In this document: piece by piece, positions 1 to 64,000 of the stretch
Position numbering within the stretch: position 1 is the first letter of the stretch
Layout: each line of letters opens with the position of its first letter
Assembly: GCF_001425835.1 (NCBI RefSeq)
Contig: NZ_LMDP01000002.1
Coordinates: forward strand, 962,828 to 1,026,827
Origin: Afipia sp. Root123D2
GTDB taxonomy: Bacteria > Pseudomonadota > Alphaproteobacteria > Rhizobiales > Xanthobacteraceae
DNA: 64,000 bases
Reading direction: 5' to 3'
Made by a program: the position numbers and the translations under genes
The notes under the pieces: model-generated
What the model was told of the DNA's origin: nothing
The model's database searches: none
The model's input: only the letters and a program-made list of their open reading frames with translations

Positions 1-401
1 CGGTAGCGTTCCGCCGCCAGCCAGCCGCCGTCGGTCACCAGCAACATCGACGGATAGGCCTGCCATGCCGGCAGGGTGCCGAACCATGGCCGCAAACTGG
101 CGCTCATCAGCGCGAAGCGGATGTTCACCGTGGTCGTCAGCAGTGCAAGCGTCGCGATCGACGATATCGTGAGCGTAGCCGGCCATGACTGCACGGCGAC
201 GAACTGCGAGAGGCCGCCATAGACGATGGCCATCATGGTTTGCAGTTCGAACAGGGAGAAATGCTTCTGCGCACACAGCGCACCGAACGCCAGACCGAAC
301 GCGATGGTGCCGGGCAGCATCGGCGCGATGGCGTAAATCCCGGGCATGATCGCGGCTCGCGACCAGTAGGCCGGCGCATGGAAATGGTCAGGCGGTGACA
401 T
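1..401 (-). CDS. azlC: AzlC family branched-chain amino acid exporter subunit, partial
   Basis: AzlC is the large membrane subunit of the AzlCD exporter for branched-chain amino acids and analogues such as azaleucine. About 133 N-terminal residues are visible; the rest lies beyond position 1. The start is an ATG at 399-401 preceded by GGAGAATCA, a good ribosome binding site. The protein opens with a short polar tail and then hydrophobic helices containing PGIYAIAPMLPGTIAFGLAF and a segment VYGGLSQFVAVQSW, both typical of the family. An azlD gene would be expected further left, outside the window. Family call is firm; substrate is inferred. Confidence 0.85.
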   Translation of the reverse strand, partial: MSPPDHFHAPAYWSRAAIMPGIYAIAPMLPGTIAFGLAFGALCAQKHFSLFELQTMMAIVYGGLSQFVAVQSWPATLTISSIATLALLTTTVNIRFALMSASLRPWFGTLPAWQAYPSMLLVTDGGWLAAERY

Positions 402-467
402 TGATTCTCCCCGCGCCGACAGTCGTCGGGAACGGCGCGGCGCGTCAATAACGGCAGCGCATATGCG

Positions 468-1679
468 CTATGTGCGCGCCACAACGAGGGCCGCCGCATC
501 AAACTGACCGGCGCGTAACCGGCCGGCAATGAGAGCGGCAACGATCAGCGTCGCGCCCAGTCCCACCGGGGCAACGATAAACGGAAACGATACCAGCAGC
601 GCAATCGCGCATCCCAGCGCGGGAAGTTCATAATGGAGAAAGCCGGTGGCGATGCCGATCCGCAGCAGCAGCGCCATCGGCACCGCAAGCACCGCCAGAT
701 CGTAGAGATAAAGATAGGGCGTCGTCAGCAGCGCACCGGTGGCCAGCGCCGCCGCCTTGATCTCGTAAGCGGCACGGCTGCGCCACACCATCACGACCGC
801 GACGGCGGCGGCGATCGCCACGCTCCACTGCATCGCGAATGCGAGACTGTCGCCGCCACCGGCAAATCGCACCAGCGACAGCACGCTCTGCATCTTGCCG
901 AATTCGGCATACCCATCGGATAGGAAAGCCTCCGACGCCCGCGGCAGCCAGTGAAAGAACGCCAGCCATGTCTCGCTGCCGAACGCGAGCCACGACGCGG
1001 CGGCGAGCAGCAGCGCCGTGACCGCCGCCGACAGGAATGCCGTCCATTGCCGCCCCGCGATCAGCACCAGCGGAAACAACAACCCGTATTGCGGTTTGTA
1101 GGTCAGAAGGCCGAGACAGATTCCGGCGACGATCGGACGCTTCGGCAGCGCCACCAGCGTGCCGCCGATCAGCGCCGCCGTCAGCAGGCCGTTCTGTCCG
1201 ATCATTGCATTGGTGAGGACTGCGGGAAACGCGCAGGCGAACAGCCAGCCGAGACGATGCCCGACCAGCGCGCGCGTCACCAGAAGATAAGGAACGAAGG
1301 TGAGAACGACCCAACCCGCGAACGCCACTGTGTAAGGCAGCTTCGCAAGCAACGCCGCGACGAACAAAAATGGCGGCGGATAATGCCAGCCGAAATAGCC
1401 GTCGAAATTCTGGCCGAGGACGAGCGTCTGTACCTGCTTGTGCGCATCCCAGTCATAGGCCAGCGCCGGCTGGCCCTCGATCGCAAGCCGGCCCGCGGCG
1501 TAGACATTGGCGAAATCGGTCGGGATGCCGAGCCCATGACTATCGAGAATCCACTGGCCGCTCAGCGCCGAGACCAGCAGCGACACCGCACTCATGACGC
1601 ACAAAGCCAGCGCGACCGAGATCACGACGCGTGGAAGTGCGGACGCCGGATCGTTGCCGGGAGGCGCCGCCGCTGTCAT
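468..1679 (-). CDS. GT87-family (DUF2029) polytopic membrane glycosyltransferase
   Basis: A 403-residue integral membrane protein with about ten hydrophobic helices. The N-terminal loop carries a DFANVYAAGR segment followed by an FGWHYPPPFLF motif, the pattern of DUF2029/GT87 polyprenyl-phosphate-mannose-dependent alpha-mannosyltransferases; the Asp of the DF pair is the presumed catalytic residue. It would add a sugar on the periplasmic side of the inner membrane, but acceptor and sugar cannot be read from sequence. The ATG at 1677-1679 (MTAAAPPG) is preferred over an upstream in-frame ATG at 1784, because the extra 35 residues are not membrane-protein-like. It lies 66 bp upstream of azlC on the same strand. 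Confidence 0.75.
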   Translation of the reverse strand: MTAAAPPGNDPASALPRVVISVALALCVMSAVSLLVSALSGQWILDSHGLGIPTDFANVYAAGRLAIEGQPALAYDWDAHKQVQTLVLGQNFDGYFGWHYPPPFLFVAALLAKLPYTVAFAGWVVLTFVPYLLVTRALVGHRLGWLFACAFPAVLTNAMIGQNGLLTAALIGGTLVALPKRPIVAGICLGLLTYKPQYGLLFPLVLIAGRQWTAFLSAAVTALLLAAASWLAFGSETWLAFFHWLPRASEAFLSDGYAEFGKMQSVLSLVRFAGGGDSLAFAMQWSVAIAAAVAVVMVWRSRAAYEIKAAALATGALLTTPYLYLYDLAVLAVPMALLLRIGIATGFLHYELPALGCAIALLVSFPFIVAPVGLGATLIVAALIAGRLRAGQFDAAALVVART

Positions 1680-1815
1680 CGCGCGCGTATCGCCGAGGTC
1701 TGACGCGACGCGCCGACGAACGGCGACGTCGGCGCAGGCACGCTGCAAGCAGATGCTGATTGGGCAGCCGGCGACAACATGCAAAACCCTTTAGAACCCT
1801 TGCGCGCGAAGCATT

Positions 1816-2052
1816 TCACGCGGCCCGAGACTGCCTGTTTTGACTTGAGGAAGGCTTAAAATGACCCGATACATGAGCCTCCTGACAGGCGTTCGGATGC
1901 GTCGGCGCGCAGGCAGCCGGACAGATTGACAGCATCCCCAGCAGCGCAACGGCGGTGAACGCCGCACCGGCGAAGAACGTCGCGCTGGACCTCGCAAAGT
2001 CCCACAGCGCACCGGCCAGTACCGAAGGCGAAATGCCCAAGACGCAGCGCAA
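1816..2052 (-). pseudogene. Relic of an MFS transporter (C-terminal fragment)
   Basis: The reading frame from about 2052 to 1924 translates as LAGALWD followed by SSATFFAGAAFTAVALLGML. This resembles the last two helices of a major facilitator superfamily transporter (the 'GALWD..G..ATF..GA' pattern). No upstream MFS coding sequence exists: the frame begins right at the ftsH terminator. After the final helix it runs into unrelated Cys/Pro-rich sequence to a stop at 1816. No ribosome binding site was seen. It reads as a decayed 3' end, not a functional gene. The family assignment rests on about 40 residues. Confidence 0.5.
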
Positions 2053-2080
2053 AAAAACGCTGCGTTTCCGCAGCGTTTTT
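2051..2080 (-). terminator. Intrinsic terminator of ftsH
   Basis: Perfect 12-bp inverted repeat, AAAAACGCTGCG (2053-2064) and CGCAGCGTTTTT (2069-2080), with a TTTC loop. Read on the minus strand it ends in seven U residues and begins about 20 bp after the ftsH stop. T/A runs on both sides mean it could also work from the other strand. Confidence 0.85.
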
Positions 2081-2101
2081 CATTCCATCCGTGCGCAGCA
2101 A

Positions 2102-4018
<1,917 letters not shown>

Positions 4019-4236
4019 TGGGCTTCCTTCGAGGCCGCGCTGATCGCGACCGTCCTCTTCAGGTCCAAGCCTTGGTACGCATGGCCGGACCAGTTGCCAT
4101 ACAATCTAGGTGCGAGCCCACCTGCTGCCAAGGGAACCTGCCAAGACTATTTAACGCACCTTACCGGTTTTCAGGGCGAAACAGGGGCCGGAAAACAGTT
4201 GTTTTTCGCGGGTGGTTAAGGTCGGCCTGTGCCCAT

Positions 4237-5292
4237 TCAAGGCTTTTTACGCCGGCGCGGGGGCGCGGGGACGATCTCGATGCGGCCGCGCGCGATGCTG
4301 ACGATGGCGCCGGCCAGGCTTTGCTTGAAACGTGCACCTTTCCGGGCCGATTTCACCGGCAGGCTCGCGGAATCGAGCGCCTGAAGCAAGGTTTCGACCT
4401 TGCCGAGTTCCGCCGGCCCTTCAATACCGACGCGATCGATCGCGCGCAGCAGCAACCGGACCCGGATTTCGTCATTCAGCGCCGAGAACGCCGCAAGGTC
4501 GTACGCGGCCCCTGGCCCGGCAAGGTCCAGACTTCCCAGATACCGTTCAGCGCCATCGGTCATCCGTTCAAGGGCCGCATTCGCCCGTGCCAGCCGCGCC
4601 GCCAGCCGCGCCAGATTGCGCGCGTCGGCGCCCTCCTCCGCCAATGCCGGCATCAGCGCGCGGAGTCGCGGCCTTGTAAACGCGAGATCGTGATTGGTCG
4701 GATCCGTGGCGAAGCCGATCCCGGCGCGCCGGAGCGTGGCGATCAGGCGGTCCTTCGGCACATCGAGCAACGGGCGCACCAGCGTGATTCCCTCTCGCGC
4801 CGATTGCGGTGCCATGCCGGCGAGACCGGCGATGCCGCTGCCGCGCGACAGCCGCATGATCACGGTTTCGGCCTGATCGTCGCGGGTGTGCGCGGTGACG
4901 ACATGGGCTGCGCCGGCGCGGCGCGCGGCTTTGGTCAGCAGATCGTAACGCGCGGCACGCGCGGCCGCCGGCAATCCGGTTTTCGGCTTGTCGCCGCGCC
5001 AAACCAGCGTGCGGTGATCGAGACCGAGCGATGTTGCGAGGCGCTTGACGTCGCGCGCTTCGCGCGCGGATTCAGCACGCAGGCCATGGTCCACGGTGAC
5101 GGCGACCAGACGCGGCCCCTGCTTCAGCGCGGCACGCCAGCGCGCGGCGAGCCACATCAGCGCCACCGAATCCGGACCGCCGGACACGGCCAGCACCAGC
5201 GCCGGAACGGAGGTCCAGCCGGCGAACAGACGCTTTGCGTCCGCCGCCGAAATCCCCCTAACAGTGAATGCGCTTTTGCTCACGCGCGACAC
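4237..5292 (-). CDS. tilS: tRNA(Ile)-lysidine synthase TilS
   Basis: Modifies C34 of the CAU-anticodon tRNA-Ile to lysidine using ATP and lysine, so that the tRNA reads AUA. The N-type ATP-pyrophosphatase P-loop AVSGGPDSVALM lies at about 35-46, followed by VDHGLRAES and a HTRDDQAETVIMRL segment typical of TilS. The 351-residue length fits the short alphaproteobacterial form. The chosen ATG at 5292 overlaps the cpoB 3' end by 35 bp, suggesting translational coupling; a slightly later start is possible. The position between cpoB and ftsH is the usual one. Confidence 0.93.
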   Translation of the reverse strand: MSRVSKSAFTVRGISAADAKRLFAGWTSVPALVLAVSGGPDSVALMWLAARWRAALKQGPRLVAVTVDHGLRAESAREARDVKRLATSLGLDHRTLVWRGDKPKTGLPAAARAARYDLLTKAARRAGAAHVVTAHTRDDQAETVIMRLSRGSGIAGLAGMAPQSAREGITLVRPLLDVPKDRLIATLRRAGIGFATDPTNHDLAFTRPRLRALMPALAEEGADARNLARLAARLARANAALERMTDGAERYLGSLDLAGPGAAYDLAAFSALNDEIRVRLLLRAIDRVGIEGPAELGKVETLLQALDSASLPVKSARKGARFKQSLAGAIVSIARGRIEIVPAPPRRRKKP

Positions 5293-6310
5293 CCTGTTTC
5301 ACGCCGCTCGACGCGCGCGGATATTTGCGGGTGATTTCTCCGAAGGCGGCACAGGCGGCTTCCTTTTCCTTGAGCGCGGCCAGCGATTGGCCGAGCCGCA
5401 GCAGCGCATCCGGCGCCTTCGCCGACTTGTCGTATTTGGTCGTGACCGCGAGGAACGCCTCGGCCGCCTCGCGATACTTCTGGCGCTGGAACATGCTTTC
5501 ACCCAGCCAGTATTGCGCATCCGGCGTCAGCCTGTCGCTGGGATATTTCTGCGCGAAGTTACGCATCGTCTCCTCGGCGAGCGCGTAATCCTTGCGCTGG
5601 ATGTAGCCGATGCCGAGGTCGAATTCGTCCTTGGGCGTCGCCGACGGCGGCAGTGTCGTCAGGCCGCCACCCGCGTTGCCTTGCTGTTGCGGGTAACCCT
5701 GTTGCGGATAGCCCTGCGCCGGCGCAGCTCTCCCGCCGGGACCGCTCAGATCAAGCGGCTCACCTGCGCCGCGTCCACCCGGAGCGCCGACCGGTCCGTC
5801 GTTCGACATCGGAAGTTGTCCGCCACCCAGTGCGCGCGGCACACCCGGCGCATTCGGATTGCGGTTCGGATCGAAGGCATCGCCGCGGCGGCCGCCTGCC
5901 CCCTGCGGCTCGATCATCGGCGCCGGGGCCTGCGCGCTATAATTCGGCTGCTGACCCTGTGGCGGCTGATACGGCACATTCGGCTGCACCACTGGCGCAC
6001 CGGCAACATTCGGCGCCATGCCAGGCGCAGCATTGGGATTCGCGCGGGGACCGGTTTGCGGAGCGGCTTGCGCGCCGGGCGCCGGCTGGGCGCCGCCCTG
6101 CAATTGCCGGAGCTGCTCCTCGAGCAGCCGGTTGCGGTGCTGCAACTCCTCGTTCTGGCCGGTGAGCTGCCTCAGCTGGCTTTCGAGGCGCTCGATCCGC
6201 AGTCCCGGATCGACGTCGCCGTCATCCTGCTGGGCAAACGCGGGCAACGACAGGCCAGCAGCGGCACACGCCAGTACCGCGTAAACAAGAATTTGGAATC
6301 TGGATGACAT
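5258..6310 (-). CDS. cpoB: Tol-Pal system TPR protein CpoB (YbgF)
   Basis: Periplasmic protein that coordinates the Tol-Pal machine with peptidoglycan synthesis during division. There is a cleavable signal peptide ending PAFAQ (about residue 26). A coiled-coil block at about 37-75 (RIERLESQLRQLTGQNEELQ) is the trimerisation segment. A long Pro/Gln/Gly-rich linker with PQQGYPQQ-type repeats runs to about 215. The C-terminal TPR domain (about 226-345) contains FDLGIGYIQRKDYALAEE. The linker is unusually long compared with enterobacterial CpoB (about 260 residues). It is separated from pal by a hairpin terminator, so it may be expressed at a lower level or from its own promoter. Confidence 0.93.
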   Translation of the reverse strand: MSSRFQILVYAVLACAAAGLSLPAFAQQDDGDVDPGLRIERLESQLRQLTGQNEELQHRNRLLEEQLRQLQGGAQPAPGAQAAPQTGPRANPNAAPGMAPNVAGAPVVQPNVPYQPPQGQQPNYSAQAPAPMIEPQGAGGRRGDAFDPNRNPNAPGVPRALGGGQLPMSNDGPVGAPGGRGAGEPLDLSGPGGRAAPAQGYPQQGYPQQQGNAGGGLTTLPPSATPKDEFDLGIGYIQRKDYALAEETMRNFAQKYPSDRLTPDAQYWLGESMFQRQKYREAAEAFLAVTTKYDKSAKAPDALLRLGQSLAALKEKEAACAAFGEITRKYPRASSGVKQGVAREQKRIHC

Positions 6311-6414
6311 GTCGACCCGGCTTTTGAAAATCGCTCCGCATCGGAAGCGCTCAACGTTGAATGATCTAGTACGCCAAAAATAAGGCTTTCAACAAGACTG
6401 AGCACCTGGCCGTA

Positions 6415-6444
6415 CAAACAAAAACGGCGCCCGAAGGCGCCGTT
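6415..6444 (-). terminator. Hairpin terminator between pal and cpoB
   Basis: Inverted repeat AACGGCGCC (6423-6431) and GGCGCCGTT (6436-6444) with a CGAA loop, followed on the minus strand by TTTTTGTTTG. It lies 20 bp after the pal stop, so it ends or attenuates the pal transcript before cpoB. Confidence 0.8.
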
Positions 6445-6464
6445 CATGTTCAATGCTCCGCGCC

Positions 6465-6962
6465 TTACGAACTGGCGTTGAGGACCGTGACGGCGCGGCG
6501 ATTCTGCGACCAGCACGAGATGTCGTTACAGACCGCGACCGGGCGCTCCTTGCCGTAGGAAATCGTCCGCATCCGGTTCGGCGCGATGCCGCGCGAGGCG
6601 AGGAAGTTACGCACCGACTGCGCACGCCGCGCACCGAGCGCGATGTTGTATTCGCGCGTGCCGCGTTCGTCGGCGTGCCCTTCGATCGTGAAGGAATAGC
6701 GGTTGTACTGCTGAAGCCACTGGGCCTGCTTTTCCAGAGTGGCGATCGCCCGCGGCGACAGATCGGTCTGATCGCTGTCGAAGAAGACGCGATCACCAAC
6801 GTTGACCACGAAATCCTGCTGGCTGCCCGGTGTGGCGGCACCCGCCATCGCGCCATCGCCGCCAAGACCGTTCTTGTTGTTGGCGCAGGCGCCCATCGAC
6901 AGCGCCACGGCCAGCACGGCGGCCAGCTTCAATCCCTGGAGGATTCTCATCTGATGTTTCAT
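6465..6962 (-). CDS. pal: Peptidoglycan-associated lipoprotein Pal
   Basis: Outer-membrane lipoprotein that binds peptidoglycan and TolB. The 165 residues begin with a lipoprotein signal whose acylated Cys is residue 26 (LSMGAC). The OmpA-like peptidoglycan-binding domain occupies about 50-163, with FFDSDQTDLSPRA, IEGHADERGTREYN and RRAQSVRNFLASRG as its diagnostic blocks. The Asp and Arg that contact diaminopimelate are expected in the GHADERGT and RR segments. It normally follows tolB directly; here two unrelated genes lie between, so pal must have its own promoter in the 350-bp region upstream or depend on long readthrough. Confidence 0.97.
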   Translation of the reverse strand: MKHQMRILQGLKLAAVLAVALSMGACANNKNGLGGDGAMAGAATPGSQQDFVVNVGDRVFFDSDQTDLSPRAIATLEKQAQWLQQYNRYSFTIEGHADERGTREYNIALGARRAQSVRNFLASRGIAPNRMRTISYGKERPVAVCNDISCWSQNRRAVTVLNASS

Positions 6963-7313
6963 TCCGGAGCCTCCACGCTCAGGTATTTGGGGCGACCGCC
7001 CCGACCGCAGTTCGCTTCAATCTGCAGCATCCCCCGAAAGCGAACTTCGGTTCGGAAGGGACACCCGCTTCACACAGGGCCAGCGGACTTTCGCTGCACC
7101 ACACTGCTGTCCGGTCTACGCCCGCTTGGTTAAGCGAACGTTCCGTCAACCTTGATGAGGCGTTGCCAAAGACGATCAAATGCCAGCCATTCGCGGGAAA
7201 CGACCGCGATGGTTAATGGGGACTAAATATGGCTGGATGGTGAAGGCGCGCGCGAAAGGCCCGCCACATCACAGGTTCCGGATCGGAAACGCCGGGCACA
7301 TCCGGCGCCGCGA
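6963..7313. other. 351-bp intergenic region upstream of pal
   Basis: No convincing gene. A short GGGGCGACCGCCCC inverted repeat lies at about 6990-7003 and a frame at 6979-7179 (minus) shows no protein-like features. It probably holds the pal promoter and the 3' untranslated end of the FeeM-like gene. Confidence 0.5.
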
Positions 7314-8063
7314 TCAGGAGCGCGGAACCACCGTGGCTTTTTCGAACGGAAATGGCGGCAGGCTGACCGGCGCGAGCGGTTCGGATTGCATGCTGGCACG
7401 CTCGAACAGCTTGCGCCGCTCGAAATAGCTCGAGCGGAAATACGGGTAACGTTCGAAGATCCGTTCGCGCACCGCCGGATAGTCGGCCGCCATCAGGCAG
7501 AGCGGCTTGGTCAGCGTCGGATACGGGCGCGGAACGCACAACGCGGTCTGCAGGAACACGCGCCGATAGAACGCGCGATGTTCGGTGCGCACCGTCGCGG
7601 TGCCGATATCGGCGTTGAAATGGGCGCACGCCACATATCCCAGCCTGACCGTCAGATAAGGCAGTTCCGGAATCCGGCGATGGGGATTGGGGTCGGCGAC
7701 AAAGCGGTTCGGATCGACGATGGTCTTGCCCAGCGCAAGCTCCGGCTTCAGCAGGTCGGGGAACGCATCAACCGCCGGGGTCTCGTGATTATCCGGTGTC
7801 GCCACGCTGATGCGCAATGAACTCGACAGAACGCCGTCGAAGTAGACTCCGAAGATCCAGGAGTTCGGCAGATTATCGAAGCGATCCGTCAGCATGCCGT
7901 CCGCACGCGGCGGGATCGCGCCCTCATGAATATAGGCGCGGTATCGCAGCCGATAGATTTCTTCCTTGTCTGCGTCGGTCTCGGCCAGCCGATAATCGAC
8001 ATGGTCCAGAAGTTCGCTCCCGCGCTCGAATACGCGCGCGGCCGATTGAACCAATGTCATCAT
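7314..8063 (-). CDS. FeeM-like N-acyl amino acid synthase (GNAT/AHL-synthase fold)
   Basis: Resembles N-acyl amino acid synthase FeeM-domain proteins, which transfer an acyl chain from acyl-ACP to an amino acid and share a fold with LuxI-type autoinducer synthases and GNAT enzymes. Visible features are YRLRYRAYIHEG (about 35-46, the LuxI-like RYR entry), FGVYFDGVLSSSLRIS (substrate-binding strand with SSLR), and KTIVDPNRFVADP (about 114-126). The product is 249 residues from the ATG at 8061-8063, with a second ATG immediately after. The in-frame ATG at 8102 would add a Cys-rich tail and is less likely. It follows a GGDEF-EAL gene and interrupts the tol-pal order. Product and role are unknown; a membrane-active acyl amino acid or a signal is possible. 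Confidence 0.72.
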   Translation of the reverse strand: MMTLVQSAARVFERGSELLDHVDYRLAETDADKEEIYRLRYRAYIHEGAIPPRADGMLTDRFDNLPNSWIFGVYFDGVLSSSLRISVATPDNHETPAVDAFPDLLKPELALGKTIVDPNRFVADPNPHRRIPELPYLTVRLGYVACAHFNADIGTATVRTEHRAFYRRVFLQTALCVPRPYPTLTKPLCLMAADYPAVRERIFERYPYFRSSYFERRKLFERASMQSEPLAPVSLPPFPFEKATVVPRS

Positions 8064-8112
8064 CTTGCACCCCGAACCCGTCTTGCGGGAACATCGCACC
8101 ACTCAAATCAGG

Positions 8113-8127
8113 TTAATGAATTGTTAA
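8113..8127 (-). promoter_or_regulatory. Candidate CtrA box (TTAA-N7-TTAA)
   Basis: TTAATGAATTGTTAA matches the alphaproteobacterial CtrA full-site pattern TTAA-N7-TTAA exactly. It lies 50 bp upstream of the FeeM-like start, where a master cell-cycle regulator would bind a promoter. The flanking region is locally AT-rich. Function is inferred from pattern and position only. Confidence 0.5.
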
Positions 8128-8150
8128 TGTGAACGCAAAGACAACAAAAT

Positions 8151-8162
8151 ATTAACGTTAAT
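8151..8162. promoter_or_regulatory. 12-bp perfect palindrome ATTAACGTTAAT
   Basis: Self-complementary ATTAACGTTAAT, 24 bp further upstream of the candidate CtrA box in the same promoter region. It contains TTAAC in both directions and may be a second regulator site or part of an AT-rich promoter. Confidence 0.35.
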
Positions 8163-8223
8163 CCACCCGGCCAACGATAGGCCTGTGTCGTTAATTTTGC
8201 TTTTGCGGAGGAAATCTTCTGAA

Positions 8224-10575
8224 TCAGCCGGCGTCGCGGGACCGGTCGACTGGCTCCGAGGTCCTGAGTGCCGGAACACCGCTACGGATCAGGCGGCCAT
8301 GCGACGCCTTCAGCAGTTCGCGGATCCGCATCGCGGGGACCGGACGGCTGAACAGGAAGCCTTGAGCTTCAGTCACGGTTCCGTCAGCACTTACCAGCTC
8401 AAGCTGCTCGTTGGTCTCGATGCCCTCGACGACGACCGACATGCCGAGATCGGCGCTCAGCCGCGCGACGCCGCGCAACAGCGTCAGCGGCCGATCGGTG
8501 TCGATGCCTTCGAGGAACGAGCGGTCGATCTTGACCTTCTGCAGCGGGAAATTGTTGAGATAGCTCAGGCTTGAATAGCCGGTGCCGAAATCATCGAGCG
8601 AAATCCGGACCCCGGCGGCGTTGAGCTGCGTCAGCACGTCGAGAGTCCACTGCGTGTTCCGCAGCAGCGACGATTCCGTGATCTCGACTTCGAGCCGGTG
8701 CGCCGGCAGGCCCGACACTTCGAGCGCATAGCGGACTTCGCTCATGACATCGCGCTGATGGAATTGCTGCGACGAGAAATTCACCGCGACGTTGACGCCT
8801 TCCGGCCAGCGCATGCACTCCATGCAGGCCTTGCGCAGAATCCAGCGGCCGAGATCGACGATCAGCCCCATGTCCTCGACGACAGGAATGATATCGGCCG
8901 GAGACACCGCGCCGCGCTCCGGATGATTCCAGCGCAGCAGCGCCTCGCAGGTTGAGATCCGCCCCGACTTGAGATTGACCAGCGGCTGATAGAACAGCTC
9001 GAATTCCTCGTGCGCCAGCGCATGGCGGATGTCGAGTTCGAGAACCCGGCGCGCCTCGACGGTCTGCGCCATTTCCTCGCGGAAGAAGCAGAAGGTGCCG
9101 CGGCCGTCGGCCTTGGCGCGATACAGCGCCATGTCCGCGTTCTTGATCAGGATATCGGCGGAAACCCCAGGCGCCGCGATCGCGATGCCGATGCTGGCGC
9201 CGATTTCGATCATGTGATTGTCGATCGCATACTGCTCGCTCAGGCGATCGACGATGCGGCGCGCCAGTGCGGCGGCATCTTCGGTCGAGGTGATGCCGCG
9301 CTGGAACACGACGAATTCGTCGCCGCCGAAACGCGCGACGAAATCGACCGGACGCAGCATTTCGCGCAGCCGCTCGGTGACTTCGCACAACAGACGGTCG
9401 CCGCACGGATGGCCGAGCGTATCGTTGACCTGCTTGAACTGATCGAGGTCCACGAACAGCAGCGCCGACTGCGGCGTCGCGGCGTCGGGACTCTTGAGAT
9501 AACGCTCGATCTCGTCGCGGAAGCTCACTCGATTGGGCAGCCCCGTCAGCTCGTCGAACCGCGCCAGATGGCTGATGCGCGCCTCTGAGTTTCGGCGTTC
9601 GGTGATGTCCTCCAGCAGCACCACCGTGCCGCCGCCGGCCATCGGCTGGAATTTCCACGACAGCGCGCGCTCGGCAAGACCGCCGGAATCGATCGTGGTG
9701 ATTTCGGCCGCCCGGCCGCCCTGGATTTCAGCCACGATCGCCTTGGCACTCGCGAACGACAGCGTGTTGGCGCTGACGCAGGCCGACATCAGGTCGTGAG
9801 CGGTGACGCCGCGCGGCACGAGATCGTTGCACAGGCACATCATTTCCGTGAAACGATTGTTGACCACCGCGAGATGGCCATCCTTGGCGAACATGCACAG
9901 GCCGTTCGGCATGTTGTTCAGCGCGGTGTCGAACTGGTCGGCGAGCGAAGCCGCATGCTCGGTCGCAACCAGCGCCTTGACGTAGATCTGCTGCAGGCTG
10001 AGCGAAATCCGCTTCAGGCCGATGAAAAACAGCACGTTGAGAAAGGCGAACCCGATATAATAAGCGTCGCCGTGCAGCATCAGCGCGATCGACATCGGGC
10101 CGCACGCCAGCAGCACCTGAAGCTGGGCAATCCACGGCCGCCCGTAAGTCCGGCCCGAACCCGCTGCGGTATAGGCGACCGTGACGGCGGTACACAGCAT
10201 ATGCGCCACCGGATCGTCGCTGCCGAGCAGGACCATCAGGCACCAGATGCCAAGCGCGCCGGCATAGATCGAGCCACCGACCATATAGCGGCGTTCCCAT
10301 TCTTCGGCTTCCGCTGGCTTGAGAATGGTTTTTCGCTTTTCGTAGCGATTCATCTGCGCGGCGCGCAGCAGGCCGATCAGAACGATCAGCAGCGCGCACG
10401 GCCACAACAGCAGATTACCGGTCTTGATGGCAGTCATCAGCGCGGCTGCGCCGGCACAGATCGCGCCAGCCAGCATCGGAGCCGGATTCTGATACAGCGA
10501 ATCCACCAGCGCGGCATAGATCGCCGGAGTCAGCCGTTCATCATCCTGTCGTGGAATTCGCTCAATCAGCTGCAT
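8224..10575 (-). CDS. Membrane GGDEF-EAL protein with PAS domain (cyclic di-GMP turnover)
   Basis: 783 residues. Residues about 35-190 hold roughly six hydrophobic segments (membrane sensor region), about 212-330 a PAS-like domain, then GGDEF and EAL domains. The cyclase signature is intact (RFGGDEFVVF, GGDEF 417-421), and the inhibitory RxxD site (R408-P-V-D411) stands five residues before it. The phosphodiesterase signature is also intact: EAL at 544-546 and DDFGTGYSSLSYL near residue 680. Either or both activities are possible. It lies between tolB and the FeeM-like gene, all on the minus strand, and interrupts the tolB-pal adjacency seen in relatives. The sensed signal is unknown. Confidence 0.93.
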   Translation of the reverse strand: MQLIERIPRQDDERLTPAIYAALVDSLYQNPAPMLAGAICAGAAALMTAIKTGNLLLWPCALLIVLIGLLRAAQMNRYEKRKTILKPAEAEEWERRYMVGGSIYAGALGIWCLMVLLGSDDPVAHMLCTAVTVAYTAAGSGRTYGRPWIAQLQVLLACGPMSIALMLHGDAYYIGFAFLNVLFFIGLKRISLSLQQIYVKALVATEHAASLADQFDTALNNMPNGLCMFAKDGHLAVVNNRFTEMMCLCNDLVPRGVTAHDLMSACVSANTLSFASAKAIVAEIQGGRAAEITTIDSGGLAERALSWKFQPMAGGGTVVLLEDITERRNSEARISHLARFDELTGLPNRVSFRDEIERYLKSPDAATPQSALLFVDLDQFKQVNDTLGHPCGDRLLCEVTERLREMLRPVDFVARFGGDEFVVFQRGITSTEDAAALARRIVDRLSEQYAIDNHMIEIGASIGIAIAAPGVSADILIKNADMALYRAKADGRGTFCFFREEMAQTVEARRVLELDIRHALAHEEFELFYQPLVNLKSGRISTCEALLRWNHPERGAVSPADIIPVVEDMGLIVDLGRWILRKACMECMRWPEGVNVAVNFSSQQFHQRDVMSEVRYALEVSGLPAHRLEVEITESSLLRNTQWTLDVLTQLNAAGVRISLDDFGTGYSSLSYLNNFPLQKVKIDRSFLEGIDTDRPLTLLRGVARLSADLGMSVVVEGIETNEQLELVSADGTVTEAQGFLFSRPVPAMRIRELLKASHGRLIRSGVPALRTSEPVDRSRDAG

Positions 10576-10761
10576 GATCCGCGTCGGTTTTCGGAATCCG
10601 ACACGAGTGTTACCCTGAGCAGATGAAGTCTTTCTGAGCGAACATCGTTACCGATGTGTTTAGCCGATCAGCGAAAGCCGGAATTCGCATGCAAGCTCAG
10701 TAAACTAGGCAAGGCTTGCCCGGTTTGCGATCAATCCCGATGCTCGCCGTTTGGGGTTTGT

Positions 10762-12087
10762 TTACGATAACAGCGGCGACCATGCAGGGTCGGATGCAAA
10801 CCCCGGCGTCGGCACCTTCAATTCGTTACGTCCCGAAATGTCGATCGTGAACAAGGACGGCCCCGGACCTAGATCGCGGAAGAACATCACCACGCGGCCG
10901 TTGGGCGCAAACGTTGGTCCTTCATTGTGATAGCCGGACGTGAGAATGCGCTCGCCCGAGCCATCCGGCTTCATGATGCCGATGGCGAACTGGCCGCCGC
11001 CCTGCTTGGTGAAAGCGATGTAGTCCCCGCGCGGCGACCACACCGGCGTCGAATAGCTGCCGTCGCCGAACGAGATGCGCTGCGCGCTACCGCCACCGGC
11101 CGCCATGACGTAGATCTGCGGCTTGCCGCCGCGATCGGACTCGAAACAGATCCGCGAAGCATCCGGCGAGTAGGACGGCGATGTGTCGATCGCTGGCGTG
11201 TCGGTCAGCCGAGTGGTCGACTTCGAACGCAGGTCCATCACGAACAAATTGGAGTTGCCGCCCTGTTGCAGACTCATGACGATGCGCTGGCCGTCCGGCG
11301 AGAATCGCGGCGCGAACGACATGCCGGGGAAATTGCCGACGATCTCGCGCTGGCCGGTCTCGACGTTGAACAGATAGACGCGCGGATCGCCCTGGCCGAA
11401 CTCCATGTAGGTGATTTCCTGGGTCGACGGCGAAAAGCGCGGCGTGATGACGAGGTCGGCGCCGCGAGTCAGATAGCGCACGTTGGCGCCGTCCTGATCC
11501 ATCATCGCCAGACGCTTGACGCGGCGTTCCTTCGCGCCGGTTTCGTCGACGAAGACGACGCGGCTGTCGAAGTAGCCCTTCTCGCCGGTGAGGCGTTCAT
11601 AGATCTGGTCGGAAATGATGTGGGCGATGCGCCGCCATGATTCCGGCGAGGTGAAGTACTGCTGGCCGGTGAGCTGCTTGCTCGCGGGCACATCCCACAG
11701 CCTGAACTCGGCCTTGAGGCGGCCATCGCCCTGGCGCGTCGCGCGTCCGGTGACCAGTGCCTGCGCGTTGATCTGGCGCCAGTTCTGGAACTGCGGCGGC
11801 ACGTCGATGTTCGAAATCCGCTCGATGAACGCCGATTGATCGATCGGGGCGAACAGGCCGCTGCGCTTGAGGTTGTTGGTAATGACGCCGGCGATGCCGT
11901 TGCTGACATCGACGTCGCCCTGCGTGCCGGGAACGAAATTCGGGATCGCGATCGGGATCGGCTGGAAGTTGCCTTCGGTGATCTGGACTCTCGCCTGCGC
12001 CAGCGCCTTGCGAACGGGGGCTGCGATCAGCACGCCGGCCGACGCTGTGCCGGCGATCAATTTCCGGCGCGTGAGATTGAAATTCAT
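10762..12087 (-). CDS. tolB: Tol-Pal system beta-propeller protein TolB
   Basis: Periplasmic protein that links TolA and Pal and helps constrict the outer membrane at division. The first 31 residues carry an RRKLIAG core and an Ala-rich stretch ending RKALAQ, which looks like a twin-arginine leader rather than a plain Sec signal. The N-terminal domain (about 35-160) is followed by WD40-like propeller repeats: [49 protein letters not shown] and DPAWSPLL. The start is the ATG at 12085-12087; an in-frame ATG at 12114 adds nine residues and cannot be excluded. It follows tolA on the same strand. Confidence 0.94.
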
Positions 12088-12163
12088 TTGGGACAACCGA
12101 TCCTCGCTCGTCATGTCATTCGTATTTCGTCGTCGGTGTAAGCCGCGCGTCAGCCGTTCGCGC

Positions 12164-13108
12164 TCACGAGTATTTTTCGGTGAAGACCGGCTCGAAGAAT
12201 TTCCATTCATCGAAATAAGCCGGCGGCAGGTTATACGGCTGACACTCGATGATCGCGCGCATCGCGCTCTCCTGATAGACGCGGAAGTACGGCGTATTGC
12301 CGCCGGCCAGCGGCACCGGCATCGACTCGAGCGATCCGTCGCGCTTCAGCTTGATCGTGAAACTGGTTTCGGTCTCGCGCGCCTCGATGCCGCCATAGGG
12401 CTTCTTCCAGCAGCGCTCGACCTGCTGCTTGAACATCGCGCCCCAGGTCGCCGAATTGTCGGCCGCCTGGCCGCGCGCGGTGCCCAGCGCCGCCTGTGCG
12501 TTGATCGCATCGCCGGCGACGGCATGACGGGTCGGATCGCGCTTGTCGAGAAGAGCTGCGATCTTCGACTGATCGAAGACGCGCTCGCGCTTCGGCTCCT
12601 GCTTCTGCGGCGGTTGGGCCTTGGCCTCGGCTTTCGGCTTGGGCTTCTTGTCGTGTTCTTTCTTCAGAGCCTCGGCGATCGGATCGACCTTCGCCGGATC
12701 CGGCTTTTTCTCGGTCTTCTTCGGCTCTTCCTTTTCCTTCGGCTTCTCTTCGACGACCGGCTTCGGAGGCTCGGGCTTTTTCTCGACCGGCTTCTCGACG
12801 GGCTTCGGCGGCGGCTGCGGTGCCGCATCGGTCACCACCGGCGGCTTCTTGTCCTCGATCTTGCCGACAGCATCGTCCACCGGCGGCGTCTTCTCGGCGA
12901 CCTTCTCGACCAGCGGCTTCGGATTTTCCTTCTTGCCGGTTTTCATGCCGGACGTGACCTTGGCGAACTGCTCGGCGGAAATGATATCGACCGGCAGCGA
13001 CTCTTCCGGCATCGAATCGAAGGCCTTGCTCGAAAACGAGATCATGCCCCAGCCGATCACAAGGGCGTGCAAGGCAACCGACGCTGCGACTGTCTTGTCG
13101 ATCTTCAC
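12164..13108 (-). CDS. tolA: Cell envelope protein TolA
   Basis: Inner-membrane anchored protein whose long periplasmic helix reaches TolB/Pal, driven by TolQR. Of 314 residues, about 8-27 form the single transmembrane helix. Residues about 60-165 are a Lys/Pro/Glu-rich stretch ([20 protein letters not shown]), less purely helical than in enterobacteria. The C-terminal domain (about 200-312) with [12 protein letters not shown] and [12 protein letters not shown] is the TonB-like end domain. It starts 1 bp from the tolR stop. Confidence 0.92.
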
Positions 13109-13109
13109 G

Positions 13110-13562
13110 TCAGGTCCCCTGCTCGACCTCGGTCACCAGAGCCACGCGCTTGAACCCGGCTGCCGACAGCCGGCCCATGACGCGCATCACGGTGCCGTAA
13201 TCCACCTTGGTGTCGCCGCGCACGAAGATACGCTCGTCCATGCCGCCGCGCGCTTCGGTAATCGCCTTCAGCTTCGGCACCACCTCGTCGAGCGGAATCT
13301 CGGTATTGTTGAGGAACACCTTGCCGCTGAGCTGGACCGAGAGCGTCAGCGGCTCCTTGTCCTGATCGAGGCTCTTCGCCGCCGTCTGCGGCAGATCGAG
13401 CGGAACGCCGACCGTCAGCAGCGGCGCCGACACCATGAAAATGATCAGCAGCACCAGCATCACGTCGACCATCGGCGTGACGTTGATTTCCGCCATGACC
13501 TTGGCGCGCTGATGGCGGCGGCGTCCGCCCCCACCTCCGCCGCTGCCCATGCTCATGCCCAT
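13110..13562 (-). CDS. tolR: Biopolymer transport protein TolR (ExbD family)
   Basis: Stator subunit that, with TolQ, uses the proton gradient to drive TolA. The N-terminal cytoplasmic tail is Gly/Arg-rich, followed by EINVTPMVDVMLVLLIIFMVSAP (about 25-47), the ExbD helix with the proton-carrying Asp in PMVDVML. The periplasmic domain contains IFVRGDTKVDYGTVM. 150 residues is normal. It is 36 bp downstream of tolQ and 1 bp upstream of tolA. Confidence 0.96.
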   Translation of the reverse strand: MGMSMGSGGGGGGRRRHQRAKVMAEINVTPMVDVMLVLLIIFMVSAPLLTVGVPLDLPQTAAKSLDQDKEPLTLSVQLSGKVFLNNTEIPLDEVVPKLKAITEARGGMDERIFVRGDTKVDYGTVMRVMGRLSAAGFKRVALVTEVEQGT

Positions 13563-13598
13563 ACCGGGAAATCCGTTGCTGTGACTGACGTGACGATA

Positions 13599-14312
13599 TC
13601 AGGCCCGTTCATCGATCTGGCGTGACAGAATCGCGGAAAACTCATCGGCGAAACCTTCCAGCCGCTGGGCCTGGCGGTTCACCTCCGAAGTGAACTTGTT
13701 ATAGAAAATAGTGGCAGGAATAGCGGCGATCAGGCCAATCGCGGTCGCAAACAGCGCCTCCGCGATGCCCGGCGCCACCACCGCCAGAGAGGTATTTTTC
13801 GACGCGGCAATCGACTGGAAGCTCGACATGATGCCCCAGACGGTGCCGAACAGGCCGACGAACGGCCCGGCCGAACCGACGGTGGCCAGCACCAGCAGCC
13901 GGCGTTCCAGCCGCTCGATCTCGCGGGCGATCGACACGCTCATCACTTTATCGATACGCATCTGCAGGCCGGCGAAGGATCGCGACTGGCTTTCGAACGA
14001 ACGCTTCCACTCGCGCATCGCCGCGACGAACAGCGCCGCCATCGACTGGGTCGGCTTGGCCGACAGCGCCCGGTACAGTTCGTCGATCGACTGACCGGAC
14101 CAGAACGCCTGCTCGAAACGGTCCATCGCCCGCTTGGTGCGCGCATAAAGAAAAATCTTGTCGATCGCGATCGCCCACACCCAGACCGAACAGGTCAGGA
14201 GGCCGAGCATCACGAATTTGACGACGATATGGGCCTGCCAGAACAACGCGATGAGCGATACGTCGGCGGACGCCACCGGCAAAGCCGACTGCGCCACGTC
14301 TGCTGGATTCAT
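13599..14312 (-). CDS. tolQ: Biopolymer transport protein TolQ (ExbB family)
   Basis: Three-helix inner-membrane subunit of the TolQR proton-driven motor. The 237-residue product starts at the ATG at 14310-14312 behind an AGAGGAC ribosome binding site; an upstream in-frame ATG at 14480 is rejected because the extra 56 residues show no conserved features. Helices are at about 20-42, 135-160 (VGSAGPFVGLFGTVWGIMSSF, the ExbB signature) and 175-200 (PGIAEALFATAIGLIAAIPA). First gene of tolQRAB, but separated from its usual upstream partner ybgC by an accessory block. Confidence 0.96.
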   Translation of the reverse strand: MNPADVAQSALPVASADVSLIALFWQAHIVVKFVMLGLLTCSVWVWAIAIDKIFLYARTKRAMDRFEQAFWSGQSIDELYRALSAKPTQSMAALFVAAMREWKRSFESQSRSFAGLQMRIDKVMSVSIAREIERLERRLLVLATVGSAGPFVGLFGTVWGIMSSFQSIAASKNTSLAVVAPGIAEALFATAIGLIAAIPATIFYNKFTSEVNRQAQRLEGFADEFSAILSRQIDERA

Positions 14313-14556
14313 AATCGATGTCCTCTCAACGCAAATATCCCAAAGTCCGTGCGGAAATGCCGCCGGATTTCCACCCGCACAGCGCGCGGCGATGCCGCCA
14401 CTGCCAACCGCCGAAACCAATCCATGTCGCGCGTGGAAAAGGCCCGTCCCTGAGCCGTCTCCTGAATTCCCCGCCAACATGTCAAAACGAGGGCTGTCAG
14501 CGCTGTTTTAGCGCTCCTACCTGACGCTGTTCATGGTTAAGGCTTGGTTACCGGGA

Positions 14557-15585
14557 CTATTTTTTAGACCCGGAAACCTCGTGGGGGGAACAAGATACCG
14601 CGTGGCCGGGCGGCGCGACCCCCGGTTTCCGTACCCGTAGACGTTGCGCCAGGGGTTTCAGCAGCTGCGGCGACAGGTAGATCGGCAGCTGGCACAGCGC
14701 GAAGTAAATCCAGGTCACGCCGGGCAGCACGCCGTCGGTTGCCGCGATCATCAGGCCCAGATTGCGCTGGGACACCATCAGACCCAGCGACAGGGCACGT
14801 TCGGAACCGGCCCGCATGAACACCGCGACCGTAACCGCGAGCAGAATCGCGAACACGACGAAAGCGAGCACCGTCAGCCCGATCACCAGACCCGGGGCGG
14901 CGATGAAGCCGGGCGCCACGGTTCCCATCACCGCACACACGAACACCAGCAGGATCAGGATGTTGAACCCGTCGATGACCTGCCCGTGCCGCCGGATCGC
15001 AGCCTCGCTGACAAAACGGCGGATCAGCACCGAGACCGCCAGCGCGCCGCCGAGGATCATGACCAGCTTGATGCCGAGCGCGACCGGCGACAGCGTCAGC
15101 ATCTCGCCCATGAAGATGTAGGCGAACAGCGGCGCGGTGAACGGCACCAGCGCGGTGCCGGCGACCAGCGTGATGAGAACCAGCGTCGCATCGAGCCCCA
15201 TCAGGATCGCCAGCGCCGGAGCCGCCATCATCGGCGAGGCGGCGCCCTGTAGCATGACGCCGAGAAAAACATCCGGCGACAACCGATCGAAGCCGGTGGC
15301 AAGACAGATCAGCCCCATCAGCAGCGGCACGACGATCGTGGTCCATACCGTCGCCGCGATCACCAGCCCGGGCCGCCGCAAATAGCCACGCAGCGCGGCA
15401 ACATCGACGCGGACGAAGGAAATGCACAGCAGCACGATGACCGCTTCGGTGACGAACGGCTTCAACATCTCACCGAGCGGCGGCACCGCGATGCCGATGA
15501 TCACCAGCGCCGGAATCGCGCGCGTGCCCTGACGCCCGAGCCACGCCAGTGCCGACACCGGCAACGCGAAAATACCTGCGGACAT
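14557..15585 (-). CDS. Bile acid:sodium symporter family transporter
   Basis: 342 residues with about nine to ten hydrophobic helices of the BASS/ACR3-like superfamily. Useful blocks are GVMLQGAASPMMAAPALAILMGLD (about 118-141) and LSLGLMVSQRNLGLM (about 285), the latter close to the SRNxxL motif conserved in BASS carriers. The ATG at 15583-15585 has a strong GGAGGG site; an upstream ATG at 15678 is less likely. Substrate unknown; organic anions are typical. It ends 245 bp before the tolQ start and is divergent from the DUF6498 gene. Confidence 0.8.
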   Translation of the reverse strand: MSAGIFALPVSALAWLGRQGTRAIPALVIIGIAVPPLGEMLKPFVTEAVIVLLCISFVRVDVAALRGYLRRPGLVIAATVWTTIVVPLLMGLICLATGFDRLSPDVFLGVMLQGAASPMMAAPALAILMGLDATLVLITLVAGTALVPFTAPLFAYIFMGEMLTLSPVALGIKLVMILGGALAVSVLIRRFVSEAAIRRHGQVIDGFNILILLVFVCAVMGTVAPGFIAAPGLVIGLTVLAFVVFAILLAVTVAVFMRAGSERALSLGLMVSQRNLGLMIAATDGVLPGVTWIYFALCQLPIYLSPQLLKPLAQRLRVRKPGVAPPGHAVSCSPHEVSGSKK

Positions 15586-15889
15586 AGTCCCTCCAGAGGC
15601 CGAGCGCCCGGCGTAGTCATTCGAGATTGATGGAAGAACGAAGCCGGCGCACGTCGTCCCGCGCCCGTCTCGTGTCACCGATTCCGGTTCACCAGACGCC
15701 GCAGCATGAAACGGATCGCCACCAGCGGCGGCGGCGTGAGGTCACGCGCTCGATCATGTCTCATTGATACGCATCCGGCCTGCGATGACAACCGGAAAGG
15801 CCGCAAACAATGCAGGAACCAAGGGGGCACGCGAATAACGGCGTCCGCCCGCCCTTGTTTGCCTGACAAGATCGCGATGTATTGGCAGG
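15586..15889. other. 304-bp divergent intergenic region
   Basis: Lies between the divergently transcribed transporter and DUF6498 genes and probably holds both promoters. A minus-strand frame at 15675-15896 translates into a short Arg-rich sequence without recognisable features; it is not called as a gene. Confidence 0.4.
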
Positions 15890-16558
15890 ATGACATCGAC
15901 TGCCCCGATCACCGGCTCGAACGCGATCCGTCCACGCGCCATCGTCACGTCGTCAATCCTGATCCTTGCCAACCTCGTGCCGCTGGCTGGCGTGCTGTGG
16001 TGGGGCTGGGATGCTTTCGTGCTGCTATGTCTCTACTGGCTCGAGACCGCAATCATCGGGTTCTGGACCATCCTGCGGGTGACAGCCCTGTCGCGCACAT
16101 CCGGCTCCGCCGCTGGGCGAAGCATCGCTTCCACGCTGGCGCTGTCGGGATTCTTCACCGTCCATGCCGGGCTGTTCATGGCGGTGCACATGGCGTTTCT
16201 CTGGCTGCTGTTTGCGGGTCCATGGGCGGCGCGCATTCACGACGCGCGGGATTTCATCCGCCTGATCGTGATCGGGATGAGCTTGTGGATTCCCCTGCTC
16301 GCCTTGTTCGTCGGACAGGGCGCGGTGTTCGTCAACGACGCCGTCAATCGTTTCGCCTTCGGGAAGGCGCTTCCTTCGAACGCGACCACGGCCGACATCA
16401 TGGGCGGATTCTACAAGCGCATCGTGCTGATGCATCTGGCGATCATGGGCGGCGCGTTCGCCGCGCAGGCGATCGGCACGGTCGCGCCGCTCATAGTGCT
16501 GGTGCTGCTCAAGACCGCCATCGAAGTCCGGCTCTGGATGCGCGAACGGCGTGGCTAA
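15890..16558 (+). CDS. DUF6498-like integral membrane protein
   Basis: 222 residues with five to six hydrophobic helices. The block LVPLAGVLWWGWDAFVLLCLYWLETAIIG (about 29-57) is typical of DUF6498 proteins: a Trp-rich first hairpin with an invariant-looking YWLE. A further FFTVHAGLFMAVH helix and a C-terminal LIVLVLLKTAIEVR helix follow. Function is unknown for the family. It is transcribed away from the BASS transporter and is followed by an oxygenase gene on the same strand. I rely on recalled family features. Confidence 0.65.
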   Translation: MTSTAPITGSNAIRPRAIVTSSILILANLVPLAGVLWWGWDAFVLLCLYWLETAIIGFWTILRVTALSRTSGSAAGRSIASTLALSGFFTVHAGLFMAVHMAFLWLLFAGPWAARIHDARDFIRLIVIGMSLWIPLLALFVGQGAVFVNDAVNRFAFGKALPSNATTADIMGGFYKRIVLMHLAIMGGAFAAQAIGTVAPLIVLVLLKTAIEVRLWMRERRG

Positions 16559-16766
16559 ACAGCGCGGCGCGAACTTGAAACGCGCCGCGCTGCGAACTAG
16601 ACTGCCAGCATCATGAAATTTTTCACGCTCAACATCGCGGCTATCTTCCGATCCTGAACCGGCTTCGCCGTTTTAGATCGAGAACCGGGTGACATCACCC
16701 AAGCCCCCTGTGCCGGCCTCGCCTCCCATCAGCGAAGGATCGCGGCTGGCCGATGTTGAGAATTTC

Positions 16767-17564
16767 ATGCCTGCAACCAACGCCACGCGTCCGCTCGACG
16801 GCGCGCAGATCGACCAGTTCATCCACGAAGGCTTCGTCAGAATCGACAATGCGTTTCCCCGCGATGTCGCAGAGGAGGCGCGCGCGATCCTGTGGCGCGC
16901 CACCGGCTGCGATAAGGACAACCCCGCCACATGGACCAGGCCCGTAATCAGGCTTGGCTATTTCGGCCAGGAACCGTTCGCGCTGACGGCCAATACACCG
17001 GTGCTTCACAGCGCCTTCGACCAGCTTGTAGGACGTGGCCGCTGGCTGCCGCGCGGCGATCTCGGGACATTTCCGATTCGGTTTCCGTCGCCCGACGATC
17101 CGGGCGATGCCGGATGGCATGTCGATGTCAGTTTCGGGTTTGAGAATCCCGATTTCATGTCGTGGCGCGCCAACGTCACATCGGAGGGACGCGCACTTCT
17201 GATGCTGTTTCTGTTTTCGGATGTCGGCCCTGATGATGCACCGACGCGGATTCGCGCGGGCTCGCACCTCGACATCGCGCGGACTCTCGCGTCTGCCGGC
17301 GAGGCGGGCCTGTCGCTGCGCGAACTCGCGGCCAACGGCTTCGATGAAACGGCGCACCGAGACGTGATGCTGGCCACCGGCAATGCCGGCACAGTCTATC
17401 TCTGTCATCCATTTCTGGTTCATGCGGCGCAGCCGCATCGCGGAACGCGGCCGCGCTTCATGGCGCAACCGCCTCTTCTTCCGTCCGCACCTTTATCGCT
17501 GATGCGAGACGACGATGGTTACTCGCCAGTCGAACAGGCGATCCGGCTCGCGCTCGGCAACTGA
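16767..17564 (+). CDS. Phytanoyl-CoA dioxygenase (PhyH) family protein
   Basis: Fe(II)/2-oxoglutarate-dependent oxygenase of the PhyH type. The metal-binding HxD is in GWHVDVSF (about residue 117), and the distal His with the 2-oxoglutarate-binding Arg are in HPFLVHAAQPHRGTRPRF (about 219-236). The ATG at 16767 (MPATNATRPLD) has GAGAA upstream and starts just before the fold (IDQFIHEGFVRI). A GTG at 16689 would add 26 low-complexity residues. The substrate cannot be told. It converges on the DUF2852 gene across a shared terminator. Confidence 0.82.
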   Translation: MPATNATRPLDGAQIDQFIHEGFVRIDNAFPRDVAEEARAILWRATGCDKDNPATWTRPVIRLGYFGQEPFALTANTPVLHSAFDQLVGRGRWLPRGDLGTFPIRFPSPDDPGDAGWHVDVSFGFENPDFMSWRANVTSEGRALLMLFLFSDVGPDDAPTRIRAGSHLDIARTLASAGEAGLSLRELAANGFDETAHRDVMLATGNAGTVYLCHPFLVHAAQPHRGTRPRFMAQPPLLPSAPLSLMRDDDGYSPVEQAIRLALGN

Positions 17565-17579
17565 GCCTCACAAACAAAA

Positions 17580-17605
17580 CCGCCCGCCTGTTGCCAGGCG
17601 GGCGG
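17580..17605. terminator. Bidirectional terminator between convergent genes
   Basis: CCGCCCGCCTG (17580-17590) and CAGGCGGGCGG (17595-17605) pair over 11 bp around a TTGC loop. It is preceded by CAAACAAAA, so on the minus strand the stem is followed by a T-rich tract; on the plus strand only a short TTGAT follows. Confidence 0.65.
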
Positions 17606-17633
17606 TTGATCTGCCGTCAGGACGTTTGGGGCA

Positions 17634-18113
17634 TTAGCCCTGCGGCTGGTCGTTGGTCGGCGGAGACGGCGGACGCGAGCGATGCTGCGCCATGAAGTCG
17701 TCGAACTCCTGCTTGTCCTTGGCGTGACGCAGGCGCTCAAGGAAATCCTTGAATTCGGTCTGCTCTTCCTCGAGGCGACGCAGCGTCTCCATGCGGTAGT
17801 CGTCGAAAGCGCGGTTGCCGCTCGAAGGCGCGTAATAACCGCGGCCCTCCATGCGGCCACGCATCCGCTCCATCTTCCACTGCATCCGTTCCATTTTGTC
17901 GGCCCAGCGGCCACGATGTCCGCAACCCATTTTTCTGCTCCAGAGGTTGTAGAAAAGAAGTGCGAGGCCAAGCGGCCACCAGATGATGAAGCCCAGGACC
18001 GTCAGCAGGATCGCCGCCGGATGAAACCGCGGGCCCCACGGCGCGCCGTCATAAGAATACGGACCTGCCCAACCAGGGCGTCCGGAACGCTCGAAGTCTG
18101 CTGTATTGGACAT
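17634..18113 (-). CDS. DUF2852 domain-containing membrane protein
   Basis: 159 residues. A hydrophobic helix AAILLTVLGFIIWWPLGLALLFYNLW (about 33-58) is followed by a basic Met-rich segment MERMQWKMERMRGRMEGRGYY (about 73-93) and a charged coiled coil ending in a Pro-rich tail. This matches DUF2852, a small alphaproteobacterial family of unknown function. The ATG at 18111-18113 has GGAG nine bases upstream. A perfect palindrome that also overlaps the start of the upstream tetR gene lies just before it, so that regulator probably controls this gene. Confidence 0.8.
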   Translation of the reverse strand: MSNTADFERSGRPGWAGPYSYDGAPWGPRFHPAAILLTVLGFIIWWPLGLALLFYNLWSRKMGCGHRGRWADKMERMQWKMERMRGRMEGRGYYAPSSGNRAFDDYRMETLRRLEEEQTEFKDFLERLRHAKDKQEFDDFMAQHRSRPPSPPTNDQPQG

Positions 18114-18128
18114 AGCCCGTCTCCGTGA

Positions 18129-18147
18129 ATGTAAATAACATTTACAT
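18129..18147. promoter_or_regulatory. Operator palindrome upstream of the DUF2852 gene
   Basis: ATGTAAATAACATTTACAT: perfect 8-bp arms around AAC, 16 bp upstream of the DUF2852 start codon. A near-identical site lies at 18852-18870 at the start of the adjacent tetR gene. The pairing strongly suggests the binding site of that regulator. Confidence 0.7.
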
Positions 18148-18199
18148 AGATAAAACATCCCGACGTTTTGTCAAGCGAGCGCTCAGACAGGCGGGTCAC

Positions 18200-18853
18200 T
18201 TATTTTTGAGGCGGCCGCTGGTCCGTCGGGAACCCAAGACCCTTGAGATAGATCAGGGCGCCTGCTTCCAGCAGGTCTTCCGGCGACATCGGCAACTTGC
18301 GCCGCGCCGCGTCACCACGCCCGAACAGCGAGGCGATGCCGTGCGACAACGACCAGATGTGCAGCGCCATCATCATGGCCGGCGGACGCGGCACACCGGG
18401 CGGCGCCATCGCCACCAGCCGCTCCGATGCGGCGCGGATCACCGCGAACGCGCGCTCCCCTGCAAGCAACAATGCAGGATTGGATTCAAGCGGAACGCCG
18501 GATTCGAACATCGCGGAGTAGTACGCCGGGTGCTCGCGCGCGAAGGCAAGATAGGCCTTTCCGATGCGCTGAAACGCGGTCGGCGTATCGGGCCGCCCGT
18601 CGTCCCAGGCTTCAGTCAGCCGCGCTTCGAATTGCTCGAAGCCCTGCACTGCGATGCTGGCGAGCAATTCGTCGCGATCGCGGAAATGGCGATAGGGCGC
18701 GGCGGGGCTGACACCGGCCGAGCGTGCGGCTTCGGCGAAGGTGAAACCTGCCGGGCCTTTCTGCGCAATCAGATCGAGCGCGGCTTGCACCAGCGCCTCT
18801 TTCAGATTGCCATGATGATAACCGCCCTCGCGGCGGCCTTTGTGCCAGCTCAT
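18200..18853 (-). CDS. TetR/AcrR family regulator with WHG C-terminal domain
   Basis: 217 residues. The N-terminal helix-turn-helix (about 16-62) reads KEALVQAALDLIAQKGPAGF and AARSAGVSPAAPYRHFRDRDEL. The C-terminal half (about 85-200), with FAREHPAYYSAMFESG and MMMALHIWSLSHGIASL, is the TetR_C_33/WHG ligand-binding type. It is 86 bp upstream of the DUF2852 gene on the same strand. The start codon lies inside an operator-like palindrome, so the protein probably represses itself. No ribosome binding site is visible, so the mRNA may be leaderless or weakly translated. Confidence 0.9.
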   Translation of the reverse strand: MSWHKGRREGGYHHGNLKEALVQAALDLIAQKGPAGFTFAEAARSAGVSPAAPYRHFRDRDELLASIAVQGFEQFEARLTEAWDDGRPDTPTAFQRIGKAYLAFAREHPAYYSAMFESGVPLESNPALLLAGERAFAVIRAASERLVAMAPPGVPRPPAMMMALHIWSLSHGIASLFGRGDAARRKLPMSPEDLLEAGALIYLKGLGFPTDQRPPQK

Positions 18854-18870
18854 GTGAAAGACATTTACAT
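18852..18870. promoter_or_regulatory. Operator palindrome at the tetR (WHG) start
   Basis: ATGTGAAAGACATTTACAT has the same arms and 3-bp spacer as the site at 18129-18147, with two mismatches in one arm. It overlaps the tetR start codon (18851-18853), consistent with autoregulation. Confidence 0.65.
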
Positions 18871-18933
18871 GAGCCGGCCGGGCGCGTCACGCAGCATCTG
18901 GCGGAAACAACAGCGATTTCCGGCTGGAACCCG

Positions 18934-19644
18934 TTAACGGCGCGGCTTCGCTGGCCCGGCGATCAGATCGATCGTGCCTCGCACCAGCGCTTCCAGTTCG
19001 GCACGCGGAACCCCGGCCCGCGCCCGGATCGCCAGGGTGTGGAACATCGCTGAAGCGACCTGCCCGAGCGCCACGGCATTCGCCGATTTCGGCAATTCGC
19101 CGTCCTCAATGGCCTTCTGGATTCGCCGCGTCAGATTGCGATCAGCGCCCGCGATGGCGTTCTGCGCGATCTGGCGGATTTCCGGATCGGCCATCGCCTC
19201 CGACGCTGCGGTCATCACCGTGAGGCAGCCGCGCGGCCCGTTCTCACCTGCCGCGTAGAAATCGATGGCGATGGCATAGACCCGCTCCAGCGTCACGCGC
19301 AGCGACAACGCCGGATCGAACGCCTTGGCAAACAGCACGCCCGCCTCGGCGCGATAGCGTTCATAGGCTTTCAGGAACAGTTCGCGCTTGTCGCCGAATG
19401 CGCCGTAGAGGCTCGGCCGGTTGATGCCCATCGCGGCGCTGAGATCGTCGAGCGACGTCGCCGCAAACCCGGAATCGCGGAACGTGTCCAGCGCGCGGCC
19501 GAGCGCAACCTCGGACTCGAACGCGCGCGGACGGCCGCGGCGCTTCGTCGCCGTCGCCTCCGGCGACATCGAAGCTGTTGTGGCGACTTTGGCCGGAGCC
19601 GATTTCACGCCGGACTTTGGCGCACGTGTTCTTTTTTGTACCAT
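18934..19644 (-). CDS. TetR/AcrR family transcriptional regulator
   Basis: 236 residues. A Lys/Ala-rich tail (about 1-35) precedes RRGRPRAFESEVALGRALD and the helix-turn-helix FAATSLDDLSAAMGINRPSLYGAFGDKRELF (about 60-90). The C-terminal domain contains GPRGCLTVMTA, common in regulators of electrophile or oxidative stress genes. Start chosen at ATG 19642-19644 (MVQKRTRAP); an upstream ATG at 19692 would extend over the promoter. It diverges from a glutathione S-transferase gene with 83 bp between starts, so it probably controls that gene. Confidence 0.88.
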   Translation of the reverse strand: MVQKRTRAPKSGVKSAPAKVATTASMSPEATATKRRGRPRAFESEVALGRALDTFRDSGFAATSLDDLSAAMGINRPSLYGAFGDKRELFLKAYERYRAEAGVLFAKAFDPALSLRVTLERVYAIAIDFYAAGENGPRGCLTVMTAASEAMADPEIRQIAQNAIAGADRNLTRRIQKAIEDGELPKSANAVALGQVASAMFHTLAIRARAGVPRAELEALVRGTIDLIAGPAKPRR

Positions 19645-19671
19645 TTCGCAAATAATTCCTTGACCCGACTT

Positions 19672-19699
19672 ATTATATGCAAGACAGTACAAAAATCAA
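19672..19699 (-). promoter_or_regulatory. Sigma-70-like promoter of the tetR gene divergent from gst
   Basis: On the minus strand TTGATT (19699-19694) and TATAAT (19677-19672) are separated by 16 bp, 28 bp before the tetR start. GTACAAAAA at 19687-19695 is repeated in inverted orientation at 19633-19641, a possible operator half-site pair. Confidence 0.5.
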
Positions 19700-19727
19700 T
19701 TCAACACCCGAACCGAGGAGACGTGTC

Positions 19728-20369
19728 ATGGATCTGTATTTTTCGCCGCTGGCCTGCTCGATGGCGACCCGCATTGCGCTTTATGAAGCCGGAGCGGACG
19801 CGACCTATCTCGAAGTCGATCCGAAAACCAAGCGCGTCCAGCAGGACAATTCGGATTTCCTCCCCGTCAATCCGCTCGGCCTGGTGCCGACATTGCGCAC
19901 CGACGACGGCACTGTCCTCACCGAGAACGCCGCGATCCTGCAATATGTCGCCGAGCGTTTTCCCGCCGCCGGTCTTGCGGCGACCTCCAATCTCGAACGG
20001 AGCCGGTTGCAGCAATGGCTGTGCTTCATCGGCACCGAACTCCACAAGGGCCTGTTCGTCACCTTGCTCGATCCGACCGCGTCGGCCGAGGTGAAGGACT
20101 ACGTGCTGAAGAAGAATCTGTCGCGGCTCGACTATCTCAACGCCTATCTCGACGGCCGCGCGTTCGTGCTCGATCATTTCACGGTCGCCGACGCCTATCT
20201 GACGACCGTGCTGAACTGGAGCCAGGCCACGCCGATGATCGACTTTGCGCAATGGCCCGCGGTGAAGGACTATCTGCGCCGGATGCGCAAGCATCCCAGC
20301 ATCGCCAAAGCGATGGCCGAGGAAGTCACGCTCTATCAGGCCGAACAGGCACGCCACAAGGCCGCGTGA
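19728..20369 (+). CDS. gst: Glutathione S-transferase
   Basis: 213 residues, cytosolic GST fold. The thioredoxin-like half (1-80) begins MDLYFSPLACSMATRIAL, where Ser/Cys near residues 10-11 would be catalytic as in beta-class enzymes, and has NPLGLVPTL and LTENAAILQYVAERFP for glutathione binding. The helical half contains VADAYLTTVLNW, the N-capping box. The ATG at 19728 follows GAGGAG. It likely detoxifies electrophiles under control of the divergent TetR protein. It converges on the next tetR gene; a GC hairpin at 20387-20404 separates them. Confidence 0.92.
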   Translation: MDLYFSPLACSMATRIALYEAGADATYLEVDPKTKRVQQDNSDFLPVNPLGLVPTLRTDDGTVLTENAAILQYVAERFPAAGLAATSNLERSRLQQWLCFIGTELHKGLFVTLLDPTASAEVKDYVLKKNLSRLDYLNAYLDGRAFVLDHFTVADAYLTTVLNWSQATPMIDFAQWPAVKDYLRRMRKHPSIAKAMAEEVTLYQAEQARHKAA

Positions 20370-20408
20370 TCGAGCAACGAAACCGGCGCCCGCTGTCGCG
20401 GGCGGGCG

Positions 20409-20975
20409 TCAGTTATCTCGTGTCAGCAACCGGCTTTTCAGATCGCTCATGGCGCGAACGAAGACTTTGGTATCGTCGCGGGCGCGAGCCAGCACCAGCG
20501 CCCCCTGAATCACCAGCAGCGCGTCGTCGGATTTACGCCGCGCGGTCGCAGCGCTGTCGCCGAGCCGCCGCAACGCGCCGGCCAGTGCATCGCCCCAGCG
20601 TGCGAAATAATCATGGACTTCGGTAGCGAACGAATCCCGCGCCGCCCCGAGCGCGACCACCCCGACGAGACACACCCGCCCGCCGGATTTGAAATAACCG
20701 GTCACCGCCTCGATCATGTTGCCGATGGCGCGCGCCGGATCGTCGCTGGTGCGCAGCGGCGCAAAGACGTTGACGTCGAACCAGGTGTCGATTTCCGTCA
20801 GCACTTCGGCGGCCATCTGCTGTTTGCCGCCGGGGAAGAAGTGATAGAGGCTTCCCTTGCCGAGCCCGGTCGCCTCGCCGATCAGCGACAGCGTCGCGCC
20901 CTCGTAACCGTGGGCGCGGAACACCTCCGCCAGTTGCGGCAGGATGTCCGCGCGTTCTGCGATCGTCTTCGTCAT
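20409..20975 (-). CDS. TetR/AcrR family transcriptional regulator
   Basis: 188 residues. Helix-turn-helix at about 8-55: LPQLAEVFRAHGYEGATLSLIGEATGLGKGSLYHFFPGGK. The C-terminal domain contains GGRVCLVGVVALGAARDSF. The ATG at 20973-20975 has AGGAG upstream; an upstream ATG at 21029 overlaps the preceding gene. It lies 22 bp after an NTF2-like gene on the same strand, so the two form an operon. The twin palindromic operators in front of that operon are its probable target. Confidence 0.9.
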   Translation of the reverse strand: MTKTIAERADILPQLAEVFRAHGYEGATLSLIGEATGLGKGSLYHFFPGGKQQMAAEVLTEIDTWFDVNVFAPLRTSDDPARAIGNMIEAVTGYFKSGGRVCLVGVVALGAARDSFATEVHDYFARWGDALAGALRRLGDSAATARRKSDDALLVIQGALVLARARDDTKVFVRAMSDLKSRLLTRDN

Positions 20976-20997
20976 GGTTCTCCTGCCATTGCCGCGC

Positions 20998-21465
20998 TTA
21001 CCTCGGAACGGGCGCGAGTTCCGGCACATCCGCCGGACGCGGGCCGGGCGCGGGCCAGTGGAAGCGGCGTTCGCTCTCCTTGATCATCACATCGTTGATG
21101 CTGGCCTCGCGGCGGCGCATCAGCCCTTCCGCGTTGAATTCCCAGTTCTCGTTGCCATAGGAGCGAAACCACTGTCCCGCGTCGTCGTGCCATTCGTACT
21201 GGAATTTCACCGCGATAAACTGGTTGTCGAACGCCCAGAGCTGCTTGATCAGCCGGTACTCGTGCTCCTTCTCCCATTTGCGGGTGAGAAACTTCACGAT
21301 CTCGTCGCGGCCCTGAATGAACTCCGAGCGATTCCGCCAGATGCTGTCCTCGGTATAGACCTGCGCCACCCGGACGGGATCGCGGGAATTCCAGCCGTCC
21401 TCGGCGCCGCGGACCTTCTGGGCGGCAGTTTCTCTGGTGAACGGGGGAAGCGGCGGACGCGACAT
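20998..21465 (-). CDS. DUF1348 / nuclear transport factor 2-like protein
   Basis: 155 residues with a cone-shaped NTF2-like fold of the DUF1348 (SnoaL-related) group: [32 protein letters not shown] (about 21-52), [17 protein letters not shown], and [21 protein letters not shown] (about 90-110). These proteins are usually small-molecule enzymes or binding proteins without a known reaction. It heads a two-gene operon with a TetR regulator and is preceded by two mirror-image operators. Confidence 0.83.
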
Positions 21466-21478
21466 GGCAAACTCCTCA

Positions 21479-21496
21479 CTGTACCGATAGGTACAG
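21479..21496. promoter_or_regulatory. Palindromic operator 1 (CTGTACC-N4-GGTACAG)
   Basis: CTGTACCGATAGGTACAG: perfect 7-bp arms around GATA, 13 bp upstream of the DUF1348 gene start. The TACC-N4-GGTA core is typical of TetR-family sites. Confidence 0.75.
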
Positions 21497-21501
21497 CAAC
21501 T

Positions 21502-21519
21502 CTGTACCTATCGGTACAG
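21502..21519. promoter_or_regulatory. Palindromic operator 2 (CTGTACC-N4-GGTACAG)
   Basis: CTGTACCTATCGGTACAG is the exact reverse complement of operator 1, with centres 23 bp apart. Two dimers could bind side by side over the DUF1348-tetR promoter. Confidence 0.75.
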
Positions 21520-21536
21520 TGAGTCAAGCAATGGAT

Positions 21537-22016
21537 TCACGTCCCTCCCTGGTCCGCCTTCATCGCGATCCGCAGCGCCTTGGGGATCGGCCGCGCCCGG
21601 CCACCGGAGACGAAGGCGACCTTGACCCGCGCCTCGATCAGCACGTCGCTGCCGCGACGGACCTCCTGCCCGAGCGTGATCGACGCGCCGCGCACATCGA
21701 GTGGCACGGTGACGATCTCAAGCACGTCGTCCATCCGCGCCGATTTGAGATATTCGATCTGCATCGCACGGACGACAAAGGCAAAGCCCGGCGCCTCGCT
21801 CTCGGCCTCCGCGAACAGCGCGTGCTGGTCGGCGCCGAGCAGCCGCAGATAGTTGGTGCGGCCGCGCTCCATGAAGCGCAGATAATTGGCGTGATAAACG
21901 ATGCCGGTGAAATCGGTGTCCTCGTAATAGACCCGCACCTGCATGACGTGCTTGCCGTCATCGATCGCGCCGTCGAGCGCTTTCAAATGCCCCTCGCCCA
22001 TTGCGGATTTACTCAT
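21537..22016 (-). CDS. ybgC: Tol-Pal associated acyl-CoA thioesterase YbgC
   Basis: Hot-dog fold acyl-CoA thioesterase usually encoded just before tolQ. The 159 residues contain [32 protein letters not shown] (about 27-58), with the catalytic Asp of the DTD-TGIVYHxNYL signature. The start at ATG 22014-22016 overlaps the ruvB stop by eight bases. In this genome its normal neighbour tolQ is 7.2 kb away, behind the regulator/transporter block. Confidence 0.93.
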
Positions 22017-23046
22017 CGTCCTGCCCGAACATGCCGAACTGCGCCGGATCGCGCGACGGCTCGGCAAGACCGAGATGCTTGAACGCATGCGACGTCAGCA
22101 GCCGCCCGCGCGGCGTGCGCTGCAGATAGCCACACTGGATCAGATACGGCTCGATGATGTCCTCGATGGCATCGCGCGGCTCCGACAGCGCAGCCGCCAT
22201 GGTCTCGACGCCGACCGGTCCGCCGCCATAGTTCAGCGCAATCGTCGATAGATAACGGCGATCCATCGCGTCGAGCCCGGCGTTATCCACTTCGAGAGCG
22301 CCGAGCGCGTTGTCGGCGATCTTGCGATCGATCGATGCCGCATCGGCCACCGAGGCGAAATCGCGCACCCGGCGCAGCAAGCGTCCGGCGATGCGCGGCG
22401 TGCCGCGCGCGCGGCGGGCGATCTCGTTGGCCCCGTCCGGTGTCATACCGATGCCGAGCACCCGCGCACCACGAGTCACGATTTTTTCCAGCTCGTCCTC
22501 GGTGTAGAAATTCAGCCGCACCGGAATCCCGAAACGATCGCGCAGCGGGTTGGTCAGCAAACCCGCCCGTGTGGTCGCGCCGACCAAAGTGAATTTCGCC
22601 AGATCGATCTTGACTGAGCGCGCCGCCGGTCCCTCGCCGATGATGAGATCGAGCTGGAAATCCTCCATCGCCGGATAGAGTACTTCCTCGACCGCCGGAT
22701 TGAGCCGATGGATTTCGTCGATGAACAGCACATCGCGTTCTTCGAGATTGGTCAGCAGCGCGGCAAGATCGCCGGCCTTGGCGATCACCGGCCCCGAGGT
22801 GGCGCGGAAGCCGACGCCGAGTTCGCGCGCCACTATCTGCGCCAGCGTGGTCTTGCCGAGCCCGGGCGGCCCGACGAACAGCACATGGTCCAGCGCTTCG
22901 CTGCGCTTGCGCGCGGCGTCGATGAACACCTGCAAATTGGCGCGCGCCTGCGCCTGGCCGACGAACTCCGACAGGTTCTGCGGACGCAGCGAGGTGTCGC
23001 CGATATCATCGGCGCGGCGCTCGGGCGTGACGATGCGCTCCGGCAT
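22009..23046 (-). CDS. ruvB: Holliday junction branch migration helicase RuvB
   Basis: AAA+ motor that, with RuvA, drives branch migration of Holliday junctions. 345 residues: Walker A GPPGLGKT (59-66), Walker [11 protein letters not shown] (about 105-114), sensor [19 protein letters not shown] (about 155-173), and a winged-helix C-terminus with [12 protein letters not shown]. Its ATG overlaps the stop of the upstream PD-(D/E)XK gene as TAATG, so translation should be coupled to that accessory gene rather than directly to ruvA. Confidence 0.98.
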
Positions 23047-23570
23047 TACTTAACATTCCTACGAACTACTGTCTCATACTCGGGAATATGTTGACCAATC
23101 CTCTCATAAGAAATCATTCGATCGAACTTCTTACATTCAGCGATATTGCCTAGAAGATACGATTTCGGCGCGATGATAATCGTCTCAAAATCATCATAAG
23201 ATACCCACTTATTCTTCATCATCTGCCGAGCACGAGGCGCGTAATCATCAGCTTGGTATTGCACCAACGGCGCTGAGAATTTGTTCTCGATATGCAAAGC
23301 AACCCGCCTCTCACCGTCTTTGAACACCAGTAAGATGTCGGTTTCTGACTGGCGTCCTGTGTCCTTGACTGAACACCACCAATGCCGCCACCATGCTTTT
23401 GCTGGCCGCTTCGCCTGCTCCTCCGCCAGCAAATCTACAGATTTGGCAACCGCCGCAAATTTCGTCTGGCTCAAAAGCCAAACTGCAAAACCTTTGTCGA
23501 CCAAAACTCGTTCCGCAAAAATCGCGCACAAATAATCTTCGCTTATGGTAGTTGTAGCTGAACTACTCAC
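23046..23570 (-). CDS. PD-(D/E)XK nuclease-like protein embedded between ruvA and ruvB
   Basis: 174 residues with a GTG start. The core reads ETDILLVF, then [21 protein letters not shown]78, E95 and K97 form a PD-(D/E)XK active-site pattern, with Gln residues at 104 and 106 as a likely fourth motif. An acidic N-terminal helix ([12 protein letters not shown]) precedes it. This fits the PD-(D/E)XK superfamily of small stand-alone nucleases. GC is about 46% by hand count, far below the neighbours. GTG overlaps the ruvA stop (GTGA) and its TAA overlaps the ruvB ATG. AAGTGA/AAGTAA flank it, so its removal would leave a plausible ruvA-ruvB junction. It is probably a horizontally gained nuclease; target and role are unknown. 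Confidence 0.75.
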
Positions 23571-24184
23571 TTCGCCAGTTCCTTCAGCCCGAGACGGATC
23601 AACTGTGCCGTCTCCGCCTTGTCGCCGGCATTGCGCGCGGCTGCGGCAATGGCAGCCGCCGCTTGCGGCTGGCCGTAGCCGAGATTCACCAGCGCCGAGA
23701 TCGCGTCCGAGACCGGACGCGGCGCGCGATTGTCGTCCAGTGCACCGGCCAGATGCACCACGGCCGGATCGAGCGTTGCGAAGGCCGGTGTCTTGTCTTT
23801 CAGTTCAGTGACGATGCGCTCGGCGACCTTCGCACCGACACCCGGCGTGCGCGACACCGCCGCCTTGTCGCGCAGCGCGATTGCATTGGCGAGATCGGAC
23901 GGCGGCAACGTCGACAGCACCGCCAGCGCGACCTTGGCGCCGACACCCTGCACGGTCTGCAGCAGGCGGAACCATTCGCGCTCCATGTCGCTGCGGAAAC
24001 CGAACAGCTTGATCTGATCTTCGCGGACATAAGTCTCGATCGAGAGTACCGCTGCCTCGCCGGGCGCGGGCAACGACTGCAGCGAGCGCGCTGAGCAATG
24101 CACCTGATAGCCGACGCCCTGCACGTCGAGGATCACATAGTCCTCGCCGTAGGAATCAATCAGGCCTTTGAGCTTGCCGATCAT
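23567..24184 (-). CDS. ruvA: Holliday junction branch migration protein RuvA
   Basis: Tetrameric protein that binds four-way junctions and loads RuvB. 205 residues: OB-fold N-terminal domain [20 protein letters not shown], helix-hairpin-helix domain with [18 protein letters not shown] and [20 protein letters not shown] (about 72-140), and a C-terminal domain III ([16 protein letters not shown]) that contacts RuvB. The start codon overlaps the stop of the upstream HNH-like gene (ATGA), and its stop overlaps the GTG of the next accessory gene. All catalytic landmarks are intact, so the insertions have not damaged ruvA. Confidence 0.97.
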
Positions 24185-24633
24185 GCGATTGACTTATTGT
24201 GGTGTGTGACAACTCGCTGACATAAATCAACAAACTCTAGATAAGCTAAATCATGCTTGGCATCATTTGTACGCCAGCTACAGATTCTGAATACGGCTGC
24301 ACCGAGACCATCTCCAACGTGATCGACAGTAGGTAACAGGCCATACGAGGATTTGTATGCCCTACGACCAATCTTCGATTCCACGTTGTTGTACGTACTC
24401 ACTAGGTCCCATCTCAATTCTTCGCCAGTATACGCATCGCGACCTTCACACACTTCCACCGCACGGTGGATAGCGAGTTTATAAGATGCGATAGTCGCGT
24501 TCTCATTACCTCGTTTTTTATCCCTCTGGGCGTGAGCTGTCGCCTTTCTATGAAGCCATCTTTCATAGACCTTTTGGTCCAACAAAGCTGCGACAGTATC
24601 TGGCAACTGATATTTGCGCGCCCTTGCGATCAT
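24181..24633 (-). CDS. HNH-like (beta-beta-alpha metal) protein embedded between ruvC and ruvA
   Basis: 150 residues, about 47% GC by hand count. The C-terminal half has AYTGEELRW (68-75), [11 protein letters not shown] (99-109, Asp-His pair D104-H105) and [15 protein letters not shown] (116-129, N123, D124, K126). This order is that of an HNH/beta-beta-alpha-metal nuclease without zinc-binding Cys pairs; the third His appears replaced by Lys, so activity is uncertain. The N-terminal half is basic and helical. Start and stop overlap ruvC and ruvA as ATGA on both sides. ATGATCG occurs at both ends (24627-24633 and 24178-24184), so deletion between them would restore a normal ruvC-ruvA ATGA junction. 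Confidence 0.68.
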
Positions 24634-25145
24634 AGACCCGCCACCTTCAGCTTGAGCATCACACTCTGCCGGTGATGGGCATGGGTAATGGCAATCGCCA
24701 GCGCGTCGGCGGCGTCGGCGCTCGGCGGATGGGCCTTCGGCAGCAGCACGCCGAGCATGACGCGAATCTGGTTCTTGTCGGCGTGCCCGGCACCCACCAC
24801 GGTTTTCTTCACCTGATTGGGCGCGTATTCCGCCACTGAAATTCCGAACAGCGCCGGCGCCAGCATGGCAACGCCGCGTGCCTGGCCGAGCTTGAGTGTC
24901 GAGGCGCCGTCCTTGTTGACGAAGGTGTTTTCCACCGCCGCCTCGGCGGGGCGGAAATCGCCGAGCACGCGGGCCAGCCCCTCGTGGATCGCGAGCAACC
25001 GCTCCGACAATGAAAGTGTGTCACGCGATTCCACCGAACCGCAGCCGACATAGATCAGCCGGTTGCCGTCAACGTCGATCACGCCCCAGCCGGTGCGGCG
25101 CAGGCCCGGATCGATACCCAGAATTCGAATCGCGCGAGACGTCAT
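24630..25145 (-). CDS. ruvC: Crossover junction endodeoxyribonuclease RuvC
   Basis: Resolves Holliday junctions by paired symmetric nicks. 171 residues, RNase-H-like fold. The acidic residues are visible in [16 protein letters not shown] (D12), [11 protein letters not shown] (E near 71) and [18 protein letters not shown] (Asp pair near 140-145). Length is normal. No alphaproteobacterial LexA box (GTTC-N7-GTTC or GAAC-N7-GTTC) was found just upstream. Its stop overlaps the ATG of the HNH-like gene. Confidence 0.97.
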
Positions 25146-25183
25146 GCCCTATGATAGCCGAAACCGCGCGAAAGGTCCGGCCT

Positions 25184-26551
25184 TCACAGCAGGCTGCCGC
25201 GCAGGATCAGCAGCGCGGCGCTGAAATAGATCATCAGCCCGGTGACATCGACCAGGGTGGCGACGAATGGCGCCGACGCGCTGGCAGGATCGAAGCCGAC
25301 CCGTTGCAGCGCGAACGGCAGCATCGAGCCCACCACCGAGCCGAACGTCACCACGCCGACCAGCGCCACAGCGACCGTCAAGCCGACCAGCAGCCAGTGC
25401 TCGCCATAGTCATAAATTCCGAGCTTCTGCCACAAGACGACCCGGATGATTCCAATGACGCCAAGCCCGGCTCCGAGCAGAAATCCGGTCGGAAGCTCAC
25501 GCAGCATCACCCGCCACCAGTCCGACAACTTGACATCGCGCAGGGCCAGCGCACGGATCAAAAGCGAGGTCGCCTGCGAACCGGAGTTGCCGCCGGAACT
25601 CATGATCAGCGGGATGAACAGGGTCAGCACCAGCGCCTTTTCCAGTTCGCCCTCGAAATGCTGCATGACGCTGGCGGTCAGCATCTCACTGATGAACAGC
25701 ACGGCGAGCCAGACGCCGCGCTTGCGGATCATGTCGCCAAGGCCGATCTGCATGTAAGGCTCCTCGATCGCCTCCATGCCGCCGAACTTCTGCACGTCCT
25801 CGGTGTTTTCCTCGATGATGGCGTCGATAACGTCATCGAATGTCACGATGCCGAGCAGATGCGCGGTCTTGTCGGTCACCGGCACGGCCAGAAGATCATG
25901 GCGCGCAATCAGCCGCGCCACGTCCTCGCGGTCGACCAGAGGAAATGTCGTGATCGGCGTCACCGCCAGCGACTGGATGCTGTCCGTCGGCTCGCCCGCG
26001 ATCAGGCGGCGCAGCGACACCGCGCCGATCAGACGGCGGGTGACCGGATCGAGCACATAGATCGCGTAGACGGTTTCGCGGGTCCGTTCGACCTGCCTGA
26101 TGTGCTGGAGCGTCCGCTCCACGGTCCAGTTGGCGGGCACGCTGACGAATTCCGTCGTCATCATCGCGCCGGCGGTGTTCTCCGGATACGACAGCAGGCC
26201 GGTAATGGCGTTGCGCGAGGCCGCGTCGAGGCTCTGCATCAGTTCGCTGCGCGGCGGGTCCTGCATTTGCTGGACGATGTCGGCGGCCATGTCGGCCGAC
26301 ATCCCCGCCAGCAGCGGAACCGCGATATCATGCGGCAGCGCCTCGATAATCTCGGCCCCGAAATCGAGGTCCGGCTTGTCGAGGATTTCGATCGCGGTCT
26401 CGCGCGGCAGCAGCCGCAACACCTCGGCGGCCTCACCGGGCGTGAGCTTGTTGAGAATATCGACCGTATCAGCGACGTGTTCGCCGGCCAGGGTGGCCGC
26501 GACCACAGCCGCGTTGAAACCGCCTTCTGAGGCTGTGTAGGTTTCCGTCAT
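25184..26551 (-). CDS. mgtE: Magnesium transporter MgtE
   Basis: Mg2+-gated Mg2+ channel of the inner membrane. 455 residues: an acidic helical MgtE N domain (about 25-130) with EAAEVLRLLPRETAIEILDKPD, a tandem CBS pair (about 135-255) with FVSVPANWTVERTLQHIR and HLLGIVTFDDVIDAI, and a C-terminal five-helix pore domain (about 280-455) including IPLIMSSGGNSGSQATSL, the conserved pore motif. It lies between yebC and ruvC, which are often closer together in relatives. No Mg2+ riboswitch was recognised in the 234 bp upstream. Confidence 0.96.
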   Translation of the reverse strand: MTETYTASEGGFNAAVVAATLAGEHVADTVDILNKLTPGEAAEVLRLLPRETAIEILDKPDLDFGAEIIEALPHDIAVPLLAGMSADMAADIVQQMQDPPRSELMQSLDAASRNAITGLLSYPENTAGAMMTTEFVSVPANWTVERTLQHIRQVERTRETVYAIYVLDPVTRRLIGAVSLRRLIAGEPTDSIQSLAVTPITTFPLVDREDVARLIARHDLLAVPVTDKTAHLLGIVTFDDVIDAIIEENTEDVQKFGGMEAIEEPYMQIGLGDMIRKRGVWLAVLFISEMLTASVMQHFEGELEKALVLTLFIPLIMSSGGNSGSQATSLLIRALALRDVKLSDWWRVMLRELPTGFLLGAGLGVIGIIRVVLWQKLGIYDYGEHWLLVGLTVAVALVGVVTFGSVVGSMLPFALQRVGFDPASASAPFVATLVDVTGLMIYFSAALLILRGSLL

Positions 26552-26785
26552 AGCTCACCTTCGGGATCTGCCGGCAACGGCAGGGTCGGTGAGCTTCAAG
26601 CGCTCTCAGACCGCACGGACCATTGTCGGCAAAGTACGTTGACTGTCGCTTGGCATGGTTGAGAGTTTCCGGTGACGCAGCGCGCGATCAAACGATCCCG
26701 TGCCACCTGACGCTGACATGGGCTTTCACCCTATCGGCGTCAAGAAAAATCAGCAGAGAACGCGACGAAAGAACGAGAGTGCGGC

Positions 26786-27532
26786 TCAGCTCGCCATCTT
26801 GGCGGCAAGCGCGTCCGACACTTCAAAATTCGCATAGACGTTCTGGACGTCGTCATGCTCGTTCAGCAGGTCCAGAAGCTTGAACAGCTTCTCGCCGGTC
26901 TCGTCGTCGACCATCGTGGTGTTCTGCGGCTTCCAGGTCAGCGCCGCCTTGCGCGGCTCGCCGAACTTGGCTTCGAGCGCCTTGGCAACGTCGCGAAACG
27001 AGTCCTGCGTGGCGTAGATTTCATGGCCGTCATCGCTCGAAGCCACATCGTCGGCACCGGCGTCGATTGCGGCCTCGAGCATGTCGTCGGCGGAGGCGAC
27101 CTTGGCGTCGTATTCGATGACACCGAGCCGATCGAACATGAAGGCGACCGATCCGGTTTCGCCGAGGTTGCCGCCGGACTTGGTGAAATAGGAGCGGATA
27201 TCGGACGCCGCGCGATTGCGATTGTCGGTCAGCGCCTCGACGATCACAGCGACGCCACCGGGACCGTAACCCTCGTAGCGGATTTCATCGTAGTTCTCGC
27301 TGTCGCCGCCGATCGCTTTCTTGACCGCCCGCTCGATGTTGTCCTTGGGCATATTCTCGCCGCGGGCCGCGACGATCGCCGCACGCAGGCGCGGGTTCAT
27401 TGCCGGGTCCGGCGTGCCGAGCTTGGCGGCGACGGTGATTTCGCGCGCCAGCTTGGAGAACACCTTGGAGCGCATTTTGTCCTGCTTGCCCTTACGGTGC
27501 ATGATGTTCTTGAATTGGGAATGTCCGGCCAT
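26786..27532 (-). CDS. yebC: YebC/PmpR family DNA-binding regulator
   Basis: 248 residues typical of the TACO1/YebC family, now linked both to transcription regulation and to translation of polyproline stretches. Landmarks are [18 protein letters not shown] at the start, [19 protein letters not shown] and [29 protein letters not shown] (about 104-132). A perfect 14-bp palindrome lies 36 bp upstream. Its position before ruvC is classical for bacteria. Confidence 0.95.
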
Positions 27533-27567
27533 GCAGGGTCTCTCTTGCGCGCCGCGGGGGCGCCTGG

Positions 27568-27581
27568 TTCCGTTAACGGAA
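27568..27581. promoter_or_regulatory. Perfect palindrome upstream of yebC
   Basis: TTCCGTTAACGGAA is self-complementary over 14 bp and lies in the yebC leader, 36 bp before its start. It may be an operator; no matching regulator could be identified. Confidence 0.3.
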
Positions 27582-27749
27582 AAGGAATACGGCGCGGGGT
27601 TATAGGCCCGGTTTCTGCAAAATTAAACCCGCAGCGGCGATTTTTGGTACGGGAGTGTGGCGACGCCCCGCCAACGGCATATGCCGGTTAACCCTGAATT
27701 CACGCGGGAATGAGAGGCTTCAGCTTCCCGACATCTCGCGAGATACCTC

Positions 27750-29498
27750 ATGGCGTTCGGTCTTTTCCGGAAGCGGCTGCCAGAACCGGCGGCTCCCGAA
27801 GCGGTCCAGGCGCAGCCGGACGCGAGCCCGGCCGCACCGGGCGAATCCTCCGACAATGCCCATGAGATCCTGCAGCTTCTGGAGCTCGAACTCGGCGCGA
27901 TGATTCGCCAGCTCGAACGCGCCGCCCATTCGGTCGCCTCGGGCGCGCAGTCGACTGCGACCACCCTGTCCGCCATCCGCGAGCGCGCCGACGCCCTCAC
28001 CGGCCGCACCGCCGATGCCCAGACCACCGCCGCAACCTTCACCGAGGCGGCGGAGAAATTCACCCGTTCGGCGCAGGGCATCGGCGCGCAGGTGCGCGAT
28101 GCCAGCCGCCTTGCGGATGAGGCCGGCGCGGCCGCGCACGAGGCCAGCGTCAATGTCGAGCGGCTGCGCGAATCCTCGGCGGCCATCGGCAATGTCGTCA
28201 ACCTGATCGCGAGCATCGCCAAGCAGACCACCCTGCTGGCGCTGAATTCCACCATTGAAGCGGCGCGCGCCGGGTCCGCCGGGCGCGGCTTCGCCGTGGT
28301 CGCGTCCGAAGTGAAGGCGCTTGCGGTTCAGACCCAGAATGCCACCGAGGAGATCAAGGCGAAGATCGACACCCTGCAGCAGGACGCGGCGACATCGTTC
28401 GATGCGGTGCATCGGATCACGGCGGCGATCGATGCGATCCGGCCGGTGTTCGAGCACGTCAACGGCGCGGTCGCCGAACAGAACGCAACCACCGACGGCA
28501 TGACCCGTAACGCGACGTCGGCCTCGACCTTCATCGCCTCCGTGACCGACAGCACGGCGGACATCGACGTCGCCACCCGCGAAGCCGAAAAGCACGGCGA
28601 GGACGTCGCCGAGGCCGGCAAGGCCGTGACCACGTTCGCCGAAAAACTGAAGACACGCTGCGCGGTTCTGCTTCAGCAGGGTGACGCATCCGAGCGCAAG
28701 CGCGAGCGGCTGCCATGTCATCTCGCGATCGAAATCCAGACGATGCAGGGCCCCATCGCCGCAGCCGTCTACGGCCTATCGCAGACCGATGTCCTAATCG
28801 CCGGCGCGAATGCTCAATCGATTCCCGCGCATCAGATCATGACGGCGAAACTTGAAAACATCGGCGAGTGCCGGATTCGTGTCACCGAGCATTCACCGGC
28901 GGGCGCGATCGCCGAATTCGTCAACGCCGACGCGGCGCTGAACGACCGGATCGAAGACATGGTGTGGTCGATCCATGACGAGAGCACCGAGTTCGTCACC
29001 CGCGCGATGGAAGCAGGCGCAGCACTCACAAAAATATTCGAGAGCGCCGTCGCCAATGGCAGCATGTCGCTCGACGACATGTTCGACGAGAATTATGTGC
29101 AGATCGACGGGACCGAGCCGGTTCAATACCGGACGAAAATGCTGGACTGGGCTGAGCGCACGCTGCCGGAATTCCAGGAAGCGTTTCTGGCCAAAGATTC
29201 GCGGATGGCGTTCTGCGTGATGATCGACCGCAACGGCTATCTCCCGGTGCACAACAAAATCTATTCCAAGCCGCAACGCCCCGGCGACGTCGTGTGGAAT
29301 ACCGCCAACAGCCGCAACCGCCGCATCTTCAACGATGCCGCGGGCCTCGCCGCCGGCCGCAATACACGGTCGTATCTGATCCAGACCTATGCGCGCGACA
29401 TGGGCAACGGCCAGACCGTGATGATGCGCGAGATCGACGTGCCGGTTCGCGTCAACGGCCGGCATTGGGGCGGCTTCCGCACCGCCTACAAGATGTAA
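27750..29498 (+). CDS. Soluble methyl-accepting chemotaxis protein with PilZ-like and Cache-like parts
   Basis: 582 residues and no transmembrane helix or signal peptide, so a cytoplasmic receptor. The signalling hairpin lies unusually near the N-terminus (about 40-300), with the tip [22 protein letters not shown] (part of about 153-195). A basic RKRERLP motif at about 315 opens an 80-residue beta-rich segment like PilZ, but its second motif (LSQTDVLI) lacks the usual DxSxxG glycine. The C-terminal part (about 410-582), ending NRHWGG-like ([13 protein letters not shown]), resembles Cache-type sensor ends of other alphaproteobacterial chemoreceptors. It is alone, away from any che operon. Ligand unknown. 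Confidence 0.85.
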
Positions 29499-29511
29499 GC
29501 GGCACTGCCGG

Positions 29512-30339
29512 CTAGCCTGCCGTCCAGAATTCCGGCTTGGCCTGATCGAGATGCGAACCGATGCGAACCGGCGCGACCCGCTGCGCAAGGCCGGTGGCGT
29601 CGTCGGTTTCAACAGCGATGCCGCTCAGAGTCGCGGGACCATCGGACGCAGCATAGCGCGCCGCCGGATAGCCGCGCAGGAAACGTCCAAGCGGCTCCTC
29701 GCGATCCATGCCGATGATCGATTCATAATCACCGGTCATGCCCGCGTCGGTCATGTAAGCGGTGCCGTTCGGCAGGATGCGATGGTCCGAGGTCGGAACG
29801 TGCGTGTGGGTGCCGACCACGAGACTGGCGCGGCCGTCGCAGAAATAGCCGACCGCCTGCTTCTCGCTCGACGCCTCGCCGTGAAAATCGACCACGATGG
29901 CGTCGGCCGCTTCGCGCAACGGACAGGCATTGAGTTCGCGGTCGATCGCCGTGAACGGATCGTCGCACGGCGCCATGAAAATGCGGCCGATGCCGTTGAC
30001 CACCAGTGCGCGCTGGCCGTTCTTGGTGTCGATCAGTGCGGCACCGCGGCCCGGCGTCCCCGGCGTGTAGTTTACCGGACGGATCAGGCGCGGCGCTCGC
30101 TCGATGAATACCAGCGCCTCACGCTGATCCCATGAATGATTGCCGAGCGTCACCGCATCCGCGCCGGCGTCGAGCAGTTCCTGGTAGATTGCCTCGGTAA
30201 TGCCGAAACCGCCGGCGGCGTTCTCTCCATTGACGACGACGAGGTCGAGTTTCCAGTCACGGATCATACCGGGAAGCATATCCGTGACGGCAGCACGCCC
30301 GGTACGCCCCACCACATCGCCGACAAATAATATGCGCAC
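29512..30339 (-). CDS. TIGR00282/YmdB family metallophosphoesterase
   Basis: 275-residue calcineurin-like phosphoesterase, family of Bacillus YmdB, which hydrolyses 2',3'-cyclic nucleotides. Metal-binding blocks are FVGDVVGRTG (Asp at about 7), VVNGENAAGGFG, TLGNHSWDQ (about 67-75), VDFHGEASSEKQAVG and GTHTHVPTSD (about 175-184). It lies 1 bp downstream of fau on the same strand and converges with the chemoreceptor gene. Confidence 0.93.
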   Translation of the reverse strand: MRILFVGDVVGRTGRAAVTDMLPGMIRDWKLDLVVVNGENAAGGFGITEAIYQELLDAGADAVTLGNHSWDQREALVFIERAPRLIRPVNYTPGTPGRGAALIDTKNGQRALVVNGIGRIFMAPCDDPFTAIDRELNACPLREAADAIVVDFHGEASSEKQAVGYFCDGRASLVVGTHTHVPTSDHRILPNGTAYMTDAGMTGDYESIIGMDREEPLGRFLRGYPAARYAASDGPATLSGIAVETDDATGLAQRVAPVRIGSHLDQAKPEFWTAG

Positions 30340-30340
30340 G

Positions 30341-30922
30341 TCACAAGCTCCGCAGATCGATCACTTCCCGGTCAGTTAGCACGAGATCGAGGGGCGCGTC
30401 GTGCTCCGATGACGGCACGGACTCAATTTCCTGCACAGCGAACGCGACGCCGACGGCGGTAATTTTCTTCAATTTGCGCAACAGCGGAAGGGTACGATCG
30501 TAGTAGCCCGCGCCGTAACCGATGCGATGGCCCGCGCGATCAAACGCTGCGAGCGGTACCAGTACGATGTCGGGATCAACCTCCTCCGCGTCCGATGACG
30601 GCTCGAAGATTCCATATGGCCCGCGCACCAGCGGCGCATCCGGCGTCCATTCGCGAAACAGCAGCGGCTGTCCGGGTGCGATCGAGACCGGCAGCGCCAG
30701 CGTCGCGCCTTTCGCCATCAGCGTTTCCATTAGCGGAAAGGGGTCGATCTCGCCGCGGATCGGCGAGAAGCCAGCGACGATGGCGCCGGTCGGCAGTTCG
30801 ACCGGCAGATCGCGCGCCGCGATCGCCTGCGCGCCATCGTGACGCTGGCCATGGCTCAACGCCTCGCGCCGTGCCAATGCCGCGGCGCGCAGAACCTGCT
30901 TCATGCTTTGCGAAGATTGCAT
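30341..30922 (-). CDS. fau: 5-formyltetrahydrofolate cyclo-ligase
   Basis: Converts 5-formyl-THF to 5,10-methenyl-THF using ATP. 193 residues with AALARREALSHGQ at the start, IVAGFSPIRGEIDPFPLMETL (about 47-67, substrate loop) and LVPLAAFDRAGHRIGYGAGYYDRTL (about 141-165), the family signature. The order zapA, 6S RNA gene, fau is widely conserved; here a small membrane-protein gene is wedged between the 6S RNA and fau. Confidence 0.95.
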   Translation of the reverse strand: MQSSQSMKQVLRAAALARREALSHGQRHDGAQAIAARDLPVELPTGAIVAGFSPIRGEIDPFPLMETLMAKGATLALPVSIAPGQPLLFREWTPDAPLVRGPYGIFEPSSDAEEVDPDIVLVPLAAFDRAGHRIGYGAGYYDRTLPLLRKLKKITAVGVAFAVQEIESVPSSEHDAPLDLVLTDREVIDLRSL

Positions 30923-30971
30923 CGCCTACTCGGTATCGTCCTCGCGAAGACAGGTGCCCAAGAGGCCATGG

Positions 30972-31304
30972 TCAATGGCGCCAGAAAAGAAGGAGAAAAG
31001 ACCAATCCCAGATTACCCCAAAAACGGCAGATGCACCTATCACCCAAAACAGTTTATCTCCCTTCGAATTAGAGAACAAAAGCCTCAAGAGAACAGCCAA
31101 AATTAATGCAATAAAAATTACCACCGTGGCGGGGACCAGCAGCATGAAAAATCCGAGGTCGCCTTGCGCCGCACCCGCGCCGGTTTCTCTACTTCCAGTG
31201 AAGGCGGCGATTGCAAGAAGAAACGATAGTCCTGCACAAATTAGCGCAAGAACCTTCGATATTCCGGACGCTACCGAATAGCGATCCAACGTCATGGCCG
31301 GCAT
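30972..31304 (-). CDS. Small predicted membrane protein
   Basis: About 110 residues with three hydrophobic stretches (ISKVLALICAGLSFLLAIAA, MLLVPATVVIFIALILAVLL, FWVIGASAVFGVIWDWSFLL). No family was recognised. GC is low (about 40% over 31021-31080), suggesting acquisition. Starts at 31304 or 31295 are possible; an upstream ATG at 31379 would run through an intergenic palindromic repeat (reading MPGLVPGIHVL) and is rejected. No good ribosome binding site is visible. It lies 49 bp upstream of fau. Confidence 0.5.
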   Translation of the reverse strand: MPAMTLDRYSVASGISKVLALICAGLSFLLAIAAFTGSRETGAGAAQGDLGFFMLLVPATVVIFIALILAVLLRLLFSNSKGDKLFWVIGASAVFGVIWDWSFLLLFWRH

Positions 31305-31343
31305 ACGGGCATTTTCATGATGGCGCACAGTCAACAAGACGTG

Positions 31344-31370
31344 GATGCCCGGCACAAGGCCGGGCATGAC
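31344..31370. repeat. Intergenic palindromic repeat (REP/RIME-like), copy 1
   Basis: GATGCCCGGC, ACAA, then GGCCGGGCATGAC form a near-perfect hairpin. The same unit recurs at 35791-35818, 35844-35871 and 54646-54672. In related genomes such units produce the translated phrase MPGLVPGIHVL. Confidence 0.75.
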
Positions 31371-31391
31371 AACGATCAACCGTTGAGATGA

Positions 31392-31558
31392 AAAGTGCGA
31401 GGCCGCGAACGCCGTTGAAGCACTCGATCCCGGAGTTCCCTACGAAAGTAGGTGGGCACCATATGTCCGGGTCCACGGACCCGGCCAGGGACAGTTCCCT
31501 AAAGGATCGATAAGGCCCCGGGGATATATGGCTCCTGACGCGCGACGCAGCTTCGCCT
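31392..31558 (-). ncRNA. ssrS: 6S RNA
   Basis: RNA that mimics an open promoter and sequesters sigma-70 RNA polymerase. On the minus strand, GCGAAGCUGCG (31556-31546) pairs with CGCGGCCUCGC (31407-31397) to close a long irregular hairpin. Inner stems include GGGUCC/GGACCC (31474-31461) and paired purine/pyrimidine arms around AUAUCCCCGGGG. A UUUU run follows the 3' arm. The gene lies directly downstream of zapA and upstream of fau, its classical place. Ends are estimates from the closing stem. Confidence 0.8.
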
Positions 31559-31627
31559 GACCAATGTAGCGACAATTGCCCGCTGCCGCCAGCGGCGGCA
31601 GGAAGATTAAGCGACGCGAATTCCGGG

Positions 31628-32011
31628 TCAACCGAGCGCGATGCCGTTCCCGGCCGGGCGATTGAGCGCGACGGTCATCTTTTCAATCCGGTCGGAGGCG
31701 ACATTGAGCGCCTTGGCCACCGCCGCCTGCGTGGCGCGGGCGCGATCCGCCGCCGCGACCCGGACATCGCGCAGCGCGTTGAGTTCTTCCTCGAGCGCGC
31801 GAATCTTTTGGTTGGCGTCCACCAGTTCGTCGGCGATCGTCAGCGCGGCCATCACCGTCAGCCGCTGATCGCCGATTTCTCCGAACTTGCCGCGCAGGCT
31901 GGCGACCCGCGTCTCAAGACTTTCGGCGAGCCTCAGCAGCCGCGCCTCCTGCCCCTCTTCGCAGGCCATGCGATATTGCCGGCTGTTGATGGTGACATTG
32001 ACGTGGCTCAT
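31628..32011 (-). CDS. zapA: Cell division protein ZapA
   Basis: 127 residues; promotes FtsZ filament bundling at the division site. The N-terminal half has VNVTINSRQYRMACEEGQEARLLRLAESLE (4-33), the ZapA strand-helix signature; the C-terminal half is a coiled coil (IADELVDANQKIRALEEELNAL). Its ATG overlaps the stop of the upstream DUF4164 gene (ATGA), and the 6S RNA gene follows. Confidence 0.93.
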   Translation of the reverse strand: MSHVNVTINSRQYRMACEEGQEARLLRLAESLETRVASLRGKFGEIGDQRLTVMAALTIADELVDANQKIRALEEELNALRDVRVAAADRARATQAAVAKALNVASDRIEKMTVALNRPAGNGIALG

Positions 32012-32337
32012 GAAGCGTCCTCCGCGTCGATGACCGAGCGAATGGTGTCGATGGCGACATCGAGCCGCTGCGCGATCTCGCGATTGGCGTTCTCCAGTTC
32101 GCGCGAGCGCACCAGCGTGCCGTCGAGTTCGTTGGCGAGCCGCGACCGGTCATGGCCCAGCGCCTGAATCCGCGCCGCCAGTTCATCCTCGCCACGGTCG
32201 GTCTCGCGCCGGCGCTCCACCGCGCTCTCAAGTGCATCGAGTGCCGCTGCCAGCCGCCGCGTCGCGACTTCAATCTCGCTCGGCCCCGCCGTGGCGGGAT
32301 CGGGAGTGGCTAGTCCATTGGCAGTACGGTCGATCAT
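32008..32337 (-). CDS. DUF4164 coiled-coil protein
   Basis: 109 residues, almost entirely alpha-helical coiled coil from about 22 to 100 (RRLAALDALESAVERRRE-like heptads, with RELENANREIAQRLD). DUF4164 proteins are found before zapA in many Rhizobiales and are probably division-related, but no function is established. The ATG at 32335-32337 is preferred to an upstream ATG at 32421, which has no conserved sequence. Stop overlaps zapA start. Confidence 0.78.
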   Translation of the reverse strand: MIDRTANGLATPDPATAGPSEIEVATRRLAAALDALESAVERRRETDRGEDELAARIQALGHDRSRLANELDGTLVRSRELENANREIAQRLDVAIDTIRSVIDAEDAS

Positions 32338-32661
32338 GAGAAACGGCAGGCCTCTTGCGTTGACGTGACGAACGGAAAATCTCGGCAGTCCGGCCGGCAC
32401 CGGAAAACAGCGGCCCGGCAAGCGCTTAGACTGCGAAATTTACGGCCCGATTGAGCGGAGCGCAACGGCGGCGGCAAGCTATGCACCGCTAAGAGAAATT
32501 GCCGTGCGAGGACGCTCCCGAGGCCTTGGACTCAACGGTTTCGGGGTGCTATCCACCCGCCAATGACGGTTTTTTGACCTCCACGCCCATTCAGCGCCGA
32601 ACCTTCCCGCGAAGTCGTTGGCGCCGAACGTCCATCCACATCGAATTCAGGCGAGTGCCCA

Positions 32662-34662
32662 ATGACTGCCAAGGCCGAGACTCCGCGCGTCGATCCGTCC
32701 CGTATGGCCAACGCGATTCGCGCGCTCGCGATGGACGCGGTCGAACAGGCGAAATCCGGCCATCCCGGCCTGCCGATGGGCGCAGCCGATGTCGCCACCG
32801 TGCTGTTCAGCCAGTTCCTGAAATTCGACGCCGCCGATCCGGCATGGCCGGACCGCGACCGCTTCGTGCTGTCGGCCGGTCACGGTTCGATGCTGCTGTA
32901 CGCGCTGCTCTATCTCACCGGCAATTCGTCGATGACCATCGACCAGCTCAAGCGGTTCCGCCAGCTCGGCTCGCTGACGCCGGGACATCCGGAAAATTTC
33001 GTCACACCGGGCATCGAAACCACCACCGGTCCGCTCGGACAAGGCATCGCCACCGCCGTCGGCATGGCGCTGGCTGAACGCCACATGGCGGCTGAATTCG
33101 GCAGCGACATCGTCGATCACTACACCTACGTGCTCGCCTCAGACGGCGACCTGATGGAAGGCATCAGCCAGGAGGCGATCGCCTTTGCCGGTCATCTCAA
33201 GCTCAACAAGCTGATCGTGATGTTCGACGACAACGGCATTTCGATCGACGGCGCGATCTCGCTGTCGGATTCGGTCGATCAGCTGAAGCGTTTCGAGGCC
33301 GCCGGCTGGGCCGCCGAGCGTGTCGACGGCCACGACCACAAGGCGATCGCCGACGCGCTGGCGCGGGCGCAGAAGTCCGATCGCCCGACCCTGATCGCCT
33401 GCAAGACCATCATCGCATTCGGCGCGCCGACCAAGGCGGGCTCGGAGAAGTCGCACGGCTCACCGCTCGGCGCCGAAGAGATCGCCGGCGCGCGCAAGAA
33501 GCTGAACTGGGACGCGCCGCCGTTCGAGATTCCGGCCGATATTCTCGGCGCCTGGCGCGCGGCCGGATCGCGTGGCGCCAAGGCGCACGACACCTGGACC
33601 AAGGCGCTGGCTGCGAAGGACGCATCGGCGCGCGCCGAATTCGAGCGCCGCACCAAGGGCGAACTGCCGGTCAAGGCTTTGACCGATGCGGTCGCCAAGG
33701 CGAAGGAAGCAATCGCCGCCGCGCCGAAAGACATCGCGACCCGCACCGCCTCCGAACACGCCCTCGAAGTACTGACTGCAGCGGTGCCGGAAATGATCGG
33801 CGGCTCGGCGGATCTCACCGGCTCCAACAACACCCGCGTCAAGGGCATGGTCGCGATCTCCGCCAACAATTACGGCGGGCGTTACGTGAACTACGGCATC
33901 CGCGAACACGGCATGGCGGCGGCGATGAACGGCATGACGCTGCACGGCGGCCTCATCCCCTACTCCGGCACGTTCCTGGTGTTCTCTGATTACCTGCGAC
34001 CGGCGCTGCGTCTTGCGGCGCTGATGGGCGAGCGGGTGATCCACGTGCTGACCCACGACTCCATCGGCCTCGGCGAAGACGGCCCGACCCATCAGCCGGT
34101 CGAGCACGTGGCGGCGCTGCGCGCGATCCCGAACCTCAACGTGTTCCGGCCCTGCGATACCGTCGAGACGCTGGAATGCTGGCAACTGGCGCTGGAAGCC
34201 AAAGAGCGTCCAAGCGTGCTGGCGCTGACCCGCCAGAACCTGCCGCAGCTTCGCCGCAGCAACGACGCCGCAAACAAATGCGCCGCCGGCGCTTATGAAA
34301 TCTCCAGGGCCGACGGCGAGGCGAAAGTCTCGATCTTCGCCTCCGGCTCGGAAGTCTCGCTCGCGGTTGAGGCCCAGAAGCTGCTCGCCGCGCGCGGCAT
34401 TCCGACGCGGGTGGTCTCGGTCCCCTGCATGGACCTGCTGCTGGAAGGCCCCGAAGCCGCAAAGGCGGCGATCATCGGCACCGCGCCGGTGAAGGTCGCG
34501 GTCGAGGCAGCAATTCGTCAGGGCTGGGATGCAATTATCGGCTCCGACGGCATTTTCGTCGGCATGAGCGGTTTCGGCGCCAGCGCCCCATATAAGGACC
34601 TCTACAAGCACTTCGGCCTCACCGCGGAGGCCATCGCCGACGCCGCACAAAAGCGCGTTTGA
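32662..34662 (+). CDS. tkt: Transketolase
   Basis: Thiamine-diphosphate enzyme moving two-carbon units between sugar phosphates in the pentose phosphate and Calvin cycles. 666 residues: [13 protein letters not shown] (about 33-45), TPD-binding SDGDLMEG...NG segment (about 160-190), [13 protein letters not shown] (about 412) with the catalytic Glu nearby, and the C-terminal domain with [13 protein letters not shown]. It is the first of four carbon-metabolism genes on the plus strand, followed by gap, pgk and fba. Confidence 0.98.
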
Positions 34663-34772
34663 TCCGGTTACCTAAAAGGGAACCGGGCGCGGCTTGCGCA
34701 TTGCATCGTGGCGTCATTCGGGGCAAAAACTGCCCCGAAATCATGAGTTTCGAACCTTTGAGGAGAAGTTGA

Positions 34773-35780
<1,008 letters not shown>

Positions 35781-35790
35781 CCTCCGATGC

Positions 35791-35818
35791 GTCATGCCCG
35801 GCCTTGCGCCGGGCATCC
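35791..35818. repeat. Intergenic palindromic repeat, copy 2
   Basis: GTCATGCCCGGCC, TTGC, then GCCGGGCATCC form a hairpin, 11 bp after the gap stop codon. It is paired with an inverted copy 26 bp downstream (35844-35871). Confidence 0.75.
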
Positions 35819-35843
35819 GCGCCTTAGAGGGCAGCAAGACGTA

Positions 35844-35871
35844 GATGGCCGGGACAAGGCCGGCCATGATC
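35844..35871. repeat. Intergenic palindromic repeat, copy 3 (opposite orientation)
   Basis: GATGGCCGGGACAAGGCCGG followed by CCATGATC: same unit as copy 2, reversed. The two copies with their linker form a BIME-like pair in the gap-pgk spacer and could stabilise or terminate the gap mRNA. Confidence 0.7.
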
Positions 35872-35885
35872 AAATTGAGTGAGAC

Positions 35886-37091
35886 ATGACCACATTCCAC
35901 ACCCTCGACGATGTCGATGTGAAGGGCAAACGCGTGCTGGTGCGCGTCGACCTCAACGTGCCGATGGACAACGGCCGCGTTTCCGACACGACGCGGCTGG
36001 AGCGCATCGCCAACACGATCACCGAGATTTCCGACAAGGGCGGGAAGGTTATCCTGCTCGCCCATTTCGGCCGCCCCAAGGGCAAGGTCGATCCGAAGGA
36101 AACGCTGAAGCCGGTAGCGACCACGCTCGGCTACGTCCTGCGCCGCCATGTCGGCTTCGCCGCCGACTGCATCGGCGAAGTCGCCGAGAAAGCGATCGCG
36201 GGAATGAAGGATGGCGACATCCTTTGTCTCGAGAATACCCGCTTCCACGCCGGCGAGGAAAAGAACGATCCGGCGTTCGTGAAACAACTTGCCGCGCTTG
36301 GCGACATCTGGGTCAACGATGCGTTTTCGGCAGCGCACCGCGCTCATGCCTCGACTGAAGGCCTCGGCCACGTGCTGCCTGCTTACGCCGGCCGTACCAT
36401 GCAGGCCGAACTCGACGCATTGGCAAAGGCGCTCGATGCGCCGGCTCATCCGGTGATCGCGATTGTCGGCGGCTCGAAGGTCTCGACCAAGCTCGACCTT
36501 CTGGAAAATCTCATCAGCAAGGTCGATGCGCTGGTGATCGGCGGCGGCATGGCGAATACGTTCCTGCACGCTCAGGGCGTGAATGTCGGCAAGTCGCTGT
36601 GCGAGAAGGATCTCGCCGATACCGCGCGCCGCATTCTCTCCAAGGCCGAGACCACCAATTGCGCGATCATCCTGCCGGTCGATGGCGTGGTCGCTTTCCA
36701 TTTCGAGGCCAATGCGCCATCGCACGCCTATGGGCTCGATGCCATTCCGGCCGACGGCATGATCCTCGACATCGGTCCGCAGTCGATCGAGCGCGTTCGC
36801 TCGGCGATCGACGACGCGGCGACGCTGGTGTGGAACGGCCCGGTCGGCGCCTTCGAAATCGCGCCGTTCGACCGCGGTACTGTGCAGGCCGCCAAGCACG
36901 CCGCTGCCCGCACCAAAGCCGGCAAGCTGATCTCGGTGGCCGGCGGCGGCGACACGGTTGCGGCATTGAACCATGCTGCCATCGCCGACGATTTTACGTA
37001 TGTTTCGACTGCGGGCGGGGCATTCCTGGAGTGGATGGAAGGGAAACCTTTGCCGGGCGTCGAGGTTTTAAGGACGGGTGCGAACCGATAA
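35886..37091 (+). CDS. pgk: Phosphoglycerate kinase
   Basis: 401-residue two-domain kinase interconverting 1,3-bisphosphoglycerate and 3-phosphoglycerate. [15 protein letters not shown] (about 17-31) and [11 protein letters not shown] are the substrate loops; [16 protein letters not shown] (about 195) is the hinge; [11 protein letters not shown] near 350 binds nucleotide. Middle gene of gap-pgk-fba. Confidence 0.98.
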
Positions 37092-37185
37092 TTTTGCCGG
37101 ATTGCTCGCGGACAGTCGCACCATGACCATCAAGACGGATGGAACGCCGCAGGCGCCATCCGAACAAAGCGGAGAATAAAGACAT

Positions 37186-38253
37186 ATGGCTCGCATCACG
37201 TTGCGGCAGTTGCTCGATCATGCGGCGGAACACGACTACGGCGTGCCGGCCTTCAACATCAACAACATGGAGCAGGCGCTCGCCATCATGGAAGCGGCCT
37301 CCTCGCTCGATGCGCCGGTCATCATCCAGGCCTCGCGCGGTGCGCGCTCCTATGCCAACGACGTCATGCTCAAGCACATGATGGATGCAGTGACCGAAAT
37401 CCATCCGCAGATTCCGGTGTGCGTGCATCTCGACCACGGCAACGAGACCGCGACCTGCATGACGGCGATTCAGGCCGGCTTCACCTCGGTGATGATGGAC
37501 GGCTCGCTCAAGGCTGACGGCAAGACCCCGGGCGACTGGGCGTACAATGTCGGTGTCACCAAGACGGTGACCGACATGGCGCATCTCGGCGGCATCTCGG
37601 TCGAGGGCGAACTCGGCGTGCTCGGTTCGCTGGAAACCGGCATGGGCGACAAGGAAGACGGCCACGGCGCCGAGGGCAAGCTGTCGCACGACCAGCTTCT
37701 GACCAATCCCGACGAGGCTGTGAAGTTCGTCAAGGAGACCCGGGTCGACGCGCTGGCGATCGCGATGGGCACCTCGCACGGCGCCTACAAGTTCACCCGC
37801 AAGCCGGACGGCAATATCCTCGCGATGAACGTGATCGAGGAAATCCACCGCAAGCTGCCGAACACCCATCTGGTGATGCACGGCTCGTCGTCGGTGCCAC
37901 AGGACCTGCAGGACATCATCAACAAGTTCGGCGGCCAGATGAAACCGACATGGGGCGTGCCGGTCGCGGAAATCCAGCGCGGCATCAAGAACGGCGTGCG
38001 CAAGATCAACATCGACACCGACAACCGGATGGCGATGACCGGCCAGATCCGCAAGGTGCTGAGCGAGAATCCGAGCGAATTCGATCCGCGCAAGTACCTC
38101 AAGCCGGCGATGGAAGCGATGACCAAGCTGTGCAAGGCGCGGTTGCAGGAATTCAACACCGCAGGCCAGGCCAGCAAGATCAAGAAGGTGCTGACCACCG
38201 CCCAGATGGCGCAACGCTACGCCAAGGGCGAACTCGATCCGAAGATCGCGTAG
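37186..38253 (+). CDS. fba: Class II fructose-bisphosphate aldolase (Calvin-type subfamily)
   Basis: 355 residues, zinc-dependent. [19 protein letters not shown] (about 16-34), [14 protein letters not shown] (about 79-92, zinc His and catalytic Asp), [12 protein letters not shown] (about 139), [10 protein letters not shown] (about 196-205) and [17 protein letters not shown] (about 270) are the family landmarks. The [11 protein letters not shown] insert is typical of the longer form used in Calvin-cycle operons. It closes the tkt-gap-pgk-fba set. Confidence 0.97.
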
Positions 38254-38280
38254 CCACCTGAAAGAACCTGACGTTCTGTC

Positions 38281-38347
38281 GTGATGGTCGGGCATAGCCG
38301 TTCGAAGAACGGCGTCTCTTCCGCTCGCCTATGTCCCGGCCATTTCG
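38281..38347. repeat. Dispersed intergenic repeat, type 2, copy 1
   Basis: About 65 bp containing GGGCATAGCCGTTCGAAGAA and ending TCCCGGCCAT. An inverted copy with the same core (TAGCC.TTCGAAGAACG.CGTC) lies at 54706-54770; the two differ at about one position in seven with one indel. Located between fba and the thiE-like gene. Confidence 0.65.
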
Positions 38348-38469
38348 ATTTGAAGGACAGCCCTTGCGGCGCACCGCGAACGGTGACAACAGATTTTGAC
38401 ATGACTTTGCGGTAAGGAATTTCCTGCCCCCCTTTTTTGGCCGCACTCCGGAGGCATCAAGCTCGCACC

Positions 38470-39141
38470 ATGGCCGCCAAACCAGCTTCCCTGCCGCCTC
38501 CGCCGCGCATCTATCTCGCAACGCCGCCCGTGGCCGATCCCGCGGCCCTCGCCGCAAGCCTGCCTGCGCTCCTGGCCGCGGCCGATATCGCGGCGGTGCT
38601 GCTGCGCCTCGCGCCGGCCGACGAGCGCACCATGATCACGCGGATCAAGGCACTCGTTCCGGTGGTGCAAAAGGCCGGTGCGGCGCTGCTGGTAGATGAG
38701 CATTTCGAACTGGTGGCGCGCGCCGGCACCGACGGCGCCAATCTCGACGGCATCGACCGGATGAAAGAGGCGATGCCGACGCTGAAGCCCGACCGCATCG
38801 CCGGCGTCGGCGGATTGCACACCCGTCATGATGCAATGGTTGCCGGAGAAGAAGGCGCGGACTATGTCCTGTTCGGGGAGCAGGGTCCCGACGGCGAGCG
38901 TCCTTCGACCGAGGCCATCGCAGAGCGGCTGCAATGGTGGGCCGAAGTGTTCGAACCGCCTTGCGTCGGCTTCGCCGTGACGCTTGACGAGGCGGCCTTG
39001 TTCGCCGGCACCGGCGCGGAGTTCATCATGCTCGGCGATGTGATCTGGAACGATCCGCGCGGCGCGGAAGCGGCCCTCGCCGAGGCGAGCGCGATCATCG
39101 CGAAGCGTCATCGCGAGACGTTCGAAACCGCGAAGGGATAG
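38470..39141 (+). CDS. Thiamine phosphate synthase family protein (ThiE-like)
   Basis: 223-residue TIM-barrel protein resembling ThiE, which joins HMP-PP and HET-P to make thiamine phosphate. Matching segments are LVPVVQKAGAALLVDEHFELVARAGTDGANLD (about 58-90), which parallels the LINDRVDLA..GADGVHLG region, and DYVLFGEQGP (about 133-142), the phosphate-binding region. The conserved Asn-Asp-Arg of true ThiE reads VDEHFE here, so activity may differ. It follows the carbon-fixation genes and precedes a Sel1-repeat gene by 7 bp. Confidence 0.72.
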   Translation: MAAKPASLPPPPRIYLATPPVADPAALAASLPALLAAADIAAVLLRLAPADERTMITRIKALVPVVQKAGAALLVDEHFELVARAGTDGANLDGIDRMKEAMPTLKPDRIAGVGGLHTRHDAMVAGEEGADYVLFGEQGPDGERPSTEAIAERLQWWAEVFEPPCVGFAVTLDEAALFAGTGAEFIMLGDVIWNDPRGAEAALAEASAIIAKRHRETFETAKG

Positions 39142-39148
39142 TGCCGGG

Positions 39149-40270
39149 ATGATCGCGTGCCGTGCATGGATGCTTGCGTCGGGTCTGGTGTGCGGGCTTG
39201 CGTTCGCGACCACCGCATCCGCGCAGCTGTCCCTGACACCGCAACCCGAGCAGAAGGCAGCGCCGCCCAAAGCCGTCAAACCACCTGCGCCAAAGCCGCA
39301 GCCAAAGGCCGAGAGTAAGTCCGCGCCGAAACCCGCACCGGCCAAGGACAAGCCCGCGGACACCAAAAACAAGGATGCCGATAAGGCAAAGGACAAAGGC
39401 AAGGATACGACGGCCGCCGAAGCGCCGGACGATCCCAACGTCGATCTCGCTTACGGCGCGTACCAGCGCGGCTACTACCGCACAGCCGTGAACATCGCGA
39501 CCAAGCGCGCCACCGAACTCGGCGATCCGAAGGCGATGACCTTGCTGGGCGAAATCTATTCCAGCGGCCTCGGCATCAAGCGCGATGATGCCAAGGCTGT
39601 CGAATGGTACAAACAGGCGGTTGAACGCGGCGACCGCAATGCCATGTTCGCGCTGGGCATGCTGCGGATCGGCGGACGCGGCGGCCCGGCCGATCGCGCG
39701 GCGGGTGCCAAACTACTGGCGTCGTCCGCCAAGCTCGGCAAGGCGGAAGCCGCCTACAATCTCGGTCTGCTCTATCTCGAAGGGCAGGTTTTCCCGCGAG
39801 ATCTGAAGCGCGCGGCCGAGTTGTTCCGTGAGGCGGCGGACGCCGGCAATCCGGCGGCGCAATACGCGCTCGCGACGTTCTATAAAGAAGGCACCGGCGT
39901 CGAAAAGAATCTCGCCGAAGCGGTGAAGCTGCTCGCAGCCGCGGCGGTCGCCGACAATGTCGACGCCGAGGTCGAATACGCCATCGCGCTTTATAACGGC
40001 ACCGGCACCGCCAAGAACGTTCCGCTCGCCGTCGCCCTGCTCAATCGCGCGGCGCGGCAGAACAGCGCGATCGCCCAGAACCGCCTCGCCCATGTCCTGA
40101 TCAGCGGCAGGGGCGCGCCGATGGACAAGGTCGAAGGCTTCAAATGGCACCTGATCGCCAAGACAGCTGGTGCCAGCGATCCCGACCTTGATGCCCGGTT
40201 CGCGCAAATGTCGGCCGAAGATCAAAAAAAGGCCGAAGACGGCGCCAAGAAGTGGTTCGGCACCAAGTAG
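39149..40270 (+). CDS. Secreted Sel1-like repeat (SLR/TPR) protein
   Basis: 373 residues. Signal peptide of about 26 residues ending ASAQ, then a Lys/Pro/Ala-rich linker (about 32-90), then five to six Sel1-like repeats (about 95-345), for example AMTLLGEIYSSGLGIKRDDAKAVEWY and AAYNLGLLYLEGQVFPRDLKRAAELF. Such proteins usually act as periplasmic scaffolds; partner unknown. Translated 7 bp after the thiE-like gene. Confidence 0.9.
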   Translation: MIACRAWMLASGLVCGLAFATTASAQLSLTPQPEQKAAPPKAVKPPAPKPQPKAESKSAPKPAPAKDKPADTKNKDADKAKDKGKDTTAAEAPDDPNVDLAYGAYQRGYYRTAVNIATKRATELGDPKAMTLLGEIYSSGLGIKRDDAKAVEWYKQAVERGDRNAMFALGMLRIGGRGGPADRAAGAKLLASSAKLGKAEAAYNLGLLYLEGQVFPRDLKRAAELFREAADAGNPAAQYALATFYKEGTGVEKNLAEAVKLLAAAAVADNVDAEVEYAIALYNGTGTAKNVPLAVALLNRAARQNSAIAQNRLAHVLISGRGAPMDKVEGFKWHLIAKTAGASDPDLDARFAQMSAEDQKKAEDGAKKWFGTK

Positions 40271-40407
40271 GGCGGGCCTGCATTCATGGCCCTTGACGCC
40301 CCCTGCTCTTTGTAGCCAATTCGCCCGTGCCGCCGAAGGTGGCCGCCATCGAATGAGCGCGCGCCTGCTCATCTCCAGTTCTCAATCAATCGTCCCGAGC
40401 CCCCGCC

Positions 40408-41199
40408 ATGATCCAGTCCGCTCTCGTCAACGTCATGGTTAAAGCCGCGCGCCGCGCCGGCCGCAGCCTCAAGCGCGACCTTGGCGAGATCGAGAACCTT
40501 CAGGTCTCGCTCAAGGGACCGGCGAACTTCGTCAGCGCTGCCGACCGGCGCGCCGAGGAAATGCTCTATGACGATCTGACCAAGGCGCGGCCGGGCTACG
40601 GCTTTGTCGGCGAGGAAGGCGGCACCCGCGAGGGCGCCGACAAGACCAACACCTGGATCGTCGATCCGCTCGACGGCACCACGAATTTCCTGCACGGGAT
40701 TCCGCAATTCGCAATCTCGATCGGGCTGCAGCGCGAAGGCGTCATCGTCGCCGGCGTGATCTACAATCCGGCCAATGACGAACTTTACATTGCCGAACGC
40801 GGCAAGGGTGCGTTTCTCAACGACACCCGCCTGCGCGTCGCCGGCCGCAAGCAGCTCAAGGACTGCGTGATCGCCTGCGGCCTGCCGCATATCGGACGCG
40901 GCGACCACGAACTGTCGCGCCGCGAGATGACGCAAATCCAGGAACGCGTCGCCGGCCTTCGCCGTTTCGGCGCGGCTTCGCTCGACATGGCGTTCGTCGC
41001 AGCAGGACGCCTCGACGGTTACTGGGAGCGCAATCTCAAGCCGTGGGATGTCGCCGCCGGCATCATCATGGTGCGCGAAGCGGGCGGCACCGTCAGCGGC
41101 ATCGAAGGCGGCGACAGCGCGCTCGAAACCGGCAATGTCGTCTGCGGCAACGAGATCATCCAAAGCGAACTGGTGAAAATCCTCAAGCCGCTGGGCTGA
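40408..41199 (+). CDS. suhB: Inositol monophosphatase family protein (SuhB-like)
   Basis: 263 residues, Mg2+-dependent phosphatase. GEEGG (about 68-72), WIVDPLDGTTNFLHGIP (about 89-105) and WDVAAGIIMVREAGG (about 213-227) supply the metal and substrate residues of the IMPase superfamily. In bacteria SuhB also helps rRNA transcription antitermination. Whether it acts on inositol phosphate or another sugar phosphate is open. Confidence 0.93.
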   Translation: MIQSALVNVMVKAARRAGRSLKRDLGEIENLQVSLKGPANFVSAADRRAEEMLYDDLTKARPGYGFVGEEGGTREGADKTNTWIVDPLDGTTNFLHGIPQFAISIGLQREGVIVAGVIYNPANDELYIAERGKGAFLNDTRLRVAGRKQLKDCVIACGLPHIGRGDHELSRREMTQIQERVAGLRRFGAASLDMAFVAAGRLDGYWERNLKPWDVAAGIIMVREAGGTVSGIEGGDSALETGNVVCGNEIIQSELVKILKPLG

Positions 41200-41590
41200 C
41201 GGCATTCTTCATTCGGTAGCGGTTTCATTCGAGGTGACTGATGACCCCATCGGTCGCCCGGGCGCACCGCTTGCGCCGACAAACTCGCCGAAAATATCAA
41301 ACGGTATTGACCCACCCTGAGTTGCCGGTGCATTGCCGCGCGATCCATGCGTCGGCGATCGCGATTACAGGCGCCAGCACCTTCACCACACGCCTGGCAA
41401 AATACGTCATCATGGTGGCCCGATAAAACTTGCAACTTCAACGCCTTGAAATGCGTCACGCGGCTGGTCAAGTTTCAGTGTGAAGTTCCACGCAGATGGG
41501 CAAATCGGCGGCGATGCATCTTTTTTCCCGGCTGCGCTGTGCCATACTGACGTGCGACACCATTCATGCATAAGGATTGGCGATCCGGAC
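41200..41590. other. 391-bp intergenic region with a possible small ORF
   Basis: Contains a 61-codon plus-strand frame at 41241-41426 with a good GAGGTG ribosome binding site eight bases before its ATG. The predicted peptide is basic (MTPSVARAHRLRRQTRR at the start) with a short hydrophobic end, matches no family I know, and may be chance. The rest probably holds the promoter of the exbB-like gene. Confidence 0.3.
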
Positions 41591-42607
41591 ATGGCGAAAC
41601 CACCCGCTCCCATCACCGCAGCCGAGGTCGAAGTCACCAAGCTGTCATCGCCCCGGATTTTCCTGGTCCGGATGCTGGTTTTCCTGATCCTGTGCGGCCT
41701 TGTCGCGACCGTGCTCTACAAACAGATCTGGGCGGCGTTCCTCGCCAACCCGGGCCTCAATGCGCTAATCGGCGCAGTGATGCTGATCGGAATCATCCTG
41801 TCGTTCCGGCAGGTGATCCGGCTCTATCCCGAAGTTTCGTGGGTCAACAGCTTCCGCATTTCCGATCCCGGACTCGCCGTCGATCGCCGGCCGACGTTGC
41901 TGGCGCCGATGGCCGCGATTCTCAGCAACCGTTCCGGCCGCATGAGCATTTCGCAGCAGACCATGCGGCACCTGCTCGACTCGATCGCCACCCGTCTCGA
42001 CGAGGCACGCGATATCTCGCGCTACATGACGGGGCTTCTTGTGTTCCTCGGCCTGCTCGGCACCTTCTGGGGTCTGATCGAGACCGTCGGCTCGGTCGGC
42101 AAGGTGATCGACGGCCTCAAGGTCGGCGGTGAAGCCGGCGCGATCTTCGATTCGCTCAAGGAAGGTCTGGCCGCACCGCTTGGCGGCATGGGCATTTCGT
42201 TCTCGTCGTCGCTGTTCGGCCTCGCGGGCTCGCTGATCCTTGGCTTTCTCGACCTGCAATCGAGCCAGGCGCAGAACCGTTTTTACACCGACCTCGAGGA
42301 TTGGCTGGCCGAAACCGTGCGCGAATACACCGGCGACGGCACCGCGGCCTATGGCGCAGGCGCCATGACCCCGGCCAAGGATCTCGGCCCAATCATGGAC
42401 AAGCTGCATGCGACGATCGAGAACATGGGCTCGACCCGCGCCACCACCACCGCGATGGCCAACCTCGCCGAAGCGATTCAAGGACTCGTGCATCACATGC
42501 GCAGCGAGCAGCAGATGATCCGCGAATGGGCCGACGGCCAGGGCGAACAGAACCGCGAGATCAGGAAGCTGCTCGAGCGCCTTGCGCGCGAGCCCGAGAA
42601 GAACTGA
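41591..42607 (+). CDS. MotA/TolQ/ExbB-type proton channel protein
   Basis: 338 residues. Two N-terminal helices (about 24-48 and 56-76), a cytoplasmic loop, and the channel pair YMTGLLVFLGLLGTFWGLIETVGSV (about 145-169) and GMGISFSSSLFGLAGSLILGFLDL (about 198-221), which match the MotA/ExbB signature. The C-terminal 90 residues are an alpha-helical cytoplasmic tail. The ATG at 41591 is favoured over 41480. It is followed 10 bp later by an OmpA-domain partner; the two probably form a stator-like complex. Not flagellar: no flagellar gene is near. Confidence 0.85.
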   Translation: MAKPPAPITAAEVEVTKLSSPRIFLVRMLVFLILCGLVATVLYKQIWAAFLANPGLNALIGAVMLIGIILSFRQVIRLYPEVSWVNSFRISDPGLAVDRRPTLLAPMAAILSNRSGRMSISQQTMRHLLDSIATRLDEARDISRYMTGLLVFLGLLGTFWGLIETVGSVGKVIDGLKVGGEAGAIFDSLKEGLAAPLGGMGISFSSSLFGLAGSLILGFLDLQSSQAQNRFYTDLEDWLAETVREYTGDGTAAYGAGAMTPAKDLGPIMDKLHATIENMGSTRATTTAMANLAEAIQGLVHHMRSEQQMIREWADGQGEQNREIRKLLERLAREPEKN

Positions 42608-42617
42608 GAGGATTCTG

Positions 42618-43646
42618 ATGGCGCTTTCGCGCAGCCGGCGGAATGACAGCGGCTTCAATTACTGGCCGGGCTTCGTCGATGCCCTGTCGACACTGGTGCT
42701 CGCCGTCGTGTTCCTGCTGTCTGTTTTTCTGGTGGTTCAGTTCTTCCTGTCGCAGGAAGTCACCGGCAAGGACAAGGCGCTGGAGCGGCTGAACGCGCAG
42801 ATCGCACAGCTGTCGAGCCTGCTGTCGCTCGAACGACTCGGCAAAACCACGCTCGACGATCAAATCGCCCAGCTGCGCGCCGGACTGACCTCCGCCGAGG
42901 CGGAGCGTGACCGCGTCAAGAGCCTCTACGACGGCCTTGCCAGCGCCGGCGCCAATGCGAGCAGCCGTGCGACCGAACTCGGCAAGGCGCTCGACTCCGA
43001 AAAGCAGATTTCCGCGCGGGCGCTGGCGCAGGTCGAGGTGCTCAACCAGCAGATCAGCGCGCTGCGCCGCCAGCTGGCCGCTCTCGAAGAGGCGCTCGAT
43101 GCGTCCGAGAAACGCGACAAGGAATCACAGACCAAGATTTCCGATCTCGGCCAGCGCCTCAACGTCGCGCTGGCGCAGCGTGTTCAGGAACTGTCGCGTT
43201 ATCGCTCCGAATTCTTCGGACGGCTGCGCACCATTCTCGGTGAACGGCCCGATATTCGCATCGTCGGTGACCGCTTCGTTTTTCAATCGGAAATTTTCTT
43301 CGAATCCGGTCAGGCTGTCCTGTTGCCCGAAGGCGATGCTGAACTCGACAAGCTGGCCACAGCGCTTGTGGACCTGAGCAAACAGATTCCCGTCGAAATT
43401 CCGTGGGTACTGCGTGTCGACGGCCACACCGACGTGCGCCCGATCTCCAGTCCGCAGTTCAAGTCGAACTGGGAACTGTCGTCCGCCCGCGCCATTGCCG
43501 TCGTGCAATATCTGATTTCACGCGGCGTGTCGCCGCAGCGTCTGGTCGCGGCGGGATTTGCGGAATTTCAGCCGCTCGACACCGCCAACACGGACGAAGC
43601 CTATCGGCGCAATCGCCGCATCGAACTGAAACTGACCGAACGATAA
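42618..43646 (+). CDS. MotB-like peptidoglycan-binding (OmpA domain) protein
   Basis: 342 residues. One transmembrane helix (about 22-45, LSTLVLAVVFLLSVFLVVQF), a long coiled coil (about 48-185), then an OmpA C-terminal domain (about 205-340) with FFESGQAVLLPEGDAELDKL, VDGHTDVRPI, WELSSARAIAVVQYL and YRRNRRIELK. The ATG at 42618 follows GAGAGG. The helix-coil-OmpA plan is that of MotB; with the upstream ExbB-like gene it could couple ion flow to work on the cell wall. Confidence 0.88.
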   Translation: MALSRSRRNDSGFNYWPGFVDALSTLVLAVVFLLSVFLVVQFFLSQEVTGKDKALERLNAQIAQLSSLLSLERLGKTTLDDQIAQLRAGLTSAEAERDRVKSLYDGLASAGANASSRATELGKALDSEKQISARALAQVEVLNQQISALRRQLAALEEALDASEKRDKESQTKISDLGQRLNVALAQRVQELSRYRSEFFGRLRTILGERPDIRIVGDRFVFQSEIFFESGQAVLLPEGDAELDKLATALVDLSKQIPVEIPWVLRVDGHTDVRPISSPQFKSNWELSSARAIAVVQYLISRGVSPQRLVAAGFAEFQPLDTANTDEAYRRNRRIELKLTER

Positions 43647-43667
43647 TTCTCACGTCAGCATTGCCGC

Positions 43668-44117
43668 ATGACCACACCGTTCAACCTTCGCACTTATCGC
43701 GCCGGCGACGAGGATGCCGCCGTGGCACTGTGGCACCGGACCTGGCAGCAGGCTTATCCGTCGATCGATTTCACCCAGCGCGTGGCGTGGTGGCGCGAGC
43801 GTTGGCGTTTTGAACTGGTGCCGTCGGCGACGATCATCGTTGCCGAGCAGAACCGCAAGCTGATCGGATTCGTCACCATCGATACCACCGGCTATCTCGA
43901 TCAGCTCGTGGTCGATCCAGACATGTGGGGATCGCAGCTCGGCGACGCACTGATCGGCGAGGCCAAGCTCGCCTCGCCCGGCGGCATCACACTGCTTGTC
44001 AACACCGACAACACTCGTGCGATCCGTTTCTACAATCGCAACGGCTTCCGTCACACCCACGACGACGTCAACCCGACATCGGGCCGTCCAGTCTATGCGA
44101 TGGCTTGGACGCCGTGA
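43668..44117 (+). CDS. GNAT family N-acetyltransferase
   Basis: 149 residues. The acetyl-CoA site is in the second half: LDQLVVDPDMWGSQLGDALIGEAK (about 76-99, motif A with a variant Q/RxxGxG/A loop reading WGSQLGDA), then LLVNTDNTRAIRFYNRNGFRH (about 107-127, motif B). Substrate unknown. It follows the OmpA-like gene by 21 bp and converges on the ABC exporter with 1 bp between stops. Confidence 0.88.
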   Translation: MTTPFNLRTYRAGDEDAAVALWHRTWQQAYPSIDFTQRVAWWRERWRFELVPSATIIVAEQNRKLIGFVTIDTTGYLDQLVVDPDMWGSQLGDALIGEAKLASPGGITLLVNTDNTRAIRFYNRNGFRHTHDDVNPTSGRPVYAMAWTP

Positions 44118-44118
44118 A

Positions 44119-46005
44119 TTAACCGCCTTCAAACTGCAGCCGCGCCAGCCGGGCATAGAGCCCGTTGGCGGCAACCAGTGACGCATGAGTGCCCTGTTCG
44201 ACGATGCGGCCGTGCTCCATCACCAGGATCCGGTCACACGACAGCACTGTCGCAAGCCGATGCGCTATCACCAGCGTGGTGCGATGCTGCATCAGTTCCT
44301 CAAGCGCGGTCTGCACCAGCGTTTCGCTCTCGGCGTCGAGTGATGACGTTGCCTCGTCGAGCAGCAGCAGCGGCGCGTCGCGCAGGATCGCGCGCGCAAT
44401 CGCGATGCGCTGGCGCTGGCCGCCCGACAGGGTGACGCCGCGCTCGCCGAGTTGCGTCTCGAAACCCTGCGGCAAACGGCGGATGAATTCGGTGGCATGG
44501 GCCTGCTCGGCGGCGCGCTCGACCTCGGCGTCGCTCGCGTCCGGCCGGCCGAAACGAATGTTCTCGCGCGCATTGGCCGCGAACACCGTCGAATCCTGCG
44601 GCACCAATGCGATGCGCGAACGCACCTCGTGTGGATCGGCTTCCTTCACCGGAACGCCGTCGAAGGAAATCGTGCCGCTGGCCGGATCGTAGAACCGCAA
44701 CAGCAGATGGAACAGCGTGCTCTTGCCGGCGCCGGACGGACCGACCACCGCGATCTTCTCGCCTGCCCGCACCGCGAATGAAACGCCATCGACCACGAAC
44801 GCCTCCGGCCGCGTCGGATAAGCGAACCGCACATTGTCGAAGGCGATATCGCCGCGCGCGGGAACCGGCATCGCGCGCGGATTGGCCGGTGCAAGAATGA
44901 CCGGCTTCAACCGCAGGATTTCAAACAGTCGCTCGGATGCGCCGGAGGCCGCCGAGATTTCGCCCCACACCTGGCTGAGTTCGCCGAGCGCCCCGGCGGC
45001 GAACGCGGCATAGAGCACGAACTGGCCGAGACGGCCGGCGGTGATGTCGCCGGTCAGCACATCATGCGAGCCGACCCACAGGATCGCGACCACGCTCGCA
45101 AACACCAGGAAGATCACGACGGCGGTCAGCAGCGCACGGGCGCGAGTCGAATGACGCGCCGCCTCGAACGCGCGGGTGACTTCTCCGTTGAAGCGTGACG
45201 CCGCCAGCCGCTCGTTGGTAAAGGCCTGCAGGGTCCGGATCGCGCCGATCAGCTCTGCAGCATAGGATGACGCGCTCGCCAGCGTATCCTGCGCGCCGCG
45301 CGACAGCTTGCGCACCTTGCGGCCGAACGCCACCAGCGGTAGCACGATCAGCGGGATCACCGCCAGCACGAAACCCGACAGCCGCGGACTGGTCACCACC
45401 ATCATCGACGCCGCGCCAACGAACAGCACGAGGTTGCGCAACGCCACCGACACCGAGGCGCCAACCGCGGACTTGATCTGGGTGGTATCGGCCGTCAGGC
45501 GCGACACCAGTTCGCCGCTATGCGCGGTATCGAAGAACGCCGGCGACAGCGAGGTGAGTCGCGCGAACACATCGCGGCGCAGATCGGCGACGATCCGCTC
45601 GCCGAGCGTCGTCACCAGATAGAAGCGCGAGGCGCTGGCGATGGCGAGCACCGCCACCACCAGCATCATCACGCTGAAATAGCTGTTGATCATCGCCACG
45701 CCTTCGGCGCTGAAGCCGAAGTCGATCATGCGGCGGACGGCGAGCGGCACCGCCAGCGTCGCCAGCGACGCCACGATCAGCGCCACCAGCGCCAGAAGCG
45801 CCTGCCCGCGATAGCGGCCGACATAGGGCAACAACGCCAGCAGCGGACGCAGCCCCGCCCGCGCGGCTTTCTCCGGCGCATCGGGGCCTGTCGGCGTTGT
45901 GCCGGTGCTCCCGGAGGGCGGCTTTCCCTCAGCGGAACGCACATCGGCGGCCAGCGCCACGGCAGCCCCTGAGGGCTCCTCTCCAACTCGTTCCACGACG
46001 CTCAT
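44119..46005 (-). CDS. ABC exporter, fused permease and ATPase (MsbA-like)
   Basis: 628 residues. Six-helix ABC transmembrane domain (about 60-340) followed by a nucleotide-binding domain: Walker A VVGPSGAGKSTLFHLLLRF (about 421-439), Q-loop VPQDSTVFAANARENI, signature VTLSGGQRQRIAIARA (about 528-543), Walker B LLLLDEATSSLD (about 548-559) and the H-loop IAHRLATV. It works as a homodimer; lipid, peptide or drug export is possible. Start at ATG 46003-46005 with AAGG upstream. It is divergent from rpmE. Confidence 0.93.
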   Translation of the reverse strand: MSVVERVGEEPSGAAVALAADVRSAEGKPPSGSTGTTPTGPDAPEKAARAGLRPLLALLPYVGRYRGQALLALVALIVASLATLAVPLAVRRMIDFGFSAEGVAMINSYFSVMMLVVAVLAIASASRFYLVTTLGERIVADLRRDVFARLTSLSPAFFDTAHSGELVSRLTADTTQIKSAVGASVSVALRNLVLFVGAASMMVVTSPRLSGFVLAVIPLIVLPLVAFGRKVRKLSRGAQDTLASASSYAAELIGAIRTLQAFTNERLAASRFNGEVTRAFEAARHSTRARALLTAVVIFLVFASVVAILWVGSHDVLTGDITAGRLGQFVLYAAFAAGALGELSQVWGEISAASGASERLFEILRLKPVILAPANPRAMPVPARGDIAFDNVRFAYPTRPEAFVVDGVSFAVRAGEKIAVVGPSGAGKSTLFHLLLRFYDPASGTISFDGVPVKEADPHEVRSRIALVPQDSTVFAANARENIRFGRPDASDAEVERAAEQAHATEFIRRLPQGFETQLGERGVTLSGGQRQRIAIARAILRDAPLLLLDEATSSLDAESETLVQTALEELMQHRTTLVIAHRLATVLSCDRILVMEHGRIVEQGTHASLVAANGLYARLARLQFEGG

Positions 46006-46205
46006 CGCACCTTGCCGATCCGGACCCTTTATCACGCCCCAGATAGGCCCCTCGGGCGGCTGTGGCAAATGCGCCGGCGCTGCATCGGAACATGCCTCTT
46101 CTGGAGGCGTCAGACCTTGTCTCCGGGCCGCCCGTGGGCTATAGACCGGCGAAATTAGTCCCGAAAATCATCGAAGTGTCGGCGCGGCGCGCCAAAGGAT
46201 TTGTC

Positions 46206-46433
46206 ATGAAAGCCGAAATTCACCCGGATTATCATACGATTAAGGTCGTCATGACCGACGGGACCGAATATCTGACCCGTTCGACCTACGGCAAGGACGG
46301 CGACACCCTGAACCTGGATATCGATTCCAAGTCGCATCCGGCATGGACCGGCGGCACCCAGCAGCTGCTCGATCGCGGCGGCCGCGTCTCCCGGTTCCAG
46401 AAGAAATTCTCGGGCTTCCTCAAGAAGGACTGA
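46206..46433 (+). CDS. rpmE: 50S ribosomal protein L31
   Basis: 75 residues, starting [20 protein letters not shown], preceded by AAAGGATTT. It is the alphaproteobacterial form: the long middle loop ([20 protein letters not shown]) is present and there are no Cys residues, so it lacks the zinc-binding CxxC pairs of E. coli L31. It is followed by a strong terminator, so transcribed alone or as the end of a short unit. Confidence 0.97.
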
Positions 46434-46456
46434 TCCTTCTTTCAGCCTCCGTTACG

Positions 46457-46488
46457 AAAAACGCCCCGGCATCGGCCGGGGCGTTTTT
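46457..46488 (+). terminator. Intrinsic terminator of rpmE
   Basis: AAAAACGCCCCGGC (46457-46470) and GCCGGGGCGTTTTT (46475-46488) pair over 14 bp around ATCG, then GTTTTTC. The A-run on the left lets it also serve the convergent rcdA gene. Confidence 0.9.
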
Positions 46489-46515
46489 GTTTTTCTCGCA
46501 CTTGGCGAATGGCGC

Positions 46516-47028
46516 TCACCGCTCGAACGCCGCCTTGAGCCGGTCGAGGTGCGGCATCAGCGGATTGCCGGCCGCCACCGGCTCGCGCGCTCCGGTATGG
46601 ATGGACGCATCGAGACGGCGGATCTTCGCTTGCAGTGTCATCGAGCGTTCGATCAGGTCCTGCAATTGCTGCGGCAGTTTCTCGATCATCTCCGACGCGC
46701 CGGGGTCGGCGGCGCTGAGCTTGACCTTGGTCTTTTCGCGATTGGCCTGACCCAGCGTCATCTCGCCTTCCTTCACCGCGCGATGAAGCAGCAGCCAGGA
46801 TGCAAGCTGCATCAGCCGCGTGGTGAGACGCATGCTCTCGGTCGCGTAAGTGAGGCTGACGGAACGTTCGAGCGCCTTGGCTTCAGTCCGTCCATTGCCG
46901 TCGAGATAGGCGGCGGTCTCCTCGACCAGATCCATCCCGTCCCGGAACAGCGCGCCGAACGCCGCCGAATTGGTCAGCCGCTCACTCAACAAGACAAGGC
47001 CGCTTTCGGCTCGCGACTGATCCGACAT
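46516..47028 (-). CDS. rcdA: DUF1465 / RcdA-like adaptor protein
   Basis: 170 residues, mainly helical. FRDGMDLVEETAAYLDG (about 28-44), LTYATESMRLTTRLMQLASWLLLHRAV (about 59-85) and a C-terminal basic region are typical of DUF1465. In Caulobacter RcdA helps ClpXP degrade CtrA at the G1-S transition. Direct homology to that role is likely but not proven here. It converges on rpmE. Confidence 0.85.
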   Translation of the reverse strand: MSDQSRAESGLVLLSERLTNSAAFGALFRDGMDLVEETAAYLDGNGRTEAKALERSVSLTYATESMRLTTRLMQLASWLLLHRAVKEGEMTLGQANREKTKVKLSAADPGASEMIEKLPQQLQDLIERSMTLQAKIRRLDASIHTGAREPVAAGNPLMPHLDRLKAAFER

Positions 47029-47362
47029 GGTTAACGCCTCACGCCCATTATTACGCTGGGTTTGTTATGATGAACAAATCATTGCTCGCCTGCGGCCGCG
47101 AGTCCAGCCGTCGCCAACGACAAAGTCCGGATATGGTTTCCAGCGTCGTGTGACAGCGACGCAAAAAAGAGCCGCCGGAGACCGGCGGCTTTTGAAGTTG
47201 ATAACAGGGAGGCGTCAAACAGAGTGGACAGGAGCCACTCGGTGTCCAAAACAAGGACATGCTGGTCATAAACCCGAAAGCTTAATGCGTCGTAAATGAG
47301 CGGTTTTATTGAGAGTTCCTTTGCAAATGTGGCGCTGTCACAATGTCGTGTGACATCAAGAT
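47029..47362. other. 334-bp region between rcdA and DUF1192, with an orphan terminator
   Basis: No protein gene is convincing. A strong hairpin sits at 47170-47190. Upstream of it on the minus strand are TGTCCTTGTTTTGGACACC and GTGGACAG-type inverted repeats (about 47223-47250), and TGTCGTGTGACA-like motifs at about 47146 and 47344. It may carry a short non-coding RNA or simply the 3' end of the DUF1192 mRNA. Confidence 0.35.
47163..47193 (-). terminator. Hairpin terminator downstream of DUF1192
   Basis: AGCCGCCGG (47170-47178) and CCGGCGGCT (47182-47190) pair around AGA. On the minus strand it is followed by CTTTTTTGC; on the plus strand by TTTG. The minus orientation is favoured. Confidence 0.8.
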
Positions 47363-47557
47363 TCAGGATTTGAAAAAGCTGTTCGCCGCGTCGCGCGACG
47401 CCTGTTTCTTTTTGGCATCCGCTTGCAACCGCTCGATCTCGGCGCCGAGCAGCGCGATCCGCTGGTTGAGATCGTCGACCGAGAGCAGCAACAGATCCTG
47501 GCCGATCTCGTGAGTAATCTTCTTCCTCGGCTTGTTGTCGTCGTCATCAGCCGCCAT
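47363..47557 (-). CDS. DUF1192 family small protein
   Basis: 64 residues. The sequence LLLLSVDDLNQRIALLGAEIERLQADAKKKQASRDAANSFF is the family hallmark: a short helical hairpin with a leucine-rich coiled coil. Common across Rhizobiales and often near cell-cycle genes, as here beside rcdA. No function is established. Confidence 0.85.
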   Translation of the reverse strand: MAADDDDNKPRKKITHEIGQDLLLLSVDDLNQRIALLGAEIERLQADAKKKQASRDAANSFFKS

Positions 47558-47674
47558 GCGATGCTCCTTTCGGCATGAACCTGTCTCTCACCCATCCGCG
47601 AAGCGGTTGCCAGCCCTTTGGGCGCGGACTAAGCAATTGGCACCCGGCATTGCCGCCCGCCCGAGGACACCATC

Positions 47675-48673
47675 ATGGAACAGTTGCCCGCGAAAATGAA
47701 CGTCATCGCCATCAGCAAGCCCGGCGGGCCCGAGGTGCTGGTGCCGGAGCAGCGTGATGTGCCGAAACCCGGGCCGAACGAAATCCTGATCAAGGTCGCG
47801 GCAGCCGGCGTCAACCGTCCCGACGTGCTGCAGCGCATGGGACTTTATCCGGTGCCTCCCGGCGCCAGCGATCTGCCCGGCCTTGAAGTTGCCGGCGAAG
47901 TGGTCGCGCTGGGCAGCGGCGCCACCAAGCACAAGCTCGGCGACAAGGTGATGTCGCTCGCCGCCGGCGGCGGTTACGCCGAATATTGCGTGGTGCCCGA
48001 CCTGCACGCCATCACCGTTCCAAAAAACCTGTCGCTGATCGAAGCCGGCGCGATGCCGGAAACCGTGATGACGGTGTGGCACAACGTGTTCAAGCGCGGC
48101 GGCCTCAAGCCCGGCGAGACGCTGCTGATTCACGGCGGCTCTTCCGGAATCGGCACCACCGCGATCCAGATGGCGAAGGCCCATGGTGCAAAGGTGATCA
48201 TCACCGCGGGCTCGAAAGACAAATGCGACGCCTGCCTCAAGCTCGGCGCCGACGTCGCGATCGATTACAAGACGCAGGATTTCGTCGCCGAAGCGAAGGC
48301 CGCGACCGACGGCAAGGGCGTCGATGTCATTCTCGACATGGTCGGCGGCGATTACATCGACCGCAACTATGACGCCGCGGCGGTGGACGGACGCATTGTC
48401 CAGATCGCGTTTCTCGGCGGCCCCAAGGCAACCGCGAATTTCAGCAAGCTGATGATGAAGCGGCTGCACCATACCGGATCGACGCTGCGGCCCCGCTCGG
48501 TCGCCGACAAGGCGGCGATGGTTAAGGCCATCGAGGCCACGGTTGTGCCGTGGATCGCTGCTGGCCGCCTGAAACCCTTGATGGATAGCCAGTTCCCGCT
48601 GAAAGACGCTGCCAAGGCCCATGCCCGCATGGACGGCGGTCAACATATTGGCAAAATTGTGTTGACGGTTTAG
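47675..48673 (+). CDS. NAD(P)H-quinone oxidoreductase (zinc-free MDR family)
   Basis: 332 residues of the medium-chain dehydrogenase/reductase superfamily, PIG3-type quinone reductase. N-terminal GroES-like domain (VAAAGVNRPDVLQRMGLYPVPPGASDLPGLEVAGEV, about 43-78), then a Rossmann fold with LLIHGGSSGIGTTAIQMAKAHGAKVI (about 149-174) binding NADPH. There is no zinc-ligand Cys cluster. It probably reduces quinones or alpha,beta-unsaturated carbonyls. A weak GC hairpin follows at 48675-48692. Confidence 0.9.
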   Translation: MEQLPAKMNVIAISKPGGPEVLVPEQRDVPKPGPNEILIKVAAAGVNRPDVLQRMGLYPVPPGASDLPGLEVAGEVVALGSGATKHKLGDKVMSLAAGGGYAEYCVVPDLHAITVPKNLSLIEAGAMPETVMTVWHNVFKRGGLKPGETLLIHGGSSGIGTTAIQMAKAHGAKVIITAGSKDKCDACLKLGADVAIDYKTQDFVAEAKAATDGKGVDVILDMVGGDYIDRNYDAAAVDGRIVQIAFLGGPKATANFSKLMMKRLHHTGSTLRPRSVADKAAMVKAIEATVVPWIAAGRLKPLMDSQFPLKDAAKAHARMDGGQHIGKIVLTV

Positions 48674-48781
48674 ACCCGGACAACCGGGTCGAAACCCTTT
48701 GATTCACTTCATATTCGTGGCATTTATCGCGTTCCCGCTGGAGGCGTGTTCCCCCGGCGCCGGTAACGCGGAGACCATGCT

Positions 48782-51754
48782 TTGAAGTCGATCAGATGCT
48801 TCGCACTGCGAGCGTCCGAAATCCGAAATGCGTTTCGTGGTGTGGCTCTCGCTCTGACGCTCGGAGTCGTGATGCTTGCCGGCGCGCTGCCGGCGTATGC
48901 GGTCGACGCGATCAGCGTTCGCAGCGATGCACCTGCCATCGATCTCACCGGCATTCTCGACTTCCAGCGCAGCGACACGGACCGCATTCAGGTTTCGACC
49001 GCTCCCGGCACCGACGGCATCGTCCGCCGCATCGAGGTGCGTGCCCGCGAAGGCGGCCACAACTGGGTGGTGTTCGCGCTGACCAACAACACCGATGACC
49101 AGCTCGATCGCCTGATCGTGGTTCCGCACTATCGCATCGTGTCATCGGGACTGCTGTGGCCTGATCTCGGGCAATCGCGCATCGCGACCATCACACCGTC
49201 GTCAGGCGACCGGCCGGAACGGCAGGACAGCGCCACCGCCGACATCTTCCGCCTCACCCTCGATCCCGGCGCCGTCGTCACCTACGTCGCCGAACTGCGC
49301 ACCGACAAGATTCCGCAGCTCTATCTGTGGGAACCGGAAGCTTACAAGGACAAGGTCAACTCCTTCACGCTCTATCAGGGCATCGTCATCGGCATTTCGG
49401 GGCTGCTGGCGCTGGTGCTGACGATCCTGTTCGTGGTCAAGGGCAGCATCATGTTTCCCGCCGCCGCCGCGCTGGCATGGGCGGTGCTGCTCTACATCGG
49501 TGTCGACTTCGGCTTCTGGGGCAAGGTGTTCGATATGTCCGCCGGCGCCGAGCGGATCTGGCGCGCGTCGGGCGAAGCAATGCTGGCGGCAACGCTGCTG
49601 GTGTTCCTGTTCGCCTATCTCAACCTGTCGCGATGGCATGTACGCTATTCGCACATCACCATGGGCTGGCTCGCCTTCCTCGGCGCGCTTGTTGCACTGG
49701 CGTTGTTCGATCCCGCTGTCGCATCAGGCATCGCGCGCGTCTCGCTGGTGATGATCGCGGTGTGCGGCTTCGCGCTGATCGTCTACCTCTCGACTCACGG
49801 CTTCGACCGTGCGGTGCTGTTGATCCCGACCTGGTTCCTGTTCGTGGTCTGGGTGGTCGCGGCAGGCATGACGGTCGCAGGCTCCGTCACCAACGACATC
49901 GTCGGCCCGGCCCTGCTCGGCGGCCTCGTGCTGATCGTGATGCTGATCGGCTTCACGGTGATGCAGCATGCCTTCGCCGGCGGTGGCGCAACCGCCGGCG
50001 TGGTCTCGGACGTCGAACGCCGCGCGCTGGCGCTGACCGGCTCCGGCGATCTGATCTGGGACTGGGACGTCTCCGCCGACAAGGTGTTCACCAGCCCCGA
50101 AACCGAAAGCCTGCTCGGGCTGAAACGCGGCACCCTCGAAGGCCCCGCCGCGAAGTGGCTCGAAGTCCTGCATCCGCTCGATCAGGACCGCTTCCGCGCC
50201 GCGCTCGACAGCGTGCTCGACCAGCGCCGCGGCCGCCTCGTGCAGGATTTCCGCCTGCGCACCCCCGACGGTCATTTCATGTGGTTCGCGCTCAAGGCGC
50301 GTCCGGTGGTCGGCTCCGACGGTGAGGTGGCCCGCGTGGTCGGCACCCTGTCCGACGTCACCGAAACCAAGAACGCCGAAGAACGAATTCTGCACGACTC
50401 GGTGCATGATAACCTCACCGGCCTGCCCAACCGGCAATTGTTCATCGACCGTCTCGGCGCGCTGACCGCATTCGCCAAAAGCACGCCGAACCTGCGCCCC
50501 ACCGTGATGGTGATCGACCTCGACCGCTTCAAGCAGGTCAACGATTCCGTCGGCATCGCGGTCGGCGACTCGATCCTGCTGACGCTGGCGCGACGCCTGA
50601 CCCGCATCCTCAAGCCGCAGGACACGCTGGCGCGGCTCGCCGGCGACCAGTTCGGCCTGCTGCTGACCTCCGAGCATGAGCCGGCGCGGATCACGGCATT
50701 TGCCGAAACCATCCGCAAGACCATCCGCGCGCCGATTGCGTTCAATGAACGCGAGATTTTCCTGACCGCCTCGATCGGCCTCGCCCTCAGCGACCCGCAA
50801 GCGCCGCTGACGGACGAAATCATCAAAGACGCCGAACTGGCGATGTATCACTCCAAGCGCATCGGCGGCGACCGCATCGACGTCTACAAACCGGTGATGC
50901 GCGCCCGCAAAACCGACCGCCTGACGCTGGAGGCCGATCTGCGCCGCGCCATCGAGCGGCAGGAAATCACCATTCTCTATCAGCCGATCATGCGGCTCGA
51001 GGATCGTGTGGTCGCCGGCTTCGAGGCGCTGGCGCGCTGGGATCATCCCAAGCTCGGACGGATGTCGCCGGCGGAATTCATTTCGATTGCCGAAGAAATC
51101 GGCCTGATCGTCGACCTCGGCCTGTTCGTGATGGACACCACCGCCAAGCAACTCGCAATCTGGCAGCGGATGGCTCGTTCACGCGAGCCGGTGTTCGCCA
51201 GTGTCAACGTGTCGTCGCGGCAGTTGCTGCGCCACGATCTGATCCATGACGTGCGCGGCGTGCTGTCGCGCTCGGCCGTGGCGCGCGGCTCGCTCAAGCT
51301 CGAACTGACCGAATCCCTGATCATGGAAAATCCCGAACACGCCGCGCAGATGCTGCACCGGATCAAGGAACTCGGCACCGGCCTGTCGCTCGACGATTTC
51401 GGCACCGGCCATTCGTCGCTGTCCTACCTGCAGCGCTTCCCGTTCGACACCATCAAGATCGACCAGTCGTTCGTGCGGACCACCAACCGCGGCGCGCGGC
51501 CGATCCTGCTGAAATCGATCATCGCGCTGGCCCACGATCTCGGCATGGAAGTGGTAGCGGAAGGCGCGGAGACGGATTCGGATGCGGTCGAGCTCTACCA
51601 GCTCGGCTGCGAATTCGCACAGGGCTTTGCCTTCGGTGAGCCGATGGACGCCGACGCCGCAACCCGCCTGCTCACCGGTGAAAAAACCGAATCCTCGCGG
51701 CCGCGCCGCCGCCCCCTGCGTCCGACACCGACCGTTCCGGCGACGCAGGAATAA
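48782..51754 (+). CDS. Membrane EAL phosphodiesterase with degenerate GGDEF and PAS domains
   Basis: 990 residues. Signal peptide (about 1-40), a periplasmic beta-rich sensor (about 41-195), seven to eight transmembrane helices (about 198-400, a 7TMR-like bundle), PAS (about 415-535), GGDEF and EAL. The cyclase signature reads AGDQF (620-624) in place of GGDEF, so this domain should be inactive or act as a GTP sensor. The EAL domain is intact: EAL 748-750, ELTESLIME, DDFGTGHSSLSYL. It is therefore predicted to degrade cyclic di-GMP. It converges on ogt with 1 bp between stops. Confidence 0.92.
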   Translation: MKSIRCFALRASEIRNAFRGVALALTLGVVMLAGALPAYAVDAISVRSDAPAIDLTGILDFQRSDTDRIQVSTAPGTDGIVRRIEVRAREGGHNWVVFALTNNTDDQLDRLIVVPHYRIVSSGLLWPDLGQSRIATITPSSGDRPERQDSATADIFRLTLDPGAVVTYVAELRTDKIPQLYLWEPEAYKDKVNSFTLYQGIVIGISGLLALVLTILFVVKGSIMFPAAAALAWAVLLYIGVDFGFWGKVFDMSAGAERIWRASGEAMLAATLLVFLFAYLNLSRWHVRYSHITMGWLAFLGALVALALFDPAVASGIARVSLVMIAVCGFALIVYLSTHGFDRAVLLIPTWFLFVVWVVAAGMTVAGSVTNDIVGPALLGGLVLIVMLIGFTVMQHAFAGGGATAGVVSDVERRALALTGSGDLIWDWDVSADKVFTSPETESLLGLKRGTLEGPAAKWLEVLHPLDQDRFRAALDSVLDQRRGRLVQDFRLRTPDGHFMWFALKARPVVGSDGEVARVVGTLSDVTETKNAEERILHDSVHDNLTGLPNRQLFIDRLGALTAFAKSTPNLRPTVMVIDLDRFKQVNDSVGIAVGDSILLTLARRLTRILKPQDTLARLAGDQFGLLLTSEHEPARITAFAETIRKTIRAPIAFNEREIFLTASIGLALSDPQAPLTDEIIKDAELAMYHSKRIGGDRIDVYKPVMRARKTDRLTLEADLRRAIERQEITILYQPIMRLEDRVVAGFEALARWDHPKLGRMSPAEFISIAEEIGLIVDLGLFVMDTTAKQLAIWQRMARSREPVFASVNVSSRQLLRHDLIHDVRGVLSRSAVARGSLKLELTESLIMENPEHAAQMLHRIKELGTGLSLDDFGTGHSSLSYLQRFPFDTIKIDQSFVRTTNRGARPILLKSIIALAHDLGMEVVAEGAETDSDAVELYQLGCEFAQGFAFGEPMDADAATRLLTGEKTESSRPRRRPLRPTPTVPATQE

Positions 51755-51755
51755 T

Positions 51756-52286
51756 TCAGAAACAGGCGCGCTTTCCCGCGCCCGGCGCTGACTGCCTCGC
51801 ACCGAATTTCTGTTCGTGCGCGAGCAGGAAACGTTTCGCTTCGATGCCACCACCGAAGCCGGTGAGCGAGCCGTTCGAGCCGATCACGCGATGGCACGGC
51901 ACAACAATGGGAAACGGATTGGCACCATTGGCTGCGCCCGCTGCCCGGATCGCCGCCGGCTTCCCAATTCGCGCCGCGAGATCGCGATAGGTGATGGTGC
52001 TGCCGTAGGGAACCTCCTGCAACGCGGTCCAGATCGCGTTCTGAAAGCCGGTACCGCCGAGGTGAAGCGACAGCGAGAACGATGTCCGCTTGCCGGCGAA
52101 ATAATCGTCGAGCTGGCGAAACACATCGGCGAACGGCGCGGGATCATTCCGCCATGCCTTCTGCGGGTGATGGACGCGGCTTCCCTGCTGGAATGCGATC
52201 AGCCGCAGGACTTTCGCATCGCCGGCAACAAGCAGCTTTCCGACCGGCGTCTCGGCATAGGCATAACTGGTCGAAATTTCAGACAC
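51756..52286 (-). CDS. ogt: Methylated-DNA--protein-cysteine methyltransferase
   Basis: 176-residue suicide repair protein that takes methyl groups from O6-methylguanine. The acceptor is Cys131 in VVPCHRVIGSNGSLTGFGGG (about 128-147); the DNA-binding helix region is YGSTITYRDLAARIGKPAAIRAAG (about 94-117). Transcribed alone toward the EAL gene. Confidence 0.94.
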   Translation of the reverse strand: MSEISTSYAYAETPVGKLLVAGDAKVLRLIAFQQGSRVHHPQKAWRNDPAPFADVFRQLDDYFAGKRTSFSLSLHLGGTGFQNAIWTALQEVPYGSTITYRDLAARIGKPAAIRAAGAANGANPFPIVVPCHRVIGSNGSLTGFGGGIEAKRFLLAHEQKFGARQSAPGAGKRACF

Positions 52287-52393
52287 GGAAGCTCAATCCA
52301 TTCGACGACGTTTCATACGATCAACCAAACCGTATGCTGCCGACGCCCGGCGGACCACCCGGTTTCCGAACGGTGCATCGGGACACCAGGGCG

Positions 52394-53050
52394 TCAGGCG
52401 TGGCCGGCGTCGTTCGACAGCATGGCGAGGTCGATGCCGATCTTGTCCAGCGCGCGCTGATATTTGTCCTCGACATCGCCGCCGAAGATCAGGTCCGGAT
52501 CGGCCGCGCAATGCAACCAGCCATTGTCCTGGATTTCATGCTCAAGCTGGCCCGGCGCCCAACCGGCATAGCCCAGCGCTAGGATCGCATGTTTCGGACC
52601 GTGGCCTTCGGCGATGGCCTTGAGGATATCCAGCGTCGCGGTCAGGCAAATGCCGTCATCGATCGGTAGCGTGGCGTTCTGGATCGAAAAATCGCTCGAA
52701 TGCAGCACGAAGCCGCGGCCGGTTTCCACCGGCCCGCCTTTCAGCACCCGCATCGATTCCGCGTATTCCGGCAGCCGGATCTGGTCGGCGCGGTCGATGA
52801 TTTCGAGCTGCACCAGCAGTTGCGGAAAATCGATACTGCCCGCAGGCCGGTTGACGATGATACCCATCGCGCCTTCGGCGGAGTGCGCGCAGATGTAGAT
52901 GACCGAGCGCGCGAAGCGCTCATCCTCCATCACCGGCATCGCGACCAGCATCTGGCCGTCGAGATAACCTTGCTCAGGCGCGTCATCGGTCGCAACCGCG
53001 ATCTTGCGGCGGCCACGCGATGTCTTCCTGGGAGACTTTTTCTCGTCCAT
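52394..53050 (-). CDS. yqgE: YqgE/AlgH family protein
   Basis: 218 residues. After a Lys/Arg-rich N-terminal extension of about 30 residues comes [42 protein letters not shown] (about 28-69) and [17 protein letters not shown] (about 158-174), the two conserved blocks. Its cellular role is still uncertain (linked to alginate regulation in Pseudomonas). Divergent from the DsbD-alpha gene. Confidence 0.94.
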
Positions 53051-53187
53051 GTCAGGGGACTCTCATTGCCTTGCTTTATCCTGATATTGGGTGCGATTCC
53101 TGTCAATCAATCGCCCGATGCGCGCCTGAATTTGCTATCACAACCTATTCAATGGCTCGGCATTATCCTTCCCGGTAAAGACGTCAT

Positions 53188-54030
53188 ATGATCGACATGG
53201 TTCCCTTCGGCCGGCATACGCGTCTTTTGGGCGCAGCGCTGGCCTGCATGGTCGCGCTCCCGGCGGCACACGCGCAGGATGCGTCGCCGTGGGTGGTAGA
53301 GGCACATTCATCGGCACGATTGCTTGCGGGATCGCGCAACGGTGCCATTCTGCTCGGCGGGCTCGATTTCAAGCTCGAACCGGGCTGGAAGACGTATTGG
53401 CGTACGCCGGGCGATTCAGGCGTCCCGCCTCGCTTCGATTTCTCGAAATCCGAAAACGTCGAGGCTGTCACCATCCTGTGGCCGGCGCCGATGAAATTCG
53501 ACGACGGCGCGGGGGGATTTTCGATCGGCTACAAGAAGCATGTGCTGATCCCGCTGCGGATCGCGCTGAAAAATCCCGACAAGCCGGTGATCCTGCGCGT
53601 GCATGTCGATTATGCGGTCTGTGAAAAACTTTGTGTCCCGGTCGAGTCGCAGCTCGAGCTTCCGTTCACCAGCGTCGCCAGCACTGAGGACAGCGCACTG
53701 AGCGCCGCGATGGACAGCGTTCCGAAGCCCGCCAATGTCGGCGATCCAAATCCGCTCACGATCCGTGACGTCAAGCGTATTGGAGCGAAAAGCGTCGAGG
53801 TCGATGTGATCGCGCCCGACGACAAGGACGCGGCACTGTTCGTCGAAGGGCCGACGCCCGACTGGGCACTGCCTATTCCCAAGCGGATCAAGGGCGGCAG
53901 CCATGACGTTCAACGTTTCGCGTTCGATCTCGAAGGATTGCCGTCCGGCGCCGAGCCAGCCGGCGCCGCCCTGAAATTCACTGTGGTCGGCGACAACCGG
54001 GCCTACGAATTCAACGTCAATCTGCAATAA
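53188..54030 (+). CDS. Periplasmic DsbD-alpha-like thiol protein
   Basis: 280 residues. A signal peptide ends at HAQD (about residue 30). The rest is the immunoglobulin-like DsbD N-terminal domain (cDsbDalpha): GLDFKLEPGWKTYWRTPGDSGVPP (about 58-81) and YAVCEKLCVPVESQL (142-156), where Cys145 and Cys149 are the redox pair. There is no membrane core or thioredoxin domain as in full DsbD, so it needs another protein (a CcdA-type partner elsewhere) for electrons. A peroxiredoxin gene follows on the same strand. Confidence 0.85.
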   Translation: MIDMVPFGRHTRLLGAALACMVALPAAHAQDASPWVVEAHSSARLLAGSRNGAILLGGLDFKLEPGWKTYWRTPGDSGVPPRFDFSKSENVEAVTILWPAPMKFDDGAGGFSIGYKKHVLIPLRIALKNPDKPVILRVHVDYAVCEKLCVPVESQLELPFTSVASTEDSALSAAMDSVPKPANVGDPNPLTIRDVKRIGAKSVEVDVIAPDDKDAALFVEGPTPDWALPIPKRIKGGSHDVQRFAFDLEGLPSGAEPAGAALKFTVVGDNRAYEFNVNLQ

Positions 54031-54119
54031 CGCTCGGCCCCTACGCACGCAGCGAACCGGCTTCGGTTTCGCCGCGAAGTGATCTAAGACAATCCCATTG
54101 ATCCCACGGAGATATCCCC

Positions 54120-54605
54120 ATGACCATTAAAGTCGGCGACCGCCTGCCTGAATCGAAGTTTCGCGTGATGACTGCGGACGGTCCGCAGGTCAAAACCACC
54201 GATGACATCTTCAAGGGCAAGAAGGTGGCGCTGTTCGCCGTTCCCGGCGCCTATACCGGCACATGTCACAAGATGCACATGCCGAGCATTTTTCTGAACG
54301 CCTACGCGATCAAGGAAAAGGGCGTCGACACCATTGCCGTGGTTTCGGTCAACGACGTGTTCGTGATGAATGCGTGGAAGCGCGACACCGACCAGCGAGA
54401 CGAAGCGACCTTCCTCGCCGACGGCAACGCCGAATTCGCCAAGGCCATCGGCCTCGAACTCGATGCCTCCGCCAACGGCCTCGGCATCCGCTCCAAGCGC
54501 TACTCGATGCTGGTCGAGGACGGCGTGGTGAAATCGCTCAACCTCGAGCCCAATCCCGGCAAGGTTGAAGTCTCCGGCGGCGACACCTTCCTGTCGCAGT
54601 TGTAA
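54120..54605 (+). CDS. Peroxiredoxin (Prx5/AhpE-like)
   Basis: 161 residues. The peroxidatic Cys49 is in VPGAYTGTCHKMHMPSI, the Prx5-type P-G-x-x-T-x-x-C motif. No obvious resolving Cys is seen in the rest, so the reductant may be glutathione or glutaredoxin. The substrate is likely organic peroxide or H2O2. Located 89 bp downstream of the DsbD-alpha gene, perhaps a thiol-redox pair. Confidence 0.93.
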   Translation: MTIKVGDRLPESKFRVMTADGPQVKTTDDIFKGKKVALFAVPGAYTGTCHKMHMPSIFLNAYAIKEKGVDTIAVVSVNDVFVMNAWKRDTDQRDEATFLADGNAEFAKAIGLELDASANGLGIRSKRYSMLVEDGVVKSLNLEPNPGKVEVSGGDTFLSQL

Positions 54606-54645
54606 GAATCCCCTTACAACTCATCATCGCTTGACGAACGCTGCT

Positions 54646-54672
54646 GTCATGCCCGGCCTTGTGCCGGGCATC
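54646..54672. repeat. Intergenic palindromic repeat, copy 4
   Basis: GTCATGCCCGGCC, TTGT, then GCCGGGCATC, same unit as copies at 31344, 35791 and 35844. It lies 41 bp after the peroxiredoxin stop. Confidence 0.75.
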
Positions 54673-54705
54673 TCGTTTAGGGACGCATTGTGCCTCATGA
54701 ACCGG

Positions 54706-54770
54706 GATGGCCGGAACATGAGCGAGCGAAGCGACGTCGTTCTTCGAATGGCTACGCCCGGCGATGACAG
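54706..54770. repeat. Dispersed intergenic repeat, type 2, copy 2 (inverted)
   Basis: Reverse complement of the unit at 38281-38347, with core GTAGCCATTCGAAGAACGAC on the minus strand. Together with copy 4 it forms a mosaic of both repeat types between the peroxiredoxin and rnhA genes. Confidence 0.65.
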
Positions 54771-54778
54771 ATTGGGAT

Positions 54779-55228
54779 TTATCGATTTTCCTTCAGCCCG
54801 TCGCGCGCCAGTTGATCGGCGCGTTCGTTCTCGGCGTGCCCGGCATGGCCCTTGATCCAGTGCCAGCGCACGTCGTGCGCCTTTAATGCCGCATCGAGGC
54901 GCTGCCACAAATCGACATTCTTCACCGGTTTCTTGTCGGCAGTGCGCCAGCCGTTGCGTTTCCAGTTATGAATCCAGCTGGTGATGCCCTGCCGCACATA
55001 CTGGCTGTCGGTGGTGAGATCGACTGACGCAGGTTTCTTCAGCGCTTCCAGCGCCGAGATCGCCGCCAGCAACTCCATCCGGTTGTTGGTGGTCGGATTC
55101 TCGCCGCCCTTCAGTTCTTTCTCGACGTCACCGAAACGCAGGATCGCGCCCCAGCCGCCCGGCCCCGGATTTCCGGAGCAGGCGCCATCGGTGAAAATCG
55201 TGACATTCGGCAGCTTCGGTTCGCTCAC
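54779..55228 (-). CDS. rnhA: Ribonuclease HI
   Basis: Cuts RNA in RNA-DNA hybrids. 149 residues from a GTG start at 55226-55228, which overlaps the thrB stop as GTGA. The catalytic acids are in [15 protein letters not shown] (D14), [10 protein letters not shown] (E52), [11 protein letters not shown] (D74) and [10 protein letters not shown] (D138). An upstream in-frame ATG at 55516 would run deep into thrB and is rejected. Confidence 0.95.
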
Positions 55229-56205
55229 GCAACGAACCCCGGTTCGTCGAGGCCGTAATCGCGGATGCCGGCGACGCTCTGGTTGAAGCGCAGCTTGCGG
55301 ACATATTCGAGTGGGTCCTTCGGCCTCACCAGCGCGCCCGGGGGCACGTTGAGCCAGTCGACCAGCCGCGTCAGCAGGAAACGCAGTGCGGCGCCCCGCG
55401 CCAGCAGCGGCAGCGCCTTCCGTTCGGCCGCCGACAGCGTACGCACCTTGGAATACGCATTGAGAAACGCGCGCGCCTTGGTGACGTTGAACGAGTGGTC
55501 GGGTTCGAAACACCACGCGTTGAGGCAGATCGCCACGTCGTAGGCCAGAATGTCGTTACAGGCGAAATAGAAATCGATCAGGCCCGACAGCTTGTCGCCG
55601 AGAAACAGCACATTGTCCGGAAACAGATCGGCGTGGATCACGCCACGCGGCAAATCGCGCGGCCACGATTTTTCTAGATGATCGAGTTCGGCGGCGAGAA
55701 AGTCATGCAGGCCGTGCCGCAACTCGTCCGCGCGCGAAGCCGCCACATCGAACAACGGCCGCCAGCCCGACACCGACAGCGCGTTGGCGCGCGTCATCGT
55801 AAAATCACCGCCAGCCAGATGCAGCTTCGCCAGCGCATCGCCGACGGCAGCACAATGCGACGCGTTCGGTTTGCGCGGCCAGACGCCTTCGAGAAAATCA
55901 ATGATGGCGGCGGGCCGCCCGGCCAGTTGACCGAGGATCTCACTCTTGTTGTTTTTCACCGGCTGCGGGCAGTTGATTCCGCGCGACGCCAGATGCGCCA
56001 TCAGGCCCAGAAAAAAAGGCAGGTCGTCCTTCGCCACACGCTTCTCGTAGAGCGTGAGAAAGAAATAGCCCGACGTGGTGTGCAGCAGGAAATTGGAGTT
56101 CTCGACGCCCTCGGCGATGCCCTTGTAGGACAACAGCTCGCCGATGCCGTAGCCGGACAGAAAGCTCTCGAGTTCCTCGGCACCGACGTCCGTATAAACG
56201 GCCAC
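55225..56205 (-). CDS. thrB: Homoserine kinase (ThrB type II)
   Basis: 326 residues of the aminoglycoside phosphotransferase/choline kinase-like homoserine kinase found in alphaproteobacteria. [18 protein letters not shown] (about 27-44) is the nucleotide loop, [17 protein letters not shown] (about 186-202) the catalytic HxDxxxxN block, and [18 protein letters not shown] (about 207-224) the metal-binding D-F motif. It makes O-phosphohomoserine for threonine. It sits 6 bp after ispH and is coupled to rnhA; ispH-thrB-rnhA is a common Rhizobiales operon. Confidence 0.94.
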
Positions 56206-56211
56206 GCGTCC

Positions 56212-57186
56212 CTACTCCGCCGCGTTCTCGTGCCGCAGCGGGCGCGGCAACGGGAAGAATTCGTTTTCTTCCGCGGCCGAAACCGTTTCGACGCTCAGCG
56301 TGTAATGCTGGGCGAACGCGTCCATGATTTCCTCGACGATCACTTCCGGCGCCGACGCGCCCGCGGTGATACCGAGCCGCTTGACGCCTTCGAACATCGA
56401 CCAGTCGAGTTCGGAAGCGCGCTGCACCAGCACCGAACGCGTGCAGCCCTCGCGCTCCGCCACTTCGCGCAAGCGCTGCGAGTTCGACGAGTTGGGCGAG
56501 CCCACCACCACCATGGCATCGACGAACGGCGCCACCTTCTTCACCGCCGCCTGGCGGTTGGTGGTGGCGTAGCAGATGTCCTCCTTGTGAGGACCGTCGA
56601 TATTCGGGAAGCGTTCCTTGAGAACGTCAACGATTTCCCTTGTGTCGTCGATCGACAGCGTGGTCTGGGTGACGAAGGCGAGCTTGTCCGGGTCCTTCGG
56701 CTGGAAGGCCCGCGCCGCATCCATGGTCTCGATCAGGACCACTGCGCCCTTGGGCAGCTGGCCGAGAGTGCCGACCACTTCCGGATGGCCGGCGTGACCG
56801 ATCAGGACGATCTCGCGGCCGCGCTTGAAATGAATCGCGGCCTCGCGGTGAACCTTGGTCACCAGCGGGCAGGTCGCGTCCAGAGTGAAAAAATTGCGCT
56901 TGTCGGCCTCGTTCGGGATCGCCTTGGGAACCCCATGGGCCGAAAATACCACCGGGGCATCCGTTTGCGGGATTTCGTCAAGTTCCGCGACGAAAATGGC
57001 GCCCTTGTCGCGCAGGCTTTCCACCACGTAGCGGTTATGCACGATTTCGTGACGGACATAGACCGGTGCGCCATAGAGCTTCAGAGCCCGTTCCACGGTA
57101 TCAATTGCCCGCACCACCCCGGCACAGAAGCCGCGGGGAGAGCACAAAACAATGGCGAGGGGCGGTTTTTGAGCGTCCATGGTCAT
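56212..57186 (-). CDS. ispH: 4-hydroxy-3-methylbut-2-enyl diphosphate reductase IspH
   Basis: Last enzyme of the MEP pathway, making IPP and DMAPP with a 4Fe-4S cluster. 324 residues; the three cluster cysteines are in [27 protein letters not shown] and [20 protein letters not shown] and SANGVPK-type segments (here [14 protein letters not shown]) are also present. ATG at 57184-57186 is taken; ATG at 57180 or 57207 is possible. Confidence 0.96.
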
Positions 57187-57417
57187 TTCGAGCCGGAATC
57201 GAGCCAATAAAGGCCAATAAAAGGGACCTGACGGTGCCGAACAGGGGTACAGGCAGGACAGGACTTGGGACCGCCCTCCCCTTCATGTCAAGGGCCGATG
57301 CCGCGCCCATTGCACGGCTGCCCCCCGACGGACTATATAGGGACGAAATTCCCGTCATCACCGATGACCAGACGGCTTCGCTCCGCAAGGGCGGGCGAAG
57401 CGTAAAGGAGATTTGCC

Positions 57418-58128
57418 ATGAGCAACGCGCCGCTGATGCCAAAAGCGACCGCCGTGTGGCTGGTTGACAATACCGCCCTGTCCTTCGACCAGGTGGCCGA
57501 GTTCACCAAAATGCACCCGCTGGAAGTCCGCGCGATCGCCGACGGCGACGCCGCGCAGGGCATCAAGGGCATGGACCCGATCTCGACCGGCCAGTTAAGC
57601 CGCGAGGAGATCGAAAAAGGCGAGAAGGACCCGGAGTACCGCCTCAAGCTTGGCGAATCGAAGGTGATCCTGCCCGAAGCGAAAAAGAAGAAAGGCCCGC
57701 GCTACACTCCGGTGTCGCGCCGTCATGAACGGCCGAGCGCGATTCTCTGGCTGGTGCGCAACCATCCCGAGTTGAAGGACGCGCAGATCATGCGCCTCGT
57801 CGGCACCACCAAGACCACGATCGCCAGCGTGCGCGACCGTACCCATTGGAATGCCCAGACCCTGACCCCGATGGACCCGGTGACGCTGGGCCTGTGCTCG
57901 CAGATCGAATTGGATTTCGAAGTGCAGCGCGCGGCCAAGGAAAAGCCGGCCACGCAGCAATACGGCGGCGCGACCCTGCTGCCCGCGTCCGAGACCACGG
58001 CGAAACGCGAAGCCGAGCCCGAAACCCCGGCCAGCGAGAAGCGCCGCGACGACATGGAAGTGGATGCGGTGTTCGCCAAGCTGAAAAACATCGGCGGCGG
58101 CAAGAAGCACGACGAAGAAGACGAATAA
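57418..58128 (+). CDS. trcR: Cell-cycle regulator TrcR (DUF1013)
   Basis: 236 residues. MPKATAVWLVDNTALSFDQVAEFTKMHPLEVRAIADGD (about 7-44) and the helix-turn-helix-like RPSAILWLVRNHPELKDAQIMRLVGTTKTTIASVRDRTHWN (about 105-145) define DUF1013. In other alphaproteobacteria the family binds RNA polymerase/promoters of cell-cycle genes. The C-terminal 50 residues are disordered and charged. A strong terminator follows at 58151-58182. Divergent from ispH. Confidence 0.88.
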   Translation: MSNAPLMPKATAVWLVDNTALSFDQVAEFTKMHPLEVRAIADGDAAQGIKGMDPISTGQLSREEIEKGEKDPEYRLKLGESKVILPEAKKKKGPRYTPVSRRHERPSAILWLVRNHPELKDAQIMRLVGTTKTTIASVRDRTHWNAQTLTPMDPVTLGLCSQIELDFEVQRAAKEKPATQQYGGATLLPASETTAKREAEPETPASEKRRDDMEVDAVFAKLKNIGGGKKHDEEDE

Positions 58129-58150
58129 CCGTCAACGAATTTGCACACAT

Positions 58151-58182
58151 AAAAACGGCCCGCCACGCAGCGGGCCGTTTTT
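58151..58182 (+). terminator. Bidirectional terminator of trcR and the DsbA-like gene
   Basis: AAAAACGGCCCGC (58151-58163) and GCGGGCCGTTTTT (58170-58182) pair over 13 bp around CACGCA, then ATTTGG. It lies between convergent genes and has T/A runs on both sides. Confidence 0.88.
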
Positions 58183-58192
58183 ATTTGGCTTC

Positions 58193-58837
58193 TTACTTGC
58201 TCTTCTTCGCGGCTTCGCGCGCATCGGCGATGGCGCGCTTGAACAGTTCGACCGAGAGCCCGCCCGGCACCCGGAAGGTGCCGATGATGTAAGACGGCGT
58301 GCCGTTGAAGCCGAAGGCCTCGGCCTGCTCGTTGTTGCGCGCCAGCAGCGCGTCGATCTCCTTGCCGCGGGCATCGAGATCCGCCTTGGCTTTCGCAACA
58401 TCGACACCGGCCTTCGCCAGCACCTCATCGGTCACGGAATCGGTCAGGCGGCCCTTGTGCGAGATCAGCGCCTGATGCGCAGCGGCATGCTTGCCCTGGA
58501 ATTTCGCCGCCAGGACCAGCCGTGCGGCATACTTGGACGCATCGCCGAGGATCGGCCAGTCCTTGTGGACCATGCGGATCTTGCCGTCCTCCTTGACGAC
58601 CTGCGCAAGGTCCGGCGCGATCTTCTTGCAATACGGACACTGGTAGTCGAACCATTCGACAATGGTGATGTCGCCGTCCGGATTGCCCATCACGGGAATT
58701 TCGGGGTCGCGCAGCACGGTTTCACGCGACAGCGCGTCTCGCTCCTGCGCCCGAACAACTCCCGGCGACAAACTGCCAAGCACGATGGTGGCGGCTGCCA
58801 GCACGGCCAGCCTGAATAACGATGTTTTGAAGGTCAT
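58193..58837 (-). CDS. DsbA family periplasmic thiol oxidoreductase
   Basis: 214 residues. A signal peptide ends near VVRAQ (about 31). The thioredoxin-like active site is C67-P-Y-C70 in FDYQCPYCKKIAPDL. An alpha-helical insertion follows, and GTPSYIIGTFRVPGG (about 180-194) contains the cis-Pro loop. This is the DsbA_3/Com1-like type. It probably oxidises or isomerises exported proteins. Confidence 0.92.
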   Translation of the reverse strand: MTFKTSLFRLAVLAAATIVLGSLSPGVVRAQERDALSRETVLRDPEIPVMGNPDGDITIVEWFDYQCPYCKKIAPDLAQVVKEDGKIRMVHKDWPILGDASKYAARLVLAAKFQGKHAAAHQALISHKGRLTDSVTDEVLAKAGVDVAKAKADLDARGKEIDALLARNNEQAEAFGFNGTPSYIIGTFRVPGGLSVELFKRAIADAREAAKKSK

Positions 58838-58866
58838 GATCCCTATACGCTTGCGAACGGTGGATG

Positions 58867-59148
58867 TTACTGCCCGTTCAGCATCCTCTCGGCCATATTT
58901 TTATGAGCGCGTTCGTAACGGTCGCTGGACGCGGCACGGCTGGCGGCGACGTCGCGGTTCTTGCGGCACGCCACATAGGCTGACGAGCCCGGCTCACCGC
59001 CATTGGTGCGGCAATAGGCATCGTCATCCACCACGGGCGCAGCCTGCTCACGGCTGGCCAGCGGGCCATCCTGACTCATCTGGGCGCAGCCACCGAGCAG
59101 GCAGGCGACCGAAACCACGGCCCAGATCAGCGGTCGTGTCGCGCTCAT
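58867..59148 (-). CDS. Small predicted lipoprotein
   Basis: 93 residues. A lipoprotein signal with LLGGC (Cys21) is followed by an acidic linker and a YCRTNGGEPGSSAYVACRKNRD segment with two Cys that could form a disulfide. No family name recognised, although similar short lipoproteins occur in relatives. It lies 29 bp upstream of the DsbA-like gene on the same strand. Confidence 0.72.
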   Translation of the reverse strand: MSATRPLIWAVVSVACLLGGCAQMSQDGPLASREQAAPVVDDDAYCRTNGGEPGSSAYVACRKNRDVAASRAASSDRYERAHKNMAERMLNGQ

Positions 59149-59309
59149 GCGCTATCCTCGCTTGTCGATGCGCCGGCGCGCAAAATCCACCATCAGCCGG
59201 GACCATCGGCATGACAAGCCACCATGGCGGACTGAGGGCAGATTACCAAGATGCCGGTGCGCATGGCCGAACCACGGGAACACATCGGCAACAAGGCAGG
59301 TTTTGAGGG

Positions 59310-59516
59310 CTAGCCGATCTCGATGTCGGCATCGACGACAAAGGTGAGATCGAGCTGACCGATGGTCAGCGTCATCTTCGCAGGCAACTTTTCACCGCTC
59401 TTGAGGCGGCCCTGCGCGACCGCTTCCCGGACCGATTTCTCGATCTCGCGCTGGGAGGTAACGCCGACCTGCTTGAGGAATTTCCGTATACTGGTGTTGA
59501 AGACGTCTTCGTTCAT
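59310..59516 (-). CDS. DUF6494 family small protein
   Basis: 68 residues. MNEDVFNTSIRKFLKQVGVT and EKLPAKMTLTIGQLDLTFVVDADIEIG match a small conserved family (DUF6494) with a helical first half and a beta-hairpin second half. Function unknown. Downstream on the strand from the propionyl-CoA synthetase gene, 36 bp after its stop. Confidence 0.75.
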   Translation of the reverse strand: MNEDVFNTSIRKFLKQVGVTSQREIEKSVREAVAQGRLKSGEKLPAKMTLTIGQLDLTFVVDADIEIG

Positions 59517-59552
59517 CGGAACCTCTTTCTCCGGATCGCGTCCGGCTTCACG

Positions 59553-61466
59553 TCAACCCACCCGTCCCTTCAGCGCTTCGCCTATTTCATCGAGCACCTT
59601 CGGGTCTTCGATGGTCGCGGGCATGGTCCAGGCATCGCCATCGGCGATCTTCTTGATGGTGCCGCGCAGGATCTTGCCCGAACGCGTCTTGGGCAAGCGC
59701 GCCACCGTGACAACCAGCTTGAAGGCCGCAACCGGGCCGATCTTTTCACGCACCAGCGCGACGATTTCTTTTTCGATGTCCACGACCGGCCGCGTGACGC
59801 CCGCCTTGAGCACGAGGAAACCGCACGGCACTTCGCCCTTCACTGCGTCCTTGATGCCGAGCACCGCACATTCGGCGACGTCGGGATGCGAAGCTAGAAT
59901 TTCCTCCATGCCGCCGGTCGACAGACGATGGCCGGCGACATTGATGATGTCATCAGTGCGGCCCATCACAAAGAGATAGCCGTCTTCGTCCTTGTAACCG
60001 GCGTCGGAGGTTTTGTAGTAGCCGGGGAATTCGTTGAAATAGGCTTCCTTGCAGCGCTCGTCCTGCTGCCACAATGTCGGCAGGCAACCCGGCGGCAAGG
60101 GCAGCTTGATGACGATCGAACCCATGCTGCCGGCCGGCACCGGCTTCGATGCTTCGTCGACCACGTCAACCTGGTAGCCCGGCATCGCCACTGTCGGCGA
60201 GCCGTGCTTCACCGGCAACATGCCGACACCGATCGGGTTGCCGGCGATGCCCCAGCCGGTCTCGGTCTGCCACCAATGATCGATCACCGGAATCTTCAAC
60301 TGCTTCTCGGCCCAGTCGACGGTCGGCGGATCGGCGCGCTCGCCGGCAAGGAACAGCGTGCGGAATTTCGACAGATCGTATTTGCGGATGAAGGTGCCGT
60401 CCGGATCTTCCTTCTTGATGGCACGGAATGCCGTCGGCGCGGTGAAGAACGCCACCGCTTTGTGCTCCGAGATCACCCGCCAGAACGCGCCGGCGTCCGG
60501 CGTGCCGATCGGCTTGCCTTCGTACATGATCGAGGTCGCGCCGTGGAACAGCGGCCCGTAGATGATGTAGCTGTGACCGACCACCCAGCCGATATCGGAG
60601 CCGCACCACCACACCTCGCCCGGCTTGACGCCGTAGAGGTTGAACATCGACCACTCCACCGCCACCAGATGACCGCCATTGTCACGCACCACACCTTTCG
60701 GGATGCCGGTCGTGCCGGACGTGTAGAGAATGTAAAGCGGATCGGTCGCCAGCACCGGGACGCAATCGGCAGTTTTCTTCGCTGCAATCGCCTTCGAACG
60801 CAGCTCGGCCCAGTCGTGATCGCGGCCCTTGACCAGATCGCAGGTCTGCTGCGGACGCTGGAGGATGATGCAAGCCTCCGGCTTGACGCTGGACAGCGCA
60901 ATCGCCTCGTCGAGCAGCGGCTTGTAGTTGACGATGCGGCCGGGCTCGAGGCCACAGCTTGCGGAGAGCACCAGTTTCGGCCGCGCATCGACGATGCGCG
61001 TCGCCAGTTCCTTCGCCGCAAAACCGCCGAACACTACCGAATGCACCGCGCCGATGCGCGCGCAAGCGAGCATCGCAACCATCGCCTCCGGCACCATCGG
61101 CATATAAAGAACGACACGGTCGCCCTTGGTGACGCCGAAATCCTGCATCACGGCAGCAAGTGTCTTCACCTCGTGCAGCAGCTCGGCATAAGTGAATTTC
61201 GTGATGGTGTTGCTCAGCGGCGAATCGTGGATTAACGCGAGCTGATCGGCACCGCCGTTCGTGACATGGCGGTCCAGAGCGTTGTAGCAGGTGTTGACCA
61301 CGCCGCCCGCGAACCAGCGGCCGTAAAGACCCATCGACGGATCGAACACCTTTTTCGCCGGTTCGATCCAGTCGATCGCGCGCGCCGCCTCGCCCCAGAA
61401 CCCTTCCGGATCGCGCATCGAACGCGCGTAGATCTCGGCATAGCGGCTGTTGGATATGGCATTCAT
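59553..61466 (-). CDS. prpE: Propionyl-CoA synthetase (AMP-forming)
   Basis: 637 residues. Adenylate-forming fold: ILYTSGTTGIPKGVVRDNGG (P-loop-like core, about 243-262), WWQTETGWGIAGNP (about 395-408), MGRTDDIINVAGHRLSTGGMEEIL (about 500-523, A8 hinge) and TRSGKILRGTI (about 600), whose Lys is the acetylatable catalytic residue. The N-terminal SRYAEIYARSMRDPEGFWGEAA is typical of the propionyl rather than acetyl branch. The ATG at 61464-61466 follows GGGAG. It activates propionate (and acetate) to acyl-CoA. Confidence 0.93.
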   Translation of the reverse strand: MNAISNSRYAEIYARSMRDPEGFWGEAARAIDWIEPAKKVFDPSMGLYGRWFAGGVVNTCYNALDRHVTNGGADQLALIHDSPLSNTITKFTYAELLHEVKTLAAVMQDFGVTKGDRVVLYMPMVPEAMVAMLACARIGAVHSVVFGGFAAKELATRIVDARPKLVLSASCGLEPGRIVNYKPLLDEAIALSSVKPEACIILQRPQQTCDLVKGRDHDWAELRSKAIAAKKTADCVPVLATDPLYILYTSGTTGIPKGVVRDNGGHLVAVEWSMFNLYGVKPGEVWWCGSDIGWVVGHSYIIYGPLFHGATSIMYEGKPIGTPDAGAFWRVISEHKAVAFFTAPTAFRAIKKEDPDGTFIRKYDLSKFRTLFLAGERADPPTVDWAEKQLKIPVIDHWWQTETGWGIAGNPIGVGMLPVKHGSPTVAMPGYQVDVVDEASKPVPAGSMGSIVIKLPLPPGCLPTLWQQDERCKEAYFNEFPGYYKTSDAGYKDEDGYLFVMGRTDDIINVAGHRLSTGGMEEILASHPDVAECAVLGIKDAVKGEVPCGFLVLKAGVTRPVVDIEKEIVALVREKIGPVAAFKLVVTVARLPKTRSGKILRGTIKKIADGDAWTMPATIEDPKVLDEIGEALKGRVG

Positions 61467-61718
61467 CGCGCGATCTCCCGGAACAACCCATTCTGGCGCC
61501 AGGCCGGACCTGATCCGAGCATCCACGCCCTCATCTTGCTTTACGGAAACGAGACGCCGGTGGCCGGACCAGCCCGCCATATTGGCACTGGGCTTGCATT
61601 CGGCTGTATTGTCACGCCTTGCTGGAGAAGTTCAAGCCGCTGCGGCTGCGACATTTGGATGATGGCCTTGGCAAACCGGCGGCGCTATTTTCAATGCCCG
61701 CGCGACGCCGGAACCACG

Positions 61719-62426
61719 CTACTTCCGCTTCAGCGGCATTTGCGCGCCAAGACGCTCAATCTCGGCAGCCAGCGACTTGCGATTGGCGCGCGCCGCCTCG
61801 TACCGCGGATCGACCTTGAGTGCGGCGGCGAAATCCTCCAGCGCACGCTTGTGATCACCGTTCGCGCGCCACGCTTCGCCCCGCTTGTTGTAGGCTTCAG
61901 CCAGCGCCGGATCGGCTTTCAGCGCAGAGCTATACGCCACGATGGCGCGCGCATAGTCGCCGGCGGCCTTGAGTTCGTCACCACGCGCCAGCAGGGTTTT
62001 CGGATCGGCATCTTCGGTTTTCGCGGGCGTGTCGGCGGCGGCATCGGTGCCGGCCTCCTTGCAGACGCTCATGATCGTGACATTGGCGCCGACCGGATGG
62101 CCGAGAACGTCAGACAGTGTCCGGCACTGACCGCCGGTGCACAGCCGCCATTCGCCGGCAACGCCGGAATTGCCCAGCGCGACCTCCCGCAGGACCAGCG
62201 GCTTCGGCGTCCACTGAAACCAGCCATCGACCAGCCGGGCCTCGGGCGGCGGCTCCATGCCGGCGCCCGAACCCTTGACGCGGGCCTCGACGATCTCGAG
62301 GCCCTGCGGCGTGACGATCCAGTCTTCCTGCCATTCGATCTTCTCGACCGAATGGGTCCATGACAGCATGAAGGCTGCAACCGACAGCGCCTTGATGGCG
62401 CCGGCGGATGCGAAGCAGACGCTCAA
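61719..62426 (-). CDS. DUF1850 protein fused to a TPR domain (TRAP-associated)
   Basis: 235 residues. Residues about 1-125 match DUF1850: FMLSWTHSVEKIEWQEDWIVTP-like segment with a membrane-associated start, then EARVKGSGAGMEPPPEARLVDGW and ATWRLC-like (AGEWRLCTGG). Residues about 150-235 are two TPR repeats (LKAAGDYARAIVAYSSALKADP, HKRALEDFAAALKVDP), a fusion not usual in the family. The likely start is TTG (62424-62426), overlapping the TRAP stop as TTGA; ATG at 62369 would remove the signal-like N-terminus. It may be an accessory of the adjacent transporter. Confidence 0.72.
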   Translation of the reverse strand: MSVCFASAGAIKALSVAAFMLSWTHSVEKIEWQEDWIVTPQGLEIVEARVKGSGAGMEPPPEARLVDGWFQWTPKPLVLREVALGNSGVAGEWRLCTGGQCRTLSDVLGHPVGANVTIMSVCKEAGTDAAADTPAKTEDADPKTLLARGDELKAAGDYARAIVAYSSALKADPALAEAYNKRGEAWRANGDHKRALEDFAAALKVDPRYEAARANRKSLAAEIERLGAQMPLKRK

Positions 62427-64000
62427 GCCGCCACCACCGCCGGTGCCGGCCGCTTGTGCCACTGCCAGGCAATCACGCCCGCCGCGAGCACGAAGCCGAC
62501 CCAGTCGCTGTACTGGAATTCGCCGAACAGGCAGAGCGCCGCGATCAACGACACCACCCGCTCGATCACCGTCATTCGGGTAAACAGGAAGCCGATCGCA
62601 ACCATGCCGAACAGGCCGATCGACACGGCCGCCTTGACGAAGGCATAGGCAACCGCGCCATAGAAGCCGAGTTCGAGCGCCATCGGATCGCCGTTCTGCA
62701 ACATCAGCGCCGGCGAATAGACCGCGATGAACGGGATCACATATCCCGCCAGCGCGATGCGCATCGCCTCCCAACCGATCTTGTCGGGATTTTCCTTCGC
62801 GATCGGTGCTGCCGCAAGCGCGGCCAGCGCCACCGGCGGCGACAGGTCGGCCATGATGCCGTAGTAGAACGCGAACATGTGGCTGACGATCAGCGGCACG
62901 CCGAGATTGGACAGCGCCGGTGCCGCCAGCGCGGCGACGATGATGTAGGTCGGGATCGTCGGAATGCCGGTACCGAGCAGGATCGACAGCAGCATCGTCA
63001 TGATCAGCGCCAGAAACAGGCTGTGCTCGCCGAGGCCGATCACCCAGCTTCCGAACACCGTACCGACGCCCGTCTGCGTCATCATGCCGATGATGGTGCC
63101 GACGATGGCGCAGGCCATGCCGACGGTCAGCGCCGACTTCGAGCTTTCCGCCAGCGAGTCACGGCAGGCCACCAGCGTCGCGCGGCCGCCTTGCGTGAAT
63201 GCGGCGATCGCGATCAGCACGGCGATGATCGCCGCGATGTAGCGGATATCGACATTGCTGCCGTTCCGGAACAACGCTCCCGCAACCAAGGCAAGACCGA
63301 TCCAGAAGATGTAACGAAGCGCCGTGCTTGAGAAGCCGAGCACAATGCTGGCGCCGAGGATCAGCGCCACCGTCAGCGCGAGGCCGACCGTGCCGGCATA
63401 AAGCGGCGTGAAACCTTCGAACAGCATGTACACCAGTGCTGCCAGCGGCAGCACGAGGTACCAGCGGTCGATCAGCGCACGCAGCGCGCTCGGAATCTCG
63501 TCCTTCTTCATGCCGGTGAGGCCGTATTTACCGGCCTCGAGATGCACCATCCAGAATGCGGAGGCGAAATAGAGAATCGCCGGAATGACGGCAGCCTTGA
63601 CGATCACGGCGTATTCGACGCCGAGCGTCTCCGCCATGATGAAGGCAACCGCGCCCATCACCGGCGGCATGATCTGTCCGCCCATCGATGCCGTCGCTTC
63701 AACGCCGGCTGCGAAAGCGCGGCGATAACCGAACCGGATCATCAGCGGAATCGTGAACTGGCCGACGGTGACGACGTTGGCGACGCCGGAACCGGAGATC
63801 GTGCCCATAAAACCGGACGCGACCACCGCGACCTTCGCCGGGCCGCCGCGAGTGCCGCCGAACAGGCCGAGCGAAACGTCGGTGAACAGCTTGATCATGC
63901 CGGCCCGTTCGAGGAACGACCCGAACAGGATGAACAGGAAGATGTAGGTCGCCGACACGTAGATCGGCACGCCATAGAAGCCTTCGACGCCATACGACAG
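62423..64000 (-). CDS. TRAP transporter fused permease (DctQM type), C-terminal 525 residues
   Basis: Large subunit of a tripartite ATP-independent periplasmic transporter of the fused 4TM-12TM type (TIGR02123). The visible C-terminal 525 residues form about 12 helices: ATYIFLFILFGSFLERAG, SGFMGTISGSGVANVVTVGQFTIPLMIRFGYRRAFAAGVEATASMGGQIMPPVMGAVAFIM, and a repeat with GTGIPTIPTYIIVAALAAPAL. The reading frame continues past 64000, so the start is not seen. Substrate is unknown; a periplasmic TAXI-type binding protein is usually upstream, off the window. Confidence 0.92.
   Translation of the reverse strand: MSYGVEGFYGVPIYVSATYIFLFILFGSFLERAGMIKLFTDVSLGLFGGTRGGPAKVAVVASGFMGTISGSGVANVVTVGQFTIPLMIRFGYRRAFAAGVEATASMGGQIMPPVMGAVAFIMAETLGVEYAVIVKAAVIPAILYFASAFWMVHLEAGKYGLTGMKKDEIPSALRALIDRWYLVLPLAALVYMLFEGFTPLYAGTVGLALTVALILGASIVLGFSSTALRYIFWIGLALVAGALFRNGSNVDIRYIAAIIAVLIAIAAFTQGGRATLVACRDSLAESSKSALTVGMACAIVGTIIGMMTQTGVGTVFGSWVIGLGEHSLFLALIMTMLLSILLGTGIPTIPTYIIVAALAAPALSNLGVPLIVSHMFAFYYGIMADLSPPVALAALAAAPIAKENPDKIGWEAMRIALAGYVIPFIAVYSPALMLQNGDPMALELGFYGAVAYAFVKAAVSIGLFGMVAIGFLFTRMTVIERVVSLIAALCLFGEFQYSDWVGFVLAAGVIAWQWHKRPAPAVVAA

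Follow-up and report, generated by a model that had tools for sequence, protein, structure and literature searches.

The window, a 64,000-nucleotide stretch of the genome of Afipia sp. Root123D2, carries on its minus strand a ruvCAB operon interrupted by two small genes for predicted nucleases. The gene order is ruvC, HNH-like gene, ruvA, PD-(D/E)XK-like gene, ruvB, and every junction is an overlap:

24630-25145, minus strand: ruvC, 171 aa (Pfam RuvC, 2.7e-44)
24623-24633, minus strand: left copy of the ruvA start, ATGATCGCAAG, containing the ruvC stop and the nuclease start codon
24181-24633, minus strand: putative HNH-like nuclease gene, product P0001, 150 aa, taking up the entire ruvC/ruvA insert (model pLDDT 94.5)
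24173-24184, minus strand: right copy, the ruvA start itself, ATGATCGGCAAG, which gives the HNH-like gene its stop codon
23567-24184, minus strand: ruvA, 205 aa (Pfam RuvA_N, 1.7e-20)
23046-23570, minus strand: putative PD-(D/E)XK-like nuclease gene, product P0002, 174 aa, occupying the ruvA/ruvB junction (model pLDDT 94.9)
22009-23046, minus strand: ruvB, 345 aa (Pfam RuvB_N, 2.7e-80)

The layout described by the sequence-only reading, one small gene of about 47% GC per junction, is borne out by these coordinates, by the Pfam matches of RuvC, RuvA and RuvB and by a GC content of 0.47 in each insert versus about 0.61-0.68 in the ruv genes (300-base windows). The overlapping stop and start codons that it placed at all four junctions are there as well: ATGA on both sides of the HNH-like gene, GTGA between ruvA and the PD-(D/E)XK-like gene, where GTG is the start codon of P0002, and TAATG, a one-base overlap, in front of ruvB.

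Conserved residues and structure models label P0001 as a probable HNH-like nuclease and P0002 as a probable PD-(D/E)XK-like one. In P0001 the HNH-like residues are D104-H105 ... N123: D104, H105, N123 and K126 are invariant in an alignment of 82 sequences, and the invariant cysteines of the family are C118 and C138. P0002 features the catalytic pattern E76-x-D78 ... E95-x-K97, with E76, D78, E95 and K97 invariant in 29 sequences, and agrees with the superfamily pattern E/D ... D ... E-x-K. Neither protein reached the Pfam cut-off, Foldseek returned no match below 1e-3 for either model, and sequence searches of solved structures gave no usable match for the two nucleases. Two of the 29 P0002 alignment members match PDDEXK_4 (PF14281) weakly (best E 0.011), and P0002 itself has the catalytic pattern; it lacks, however, a Pfam match, and most of the frames in which this profile finds a match, at 300-430 aa, are longer than P0002. 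Among PADLOC profiles, P0002 matches the candidate profile PDC-M15A (E 0.0021), as do 2 of the 29 alignment members (best E 0.00031).

P0001 matches the PHROG endonuclease VII family weakly (E 0.012) and has in common with F-CphI and the Endo VII-motif (DHHRN) homing endonucleases (PMC6083498) a DH ... N pattern that lacks a conserved Asn in the middle. It departs, however, from the full DHHRN motif (DHDH with CX2-4C and CX2C, plus a conserved Arg and Asn), since V or I comes next after its DH, with no second His and no such Cys pairs in the conserved columns. A phage origin of the gene was considered and rejected: P0001 matched none of 50,697 phage records, and its family was found at one locus in viral contigs.

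From the matching composition a common source of the two genes had been suggested. Equal GC is, however, a weak argument, and the protein-database matches number 1,053 for P0001, with named records from several phyla, versus 31 for P0002, the window's own included. Each protein has one match within the window's own genome. The same operon and the same GC also underlay the idea of a joint antiviral or DNA-repair system of the two nucleases, which did not survive comparison with other genomes: among those examined, no second one holds both genes, the window's being the only one among 385 genomes of its class, 11 of which matched the PD-(D/E)XK profile. This profile matched none of 7 genomes with the HNH-like gene, and at ruvA/ruvB the three further carriers of a ruvC|ruvA copy have no P0002 gene, the whole-genome search among these three having covered one, G864. 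Co-occurrence being absent outside the window in the genomes examined, we reject the joint system, which appears highly improbable. Occurrence at separate, random loci, the outcome set against a system from the start, refutes the pair as such but does not apply to the HNH-like gene, which lies at the same junction in the window and in the Hyphomicrobiaceae, to which the L006 genome belongs.

Sister operons were collected through a RuvA search, which contributed the best 30 of 61 family genomes and matches in 27 of 29 genus genomes, with two loci in common; L006 was set aside, and junctions were counted in 54 family or genus loci besides the window. By tblastn (E up to 0.01), neither P0001 nor P0002 is present at any of the 54 ruvCAB loci, which supports a foreign origin and upholds the earlier suggestion of mobile cassettes that land in the operon. 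The ruvC/ruvA junction is a 4-base overlap, the empty state, in 26 of the 54 loci and is occupied in 28, and the ruvA/ruvB junction is longer than 100 nt in 34. Example occupants scanned with Pfam include a LysE exporter, a DUF3592 protein, a cytidine deaminase and an acetyltransferase; a common membrane protein found no match.

The ruvC/ruvA inserts are not of arbitrary length: in 18 out of 28 it equals 1 mod 3 (p 8e-4 versus one third, loci being treated as independent), so that the overlap is retained at both ends. Half of them, 14 out of 28, are a single open frame running from the ruvC overlap to the ruvA overlap (15 out of 30 with the window and L006). When 14 coupled inserts longer than 60 nt, including that of the window, were shuffled, an open frame turned out to be often expected in nine (P 0.13-0.67) and unlikely in five: the window (0.000), L058 (0.003), L029 (0.005), L046 (0.008) and L078 (0.037). 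We infer from these figures that selection for translational coupling acts on ruvC/ruvA inserts, which would stay open because translation of ruvA and ruvB is coupled to the preceding frame.

A permissive landing site would account for such a pattern: both nucleases would be accessory genes acquired by chance, without any targeting, and tolerated since, as with the repeats and other genes of sister strains, frame coupling was kept. The occupation of 28 ruvC/ruvA and 34 ruvA/ruvB junctions by sequence unrelated to either nuclease, the excess of inserts of 1 mod 3 and the 14 single coupled frames all favor this account, and a permissive junction and chance do explain much of the pattern; as an explanation of both genes, we regard it as a serious but doubtful possibility. 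The P0002 gene, seen at ruvA/ruvB only in the window among the loci examined, looks like just such a chance tenant, one more occupant of a permissive junction.

Some occupants recur. A LysE-type exporter gene lies at ruvC/ruvA in nine loci of the same genus (L028, L057, L062, L064, L066, L067, L071, L073 and L077), identified by Pfam for the L028 copy and by eye for the other eight; these inserts are not overlap-to-overlap frames, and ruvA starts with GTG, not ATG, in 8 of the 9. A cytidine-deaminase-like gene, assigned by Pfam in L034 and by eye in the others, recurs at ruvA/ruvB in several genera (L034, L038, L040, L044, L046, L048, L049, L053, L054 and L055). Four repeat-like inserts were checked: inverted repeats were found in L029 (36 nt arms, 303 nt apart) and L060, while none of at least 12 nt was found in L053 and L061. 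The inverted-repeat inserts, at 1101-1475 in L029 and 2155-2255 in L060, are complete coupled frames at ruvC/ruvA, and the L029 insert has, in addition, 13 nt of the ruvA start copied at its flank.

In the window, the beginning of ruvA, ATGATCGGCAAG, recurs at the left end of the insert as ATGATCGCAAG, a copy that is shorter by one base. Among 21 inserts of at least 30 nt that share an overlap with the ruvA start (L006 and the duplicate L087 excluded), a repeat of this start of at least 7 nt was found in 6, the window and 5 of the 20 others, and one of at least 11 nt in 2. The excess (p about 6e-7) assumes uniform bases and independent inserts, which is not fully true; the repeat has the appearance of a target duplication. 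Such duplication does not characterize the HNH-like gene family, because the other carriers have no duplicated ruvA start: L084 has the overlap alone, and L085 and L086 not even that. At the protein level, P0003 and P0005, among the nearest homologs of P0001, begin with MIGK like RuvA; 2 of 120 listed homologs start with MIG, and 10 with MI.

The HNH-like gene is rare. Searches with the P0001 profile or sequence found one match in each of three overlapping sets, made up of 41 relatives, 385 class genomes and 397 order genomes, and the match was always the window's own genome. In the Hyphomicrobiaceae 3 of 103 genomes matched, seed counted, and all three genes sit at the ruvC/ruvA junction. This speaks against a permissive site alone, since the junctions examined in that family are mostly empty: among 31 loci (the 30 nearest by RuvA of 95 matching genomes, plus the added carrier L084, so that all three carriers are in) 23 measure up to 8 nt, 3 measure 9-60 nt and 5 exceed 60 nt, and 3 of these 5 inserts are the HNH-like gene.

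Of the non-plasmid alphaproteobacterial copies with visible neighbors, 4 out of 4 occupy ruvC|ruvA, namely the window's copy and the three from Hyphomicrobiaceae. The figure is limited to non-plasmid copies because 1 of 11 further HNH-like loci is on a plasmid of Qipengyuania, also alphaproteobacterial. The adjoining DNA of these 11 (L001-L005, L007, L023-L026 and L119) contains no ruvA or ruvC, the sequences of L001, L007 and L024 ending close to the HNH-like gene. Matches were found in 1 of 244 genomes around L003 and in 2 of 235 around L001, seeds counted, and one of the non-ruv homologs lies at a hypB/hypF junction. On a plasmid of Paraburkholderia sabiae (L025, 4992-5528) a family member immediately follows the brxL gene of a BREX locus, and in L002 (5157-6435) another comes after a DUF5131 gene, the two apparently forming an operon. 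Two candidate assignments, a RuvC-like neighbor in L023 and a TcmP neighbor in L002, found no support in Pfam and were dropped.

Identities of the nuclease do not follow those of the flanking proteins. Between the window and L084 identities are 62% for RuvC, 55% for RuvA and 63% for the nuclease, between the window and L085 they are 59, 56 and 60%, and between L084 and L085 they are 74, 68 and 59%. In L085 and L086, which are close relatives, RuvC and RuvA are 95 and 97% identical, whereas the nuclease copies, of equal length and with the same ends, are 73% identical. Between these two the nuclease gene has a dS of 1.0, versus 0.21-0.46 in eight neighboring genes (ruvB not among them, and two opposite-strand frames across ruvA and ruvB having been removed), and a dN/dS of 0.17-0.18: the HNH-like gene evolves under purifying selection, which also counts against mere tolerance at a permissive site. 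Identity falls across the final codons of ruvC and is back up at the start of ruvA; ruvC, with a dS of 0.46, is at the top of the eight neighbors, and there is no clear co-conversion tract. The nuclease gene of this pair has either been replaced or is changing faster than each neighbor measured, and the dS contrast could reflect fast evolution in place, given the equal length and shared ends of both copies. In free trees the window, L084 and L085/L086 fall into separate groups. A single clade of the ruv copies was not rejected (p-AU 0.519; 0.649 with more sequences included; 0.243 when the L006 family is taken by itself; in one of these tests the unconstrained search had failed to find the better tree), and one ancient insertion is compatible with the trees.

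That separate lineages carry the gene at the same junction, with a dN/dS of 0.18, might also be expected of a functional partner of the Holliday-junction proteins RuvC and RuvA, or of a defence nuclease using the expression of the operon, recruited repeatedly. Endonuclease VII is a resolvase family, and both the weak match of P0001 to it and the homolog adjoining brxL in a BREX locus would fit such a role. Nevertheless, we consider it unlikely: the gene occurs in a single one of the 397 order genomes, its relatives are found in unrelated contexts, its fast change is at odds with a core partner, and P0001 matched none of the PADLOC 2023 anti-phage defence profiles up to E 1.

The HNH-like gene is, on sequence evidence, probably mobile, selected and site-associated, and its likeliest identity, proposed tentatively and at somewhat less than even confidence, is a free-standing homing endonuclease. 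Homing is preferred because it best unites the rarity of the gene, its fixed landing point, its incongruence with the flanks and the purifying selection, and among relatives the ruvC|ruvA junction is indeed found both empty and occupied, as expected of an optional gene between two conserved ones. The reading is weakened by the entry of unrelated DNA at ruvC|ruvA in the window's family, where the junction may simply be permissive, and by the 11 HNH-like loci, one on an alphaproteobacterial plasmid, that lie away from ruv. Under the homing reading the operon would have undergone two separate insertions, each into a stop/start overlap. The HNH-like nuclease, horizontally mobile and with an affinity for the ruvC|ruvA junction, would cleave insert-free cells within ruvC/ruvA or close by, and repair of the break with a carrier template would copy the gene in. 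A fuller version, which we find possible though less than probable, is that P0001 belongs to an as yet unnamed family of free-standing homing endonucleases in bacteria, which parasitises the stop/start overlap of ruvC and ruvA: the window's frame would take its start and stop from the duplicated overlap, ruvA would stay coupled, and the gene would spread via the break-repair pathway of its own host genes.

To our knowledge, free-standing homing genes have been described mainly from phages, and in the open-licence literature, for the terms searched, no paper turned up on a nuclease gene lodged at the ruvC/ruvA junction. T4-like phages carry the free-standing homing endonucleases seg and mob, with mobE between nrdA and nrdB (PMC2988022). 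The likeness lies in an optional, patchy, mobile nuclease gene between two conserved genes; P0001 differs in its cellular housekeeping operon, in the window's start and stop codons, taken from the host overlap, and in a cleavage that is predicted. In phages, the cleavage site and the endonuclease gene are hundreds to thousands of bases apart, so that the target of the HNH-like nuclease need not be the ruvC|ruvA junction itself (PMC2988022). Phage homing genes beside or within essential genes, T5orf172 and IPA-HNH being named in a section heading of PMC10448857, resemble P0001 in adjoining essential genes, although the phage setting differs.

Small "hypothetical genes" at ruvC/ruvA are often inserts kept open by translational coupling; an open frame at this junction is therefore no proof of function, and dN/dS is informative. 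If the homing reading is true, a homing lineage in a bacterial recombination operon would place such elements inside core cellular genes, and ruvC|ruvA would offer a directly testable target.
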